Assembly: GCA_937948705.1 (NCBI GenBank)
Contig: CALECF010000126.1
Location: 1 to 27,650 of the forward strand
Source: an uncultured Anaerosolibacter sp.
GTDB taxonomy: Bacteria > Bacillota_A > Clostridia > Peptostreptococcales > Thermotaleaceae
Length of the DNA stretch: 27,650 nt
Reading direction: 5' to 3'
Both the position numbers and the translations under genes were made by a program. Below the pieces are notes generated by a model. That model ran no database searches. It saw only the letters and a list, made by a program, of their open reading frames with translations, and was not told the DNA's origin. Shown piece by piece: positions 1 through 27,650 of the stretch (within the stretch, counting starts at the first letter, position 1; each line of letters starts with the position of its first letter).

Positions 1-328
1 AGCAATGGACCTGGAGAATCAAAATAGGGTAAAAAATATGACTGAGAAGTACGGTGCTGAAAACATTATCGTTCTTCTTGGTGCTGCTGAAGCAGAAGCT
101 GCAGGCTTAGCTGCTGAAACAGTAACAAATGGAGACCCTACGTATGCAGGTTCATTGGCAGGAGTCCAGTTAGGACTCAGAGTATATCATGCAGTAGACC
201 AAGAATTCAAAGAAGCTGTTGATCCAGCTATATATGATGAGCAAATCGGTATGATGGAGATGGTATTGGACGTTGATTCCATTATTGCTGAAATGACATC
301 TATCAGAGAACAATTCTCAAAATTCTAA
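1..328 (+). CDS. grdA: Glycine reductase selenoprotein A, 3' part
   Basis: C-terminal part of GrdA (protein A), the small selenoprotein that carries the carboxymethyl group as a selenoether between substrate-activating protein B and acetyl-phosphate-forming protein C. The reading frame is already open at the window edge: Ala then [20 protein letters not shown], followed by the Gly/Ala-rich segment [22 protein letters not shown], all typical of GrdA. About 108 codons are present out of roughly 158 for the family, so the N-terminus and the selenocysteine codon (UGA near codon 44) lie a few codons upstream of the window. The ATG at position 5 is internal, not the start. The gene ends with TAA, 43 nt before grdB, and is probably cotranscribed with it. 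Identification rests on remembered family sequence and on the adjacent grdB. Confidence 0.93.
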
Positions 329-371
329 TAATAACTAAAACTTTCCCGAAAAATAAGAGAGGGGGGAAACT

Positions 372-1682
372 ATGAGCAAGATAAGAGTTGTTCATTATAT
401 AAACCAATTCTTCGCCGGTATCGGTGGCGAGGAGAAGGCTGATATTAAGCCTGAGGTAAGAGAGGGTGTTGTAGGACCAGGAGCTGCTTTAAATACTGCA
501 TTTGGTGAAGAAGCAGAGATCGTTGCAACAGTAATCTGTGGTGACTCCTACTACAACGAGAATCTTGAAGAAGCAAAACAAGAGATTCTCGAAATGATTA
601 AAAAATATGAACCAAGTCTATTTGTCGCTGGACCAGCATTTAATGCAGGTCGTTACGGTGTAGCATGTGGTTCAATTTCAAAGATTGTAAAAGAGGAATT
701 AAACATTCCTGTAGCTACTGCCATGTATATTGAAAATCCAGGTGCAGATATGTATAAGAAGGACCTATATATTGTCGAGACTGGAAATTCAGCTGCAGCT
801 ATGAGAACAGCTGCACCTGCATTAGCAAAACTTGCTCTTAAGCTAGCAAAAGGAGAAGAAATTAAAGCTCCTACTGTAGATGGCTATATTCCTAGAGGTA
901 TCAGAAAGAATATCTTTGTGGAAGAAAGAGGTTCTAAAAGAGCAGTTGATATGATGATGAAAAAGATTAAGGGTGAAGAATTCACTACGGAATATCCAAT
1001 GCCGGATTTTGATAATGTAACACCAAATCCAGCAGTAAAAGATATTTCTAAGGCGAAAATTGCCTTAGTAACTTCTGGAGGTATTGTACCTAAAGGAAAC
1101 CCAAATCATATCGAGTCATCTAGTGCATCAAAATATGGCAAATATGATATTGCGGACTTTAGTGACTTAACTGAAGCAACCCATGAAACAGCCCATGGTG
1201 GTTATGATCCAATTTATGCCAATGCAGATTCAGATAGAGTATTACCTGTGGACGTTCTTAGAGATATGGAAAAGGAAGGTATTATCGGAGAGTTGCATAG
1301 ATATTTCTATACAACAACTGGAAATGGTACTTCTGTTGCAAACTCTAAGCAATTCGCTGCAGAATTCTCGAAAGAATTATTGGCTGACGGCGTAACAGCA
1401 GTTATCCTAACATCCACCTGAGGTACTTGTACACGTTGCGGTGCAACGATGGTAAAAGAAATTGAAAGAGCAGGCATTCCAGTGGTACACATTTGTACAG
1501 TTGTTCCAATTTCATTAACAGTTGGAGCAAACAGAATTGTACCTGCTATTGCGATTCCTCACCCTCTTGGTAATCCAGCATTGGAGCCAGCGGAAGAGAA
1601 AAAGCTAAGAAGAAAAATAGTTGAAAAAGCATTGAAGGCTCTTTCAACTGAAGTTGAAGGTCAAACAGTATTCGATAATTAA
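372..1682 (+). CDS. grdB: Glycine reductase protein B, selenoprotein subunit (in-frame UGA = Sec)
   Basis: GrdB is the selenocysteine subunit of glycine-specific protein B, which binds glycine with the GrdE-derived subunits and passes the carboxymethyl group to GrdA. The start ATG follows a strong GAGGGGGG Shine-Dalgarno. The frame MSKIRVVHYINQFFAGIGGEE... reaches an in-frame TGA at 1419-1421 (codon 350) and continues in the same frame to TAA at 1682, giving 436 residues, the usual family length. Around the TGA the product reads TST-U-GTCTRCGATM, which holds the family's UxxC active-site motif, so the TGA is decoded as selenocysteine and the gene is neither truncated nor a pseudogene. A conventional gene caller would split it into 372-1421 and a fragment starting at 1449. 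A SECIS-like hairpin follows the TGA. A terminator-like hairpin at 1727-1764 separates it from grdC. Confidence 0.96.
1419..1448 (+). promoter_or_regulatory. UGA(Sec) codon with bacterial SECIS-like hairpin
   Basis: The TGA at 1419-1421 is followed by a 6-bp stem CGTTGC (1434-1439) / GCAACG (1443-1448) with loop GGT (1440-1442). The loop lies about 18 nt after the UGA and starts with G, as bacterial SECIS elements usually do. The hairpin would recruit SelB with Sec-tRNA and GTP. The stem also encodes the conserved TRCGAT residues, so coding constraint could explain part of the pairing. Confidence 0.7.
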
Positions 1683-1689
1683 TAGATTT

Positions 1690-1711
1690 GCCAGCTGTTA
1701 CCGCAGCTGGC
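1690..1711 (+). other. Hairpin directly after grdB
   Basis: Perfect 8-bp stem GCCAGCTG (1690-1697) / CAGCTGGC (1704-1711) with a 6-nt loop, beginning 7 nt after the grdB stop codon. It has no T-run. It may protect the 3' end of the grdAB transcript from exonucleases. Confidence 0.5.
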
Positions 1712-1726
1712 AGCTGCTTAGACTAA

Positions 1727-1770
1727 TAAATAAATGGGTGGTGCGTACATCACCCATTTATTTAAAATTA
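1727..1770 (+). terminator. Terminator-like hairpin between grdB and grdC
   Basis: Perfect 14-bp stem TAAATAAATGGGTG (1727-1740) / CACCCATTTATTTA (1751-1764) around a 10-nt loop. The descending arm is T-rich but only AAATTA follows, so termination may be partial. It would allow more grdAB than grdCD message. Confidence 0.6.
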
Positions 1771-1916
1771 TATGTACAAGGGCAATGAAAGAGAACCAAT
1801 AGTTCTCTACATCGTTTCAAATTGATTTGAGACAATATAGATGCTAGTCTGTAGCTGCGAGCTGCGAGGGAACACCTAAAGTAGCTTTGCTTTTAAAATA
1901 CACGGAGGTGAAAGGT
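1771..1916 (+). other. grdC leader with two small hairpins
   Basis: Untranslated region before grdC. It holds AGAGAAC/GTTCTCT (1790-1808, 5-nt loop) and GTTTCAAA/TTTGAGAC (1814-1833, 4-nt loop, one G.U pair), then two copies of GCTGCGA in tandem near 1855-1868. I looked for the conserved cores of the glycine riboswitch and T-box leaders and did not find them. I also see no convincing -35/-10 pair. Confidence 0.35.
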
Positions 1917-3455
1917 ATGAGTTATGCAGTAGTAAAGGGAACAGGTTATGTATTGGTACATACCCCAGATATGATTTATCATAATGGGACTACCCAAACA
2001 ACGGAAAAGTTAACAAATCCTGATTCGGATTATTTAAAAAAACTTCCTGAGCATATTAGATCATATGATAAAACAGTAAATTACGCACCGAGCCAGGTAT
2101 ATATCGGAAATATCACACCTGATGACTTAAGACATTATGAAATGCCATGGTATGACAAGGACGTTGCAGGGGCAAATCGCTTCGGAAAGTACGGCGAGAT
2201 CATGCCTCAAGATGAATTTATTGCTCTGTTAAAAATCTGTGATGCCTTTGACTTGGTAAAATTAGATAAGAACTTCACAACAACAGTGAAGCATAGTATA
2301 AGTAATCATCCTTTGTTCAAAGAGGATGTAGCTAAACTTAAAGAAGGCGAAGAGATAGAAGAAATTGAAAAATATGTGAAAGAGCAGCATGCGGAAGGCC
2401 TATATCATGATGGTAAGCTCATTGGTTGTGTAAAGAGAGCCCATGATATTGATGCAAACTTAAATGCCCATATACTTTTTGAAAATCTAGTGGCAAAAGC
2501 ATCTGGTCTCCTTGCATTTAAACATTTGGTGGATAAGAACAATATCAATGTAGAAGATATTGATTATGTGATTGAATGTTCTGAAGAAGCTTGTGGTGAT
2601 ATGAACCAAAGAGGTGGCGGAAACTTTGCCAAGGCCATCGCAGAAGCGGCGGGAGCCGTGAATGCTACAGGTTCTGATACAAGGGGCTTCTGTGCCGCGC
2701 CTACCCATGCATTGATTCAAGCTGCATCCCTTGTTCAAGCTGGAACGTATGAGAATGTTGTCATTGTTGCAGGTGGAGCAACGGCGAAACTTGGTATGAA
2801 CGGTAAGGATCACGTGAAGAAGGGTATGCCTATTCTTGAGGACGTTTTAGGTGGATTTGCCGTATTGATCAGTAAAAACGATGGGGTAAGCCCAATTTTA
2901 AGAACAGATTTAGTAGGAAGACATACCGTAGGTACAGGATCTTCACCCCAGGCAGTAATTACATCTTTAGTAACAATGCCTTTGGATAAGGGTGGTCTAA
3001 AGATTACAGATATTGATAAGTATTCTGTAGAAATGCAAAATCCTGATGTAACAAAGCCTGCCGGCGCAGGAGATGTGCCAGAAGCCAACTACAAAATGAT
3101 TGCGGCCCTAGGTGTAAAGAGAAATGAATTAGAGAGAAGCGCACTGGGTGCTTTTGTAGAGAAACACGGTATGCCAGGATGGGCGCCAACCCAAGGACAT
3201 ATTCCTTCAGGGGTACCATATCTTGGATTTGCCAAGGAAGATTTGACAACTGGGTCTTTGAATCGAGCCATGATCGTAGGAAAAGGAAGTTTATTCCTTG
3301 GACGTATGACAAACCTATTTGATGGTGTTTCTATCGTTATGGAGAGAAATACAGGAAAAGTAGAAACAGCTGGTGCTGGAATATCAGAGGATGCCGTAAA
3401 GAGTATGATTGCAGAGGCTATGAGAGATTTCTCGTCATATCTACTAAAGGCATAG
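1917..3455 (+). CDS. grdC: Glycine reductase protein C, beta subunit GrdC
   Basis: GrdC is the larger subunit of protein C, which with GrdD converts the Se-carboxymethyl group on GrdA into an acetyl thioester and then acetyl phosphate, the energy-yielding step of glycine fermentation. I place the start at ATG 1917 because GGAGGTG (1904-1910) sits at good distance; the frame is open 30 nt further upstream but lacks a site there. The 512-residue product MSYAVVKGTGYVLVHTPD... has the family length and the thiolase/FabH-like stretch near residues 215-290 (IECSEEACGDMNQRGGGNFA..., then GSDTRGFCAAPTHAL) including conserved cysteines. It ends with TAG, 11 nt before grdD, so the two are translated from one message. 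Confidence 0.95.
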   Translation: MSYAVVKGTGYVLVHTPDMIYHNGTTQTTEKLTNPDSDYLKKLPEHIRSYDKTVNYAPSQVYIGNITPDDLRHYEMPWYDKDVAGANRFGKYGEIMPQDEFIALLKICDAFDLVKLDKNFTTTVKHSISNHPLFKEDVAKLKEGEEIEEIEKYVKEQHAEGLYHDGKLIGCVKRAHDIDANLNAHILFENLVAKASGLLAFKHLVDKNNINVEDIDYVIECSEEACGDMNQRGGGNFAKAIAEAAGAVNATGSDTRGFCAAPTHALIQAASLVQAGTYENVVIVAGGATAKLGMNGKDHVKKGMPILEDVLGGFAVLISKNDGVSPILRTDLVGRHTVGTGSSPQAVITSLVTMPLDKGGLKITDIDKYSVEMQNPDVTKPAGAGDVPEANYKMIAALGVKRNELERSALGAFVEKHGMPGWAPTQGHIPSGVPYLGFAKEDLTTGSLNRAMIVGKGSLFLGRMTNLFDGVSIVMERNTGKVETAGAGISEDAVKSMIAEAMRDFSSYLLKA

Positions 3456-3466
3456 GGGTGATTAGG

Positions 3467-4654
3467 ATGACTGAAAATAATGCAGTAAAACAAATGATAG
3501 GAAAAGCGTTTATGGATATTGCCGATGCCATTCAAACAGGACAATTTGGCAATAGGGTAAAGGTTGGCCTGACGATCCTTGGAAGTGAGCATGGTGTAGA
3601 AAATCTAGTCAAAGGCGCTGAATTGGCTGCCAAGGACGGAGATAATTTCGATATCGTACTCATTGGACCTAAGGTGGATACGAAATTGGAAATTGCTGAG
3701 GTGAACTCAGAAGATGAAATGCACAAGAAAATGGAGGAACTACTAGATAGTAATTATATTCAAGCTTGTGTAACCATGCACTATAACTTCCCCATTGGTG
3801 TGGCTACAGTAGGAAAAGTAGTGACACCAGGAATCGGAAGAGAGATGTTCTTAGCAACGACAACAGGTACAGCATCTGCCCATAGAGTGGAAGCTATGGT
3901 GAAGAATGCCCTGTACGGAATTATTTCAGCGAAAGCTACGGGTATTGAGAATCCTACAATCGGCATCTTAAATCTAGATGGCGCAAGACAGGTAGAGCGG
4001 GCGTTAAAAGAACTAAATGCCAATGGCTACAAGATTAACTTTTCAGAATCTATCCGCTCTGACGGTGGGGCTGTGATGAGAGGGAATGACTTGTTAGCCG
4101 GCAGCGTCGATGTGATGGTAACGGATACTTTAACGGGGAACATCATGATGAAGGTATTTTCATCCTACACAACTGGAGGCAGCTATGAGGCCCTAGGGTA
4201 TGGATATGGTCCTGGAATTGGTGATGGATACAATAGAACCATTCTTATTCTATCCAGAGCTTCTGGTGTCCCTGTGGTAGCCAATGCCATTAAGTATGCA
4301 GCCAAGCTTGCCCAAGGGAAATTGCCTGAGGTAGCAAAAGCTGAATTTGCAAAGGCAAAAGCGGCAAAGCTTGATGAAATTTTAAAATCTTTAACAAAGG
4401 ATACAAAAAAGGTCCAGGTTGAAACGGAAGAAGTTGTTGCCCCAGCCAAAGAAATTGTCCTTGGCACCATATCGGGTATTGATATCATGGATTTAGAGGA
4501 TGCTGTGAAAGCCCTCTGGAAAGCTGGTATTTACGCAGAAAGTGGTATGGGCTGTACAGGACCGATTGTCCTTGTTAGTGAAGAAAGAATGCATCAAGCC
4601 ACAGAAGTACTAGGTAAAGCAGGCTTTGTAGCAAAAGAAGGCGACGTGTGTTAA
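3467..4654 (+). CDS. grdD: Glycine reductase protein C, alpha subunit GrdD
   Basis: GrdD is the phosphate-acetyltransferase-like subunit (FabD/PlsX-like fold) of protein C that releases acetyl phosphate. ATG 3467 is preferred over the in-frame GTG at 3458: AGGGG (3454-3458) gives 8-nt spacing and the protein then begins MTENNAVKQMIGKAFMDIAD, as in relatives. It has 395 residues. Two cysteines studied in this family are visible: Cys101 in IQACVTMHYNFP and Cys363 in AESGMGCTGPIV, the latter expected to carry the acetyl thioester. A Lys/Ala-rich linker at about 285-325 joins the main domain to the C-terminal Cys domain. The gene ends the glycine reductase cluster and is followed at once by a strong terminator. 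Confidence 0.95.
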   Translation: MTENNAVKQMIGKAFMDIADAIQTGQFGNRVKVGLTILGSEHGVENLVKGAELAAKDGDNFDIVLIGPKVDTKLEIAEVNSEDEMHKKMEELLDSNYIQACVTMHYNFPIGVATVGKVVTPGIGREMFLATTTGTASAHRVEAMVKNALYGIISAKATGIENPTIGILNLDGARQVERALKELNANGYKINFSESIRSDGGAVMRGNDLLAGSVDVMVTDTLTGNIMMKVFSSYTTGGSYEALGYGYGPGIGDGYNRTILILSRASGVPVVANAIKYAAKLAQGKLPEVAKAEFAKAKAAKLDEILKSLTKDTKKVQVETEEVVAPAKEIVLGTISGIDIMDLEDAVKALWKAGIYAESGMGCTGPIVLVSEERMHQATEVLGKAGFVAKEGDVC

Positions 4655-4690
4655 AAATAAAGACTCCAGTACTGGAGTCTTTATTTTTTA
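4653..4690 (+). terminator. Rho-independent terminator after grdD
   Basis: Perfect inverted repeat centred between 4670 and 4671 (arms 4653-4670 and 4671-4688, core GACTCCAGTACTGGAGTC) that ends in a T-run. It overlaps the grdD stop codon. The A-rich ascending arm and T-rich descending arm make it potentially active on both strands. Confidence 0.92.
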
Positions 4691-4949
4691 GCACACAATG
4701 AAACCTAAGGGTGGATTCTGTAACAACATGTCCAGAAAAACAATTAAGTTCATTAAATATGGAATAAATTACCACAAGCATATATATACATGTAGTAGGC
4801 TTGTATAGAAATCTGAGGAAAATTTAAACATATAATAAATATTTTTCAAGGAAAGAAAGGATTTTAGCATGTTCTTGTAGAAATATTATTAGCTATATTG
4901 TCTAGGGGAAAAGACAAAAAGATGGACAAAAAATGAGGAGGAAGAGCAC

Positions 4950-6032
4950 ATGTTCAAGAAAAGTATAGTTTTATTAGTAGTAATGATGCTGCTTGTAGGA
5001 TTAGTAGCAGGTTGTGGACAAAAGGCACCTGAACAACCACCTGCACCTGTTGAAGAGGCGAAGGCTGAGATGACAGTAGGTTTTGTTACAGATGTTGGTG
5101 GAATTGATGACAGATCATTCAACCAAGGAACTTTCGAAGGTATCAAGGAGTATGCTGACGAAAAAGGATGGAAAGAAGGCAAAGAATACAAATATATTCA
5201 ATCAAATGAAGAGGCAGACTACATTCCAAATCTAAGTGCTTTTGGTGATGAAGGATATAATCTTGTTATCGCAGCTGGTTTCTTGTTTGAAAATGCGATG
5301 AAAGAAGTAGCTCCTCAATATACAGATACTAACTTTGCAATCATAGATGCTGTGATTGACGCACCTAATGTGGCTTCAGTAGTCTTTGCTGAGGAGCAAG
5401 GTTCATTCCTTGTGGGTGTTGCAGCAGCGAAAGCAACTAAGTCAAAGAAGGTTGGATTTGTAGGTGGAATGGATTTCCCTCTAATTAGAAAATTCCATGC
5501 AGGTTTTGTTGCTGGAGTTCATGCTGTAGATAAGTCTATCCAGGTAGTAGACCAATATGCAGGTGATTTCGGTAATCCAGGAGCAGGACAGCAAATTGCT
5601 TCTACAATGTATGCCCAGGGTGTAGATGTGATCTATCACGCAGCTGGTGGAACTGGAAACGGTGTTATCAACGAAGCAAAGAATAGAGTTGAAAATGGTG
5701 AAGCAGTATGGGTAATTGGTGTGGATAAAGACCAATATGAAGATGGTAAGTTAGCAAACGGTAAGTCTGTTGTATTAACATCTATGATGAAAAGAGTAGA
5801 CGTTGCTGCTTACAGCATGATAGAAGCCCAGGAAAAGGGTCAATTCCCAGGTGGAAAAACAATAGCATTGACGCTAAAGGAAGAGGGCGTGGGTATCCCA
5901 GCTGAAAATCCTAACTTAGCGGCTGATGTAGTGACTGAAATCAATTCCTACAAAGATAAGATCATTGCCGGAGAAATTGTTGTACCTACAACGATGGATG
6001 AATTAAAAGCTTTCGAAGCAAATCTTAAATAA
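4950..6032 (+). CDS. BMP-family (PnrA-like) substrate-binding lipoprotein of an ABC importer
   Basis: Extracellular membrane-anchored solute receptor of the BMP/Med family, whose characterised members bind purine or other nucleosides. The 360-residue product starts with a lipoprotein signal: MFKK, a hydrophobic core, then the lipobox LVAGC with Cys22 as the lipidated residue, followed by a Pro/Glu/Ala linker (24-43). The mature domain opens with MTVGFVTDVGGIDDRSFNQGTFEG, the hallmark of this family, and contains VDVIYHAAGGTGNGV and VIGVDKDQY. GAGGAGG lies 8 nt before the ATG. The downstream ATPase and two permeases complete the transporter. A terminator after the gene suggests that the receptor is made in excess over the membrane parts, as is common. 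The exact ligand cannot be read from the sequence; a nucleoside is inferred. Confidence 0.92.
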   Translation: MFKKSIVLLVVMMLLVGLVAGCGQKAPEQPPAPVEEAKAEMTVGFVTDVGGIDDRSFNQGTFEGIKEYADEKGWKEGKEYKYIQSNEEADYIPNLSAFGDEGYNLVIAAGFLFENAMKEVAPQYTDTNFAIIDAVIDAPNVASVVFAEEQGSFLVGVAAAKATKSKKVGFVGGMDFPLIRKFHAGFVAGVHAVDKSIQVVDQYAGDFGNPGAGQQIASTMYAQGVDVIYHAAGGTGNGVINEAKNRVENGEAVWVIGVDKDQYEDGKLANGKSVVLTSMMKRVDVAAYSMIEAQEKGQFPGGKTIALTLKEEGVGIPAENPNLAADVVTEINSYKDKIIAGEIVVPTTMDELKAFEANLK

Positions 6033-6057
6033 AAAATAAAATTAAAAAGTTTATGTG

Positions 6058-6087
6058 AAAAGGCCCATGATATATGGGCTTTTTTTC
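6058..6087 (+). terminator. Terminator after the BMP lipoprotein gene
   Basis: GCCCAT (6063-6068) / ATGGGC (6074-6079) with loop GATAT, extended by A/T pairs across one bulged G, followed by eight Ts. Partial read-through would link the receptor gene to the transporter genes downstream. Confidence 0.88.
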
Positions 6088-6210
6088 TATCAAATTAATT
6101 TAATGTGAATTTTAAGAATCTTTAACAATATGAAATAATCTGGAATGCTTTTGGATTTTATTGTATGATTAGGTGGAGATAAAATTGAGTTAGAAGCGAG
6201 GGCTGCTATC

Positions 6211-7743
6211 ATGGAATATATTATCGAAATGCTCAATATTAGAAAAGAATTTCCTGGGATTATAGCCAATGATAATATAACCTTAAGGGTTAAAAAGGGC
6301 GAAATTCATGCTTTGCTGGGAGAAAACGGTGCAGGAAAATCTACGCTCATGAGTGTTTTATTTGGACTTTATCAACCGGATAAAGGTGAAATCAAGGTTA
6401 GAGGCAAAAGTGTAAGTATTGCAAACCCTAATGTCGCCAATGAACTTGGTATTGGTATGGTGCATCAGCATTTTAAACTGGTTCACAATTTTACTGTTAC
6501 TGAAAATATTATATTAGGCCAAGAACCAACGAAAAGTGGGACAATAGATATTGGCAAGGCGGCGAAAGAGGTAGAAAAGATATCTAAGGAGTATGGCCTC
6601 GAAGTAGACCCATCTTCAAAGATCGAAGATATTACTGTAGGGATGCAGCAACGGGTAGAGATCTTGAAGATGCTTTATCGTAACGCCGAGATTCTAATAT
6701 TTGACGAACCTACCGCTGCACTTACACCCCAAGAAATAACTGAACTAATGCATATTATGAAGAGACTTGTTGCCGAAGGAAAATCTATTGTATTGATTAC
6801 CCATAAGCTAAAGGAAATCAAAGAAGTTGCGGACCAATGCACGATCATAAGGCGTGGAAGATACATTGATACGGTGGATGTGAAAACGACCTCTGCTGAT
6901 ACCATGGCATCTATGATGGTTGGTAGAGAGGTGAGTTTTGGTGTAGATAAAGAGGACGCAGATCCTAAAGATATAGTGTTGGAGATTCATGATCTGGTTG
7001 TGAGAGATGCAAGAGGTTTAAAGGCTGTAAATGGATTGAACTTGGAAATCAGAAGGGGCGAGATCCTGGGAATCGCGGGTGTTGATGGGAATGGTCAAAC
7101 GGAGTTGTTAGAGGTGATTTCAGGATTGAGAGAAGCAGAGTCTGGGAGCATACAATTGTTGGGAAAAGATATAACGAAAATGCCAATAAGGCAAAGAACG
7201 GAAATGGGTATTGGACATATTCCTCAAGATAGACATAAGCATGGACTGGTACTGGATTTCAAATTAGCAGAGAATATGGTGTTGCAAACCTATTATAAAG
7301 AACCTTACTCAAAGAATGGTATCTTGAACAGAATGGCAATCAATGATAAAGCAGAGAGGCTCATTGAAGAATTTGATGTAAGGAGCGGGCAAGGAATTCA
7401 TACGAAAACCAGGGCTATGTCCGGTGGAAACCAGCAGAAGGCCATTATAGCGAGAGAGGTGGACCGAAGCCCAGAACTCCTCATCGCTGGACAGCCAACA
7501 AGGGGCTTGGATGTTGGTGCAATTGAATTTATTCATAAAAAACTAATTGAAGAACGGGACAAGGGTAGAGCGGTTTTACTGGTTTCCCATGAGTTAGATG
7601 AGGTAATGCATGTAAGTGATCGGATTGCCGTAATATTCGAAGGAAGAATTGTAGGAATTATTGATGCGAAGGAAGCCACAGAGAATCAATTAGGTCTAAT
7701 GATGGCCGGATGCGAAGACCCAATGAAGGAAGGTGATCAATAA
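6211..7743 (+). CDS. ABC transporter ATPase, double-domain (BMP/NupA-type nucleoside importer)
   Basis: 510-residue cytoplasmic ATPase with two fused nucleotide-binding domains, the pattern of the sugar/nucleoside importer class. Domain 1: Walker A GENGAGKST (37-45), signature-like TVGMQQRVEIL and Walker B ILIFDEPTAAL. Domain 2: degenerate P-loop GVDGNGQTE, signature MSGGNQQKAIIAREV, then LLIAGQPTRGLDVG, in which Gln replaces the usual Walker B Glu. One good and one degenerate ATP site is typical of this class. A GCGAGGG site precedes ATG 6211. The stop codon TAA overlaps the next gene's ATG by one base (TAATG), so translation is probably coupled. It works with the lipoprotein upstream and the two permeases downstream; resemblance to Bacillus NupA/YufO suggests nucleosides. 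Confidence 0.92.
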   Translation: MEYIIEMLNIRKEFPGIIANDNITLRVKKGEIHALLGENGAGKSTLMSVLFGLYQPDKGEIKVRGKSVSIANPNVANELGIGMVHQHFKLVHNFTVTENIILGQEPTKSGTIDIGKAAKEVEKISKEYGLEVDPSSKIEDITVGMQQRVEILKMLYRNAEILIFDEPTAALTPQEITELMHIMKRLVAEGKSIVLITHKLKEIKEVADQCTIIRRGRYIDTVDVKTTSADTMASMMVGREVSFGVDKEDADPKDIVLEIHDLVVRDARGLKAVNGLNLEIRRGEILGIAGVDGNGQTELLEVISGLREAESGSIQLLGKDITKMPIRQRTEMGIGHIPQDRHKHGLVLDFKLAENMVLQTYYKEPYSKNGILNRMAINDKAERLIEEFDVRSGQGIHTKTRAMSGGNQQKAIIAREVDRSPELLIAGQPTRGLDVGAIEFIHKKLIEERDKGRAVLLVSHELDEVMHVSDRIAVIFEGRIVGIIDAKEATENQLGLMMAGCEDPMKEGDQ

Positions 7744-8798
7744 TGATAAAGTTTTTGTCCAATGAAAAAAATCATTCTTTTTTAGTACCACTTATATCAG
7801 TACTCTTAGGATTCTTAGCAGGGGCAATCGTTATGATGATCACTGGCATCAACCCATTGGATGGCTATCGGGCATTAATTAAGGGGGTATTAGGCAATCC
7901 TAGAAAATTTGGTGAATGGATCGTAACATCTACACCATTGATACTCACGGGCCTAGCTCTCGGCTTTGGCTTCAGAACAGGATTGTTTAATATCGGCGCA
8001 GAAGGCCAGTTGATCATGGGTTCTTTTGCTGCAGTAGCCGTAGGGATTCTCATTGAAGCGCCTAGAATTATTCATCTCCCATTGGTGTTAATTGCTGCTG
8101 CTGCAGCAGGGAGTCTTTGGGGTTTTATTCCTGGAATTTTAAAGGCGAAATATAGAGTCCATGAGGTTGTTGTAACCATCATGTTAAATTATACAGCCTT
8201 GCATTTGGTGAACTATGCTATAAAGCTACTGCCAGGAAGCTCAAAAACGAGGACACTGGATATACATTTGTCAGCGACTTTAAACAATGCCTTTCTGTCA
8301 CAAATCACTGGACGTTCAAGGCTTCATTTAGGGATATTTATTGCATTGGTCATGGCAGTCGTATTTTGGTACATTATTGAAAAAACCTCATTTGGATTCG
8401 AGCTCCGATCAGTGGGGTTTAATCCCGATGCATCACAATATGCAGGTATGCGTGTGAATAGAAATATTGTATACTCTATGATGATTTCTGGTGCTTTTGC
8501 AGGCTTAGCTGGGGCAATGATTTCCATTGGAACATTTAATTATGCCAGGGTTATTGGTGGCTTTGAATTATATGGACTAAATGGAATAGCTGTAGCCCTG
8601 CTAGGAAGTAATAGTGGATTAGGCATAGTGGTTGCTGGATTCTTATTCGGAGCCCTGAAGGCGGGCTCTAGTGCTATGGCTTTGGCCAGTGTACCGAAAG
8701 ATATCGCTGAAATAATTATGGCATTTATCGTTCTATTTGCAGCCATGAATTATGGAATCAAAGTATTATTACAGAGATTAGGAAAGGAGGGGAAATAA
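7743..8798 (+). CDS. ABC transporter permease 1 (BMP/NupB-type nucleoside importer)
   Basis: 351-residue polytopic membrane protein of the BPD_transp_2 (LivH/RbsC-like) family. It shows an N-terminal transmembrane segment (about 13-35), then SFAAVAVGIL, LVLIAAAAAGSLWGFIPGIL, IFIALVMAVVFWYII and further hydrophobic helices to the C-terminus. The motifs TGLALGFGFRTGLFNIGAEGQ (broken here at 20: TGLALGFGFRTGLFNIGAEG) and KAKYRVHEVVVTIMLNYTAL are characteristic of nucleoside-type permeases. It starts on the last base of the ATPase stop codon and ends 1 nt before permease 2, so the three are a tightly coupled operon. It forms half of the transmembrane channel. Confidence 0.9.
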   Translation: MIKFLSNEKNHSFLVPLISVLLGFLAGAIVMMITGINPLDGYRALIKGVLGNPRKFGEWIVTSTPLILTGLALGFGFRTGLFNIGAEGQLIMGSFAAVAVGILIEAPRIIHLPLVLIAAAAAGSLWGFIPGILKAKYRVHEVVVTIMLNYTALHLVNYAIKLLPGSSKTRTLDIHLSATLNNAFLSQITGRSRLHLGIFIALVMAVVFWYIIEKTSFGFELRSVGFNPDASQYAGMRVNRNIVYSMMISGAFAGLAGAMISIGTFNYARVIGGFELYGLNGIAVALLGSNSGLGIVVAGFLFGALKAGSSAMALASVPKDIAEIIMAFIVLFAAMNYGIKVLLQRLGKEGK

Positions 8799-8799
8799 G

Positions 8800-9759
8800 A
8801 TGGATTTCATGCAGCTTATTAGTATCGTAATCCCCTTAACATTGGCCTCTGCTACACCCATTATTGCTGCTTCCTTGGGTGGACTTTTTAGTGAGAGGTC
8901 AGGTGTTGTGAATATAGGACTTGAAGGACTCATGATGGTAGGAGCTTTTGCCGCTGCCACCACCACCGTTCTTGTAGAAACTTCTATGGGACCTATGAGT
9001 CCCTGGATTGGAATAGTCATGGGCATTCTCTCCGGAGGATTATTATCTATTGTTCACGCTTATGTGAGTATAAATCTCCGTGCAGATCAGGTAATCAGTG
9101 GTACTGCCATTAATCTTCTTGCGGGAGGCATTACTATCTATCTTGCCCAGATTATTTTTAAGCAGCAAAGGACAGTGGCATTTTTATATGGTCTTAAGAA
9201 ACAAGATATACCAGTCTTGTCTAAAATTCCAGTGATAGGAAGCCTATTATTTAGTAAAATACATGCCACATCTTATTTGATTATATTGATGGTATTTATT
9301 GTTTGGTTTGTTGTTTACAAAACCCCCTTCGGATTAAGGCTAAGAGCAGTGGGGGAGCACCCAGGTGCTGCGGATTCAATGGGAATCAATGTGTATCGCA
9401 TGAGGTATATCGGTGTTATTTTGTCAGGGATGCTTGCCGGATTAGGGGGATCTATCATGGTGTTGACCCAGGATATACAATACACCTATGCAACAATTCA
9501 TGGTACAGGGTTCATCGCCTTAGCTGCCCTTATATTTGGTAAATGGCACCCAATCGGTGTATTGCTTGCAGGCCTTTTCTTTGGTTTCTCCCAAGCATTG
9601 GGGGTAGTAGCATACCAAATACCATTTTTAAACAAACTGCCCCAAGAATTTTTCTGGGCGTTTCCATATGTATTAACTATCATCGCTTTAGTTATTTTTT
9701 CTGGTAAAGCAGTTGGTCCTAAGGCTGCTGGCCAGCCTTATGAAAAAGGTGAAAGGTAA
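8800..9759 (+). CDS. ABC transporter permease 2 (BMP/NupC-type nucleoside importer)
   Basis: 319-residue BPD_transp_2 family membrane protein that forms the other half of the channel. It has the conserved N-terminal pattern TPIIAASLGGLFSERSGVVN then IGLEGLMMVGAFAAA, several hydrophobic helices, and YKTPFGLRLRAVGEHPGAAD, a cytoplasmic loop that in this family contacts the ATPase. AGGAGGGG just upstream overlaps the end of permease 1 and the gap is a single base. The gene ends the operon and its stop codon touches a terminator hairpin. It is shorter than permease 1, as usual for the second permease of these systems. Confidence 0.9.
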   Translation: MDFMQLISIVIPLTLASATPIIAASLGGLFSERSGVVNIGLEGLMMVGAFAAATTTVLVETSMGPMSPWIGIVMGILSGGLLSIVHAYVSINLRADQVISGTAINLLAGGITIYLAQIIFKQQRTVAFLYGLKKQDIPVLSKIPVIGSLLFSKIHATSYLIILMVFIVWFVVYKTPFGLRLRAVGEHPGAADSMGINVYRMRYIGVILSGMLAGLGGSIMVLTQDIQYTYATIHGTGFIALAALIFGKWHPIGVLLAGLFFGFSQALGVVAYQIPFLNKLPQEFFWAFPYVLTIIALVIFSGKAVGPKAAGQPYEKGER

Positions 9760-9790
9760 GGACAGGGTACAATACCCTGTCTTTTCCTTT
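9758..9790 (+). terminator. Terminator after the nucleoside-type transporter operon
   Basis: GACAGGGTA (9761-9769) / TACCCTGTC (9773-9781) with a 3-nt loop, extended by A-T pairs and followed by TTTTCCTTT. It overlaps the stop codon of permease 2. Confidence 0.88.
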
Positions 9791-9820
9791 GTAATAGCAG
9801 AAAACAATGATGGAACAAGC

Positions 9821-9849
9821 TTTATTTAACACCTGTTTAATGATATAAT
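9821..9849 (+). promoter_or_regulatory. Probable sigma-A promoter of rpoN
   Basis: A perfect -10 TATAAT (9844-9849) with a weak -35 TTTATT (9821-9826) at 17-bp spacing. The start of transcription would be near 9856, about 70 nt before rpoN. Confidence 0.6.
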
Positions 9850-9925
9850 AGTTTAGAAAATAAGATTAAAGATCGCGTCATAGGATAAATAAAAAAGAAC
9901 ATTTCAATATAAGGTGGGTGATGAA

Positions 9926-11302
9926 ATGAAGATAGGGTTTCATTTAAATATTGAGCAGATTCAGAAGCTGGTAATGACACCTGAATTAAAGCAAGCGATT
10001 CAAATACTACAATTTAATACCCAGGAATTATCTGAGTTTATCGATGATCAGCTTTTGACAAATCCTCTCCTTGATATTGCATCACCGCAAGAATCTGAAA
10101 TGACGAAAAACAATCCAAAGGAAGAAGTGGATTGGAAAGAGTATTTTCGAGAATACGATGATATTAGTTATAAGCAATCTAATTATAATAAGGATAAAGA
10201 AGAGGTATCCATAGAACAGTATCTGTTTCATGACACTACGCTAACAGAGCACTTGATGTTTCAGCTTCAATTTTCTATCCTAAAGAAGCGACATTATACG
10301 ATTGGCAAGTTTATCATCGAAAGCCTTGATCGGAATGGATATTTGATGACACCTCTATCTGAGATCGCAGCGCTTTTTCGTGAGTCTGAGGAGACGGTTG
10401 AAAATGTACTTGGAGTCATTCAAAGCTTTGATCCCTTCGGTATTGCCGCCCGTAACCTAAAGGAATGTTTATTGATTCAGATGAAGCAGCAGGGCATTAA
10501 GAATGAAAAAATATTTGAAGTGGTATCCCATCATCTAGATGATGTGGCAAATAATCGACTTGCTGTTATAGCAAAGGATTTAAATATTACAACCATCGAG
10601 GTTCAAGAGATTGCAGATTTTATCAAGACATTAGATCCAAAGCCTGGCAGTATATTTAGTGCCAGTAATGATGTGAAATATATTACACCGGATGTAACTG
10701 TCGAGAAAATTGATGGAGAATATGTGGTGATGGTGAATGATACTTCGGCCCCTAGACTTCTGATCAACCAGTTTTACCGAAGTATGCTCATGAATGAAGA
10801 AAAAGATTCATCTACGTCTAAATTCATTACTGACAAACTAAACTCAGCTATGTGGCTTGTCAAAAGCATAGAACAAAGAAGGCAAACCATTTATAAGGTA
10901 GTAAAGGCCATTGTCAACTATCAAATTGATTTTTTTGAAGGTGGCAAAAAGTGTCTAAGGCCGTTGACTTTAAAGCTGATTGCTGACGAGGTGGGTGTTC
11001 ACGAATCAACAGTGAGCCGTGCAGTAAACGGAAAGTATATGCAAAGTCCAAGGGGAGTATTCGAGCTTAAATTCTTTTTTAGTAGTGGGGTTTCTAATCA
11101 CGAGGGTGATGGTTTAGCGTCAGAGAGCATTAAAAGCATGATTCAAGATATGATCGATAAGGAAAATCCGAAAAAGCCTTTGAGTGATCAGTTGATTGCA
11201 GATCTGTTGCAGAACCAAGGGATCAATATTTCTAGGCGAACAGTTGCAAAGTACCGGGATGAAATGAATATACAAGCTTCATCAAAAAGAAAACGTTTTT
11301 AA
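9926..11302 (+). CDS. rpoN: RNA polymerase sigma-54 factor
   Basis: Sigma-54, which directs RNA polymerase to -24/-12 promoters and needs ATP-dependent activators. I choose ATG 9926 (458 residues) because AGGTGGG (9912-9918) lies at proper distance; the in-frame GTG at 9914 falls inside that site. Region I at the N-terminus (LNIEQIQKLVMTPELKQAIQ, then ILQFNTQELSEFIDDQLLTN) is the activator-responsive part. An acidic linker at about 55-90 is followed by the core-binding domain, a helix-turn-helix (LIADEVGVHESTVSRAVNGK, near 355-375) and the RpoN box SRRTVAKYRD (436-445) that contacts the -24 element. The gene has its own promoter and terminator, so it is probably a single unit next to the glycolytic operon. 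No sigma-54 activator gene is in the window. Confidence 0.95.
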   Translation: MKIGFHLNIEQIQKLVMTPELKQAIQILQFNTQELSEFIDDQLLTNPLLDIASPQESEMTKNNPKEEVDWKEYFREYDDISYKQSNYNKDKEEVSIEQYLFHDTTLTEHLMFQLQFSILKKRHYTIGKFIIESLDRNGYLMTPLSEIAALFRESEETVENVLGVIQSFDPFGIAARNLKECLLIQMKQQGIKNEKIFEVVSHHLDDVANNRLAVIAKDLNITTIEVQEIADFIKTLDPKPGSIFSASNDVKYITPDVTVEKIDGEYVVMVNDTSAPRLLINQFYRSMLMNEEKDSSTSKFITDKLNSAMWLVKSIEQRRQTIYKVVKAIVNYQIDFFEGGKKCLRPLTLKLIADEVGVHESTVSRAVNGKYMQSPRGVFELKFFFSSGVSNHEGDGLASESIKSMIQDMIDKENPKKPLSDQLIADLLQNQGINISRRTVAKYRDEMNIQASSKRKRF

Positions 11303-11334
11303 GCTTCAAAATTCAAGGTTTATTACAAACGTAG

Positions 11335-11380
11335 ATCCACCACTATTTTTTGTAGAGAAAAAATAGTGGTGGATTTATAT
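11335..11380 (+). terminator. Terminator after rpoN
   Basis: Perfect 17-bp stem, 11335-11351 with 11358-11374 (arm core ATCCACCACTATTTTTT), around loop GTAGAG, followed by TTATATTTA. It separates rpoN from the cggR promoter that begins 14 nt later. An open frame of cggR extends back into this hairpin from GTG 11366, but the real start is at 11525. Confidence 0.85.
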
Positions 11381-11387
11381 TTACCTA

Positions 11388-11416
11388 TTGCAAATAAAAA
11401 TTCCATATATTACAAT
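11388..11416 (+). promoter_or_regulatory. Sigma-A promoter of the cggR-gapA operon
   Basis: TTGCAA (11388-11393), 17-bp spacer, TACAAT (11411-11416). Both hexamers are close to consensus. Predicted transcription start is near 11423, upstream of the CggR-type operator. Confidence 0.75.
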
Positions 11417-11445
11417 AAGGATGAGAATATTTTTTTGAAGCTACT

Positions 11446-11479
11446 GGGACTAAAAATGACTACAGGGACAAAAAGTGCC
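11446..11479 (+). promoter_or_regulatory. CggR operator (two direct repeats)
   Basis: GGGAC-N6-TGAC (11446-11460) followed by GGGAC-N6-TGCC (11465-11479), a direct repeat with 19-bp period, placed between the promoter and cggR. In Bacillus subtilis CggR binds two direct repeats of the form CGGGAC-N6-TGTC downstream of its promoter; as I recall the period there is one base longer. Binding here would block transcription elongation until fructose-1,6-bisphosphate releases the repressor. Confidence 0.8.
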
Positions 11480-11524
11480 CAATTACTTTTGATAAAAAAG
11501 ACTTACAACGATAGGGGGGATAGA

Positions 11525-12574
11525 ATGAAAAAGGTACAAAATAGTATATTCGATATAGACGCCATGATTGAGCTACAAAAGAAGATTATTCCTGATCTGC
11601 ATGATACCTTTATCGAACGCTACAATATACTGAGATTGATCCATTATTATCAGCCCGTTGGCAGAAGGCAGTTATCGAGTATCCTAGATATAGGGGAGCG
11701 GGTAATCCGTGGAGAAGTATCACTGTTACGGGACCAAGGATTGATAGAAATCAATGCTGAAGGAATGAAGATCACAGATATTGGAGAGAATACCCTAGAG
11801 GGTTTGAACTTTTTTATCCACAGGTTTAAGGGGTTAAGAGATGTGGAAGAAGAGGTTGCTAGAAAGCTAAAAATCAAAAAGGTCATAGTTGTTCCTGGCA
11901 TACTGCAGGACGAAGAAATCGCATTGAAAGAGGTAGGTAAAACTGCTGGGAATTATTTAAAGAGTATGTTACAGGGCAAAATGATTATTGGAATTACAGG
12001 TGGAGGCACCATGGCTGCCTTAGCGGAAGAGATGACAAAGGAACAGGGTAAATCCCATGATGTGGTGGTTGTACCTGCTAGGGGTGGACTTGGAAAAGAT
12101 GTAGATAAGCAATCGAATACGATTGCAGCAAAATTAGCAAATAAACTGGGTGGTACCTATAAACTCTTTCATATGTCAGATAACATTGATAAAAATCTTC
12201 TGCCTTCTTTATTTGGAAATCCTATGATCAAGGATGTCGTAGAGTATATTGAGAAAATTCAAGTACTTATTTTTGGTATAGGACGAGCGGATAAGATGGC
12301 ATTCCGTAGGGGATTAGACCCTGTAGAAGTACAAGATTTGATAGACAGTGGAGCTGTTTCAGAAGCATTTGGCTATTATTTTAATAAGAATGGTGAAACC
12401 GTGCGAGAAGTGAGTACTATTGGAATGAGTCTAGAAAAATTTAAAAAGCTAAATTATATCATAGGGGTTGCGGTTGGGGCAGATAAAGCTGAGGCATTGG
12501 TGTCAATCAGCAATTTAAATCCGAATCTTGTGATGGTAATTGATGAAAATCTTGCAAAACAAATTCTAAAATAA
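11525..12574 (+). CDS. cggR: Central glycolytic genes repressor CggR
   Basis: SorC/DeoR-type transcriptional repressor of the glycolytic operon it heads. ATG 11525 is preceded by a GGGGGGA site and gives 349 residues, close to the 340 of Bacillus CggR; the frame is open further upstream but that part covers the terminator, promoter and operator. The N-terminal winged helix-turn-helix is at about 24-85 (ERYNILRLIHYYQPVGRRQL, then IGERVIRGEVSLLRDQGLIE). The rest is the phosphosugar-binding domain, with IIGITGGGTMAALAEEM and VVVPARGGLG as likely phosphate-binding loops and IFGIGRADKMAFRRG. By analogy with Bacillus, fructose-1,6-bisphosphate is the inducer. It is autoregulated through the operator at 11446-11479. 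gapA follows after 24 nt. Confidence 0.93.
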   Translation: MKKVQNSIFDIDAMIELQKKIIPDLHDTFIERYNILRLIHYYQPVGRRQLSSILDIGERVIRGEVSLLRDQGLIEINAEGMKITDIGENTLEGLNFFIHRFKGLRDVEEEVARKLKIKKVIVVPGILQDEEIALKEVGKTAGNYLKSMLQGKMIIGITGGGTMAALAEEMTKEQGKSHDVVVVPARGGLGKDVDKQSNTIAAKLANKLGGTYKLFHMSDNIDKNLLPSLFGNPMIKDVVEYIEKIQVLIFGIGRADKMAFRRGLDPVEVQDLIDSGAVSEAFGYYFNKNGETVREVSTIGMSLEKFKKLNYIIGVAVGADKAEALVSISNLNPNLVMVIDENLAKQILK

Positions 12575-12598
12575 ATTATTTTTTAAGGAGGAATTATT

Positions 12599-13609
12599 AT
12601 GGGAGTAAAAGTTGGTATTAATGGTTTTGGAAGAATTGGAAGGAATGCATTTAAGATCGCATTTGAAGGGAATAATGATTTTGAAATTGTAGCAATCAAT
12701 GATTTAACTGACGCTGCAACATTAGCACACCTTTTAAAATATGATAGCTGCTTTGGAAAATTCGAAGGAACTGTCGAAGCAAAAGATGGTGCGCTCATCG
12801 TAAATGGCAAAGAAGTAAAAATCCTAGCTGAAAGAGATCCAGCTAATTTACCATGGAGAGAACTAGGCGTAGATATCGTAGTAGAATCAACAGGAGTATT
12901 TACTCAGAAAGAAAAAGCCATTAAGCATATCGAAGCGGGCGCTAAGAAGGTAATTATTTCTGCACCAGCGAAAAATGAAGATATCACCATTGTCATGGGT
13001 GTCAATGAAAAGGATTATGATCCACAAAACCATCATGTGGTGTCCAATGCATCTTGTACAACCAACTGTCTAGCTCCTTTTGCAAAAATTATTGATGAGA
13101 AGTATGGTATTAATAAAGGATTAATGACAACAATTCACTCCTATACCAACGATCAGCGGATATTAGATTTACCACATTCGGATTTAAGAAGAGCAAGGGC
13201 AGCAGCAGAATCAATCATCCCAACGACAACAGGTGCAGCAAAGGCGGTTGCTCTAGTATTACCGCAGTTGAAGGGTAAGTTGAATGGTTTTGCCATGAGG
13301 GTGCCAACACCAACTGTATCGGTGGTAGATATCGTATTTGAACTGGCAAAGTCAACAACGGCTGAAGAAGTAAACCAGGCATTAAGGGAAGCAGCAGAAG
13401 GTGAATTGGAAGGAATCATGGGCTTTAGTGATGAACCATTGGTATCTATCGACTATAGAAAAGATCCAAGATCCTCTATTATTGACGGATTATCTACCAT
13501 GGTCATTGGAGACAACATGTTAAAGATTGTTTCCTGGTATGATAATGAGTGGGGTTATTCCAGCAGAGTTGTTGATTTAATCAACTATATGATTCAAAAA
13601 GGTCTTTAA
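12599..13609 (+). CDS. gapA: Glyceraldehyde-3-phosphate dehydrogenase, type I
   Basis: Oxidises glyceraldehyde 3-phosphate to 1,3-bisphosphoglycerate with NAD+ in the cytoplasm. The 336-residue product begins [20 protein letters not shown], the dinucleotide-binding fold, and AINDLTD near residue 35 fits NAD preference. The catalytic Cys153 is in [13 protein letters not shown] and His180 in [10 protein letters not shown]; the C-terminal [16 protein letters not shown] is typical. AAGGAGG lies 8 nt before the ATG. It follows cggR in the CggR-controlled operon, the expected place of the glycolytic (not gluconeogenic) enzyme. A 12-bp hairpin right after the stop may stabilise its 3' end. Confidence 0.97.
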
Positions 13610-13616
13610 GTAAAGG

Positions 13617-13643
13617 GAATACCAATCCAGCGGATTGGTATTC
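13617..13643 (+). other. Intercistronic hairpin between gapA and pgk
   Basis: Perfect 12-bp stem GAATACCAATCC (13617-13628) / GGATTGGTATTC (13632-13643) with a 3-nt loop AGC. No T-run follows (ATATTAAC), so it is more likely an mRNA-stabilising or weakly terminating element than a full terminator. Confidence 0.65.
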
Positions 13644-13671
13644 ATATTAACATATCCTAACACTGAAACGA

Positions 13672-13700
13672 TTGACGTGCAGGAAATAGTATGTTACATA
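13672..13700 (+). promoter_or_regulatory. Probable internal promoter for pgk-tpiA-eno
   Basis: TTGACG (13672-13677), 17-bp spacer, TACATA (13695-13700), in the 135-nt gap between gapA and pgk and past the hairpin. Bacillus subtilis also has a second, constitutive promoter ahead of pgk, so the position makes sense. Not proven. Confidence 0.5.
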
Positions 13701-13744
13701 TAGTTAAGTAAGATACATTATTCTTTAAGATTAGGGGTGTAGGT

Positions 13745-14938
13745 ATGCTGAATAAAAAGACAATAGAAAATATTGATGTTACTGGTAAAAGAGTATTGGT
13801 TCGTTGTGATTTTAATGTGCCTATGGATGAAAACAAAAATATTACTGATGATATTCGTATCCGAGGCGCCTTGCCAACCATCCAGTATTTGATGGAAAAA
13901 GGTGCAAAGGTAATTCTTATGTCCCACTTAGGTAGACCCAAGGGGGAACCTAACAAAAAATATAGCTTAGAGCCTGTGGCGAAGAGATTGGCAGGATTAT
14001 TAGGCAAAGAGGTCATCTTTGCAGCCGATGATATGGTGGTTGGTGAAAACGCAAAAAAGGCAGCCGCAGAGATGAAAGATGGGGAAGTTCTTCTACTTGA
14101 GAATGTACGATTTAGAAAAGAAGAAGAGAAAAACAATCCTGAATTTTCGAAAGAACTTGCGAGCCTAGGCGAATTATTCGTAAACGATGCCTTCGGTACA
14201 GCCCATAGAGCCCATTCGTCTACAGCTGGGATTGCAGACTATCTTCCATGTGTGTCAGGGTATTTGATTGAAAAAGAAATAGATATCATGGGCAAAGCCC
14301 TACATAACCCTGAAAGACCCTTTGTAGCGATTCTAGGGGGTGCAAAGGTTTCTGATAAGATAGGTGTCATCAAAAATTTACTTGAAAAAGTAGATGCTTT
14401 GATTATTGGAGGGGGTATGGCATTTACCTTCTTAAAAGCCAAGGGTCTTGAAGTAGGGAAATCATTGTTAGAGACGGATAAAATTGATCTAGCAAAAGAA
14501 CTGATGGAAATAGCAGAAGCAAAAGGTGTAAAGCTCTTGCTCCCAGTAGATGTGGTAGTAGCTAGTGAATTTAAAGCAGATGCAGCCCATGAAACTGTCG
14601 GAGTAGGGAATATTCCTACTGATAAGATGGGATTAGATATTGGTATGGCTACTGTAAAGATTTTTGAAGATGAAATTAAATGTGCGCAAACCATCATATG
14701 GAATGGCCCTATGGGTGTCTTTGAAATGCCAGCCTTTGCTGTAGGAACGAAGGATGTAGCTAAGGCTCTCGCTGAAAGCAAAGGGACAACGATCATTGGT
14801 GGTGGAGACAGTGCTGCTGCTGTTGAACAACTAGGATTTGCTGATCAGATGAGTCATATATCTACTGGTGGAGGTGCTTCTTTAGAGTTTTTAGAGGGTA
14901 TTGAGCTGCCAGGTATTGCAGTCATTCAGGATAAGTAG
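13745..14938 (+). CDS. pgk: Phosphoglycerate kinase
   Basis: Transfers phosphate from 1,3-bisphosphoglycerate to ADP, the first substrate-level ATP step of glycolysis. It has 397 residues, the usual monomer length. The N-terminal substrate domain shows [20 protein letters not shown] and the basic-patch segment [28 protein letters not shown] is also conserved. The C-terminal nucleotide domain has [24 protein letters not shown] and the glycine-rich [21 protein letters not shown] precedes ATG 13745. tpiA follows after 10 nt. Expression may come both from the cggR promoter and from the internal promoter at 13672. Confidence 0.97.
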
Positions 14939-14948
14939 GAGGTAAGCT

Positions 14949-15695
14949 ATGAGAATACCTATCATTGCAGGAAATTGGAAAATGCATAAAACAATCAATG
15001 AAGCGGTACAATTTATTAGTGATATCAAAGAGAAGATACAAGGAACAGATGTAGAAGTAGTAATTTGTGCACCATTTACACTCCTTCTACCATTAAAGGG
15101 AGCAGTAGAGGGAAGCCAAATCAAGTTAGCAGCACAGAATATGCATTGGGAAAATCAAGGGGCCTTTACAGGAGAGATATCACCTCTAATGCTTCAGGAT
15201 ATTGGCATCGATTATTGTATTATCGGACACTCTGAACGAAGACAGTATTTTGGAGAAACCGACGAAACAGTCAATAAGAAAATTCACTCTGCCTTAAAAC
15301 ATGATATTAAACCTATTTTCTGTGTTGGGGAAACCTTAGAGGAGAGAGAATTGGGGAAAACCGATGAAATCGTTAAGCATCAAATTCAAAAAGGCTTGGA
15401 GACGGTATCTGCAGATGATGTGACCAAAATCGTTATTGCCTATGAACCAATCTGGGCTATCGGCACAGGTAAAACGGCAACACCAGAGCAAGCCAATGAA
15501 GTGATATATCAGATTAGAGAAACCATTAAGGATCTTTATGGTGAAGAAATCTACACGGAAATCCGTATTCAGTACGGCGGTAGTGTTAAAGGTTCTAATG
15601 CCGAAGAAATTATGAACCAAGAAGACATTGATGGTGCTTTGGTAGGCGGCGCAAGCTTGCTTGCTGATGAATTTGTTCAAATCGTTAACTTCTAA
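14949..15695 (+). CDS. tpiA: Triosephosphate isomerase
   Basis: Interconverts dihydroxyacetone phosphate and glyceraldehyde 3-phosphate. The 248-residue TIM barrel begins MRIPIIAGNWKMHKT with Lys11, has the electrophile His94 in CIIGHSERR, the catalytic base Glu166 in IAYEPIWAIGTGKTAT (mobile loop 6), and the phosphate-binding IQYGGSVKGSNA and ALVGGASL near the C-terminus. AGGAGG lies 6 nt before the ATG and overlaps the pgk stop codon, so it is cotranscribed. In many Firmicutes a phosphoglycerate mutase gene follows tpiA; here eno follows directly after 20 nt. Confidence 0.97.
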   Translation: MRIPIIAGNWKMHKTINEAVQFISDIKEKIQGTDVEVVICAPFTLLLPLKGAVEGSQIKLAAQNMHWENQGAFTGEISPLMLQDIGIDYCIIGHSERRQYFGETDETVNKKIHSALKHDIKPIFCVGETLEERELGKTDEIVKHQIQKGLETVSADDVTKIVIAYEPIWAIGTGKTATPEQANEVIYQIRETIKDLYGEEIYTEIRIQYGGSVKGSNAEEIMNQEDIDGALVGGASLLADEFVQIVNF

Positions 15696-15700
15696 ATTGA

Positions 15701-17008
<1,308 letters not shown>

Positions 17009-17031
17009 AAGGTATAACTGTAAAAAATTAT

Positions 17032-17080
17032 AACAATAATATAGGGATAGAAGAGCTATCCCTATATTATTGTTGTTTTT
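17032..17080 (+). terminator. Terminator of the glycolytic operon
   Basis: Perfect 19-bp stem 17032-17050 / 17056-17074 (core ATAGGGATAG/CTATCCCTAT) with loop AAGAG and a following GTTTTT. Located 23 nt after the eno stop codon. Confidence 0.93.
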
Positions 17081-17202
17081 ATATTTTTAGAGATTTCTTT
17101 GGTGCCTTCTGATGAGTTTCGATAGCAACATGGGGATTGTTTTCCAAAATATATGTAACGGCTAAATTTAAATGGATAAATAGGGACAGGGGATAATATT
17201 TA

Positions 17203-17231
17203 TTGATTTTAAAAATTAGCTATGTTAAAAT
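17203..17231 (+). promoter_or_regulatory. Probable sigma-A promoter of secG
   Basis: TTGATT (17203-17208), 17-bp spacer, TAAAAT (17226-17231). Predicted start near 17238, about 25 nt before secG. Confidence 0.65.
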
Positions 17232-17263
17232 ATGTATGTTAATTATACAGAGGAGGTGGAAAA

Positions 17264-17494
17264 ATGAGGATTTTACTAATGATCGTTCAAGTTATTGCTA
17301 GTCTTATTCTAATTGGAAGTATCTTACTTCAATCAGGAAAAAGTGCAGGTTTGTCAGGAGCGATTGGTGGTGGAGCGGAGCAACTTTGGGGTAAACAAAA
17401 GGGTAGAGGTTTAGAAGAACTTCTGAGTAAGGTTACAACAATTGGAGCAATCGTATTTATCATCAATTCGATCATATTAATTAGAATTTTCTAA
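17264..17494 (+). CDS. secG: Preprotein translocase subunit SecG
   Basis: Small membrane subunit of the SecYEG channel. The 76-residue product has two transmembrane helices (about 3-22 and 54-75) separated by the glycine-rich cytoplasmic loop QSGKSAGLSGAIGGGAEQLW, a pattern diagnostic for SecG. GAGGAGGTGG lies just before ATG 17264. It has its own promoter after the glycolytic terminator. The pyrophosphatase gene follows after 54 nt without a terminator, so the two may be cotranscribed. In many Clostridia secG sits between eno and rnr, which matches this neighbourhood. Confidence 0.92.
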   Translation: MRILLMIVQVIASLILIGSILLQSGKSAGLSGAIGGGAEQLWGKQKGRGLEELLSKVTTIGAIVFIINSIILIRIF

Positions 17495-17548
17495 TAGAAA
17501 CACCAGAGTCTGTTGTAACAGGTTTTGAATATAAAGGAGGCATCAAGG

Positions 17549-19543
17549 ATGAATTATGCGTTATTAGCGCCTATTGTAGGGGTAATCGCTCTAGCTTTCG
17601 CATATATACTTACTGCGAAAATTAATCAAGTAGATGTCGGAACTGATAGAATGAAGGAAATTGCTTCATATATCCATGAAGGTTCTATGGCGTTCTTAAC
17701 TAGAGAATATAAGGCCCTTGTTATATTTGCAGGGATTTTATTTGTTGTAATCGGTGTAGGTTTAAATAGCTGGTTGACTGCTATTTGTTTCCTTATAGGG
17801 GCTTTTTTCTCAGCCCTTGCAGGATTTTTTGGAATGCAGGTTGCTACGAAGGCCAATGTTAGAACTGCCAATGCTGCAAGAGAAAGTGGTATGAACAAAG
17901 CTTTAAGTGTTGCCTTCAATGGTGGTGCCGTAATGGGTATGTGCGTTGTTGGTTTAGGTATCATTGGTGTTGGTGGTCTTTATTACCTTATTGGAGACCC
18001 AGGCATTATCACAGGATTTGGTTTAGGTGCATCATCTATCGCACTATTTGGTCGTGTAGGTGGTGGTATTTATACGAAGGCGGCAGATGTTGGTGCTGAC
18101 CTCGTTGGTAAGGTAGAAGCAGGTATCCCGGAAGACGATCCAAGAAACCCAGCGGTTATTGCAGATAATGTTGGGGATAATGTTGGAGACGTTGCAGGTA
18201 TGGGAGCGGACTTATTCGAATCATATGTAGGTTCTATTATTTCTGCGATCACGCTAGGAGTAATCATTCCAAGCATCGATCCAGTACAAGGGGCAATGTT
18301 CCCATTAGCGTTAGCTTCATTAGGCATTATTGCTTCTATCATCGGTTCTTTATTTGTTAAAGGTGATGAAAACACAAATCCACACAGCGCATTAAAAATG
18401 GGTACATATGTAGCTGGTGGTATCGTTATTGTTGGTGCATTCTTCTTAAGTAAAAGTATATTTGGCGATTTAAACGCTTTCTGGGCAATTTTCTTTGGCT
18501 TGGTTGTCGGTACCGCTATCGGTCAAATCACAGAGATATATACTTCTAGTGATTACAAGTCTGTTAAAAAGATTGCACAACAGTCAGAAACAGGCCCTGC
18601 AACAACGATTATCAGTGGTTTGGCAGTAGGTATGTTCTCTACAGCTTGGCCAATCATGTTAATCTCTGCAGGAATCCTTGCAGCTCATCATTTCTTCGGG
18701 TTGTATGGTATTGCTTTAGCCGCAGTAGGAATGCTTTCTACAACGGGTATCACCGTAGCTGTAGATGCGTATGGTCCGATTGCTGATAATGCAGGCGGTA
18801 TTGCAGAAATGTCAGAACTTCCAAAATCAGTTCGTGCGATTACGGATAAACTAGATGCAGTAGGTAATACAACAGCTGCCATCGGTAAAGGTTTTGCCAT
18901 TGGCTCAGCGGCTTTAACAGCCCTAGCGTTATTTGCATCCTATTCTCAAGTTGTAAAGTTAGAAAAGATTGATATCTTAAATCCATTGGTTGTAGTAGGT
19001 TTACTGATTGGCGGTATGTTACCGTTCCTATTCTCTGCGATGACAATGGAATCTGTAGGTAAGGCTGCTTTCGAAATGATCGAGGAAGTAAGAAGACAGT
19101 TTAGAACAATTCCTGGTATTATGGAAGGTACAGCGAAACCTGATTATGCACGATGTGTTGATATCAGTACAGCAGCAGCATTAAAAGAAATGCTTGTTCC
19201 TGGAGTCATGGCTGTATTGGCACCAGTGGCGACAGGATTAATTCTTGGACCAGAAGCCCTAGGCGGTTTGTTAGCTGGTTCCCTAGTATCAGGAGTATTG
19301 ATGGCTATTTTTATGGCCAATGCTGGTGGCGCTTGGGACAACGCAAAAAAATATATCGAAGAAGGAAATCATGGTGGCAAGGGTAGTGATCCTCATAAGG
19401 CTGCCGTTGTTGGAGATACTGTAGGAGACCCATTTAAAGATACATCTGGTCCTTCTATCAACATCTTAATCAAACTAATGACTATCGTTGCATTGGTATT
19501 TGCACCTTTGTTCTTGAAGTATGGCGGAGTATTATTTAAGTAA
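17549..19543 (+). CDS. hppA: Membrane-bound ion-translocating pyrophosphatase (K+-dependent, probably Na+-pumping)
   Basis: Hydrolyses PPi and couples it to Na+ and/or H+ export. I start at ATG 17549 after AAGGAGG (17534-17540), giving 664 residues; an earlier in-frame TTG at 17525 has no site. About 16 transmembrane segments are expected. The substrate motif [20 protein letters not shown] and the metal-binding repeats [20 protein letters not shown] are intact, as is [15 protein letters not shown] near the C-terminus. Ala443 and Gly446 in [10 protein letters not shown] are the residues of the K+-dependent subfamily (Lys/Thr there in K+-independent enzymes). Glu224 in DLFESYVGS sits where Na+-pumping enzymes such as that of Thermotoga carry it, while plant H+ pumps have Gly there and Glu four residues later. 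Ion choice is a prediction. Confidence 0.95.
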
Positions 19544-19548
19544 TATAG

Positions 19549-19597
19549 AAACGAAAAGTCCTGTCTTAAGCTTAAGACAGGACTTTTCGTTTTAATC
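19549..19597 (+). terminator. Terminator after hppA
   Basis: Perfect inverted repeat of 2 x 22 bp, 19549-19570 with 19571-19592, centred on CTTAAGCTTAAG, with A-rich and T-rich outer arms. It can work in both orientations but no gene converges on it from the other side. Confidence 0.92.
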
Positions 19598-19666
19598 ATG
19601 GGTAGGCTATGTTATAATAAGGAATATGGTATTTTATTCCTGAAGAGGTGAAAGAGGTTGTATGAA

Positions 19667-19975
19667 ATGATTATAGATAAAGTAATATTATATGAGAGAG
19701 GAATACTTGTTTTTATGATGTATCTTGCTCTGATGAATGGGTATGGTTTGATTGCTATGGGTCTTGACAAGCACTATGCTAAGAGTCATAAACATAGAAT
19801 TAGTGAAAAAAGCTTATTTTTAACGGCTGCCCTGGGTGGGGCATTAGGTGTTCTGATGGGGATGAAATTATTTCGCCATAAGACCCTCCATAAAAGTTTT
19901 AGTGTTGGTGTGCCGGGGCTGATAATTTTGAACATCGCTGTTTTCCTGACAATTGGCTATTGCTTTTTTTCGTAA
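19667..19975 (+). CDS. DUF1294 family small membrane protein
   Basis: 102-residue membrane protein of unknown function. It has a first helix (about 9-28, LVFMMYLALMNGYGLIAMGL), the conserved polar motif DKHYAKSHKHRISEKSLF, a glycine-rich second helix (AALGGALGVLMGMKLF), then RHKTLHKSFSVGVPGL and a third helix. The pattern DK-x-A-(basic)-RI-E--L---A--GG--G---GM---RHKT is the DUF1294 signature. I chose ATG 19667 with AGAGG at 19652-19656; a TTG at 19658 in the same frame is closer to that site and less likely. No role is known for the family. It stands alone after the hppA terminator. Confidence 0.82.
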   Translation: MIIDKVILYERGILVFMMYLALMNGYGLIAMGLDKHYAKSHKHRISEKSLFLTAALGGALGVLMGMKLFRHKTLHKSFSVGVPGLIILNIAVFLTIGYCFFS

Positions 19976-20081
19976 TATTAGAAACCAATGGGTTGATAGT
20001 GGGTATTACCTGGGAAATAGACAGGATGAGTATTTGTCAGGATGGCTTGAAATTGAAAAAAAATATTAAAGATTCAATAGG

Positions 20082-20180
20082 ATGATGAGTTATTTAGATG
20101 AAGTACCACCACAATTTTATAAAATATTGGGTGAAGAAGATATCATAGATATAATTATCCCAAATTGGGGTAAAATATAG
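20082..20180 (+). CDS. Possible 32-codon ORF or gene remnant (unrecognised)
   Basis: Short frame MMSYLDEVPPQFYKILGEED..., ending at TAG 20180, in the gap between the DUF1294 gene and rnr. The amino-acid composition (acidic, aromatic, PPQFYKIL) looks protein-like, but no good Shine-Dalgarno precedes it and I recognise no family. It could be a remnant of a larger gene or chance. The rest of 19976-20228 holds only a TATAAT at 20194-20199, a plausible -10 for rnr without a clear -35. Confidence 0.2.
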   Translation: MMSYLDEVPPQFYKILGEEDIIDIIIPNWGKI

Positions 20181-20228
20181 ATGTGTATTTGGATATAATT
20201 AGGTATTTAATAGATTGGAGGAATGACA

Positions 20229-22343
20229 TTGAGCATTCGAGACAAAATTTTAGAATTTATGAGGGAAACGGCCTATAGTCCAATGTTAGATATGGAATTG
20301 GCCAATGTGTTTGAAATAGGATCTGAGGGTATTGAAGAGTTCTATTCTATTTTAGAGCACATGGAGCAAAGGGGAGAAATTATCAAAACAAAGAAGAATA
20401 GATATGCTGCCCCTGAGCGAATGAATTTGATGGTAGGAAAGTTACAACAGCATGCAAAGGGTTTTGGTTTTTTGCTTTCAGAATTACCAGAGTACTCCGA
20501 TGTTTTTATTCCTGCCAATGATTTAAATGGCGCTATGCATGGCGATCGGATTGTGGCCAGGGTCGCAAAGCGAAGCAATGACGGGAAAAAGTGTGAGGGA
20601 GAAGTTATTCGAATTATCGAGAGGGTTAACAAGGAAATTGTGGGAACCTTTGAGAGCAGCAAAAACTTTGGCTTTGTCGTAGCGGATGATCGAAGACTAA
20701 ATATGGATATATACATACCTAAAAGTGAGTTTAATGGGGCAATGGATGGCTTCAAGGTAGTTTGTGAGATTACCCGTTGGCCGGAAGCTCGAAGAAACCC
20801 TGAGGGCAAGGTTATTGAGGTCATCGGACATAAGGATGATGTAGGAACGGATATCGTCTCTATTATAAGAAAATACAAACTACCAGAGGAATTCCCTAAA
20901 AAAGTTGAGGATGAAGCTGAGGCAATCCCAGAGACCATACCAGAAGAAGAAATTGCAAGAAGAAGAGATTTGAGAAATGAAGAGATCGTTACCATTGATG
21001 GTGCCGATGCAAAAGATTTAGATGATGCTGTTTCAGTAAAAAAGCTGCCCAATGGAAATTATCTTTTAGGGGTTCACATTGCAGACGTAACCTATTATGT
21101 AAAAGAAGGAAAACCATTAGACAAAGAAGCCTTAAAAAGAGCTACCAGTGTCTACTTAGTGGATCGGGTTATTCCGATGCTGCCGAGAAAACTATCCAAT
21201 GGTATGTGTAGTTTGAATCCGAGAGTAGATCGTCTTACTTTATCGGCAAATATGGAAATAGATCCAAAGGGACAGGTTGTACAACACGAAATTTACGAGA
21301 GTGTTATCAATACCTGTGAGAGAATGACCTATACAGATGTATCTGATATTTTGGAAAAACAAGATGAGGAATTGTTAAAGCGTTATGATTATCTTGTGGA
21401 TCATTTTAAACGTATGGAGGAACTGTGTAGAATACTAAGAAAAAGAAGAGATGATAGAGGAAATATTGACTTTGATTTCGATGAGGCGAAAATTGTTCTT
21501 GATGAAAGCGGAAAACCTATTGATATCAAGAGGTATGAAAGAAGGATTGCCAATCGAATCATCGAAGAATTTATGCTGGTTTGTAATGAAACAGTGGCAG
21601 AGCATTACTATTTGAAAAATATTCCCTTTGTATATCGTATCCACGAAGAGCCGAATATGGAGAAAATTGAAGCTTTCAATAAATTTATTCATAACTTTGG
21701 TTATCACCTAAAGGGTGTGCATACAGAGGTACATCCAAAGGCTCTCCAAGATCTTCTAAAGAAGGTAGAAGGGCAAAAGGAAGAGCGAATTATCAATACA
21801 CTTATGCTTCGTTCTTTAAAACAAGCGAAGTATTCTCCTGTATGCAGCGGACACTTCGGATTGGCAGCTCAGTACTATTCTCACTTCACATCACCAATTC
21901 GAAGATATCCTGATCTGCAGATACATCGGATTATACGGGAAAGCTTAGCAGGAAAAATCGATCAAAAACGAATTGAGCAATTAAAGAGCATTGTAGCCAT
22001 CGCTGCGGAGAAGTCTTCAGAAAGAGAAAGAACGGCAGAGGAAGCTGAAAGAGACACAGATGATCTAAAGAAGACCGAATATATGAGCTATCATATTAAT
22101 GAAGAGTTTGATGGCATCATTAGTAGTGTTACCTCCTTTGGTATGTTTATCGAGCTGGAGAATACCATAGAAGGATTGGTACGAATTAGCTCATTGGTAG
22201 ATGACTACTATATCTATGATCAGGAGCAACATTTATTTAGGGGAGAAAGAACCAAAAAGACCTTCCGGATCGGTGATGCAGTAAGGGTAAGGGTGACAAA
22301 GACAGATATTACGCAGAGAGAAATAGATTTTGTGTTGGTTTAG
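20229..22343 (+). CDS. rnr: Ribonuclease R
   Basis: Processive 3'-5' exoribonuclease that degrades structured RNA and, with SmpB-tmRNA, the mRNAs of stalled ribosomes. I prefer the TTG at 20229 (704 residues, MSIRDKILEFMRE) because GGAGG ends at 20221, leaving 7 nt; ATG 20223 is only 1 nt from it. The order of domains is as expected: N-terminal winged helix (about 1-65), two cold-shock-like OB domains (about 70-215), the RNB catalytic domain with the Asp cluster DGADAKDLDDAVSV (257-270), the later conserved SGHFGLAAQYYSHFTSPIRR, and a C-terminal S1 domain (DGIISSVTSFGMFIELENTI). There is no long Lys-rich tail as in E. coli. smpB and ssrA lie two genes downstream. Confidence 0.96.
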   Translation: MSIRDKILEFMRETAYSPMLDMELANVFEIGSEGIEEFYSILEHMEQRGEIIKTKKNRYAAPERMNLMVGKLQQHAKGFGFLLSELPEYSDVFIPANDLNGAMHGDRIVARVAKRSNDGKKCEGEVIRIIERVNKEIVGTFESSKNFGFVVADDRRLNMDIYIPKSEFNGAMDGFKVVCEITRWPEARRNPEGKVIEVIGHKDDVGTDIVSIIRKYKLPEEFPKKVEDEAEAIPETIPEEEIARRRDLRNEEIVTIDGADAKDLDDAVSVKKLPNGNYLLGVHIADVTYYVKEGKPLDKEALKRATSVYLVDRVIPMLPRKLSNGMCSLNPRVDRLTLSANMEIDPKGQVVQHEIYESVINTCERMTYTDVSDILEKQDEELLKRYDYLVDHFKRMEELCRILRKRRDDRGNIDFDFDEAKIVLDESGKPIDIKRYERRIANRIIEEFMLVCNETVAEHYYLKNIPFVYRIHEEPNMEKIEAFNKFIHNFGYHLKGVHTEVHPKALQDLLKKVEGQKEERIINTLMLRSLKQAKYSPVCSGHFGLAAQYYSHFTSPIRRYPDLQIHRIIRESLAGKIDQKRIEQLKSIVAIAAEKSSERERTAEEAERDTDDLKKTEYMSYHINEEFDGIISSVTSFGMFIELENTIEGLVRISSLVDDYYIYDQEQHLFRGERTKKTFRIGDAVRVRVTKTDITQREIDFVLV

Positions 22344-22350
22344 TAGATGA

Positions 22351-22377
22351 AGAGGCACACAGCAGTGTGCCTTCTTT
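22351..22377 (+). terminator. Weak terminator-like hairpin after rnr
   Basis: GGCACAC (22354-22360) / GTGTGCC (22365-22371) with loop AGCA, followed by TTCTTT. Short T-run, so read-through to the HAD gene is likely. Confidence 0.55.
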
Positions 22378-22425
22378 ATGACAAAAAAGATGAAATGAAT
22401 ATGGAATCTGAAGGAGGTCATGAAC

Positions 22426-23247
22426 ATGGCTTATAAATTGGTGGTTAGCGATATGGATGGAACCTTATTAAACAGTAAAGGAAAGGTTTCCAAAGAAACA
22501 GAAAGTGTATTGAAAGAGCTTATGATGAAGGGTGTGCATGTGGCTGTGGCTACAGGCCGAATTTATACATCTGCCAAAGTATATGCGAAATATCTTGGAC
22601 TTAAAACCCCTATCATTGCATGTAATGGTGCTATTGTTAGGAACCTTAGTGATGGTTCTACGATTTATGAAAATCACATTACTCGGGAAGATTGTATGAA
22701 AGTATTAGATATTTGTAAGAAATACAACTTGTATTTTCACTTTTACACAAATGATATCTTTTATACAGAAAGCTTAGAGTTCGCTTCAATTAAGTATTCT
22801 GAATGGAACAAGACTTTGAAAGAGGAAGATCAAATAGATATCCGCCTAGTCAAAGACCCTTATGCTGTTGTGCGAAATAGCGAGGAAGAATTCTACAAGT
22901 TTGTCATCATTGATAACAACAAGGAGTTGCTCGAAGTGGTTCGAGGGGAGATCACAACCATTCCTACCTTAGAATGTAGTAAATCCTGGTATAATAATAT
23001 CGAGATCATGAACAAAGGCGTTAGCAAAGGCACTGCTGTTGAAAGTTTGGCAAAATCCCTAGGGGTGATGCCAGAGGAAGTGATTTGCTTTGGCGATAAT
23101 GAAAATGACATCAGTATGCTCCAGTATGCTGGATTGGGTGTTGCTATGGGGAATGCAGAAGATTATGTGAAGTCCAAAGCGAAATATGTGACTGATTCCA
23201 ATGATCATGATGGCGTGGCGAATGCATTGAAGAAGTTTGTTTTATAG
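22426..23247 (+). CDS. Cof-type HAD-IIB family phosphatase
   Basis: 273-residue cytoplasmic hydrolase of the haloacid dehalogenase superfamily, Cof/YidA-like subclass, usually sugar-phosphate or flavin-phosphate phosphatases. ATG 22426 is chosen because AAGGAGG (22411-22417) gives 8 nt; an ATG at 22420 is too close. Motif I is SDMDGTLL (nucleophile Asp9, acid Asp11), motif II VAVATGR, and motif IV GDNENDISML near residue 225 with the metal-binding aspartates, followed by GLGVAMGNAEDYVK, typical of the class. The C2-type cap domain lies between about 85 and 190. The physiological substrate cannot be told. Its place between rnr and smpB may be only genomic habit. Confidence 0.9.
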   Translation: MAYKLVVSDMDGTLLNSKGKVSKETESVLKELMMKGVHVAVATGRIYTSAKVYAKYLGLKTPIIACNGAIVRNLSDGSTIYENHITREDCMKVLDICKKYNLYFHFYTNDIFYTESLEFASIKYSEWNKTLKEEDQIDIRLVKDPYAVVRNSEEEFYKFVIIDNNKELLEVVRGEITTIPTLECSKSWYNNIEIMNKGVSKGTAVESLAKSLGVMPEEVICFGDNENDISMLQYAGLGVAMGNAEDYVKSKAKYVTDSNDHDGVANALKKFVL

Positions 23248-23309
23248 GGTTTAAATGGGCAAAGCTTGCGTATATATAGATTATAACCAGTACAAGGGGG
23301 ATGTTGTGC

Positions 23310-24008
23310 ATGGGCATTGTCTATGGATTTCTTTTAATTATGATACTATTACTGATTGTGGAGATTTTATCCATTGCACTGAAACTCACAGGTTTGGACA
23401 TGGAAAAAGCGCGTTTTCAAGTTATCTCTATCATTACGAATACGGGCTTTACAACCCGAGAGTCAGAATTAATAACGCAGCATCCTTCTCGACGAAAAAT
23501 TGCTCAGGTTCTCATGCTGATCAGCTACGTAGGTACGGCTACTTTGATCGGCCTGATTATTAACATCATCACCCTTATGGCATCTGGTGAAAAAATTCTT
23601 TATATCACTTTAGGATGTGTAATGCTAATTTTAATCGCTTTATGGCTTGCAAAGAACAGATGGTTAATTGTGAAAATGGAGCAGTTTATTGAAAAGAGAC
23701 TAGAGAAGCAAATGCACAGAAACAAAAGATATAAAACTGTCGAAGAAGTACTAAAGCTTAACGATGAATATGGTGTAGCAGAGTTTGTGATCGGAGAAAG
23801 AAACCGGCTGATAGGCGTATCCCTAGAGGCATCAGGTCTGAAGCAAACATATATACAAGTATTAAATGTGGATAGGGGTTCCCATATGGTTCATTTCCCT
23901 AGCAGTAAATTTGTCTTTCAGCAGGGGGATAAAGTCGTGGTCTATGGTAAATTATATAATATAAAGGAACTGGTCATGGAAAAGACCTATGAAGAATATG
24001 CCATTTGA
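23310..24008 (+). CDS. Membrane protein with C-terminal TrkA_C (RCK_C) domain
   Basis: 232-residue protein with three predicted transmembrane segments (about 3-27, 65-88 and 95-113), then a basic amphipathic stretch (KMEQFIEKRLEKQMHRNKRY) and a cytoplasmic TrkA_C-like domain from about 155 (NRLIGVSLEASGLKQTYIQV..., GDKVVVYGKLYNIKELV). TrkA_C domains sense ligands such as nucleotides or cyclic dinucleotides in ion-transport systems, but no pore or NAD-binding domain is visible here, so the function is unknown; a regulator of ion transport is a guess. ATG 23310 follows AAGGGGG (23294-23300) by 9 nt; an ATG at 23301 touches that site. The stop codon overlaps the -35 box of the smpB promoter. A competing frame 23255-23563 is a shadow. 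Confidence 0.82.
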   Translation: MGIVYGFLLIMILLLIVEILSIALKLTGLDMEKARFQVISIITNTGFTTRESELITQHPSRRKIAQVLMLISYVGTATLIGLIINIITLMASGEKILYITLGCVMLILIALWLAKNRWLIVKMEQFIEKRLEKQMHRNKRYKTVEEVLKLNDEYGVAEFVIGERNRLIGVSLEASGLKQTYIQVLNVDRGSHMVHFPSSKFVFQQGDKVVVYGKLYNIKELVMEKTYEEYAI

Positions 24009-24033
24009 CATGTTGCGAAATCTATGTTATGAT
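24005..24033 (+). promoter_or_regulatory. Strong sigma-A promoter of smpB (-ssrA)
   Basis: Consensus TTGACA (24005-24010), 17-bp spacer, TATGAT (24028-24033). The -35 contains the stop codon TGA (24006-24008) of the preceding gene. Start near 24040, 40 nt before smpB. Confidence 0.8.
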
Positions 24034-24079
24034 ACTTACTAGACCTTAAATGAGATTACCTTTTGGAGTGGGTGTTTGT

Positions 24080-24547
24080 ATGGGAGAAGGAAAATCAATA
24101 GCTAATAATAAAAAAGCATATCATGATTATTTTATTGAGGAAACCTACGAAGCAGGGATTGTTTTAACAGGTACTGAGGTTAAATCCATCCGCTTAGGTA
24201 GAATCAATTTAAAGGATAGCTATGCAGAAGTAGACCATAGAGAGCTTTATATCTATAATATGCATATCAGCCCTTATGAGCAAGGCAACATATTCAATGT
24301 TGATCCTGTGAGGAAGAGAAAATTACTGATGCATAGGAAAGAAATAGCAAAACTCTTAGGCTATACTACCCAGCAGGGGCACACCTTAGTACCGACAAAG
24401 GTATACATCAATAGCAGGGGTCTTGTAAAGTTACAGTTGGCTGTTGCCAAAGGAAAGAAGCTTTATGATAAGCGAGATGACATCGCGAAAAAAGAAGCAA
24501 ACCGACGTATTCAGCAGGAGTTAAAAGAAAGACAAAAATCCTATTAA
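24080..24547 (+). CDS. smpB: SsrA-binding protein SmpB
   Basis: Binds the tRNA-like part of tmRNA and brings it to stalled ribosomes. ATG 24080 gives 155 residues, the family length, with a GGAGTGGG site just upstream; the frame is open 30 nt earlier but that part lies in the leader. The family motifs [51 protein letters not shown] and [12 protein letters not shown] are present. The lysine/arginine-rich C-terminal tail ([20 protein letters not shown]...) is the part that enters the mRNA channel and the A site. ssrA begins 79 nt downstream with no terminator between, so both may be transcribed from the promoter at 24005. Confidence 0.97.
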
Positions 24548-24725
24548 AATAATGATTTCAACTGATTGAAAGCATTCTTCTACTGTGATTGCAAGGCAGG
24601 TTTATCTGCTTTGACATATATATCATGGGGGCGTACAGGCTTCGACGGGGGTGTGGAGTCAGGAGTAGCGAGTGGAGGTTTTTCCTTGGGGTCCGCCTTA
24701 AAAAACTGGGGAAATAAAGATAAAC

Positions 24726-24755
24726 GCAAACAATAATTACGCTTTAGCAGCTTAA
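24726..24755 (+). other. tmRNA tag-peptide reading frame (ANNNYALAA)
   Basis: Resume codon GCA at 24726 followed by AAC AAT AAT TAC GCT TTA GCA GCT and TAA at 24753-24755, with an additional TAG in frame (24756-24758). With the tRNA-borne alanine the tag is A-ANNNYALAA. The ALAA end is the usual ClpXP-type degradation signal. Confidence 0.9.
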
Positions 24756-24966
24756 TAGCTGCTCGTTCTGCCTAGACTGCCTACGGTTTAGGGTCAGGGC
24801 GTCGACTAGTAGGGAACTACCGAGGGGTTGTCTCGACCCAAAGGTGGAACAATTGGGACTGGTTGATCGCAAAGCCTGTCATTGGGCGCTGCAGGATACG
24901 AGAAACTAAAACAATGACTGCACTCGGAGAAGCTGTTGGCAAAGGACTTTCGGACAGGGGTTCGAT

Positions 24967-25249
24967 TCAAAAAGAGTCGCCTTGTGGCGTGAGCTACAAG
25001 TGAAAATCTGGCTTGATCGGTGAAACCGTAACGTAAAGACGACGGCAATGCCGAGGGGTATGTGGAGTAATCCAACAGCTCTGTATCGACTTATAGGCAT
25101 CCTACAGGGATGTACTAGGATGGAAGTCAAAGACCATATTACGACTTTCATAATACGCCAGAGAAGTTAAGCAACAGGGTTACAGACGAAGAATCGTCTC
25201 CTTAACTTCAAGATATAGTCAGCACCATTGGAAACAATGGAATGATGTG
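24967..25249 (+). other. Group I intron in the tmRNA T-loop
   Basis: 283-nt insertion inside the T-loop. P1: CGATTC (24963-24968) pairs with GAGTCG (24974-24979), loop AAAAA, with the last exon base U24966 opposite G24976, the wobble that marks group I 5' splice sites. The insertion ends in G (25249), as group I introns do. P3: TCTGGC (25007-25012) / GCCAGA (25157-25162). P8: GAAGTTAAG (25163-25171) / CTTAACTTC (25201-25209), directly after P3. J8/7 and P7 3' strand: AAGATATAGTC (25210-25220), the classical S element. P7 5' strand is tentatively GACT (25143-25146). P9: CCATTG-GAAA-CAATGG (from about 25226) with a GNRA loop. There is no ORF, so no homing endonuclease. The S element resembles that of phage T4 td (group IA), but the subgroup is not certain. 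It should self-splice with a guanosine cofactor. Confidence 0.93.
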
Positions 25250-25273
25250 TCCCCTCGCCTCCACCAATCAAGA

Positions 25274-25320
25274 GAAAAGGAATGGGTAGTTCAAACTACT
25301 CATTCCTTTTCCATTTTTAT
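25274..25320 (+). terminator. Terminator after ssrA
   Basis: 17-bp stem (one G.T) 25274-25290 / 25295-25311, core GGAATGGGTAGT/ACTACTCATTCC, loop TCAA, followed by CATTTTTAT. It starts 7 nt after the tmRNA 3' end. Confidence 0.93.
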
Positions 25321-25354
25321 ATTGTCATGAATCTATTGTAAAAATCCTCTTTAG

Positions 25355-25367
25355 CCTATTAACCAGT
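25355..25367 (+). repeat. 13-bp direct repeat, left copy
   Basis: CCTATTAACCAGT, identical to 27189-27201 and in the same orientation. Candidate target-site duplication of the IS30 element. Confidence 0.6.
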
Positions 25368-25502
25368 CCTTAATTGTAAAATGAAATTCCATAGTCGTAG
25401 ATATCATTGAATCAGTTTTTGTTAAGAAAATCTTAGATTTTTCACTATAGATTTTTATCTTACAAAGGATCAATTAATAATTTATAGTTGGGTGAAAAGG
25501 TA

Positions 25503-25527
25503 GAGGGGATAACCCCTTTTCTTTTTT
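25503..25527 (+). terminator. Terminator-like hairpin upstream of the transposase
   Basis: AGGGG (25504-25508) / CCCCT (25513-25517), loop ATAA, followed by TTTCTTTTTT. It may keep outside transcription from entering the transposase gene, a common self-protection of insertion sequences. Confidence 0.6.
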
Positions 25528-25598
25528 AATTGATTGATTTCTTTTTTTAGTATTGATACGGTTAAGAAGCTGGTGGTAATACATAAAGGGGGATTACC

Positions 25599-26888
25599 AT
25601 GTCAAAATACTTAACCTTTGACCAACGTCTTGATATTGAGATTGGTCTAAAAGAGCACCTTTCCTTTGGTATGATTGCACAAAAGCTTGGTAAGGATCGA
25701 ACAACGATTTCTAAGGAAATTAAGCGTAATCATATTATTAAGAAGACCGGATATGCCGGATGGTCATATAATGCCTGCAGGCATCGACTTTCCTGTAATC
25801 AATCAGGGATATGTGATGTGTGCAAATATAAAGCAAAATCATACTGTAAGCTTTGCAAACTTTGCAATGAAGAATGTAATCATTTTGAGGAAGAAGTATG
25901 TATTAGCAAGTTTAAGCCACCTTATGTTTGCAATGGATGTGATCAGATTGATAAATGTACCTTGGCGAAGCCATTTTATAGTGCCGTTGATGCTCATAAT
26001 GTTTTTTCTGAAAAATTATCAGAGGCTCGAAGTGGAATCATTACCAATGAATTAGAAATATCAAGAATCAACACCTTGATTACTCCTTTGATTCGAAAGG
26101 GCCAGTCAATTCATCAGATATATGTGAATCATGTAGATGTTCTTATGTGTAGTGAAAAAACTCTCTACAACTATGTGGATGCGTGTTTGTTTGATGTCAG
26201 AAACATTGATTTACCACGTAAAGTCAAATATCGCCCTCGTTACAAGAAACCAGAGTTTAAAGTAGATAGAAGTTGTCGTATAGGTCGTAATTACAAAGAC
26301 TTCTGCGAGTTCATTGAAAAGAATCCTGATTATGGTGTAGTACAAATGGACTCCGTCATTGGAACCCAAGGAGGTAAGGTGCTCTTGACAATACACTTCG
26401 TAAATTGCAGTTTCATGATGGCATTCTTGAGAAAAGCCAACACATCTCAATCTGTCATTGATGTGTTTGATGAACTCCAGAGGACTCTTGGAAGGGTAGC
26501 TTATAGTAAACTATTTCCTGTTATTCTAACGGATAATGGAAGTGAATTTTCAAATCCTAAAGCCATTGAACTTGGGACAGATGAAATACGAAAAAGTCAT
26601 GTATTTTATTGTGATCCAAGCTCTCCCCACCAAAAAGGTGCCATCGAAGTCAACCACTCATTGATTAGAAGAATTCTGCCAAAAGGTAAGTCCTTTGATG
26701 ACTTGACGCAGGAAGATATCCTTTTGGTAATGAACCATGTGAACTCTTACAAACGTAAAAAGCTGAACGACAAGAGTCCCTACGACGCGTTCAGCTTTTA
26801 CTACGGAGAAGATATCTTGGGCAAGTTGGGTTATGCCTCAGTTGCAGCTGAAGATATTAACTTAACACCAAAACTTCTCAAAAGATAA
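25599..26888 (+). CDS. IS30-family transposase
   Basis: 429-residue DDE transposase. The N-terminal helix-turn-helix (LTFDQRLDIEIGLKEHLSFG, then MIAQKLGKDRTTISKEIKRN) is the IS30-type domain. A cysteine-rich insert follows at about 58-130 (CNQSGICDVCKYKAKSYC, CKLCNEEC, CNGCDQIDKC), likely metal-binding. The rve-like catalytic domain has Asp251 (VVQMDSVIG), Asp312 (LTDNGSEFSNP) and Glu350 (PHQKGAIEVNH), followed by LPKGKSFDDLTQED and the end segment KSPYDAF, all typical of the family. AAAGGGGGATTACC precedes ATG 25599. The frame is full length without stops, so the enzyme may be active. No partner gene is needed. Its position just after ssrA is not site-specific for this family as far as I know. 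Confidence 0.95.
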   Translation: MSKYLTFDQRLDIEIGLKEHLSFGMIAQKLGKDRTTISKEIKRNHIIKKTGYAGWSYNACRHRLSCNQSGICDVCKYKAKSYCKLCKLCNEECNHFEEEVCISKFKPPYVCNGCDQIDKCTLAKPFYSAVDAHNVFSEKLSEARSGIITNELEISRINTLITPLIRKGQSIHQIYVNHVDVLMCSEKTLYNYVDACLFDVRNIDLPRKVKYRPRYKKPEFKVDRSCRIGRNYKDFCEFIEKNPDYGVVQMDSVIGTQGGKVLLTIHFVNCSFMMAFLRKANTSQSVIDVFDELQRTLGRVAYSKLFPVILTDNGSEFSNPKAIELGTDEIRKSHVFYCDPSSPHQKGAIEVNHSLIRRILPKGKSFDDLTQEDILLVMNHVNSYKRKKLNDKSPYDAFSFYYGEDILGKLGYASVAAEDINLTPKLLKR

Positions 26889-27078
26889 TCTGTAAAAACG
26901 AACAAACGCCACCAGCAGATTAAATAACTTCATTAGCTGGAATAGGGGTGGATTTTCCGATTACAAAAAATTCGACCGAAGACCGACCTCTATTTCTCAT
27001 GGACTTTTATTCATGCTTACACAAGAATTATAACAAATTTGGAGCAAATAGAGTAATCCACCTATGGAAATTTGTTTT

Positions 27079-27180
27079 CAAAAAGGGATATTCAATTACA
27101 AAAGGTGCATTTCGTTTACAAAACTAAACTTTCAAATACAAAACGGGATTCTTGCAGTACAAACGGGAAATTCGTGCTTC
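27079..27180 (+). repeat. Five degenerate ~20-bp tandem repeats at the IS right end
   Basis: Units begin with CAAA at 27079, 27099, 27119, 27139 and 27160 (periods 20, 20, 20, 21): CAAAAAGGGATATTCAATTA, CAAAAGGTGCATTTCGTTTA, CAAAACTAAACTTTCAAATA, CAAAACGGGATTCTTGCAGT and CAAACGGGAAATTCGTGCTT. Four of the five are preceded by TA. The regular two-turn spacing suggests protein-binding sites, perhaps for the transposase. Confidence 0.6.
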
Positions 27181-27188
27181 ATTTTTCC

Positions 27189-27201
27189 CCTATTAACCAG
27201 T
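27189..27201 (+). repeat. 13-bp direct repeat, right copy
   Basis: CCTATTAACCAGT, identical to 25355-25367, 8 bases after the last 20-bp unit. Confidence 0.6.
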
Positions 27202-27248
27202 ATACAGAATGAATCAATAAAAATATGACTAAAAACAGTATATATTTA

Positions 27249-27277
27249 TTGATAAACAATAAAATTTATGCTAAAAT
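27249..27277 (+). promoter_or_regulatory. Probable sigma-A promoter of the DUF2975 gene
   Basis: TTGATA (27249-27254), 17-bp spacer, TAAAAT (27272-27277). Start near 27284, 26 nt before the GTG start codon. Confidence 0.7.
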
Positions 27278-27292
27278 CAAATAAACAATAAA
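27252..27292 (+). promoter_or_regulatory. Two 12-bp direct repeats across the promoter, possible operator
   Basis: ATAAACAATAAA at 27252-27263 (over the -35/spacer) and again at 27281-27292 (over the predicted transcription start), 29 bp apart. A repressor bound to both would cover the promoter. The repeat is AT-only apart from one C, so chance is possible. Confidence 0.4.
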
Positions 27293-27309
27293 TAAGTGAG
27301 GTGCTTAAT

Positions 27310-27650
27310 GTGAAACAAGTTTCAACACTATTTCTAAAGGTAGTAGTTTTTCTTATCGCGATTCCAGTACTTGCTTTGTGCATATTTTTCATACCTGGAT
27401 TTGTAAACTACTTACCCTATCCCATTTTAATCGGTGTATATGCAACGGCGATATCGTATTTCTTTGCCCTGTATCAGACTCTAAAACTTTTAACCTATAT
27501 TGATAAGAGCAAAGCTTTCTCGGAATTATCTGTAAAGGCTTTAAAGAATATAAAATACTGTGCGATCACAATCAGTGTTATATATTCAGCAATCATACCA
27601 TTCTTAGTTCCCATAGCAGATGCGGACGACGCCCCAGGCCTCGCAGGAAT
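27310..27650 (+). CDS. DUF2975 family membrane protein, 5' part
   Basis: Reading frame from GTG 27310 to the window end without a stop (113 codons and two bases). GTGAGGTG (27296-27303) is the ribosome binding site; the ATG that overlaps the GTG is followed at once by TGA and is excluded. The product starts MKQVSTLFLKVVVFLIAIPV and has a first helix (about 9-30), a second (about 38-57) ending in ALYQTLKLLTYIDKSKAFSE, then LSVKALKNIKYCAITISVIY with a third helix, the pattern of DUF2975, a four-helix membrane family of unknown role. Such genes are often followed by a small Cro/CI-type regulator, which would lie beyond the window. Confidence 0.82.
   Translation, partial: MKQVSTLFLKVVVFLIAIPVLALCIFFIPGFVNYLPYPILIGVYATAISYFFALYQTLKLLTYIDKSKAFSELSVKALKNIKYCAITISVIYSAIIPFLVPIADADDAPGLAG

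Follow-up and report, generated by a model that had tools for sequence, protein, structure and literature searches.

The smpB-ssrA locus

The stretch of DNA that was analysed (the window) comprises 27,650 nucleotides from an uncultured Anaerosolibacter sp. and contains, directly after smpB, an ssrA gene at 24627-25266 on the + strand, which is interrupted within the T-arm of the encoded tmRNA. The features of the locus are as follows.

24050-24547, + strand: smpB, encoding the tmRNA partner protein (Pfam PF01668, E 1.4e-61)
24627-24966, + strand: ssrA 5' exon, with the acceptor 5' strand, the tag frame and the T-arm 5' half (RF00023; ARAGORN on the joined exons)
24726-24755, + strand: tag reading frame, ANNNYALAA plus stop (ARAGORN, positions 100-129 of the joined exons)
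24967-25249, + strand: group I intron, 283 nt (RF00028 match; structure test on 25 introns)
25250-25266, + strand: ssrA 3' exon, with the T-arm 3' half, the acceptor 3' strand and an encoded CCA (acceptor pairing)

The 5' strand of the acceptor stem, GGGGGCG from 24627, finds its partner in CGCCTCC, which ends at 25262 and is followed by ACCA (as read by eye); all seven acceptor pairs form, the third being a G.U. The T-arm is broken off after U24966 and continues at U25250, i.e. the site is UUCGAU^U, between bases 6 and 7 of the T-loop. An earlier note on this DNA, made from the sequence alone, had placed the break (24966/24967), the resumption (25250) and the 283-nt insert exactly to the base. 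We infer that the site is position 7 in the numbering of PMC11915505 (as far as the available part of that survey gives it), since a U precedes only positions 2, 3, 7 and 8 of the window's loop.

The interruption has consequences for gene finding. The Rfam tmRNA model RF00023 matches 24635-24969 with 127.1 bits, the match covering neither strand of the acceptor stem nor the T-arm's 3' half, and ARAGORN finds no tmRNA either on the whole window or on the unjoined ssrA sequence. Upon joining of the exons (24627-24966 and 25250-25266, together 357 nt), ARAGORN calls a full tmRNA with the tag ANNNYALAA; the tRNA-like ends, the tag frame and the T-arm are all restored by the joining, which bears out the earlier expectation that excision would restore the T-arm. 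A second, permuted tmRNA that ARAGORN reports on the joined exons is put down to the circular way in which the program searches. The window's ssrA is therefore an exact, tool-checked case of a gene that common finders either miss (ARAGORN) or shorten (Rfam).

About 330 bases downstream of ssrA lies a gene with an HTH_38 domain (25599-26888), which we take to encode an IS30-type transposase. At the other end of the window, the grdB frame ends at a TGA (1419-1421) that is probably read as selenocysteine, because a SECIS_4 element directly adjoins it (feature 1419-1459, 64.8 bits) and Pfam places the protein in the selenoprotein B family.

The group I intron and its structure

In a 361-base search, the Rfam group I model RF00028 scores 47.5 bits (E 3.3e-11) at 24957-25241. 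As its gathering score is 50, the match does not appear in the scan of the whole window. The check with Rfam models that had been proposed for this locus thus came out clearly for the tmRNA and below the cut-off for the intron. No ssrA intron reached the RF00028 cut-off in three gathering scans of relatives' loci, and a further scan reported two of four ssrA-intron carriers (37.3 and 40.6 bits) while missing those of G001 and G006; RF00028 is a poor fit for ssrA introns as a group. The fold energy of 24940-25275 has a z-score of -3.83, and the intron consists of the following elements (cells being single pairs in single introns of the alignment described below).

24963-24979, + strand: P1, exon CGAU (24963-24966) with guide GUCG (24976-24979); 100 of 100 cells paired, invariant
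24981-25000, + strand: P2 hairpin, 8 bp; 200 of 200 cells paired, two-sided changes in 6 of 8 pairs
25007-25012, + strand: P3 5' strand, partner 25157-25162; 150 of 150 cells paired, two-sided changes in 3 of 6 pairs
25017-25054, + strand: P4 and P5; 150 of 150 and 90 of 100 cells paired
25055-25082, + strand: P6 and P6a; 125 of 125 and 99 of 100 cells paired
25088-25094, + strand: P7 5' strand GACUUAU, partner AUAGUC (25215-25220); always paired and the same in all 25 introns
25098-25149, + strand: peripheral hairpins P7.1 (95.2% of cells paired) and P7.2 (96.6%)
25157-25162, + strand: P3 3' strand; same pairing evidence as the 5' strand
25163-25209, + strand: P8, with an extra loop hairpin in the window's copy; 98.4% of cells paired, hairpin by fold
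25210-25220, + strand: AAGATATAGTC, containing the P7 3' strand (sequence; 25-intron alignment)
25225-25240, + strand: P9 hairpin with GAAA loop, 25225-25230 with 25235-25240; 92% of cells paired

As had been pointed out before, the wobble pair U24966.G24976 of P1 sits at the 5' splice site, the last base of the intron is a G (G25249), and the element AAGATATAGTC is present. The P7 partner of this element, which the earlier note had left unnamed, is GACUUAU at 25088-25094. Rfam had set AGACCA against AGACUA of the model, but AGACCA was rejected as the P7 strand, since it cannot be aligned from one intron to the next; GACUUAU (with one U bulged), by contrast, pairs in all 25. P7.1 and P7.2 follow the P7 5' strand and precede the P3 3' strand, an arrangement that we take to be a mark of group I subclass IA. 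Of the two pairs of P10, the outer one fails in 8 of 25 introns. No homing endonuclease gene was seen in the window's intron, in which the longest stop-free stretch in six frames is 66 codons; two antisense ORFs (81 and 89 codons) overlap it partly.

The structure was compared across 25 introns, i.e. that of the window and those of 24 loci. From the 29 listed matches, two phage introns (L087 and L088), a locus whose 3' end was missed by the pattern (L089), one without an intron (L093) and one representing the same place as L001 (L098) were left out. Over the 70 pairs of P1, P2, P3, P4, P5, P6, P6a, P7, P7.1, P7.2, P8 and P9, standard pairs occupy 97.8% of 1714 cells, and 39 of the 70 pairs show two-sided changes. 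None of 500 shuffles was as good as the observed alignment on any of five measures (a test that favours the structure, because the rows are related), and structures slid along the alignment were only 33.8-40.9% paired (a control that favours it as well, because it was drawn on the window). The two-sided changes in P2, P3, P7.2 and P8 are stronger support than either control. P1 and P7 never vary, so that no covariation information comes from either, and the weakest helices are P5 (90% paired) and P9 (92%). The group I core from P3 to P9, with its P3/P7 pseudoknot, is thus backed by comparison, P3 covarying and P7 being neutral by itself. A U before the site and a G at the intron end occur in 25 of 25 aligned introns, both having been required by the search and cutting patterns. 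The Rfam matches and this test together support the claim of a group I intron in the T-loop, including the P3, P8 and P9 helices that had been proposed for it.

No point was found that would support a chance fold or an assembly artefact, and both were rejected: two loci from other assemblies, L001 and L097, have the insert at the identical base (their aligned introns match the window's with 90.5% and 88.9% identity), and its helices covary, which makes such an origin negligibly probable. It is instead nearly certain (with a probability of about 0.96) that the locus is a tmRNA gene of an Anaerosolibacter-like clostridium with a compact group I intron that lacks an endonuclease gene and is removed by splicing.

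Distribution among relatives

Of 520 confirmed places in a search with smpB the best 80 were kept, the closest among them being an Anaerosolibacter MAG (87% identical to the window's smpB) and Candidatus Petromonas (76%). The T-arm pattern was readable in 38 of these 80 places, with the insert in 12 and no insert in 26, and some of the other 42 have a full tmRNA by Rfam. The carriers include eight Bacillaceae and Caldicoprobacter oshimai, while the site of C. algeriensis is empty. Close relatives of carriers can thus have an empty site (other handles for such pairs are L022 beside L016 and L104 beside L096), so that the proposed comparison with intron-less ssrA genes could be made. In a second set, consisting of 198 genomes picked as relatives of the Anaerosolibacter genome, the 5' junction motif occurs in 13 genomes at 15 places, one of which (L093) was rejected as an ssrA intron because, apart from the fit to the junction pattern, neither a tmRNA nor an intron was matched there; the reversed junction pattern gave no match in the 198 genomes. 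The intron-free T-arm pattern occurs in 104 of them, with G037 in both lists and 82 genomes in neither. Some of the compared genomes are metagenome assemblies, in which wrong binning is possible. A search of plasmids and E. coli genomes with the window's intron gave no match.

On a tree of 66 tmRNA 5' exons (23 with the insert, 43 without) at least 12 gains or losses of the insert are needed (10-13 over bootstrap trees), of which 7 are forced by well-supported branches. Shuffled labels require a mean of 19.4 changes, with 1 of 500 shuffles as low as observed, i.e. the insert is more clustered than expected from shuffling and is therefore also inherited. The two rows nearest to the window, L097 and L001, both carry it. 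In the intron tree only 4 of 22 inner branches are well supported, and for that reason no specific transfer is claimed; a hint of transfer or recombination comes from L102, which joins L094 in the exon tree but the L100 group in the intron tree.

Some introns (L001, L090, L100, L102 and L103, and in a shorter form L091) contain in their P7.2 region a hairpin module of about 53 nt that is absent from near relatives of its carriers, including the window. Group I introns were also encountered outside the smpB-ssrA loci of relatives (L081, L083 and L084, with group II matches in L083 as well); L082, likewise away from smpB-ssrA, scored 77.5 bits in one group I scan and went unreported in another Rfam scan.

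The base before the site differs between carriers and non-carriers. In the smpB set, for which this base was left free in the pattern, it is U in 12 of 12 carriers versus 10 of 26 non-carriers, the others having C (14) or A (2) (Fisher p 0.0003, with kinship ignored). Among the 198 relatives, U precedes 56 of 106 intron-free sites (C 48, A 2) and, with a carrier pattern that demanded U, the site in 13 of 13 carriers (Fisher p 0.0006). A pattern for bases other than U gave 19 places in 16 of the 198 genomes, compared with 15 places when the pattern was reversed; inspected by eye, 13 of these 19 resemble tRNA ends and none resembles the start of an ssrA intron.

Islands, phages and the mobility of the intron

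Several genomes contain more than one tmRNA part. In G078, an intron-form tmRNA (L124, at 58-387) is followed, after some 18 kb of genes, by a second copy about 18.2 kb downstream (L103), which by eye runs from the tag onward and also bears an intron, and which was not reported by Rfam; the arrangement looks as if an island had integrated. In G048 (L090) an intron-free tmRNA gene stands beside smpB, with an intron-bearing tmRNA 3' end 242 nt further on, which is possibly a trace of intron loss. G037 (L111, L125) has an intron-free gene beside smpB and an intron-bearing 3' part at the cut end of another contig, the 3' exon of which seems changed at its first base; this may represent a whole second tmRNA gene or wrong binning.

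These intron-bearing 3' parts away from the main gene (in G048, G078 and perhaps G037) would fit the reading that splicing has been lost and the window's ssrA is a pseudogene, perhaps displaced by an island with a working copy. Given the full 5' end beside smpB, the intact tag, the seven acceptor pairs and the presence of every helix of the intron model, we consider this very improbable compared with a functional gene whose intron is spliced out.

Each of three IMG/VR contigs, L087, L088 and L133 (166, 26 and 64 kb), has a candidate tmRNA gene whose T-loop is interrupted at the same site as in the window, by 653 nt in the case of L087 and L088. The candidate gene of L087 (about 9338-10425, - strand) scores 35.1 bits against RF00023 (E 3.5e-12, under the cut-off), has a tag frame that looks long (~31 codons by eye), and gave no group I model match at E up to 1. 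Its insert contains an antisense ORF resembling phage endonucleases (phrog_5046, E 1.6e-19; LAGLIDADG_1, E 0.0005, under the Pfam cut-off), which matched three records of the phage collection at 36-37% identity; a search of the same collection with the DNA of the tmRNA region found nothing. A looser pattern yielded 25 viral contigs; judged by eye, 3 of them have what looks like a tmRNA intron, unlike the other 22. The window's intron itself gave one 39-base match in the phage collection, in Vibrio phage 424E50-1, which was rejected as an ssrA intron: it has the look of another group I intron, since a GIY-YIG gene and a terminase fragment adjoin it.

It is conceivable, if doubtful, that the ssrA intron owes its movement and removal more to integrating islands and phages than to homing endonucleases. 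Elements recombining into ssrA would then swap its 3' part for an intron-bearing or intron-free one (as in G048, G078 and perhaps G037), and large phages would have their own intron-form tmRNA genes (L087, L088, L133). If true, such movement would account for the patchy distribution of an intron mostly without an endonuclease.

Splicing and tmRNA function

The exons, the intron and its fold are established by the sequence and its comparison; that splicing proceeds in two steps and takes place in the cell would follow from what is typical of the intron family, and by this analogy the window's intron very probably cuts itself out. Transcription would run through the intron to give a precursor, in which the intron would fold into P1-P9. 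A guanosine cofactor would attack after U24966 (i.e. at the U.G pair in P1), the freed 5' exon would then attack after G25249, and the joined exons would form a normal 357-nt tmRNA with the tag ANNNYALAA.

The earlier note had held that the unspliced RNA lacks a proper acceptor stem and T-arm and could not be aminoacylated. Pairing probabilities (ViennaRNA, computed without pseudoknots and hence rough) agree with this for the T-arm, where the T-loop is interrupted and the T-stem pairs fall from 0.29-0.34 in the spliced RNA to 0.04-0.14 in the precursor, but not for the acceptor stem, which is contained in the minimum-energy fold of the precursor with pair probabilities of 0.76-0.81, compared to 0.80-0.87 in the spliced RNA. 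Since the acceptor stem is predicted to form, loss of charging does not follow. The four P1 pairs have probabilities of 0.48-0.77 in the precursor. As the T-loop is broken in the precursor, it is still likely that tmRNA function depends on splicing, removal of the intron being needed for a normal T-loop and thereby for normal function.

The acceptor stem of the precursor (0.76-0.81) does fit the idea of a regulated switch, in which a chargeable or bindable precursor persists and the intron times the appearance of mature tmRNA. Yet no Rfam regulatory RNA family matched at the ssrA locus, and the patchy presence of the intron (at least 12 gains or losses on the exon tree) implies that hosts manage without it, which renders a switch unlikely. 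Rather than a regulator, the spliced intron is probably neutral baggage.

Comparison with known systems

The comparison draws on the available parts of the publications cited. Intron-form tmRNA, the first report of which is credited to Williams 2002, has been surveyed in 2025 (PMC11915505): 883 unique sequences, all with the intron in the T-loop and most at position 7, were found in 21 phyla, mainly Bacillota, which contradicts the view in the earlier note that the type is limited to a few clostridia. An endonuclease gene occurs in 36 of the 883, and the mean intron length is 293 bp in the survey's 843 founding sequences (PMC11915505). For the C. botulinum tmRNA intron, also named in PMC1995217, PMC2729099 cites an earlier demonstration of self-splicing and uses CGAU as the oligonucleotide for this intron in a folding assay. 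The tmRNA website lists introns when present (PMC4383926). Because of the survey (PMC11915505) and the C. botulinum case (PMC2729099, PMC1995217), the window's ssrA intron belongs to a type that is already known from many bacteria. No report joining Anaerosolibacter and tmRNA was met in the accessible literature; the species may figure in the supplementary list of PMC11915505.

The C. botulinum gene resembles that of the window in its 5' exon (338 versus 340 nt), its intron (287 versus 283 nt) and the exon end CGAU, to which features the comparison is confined; the difference is that the C. botulinum intron is cited as self-splicing (PMC2729099), whereas that of the window is predicted to be so. 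The intron of the Anaerosolibacter MAG (L001) occupies the same site and is 90.5% identical over 253 aligned columns, but differs from the window's by a short P8 loop and by the further ~53-nt hairpin in its P7.2 region. Relatives that are close to each other but differ in the presence of the intron provide a good setting for studying the spread and loss of an endonuclease-free group I intron. With the surveyed intron-form tmRNA genes, as far as the available part of PMC11915505 describes them, the window shares the T-loop location, the main subsite, the U at -1, the terminal G and the predominant phylum, Bacillota; there is no difference of kind, and the window adds another species, whose P8 loop has an extra hairpin.
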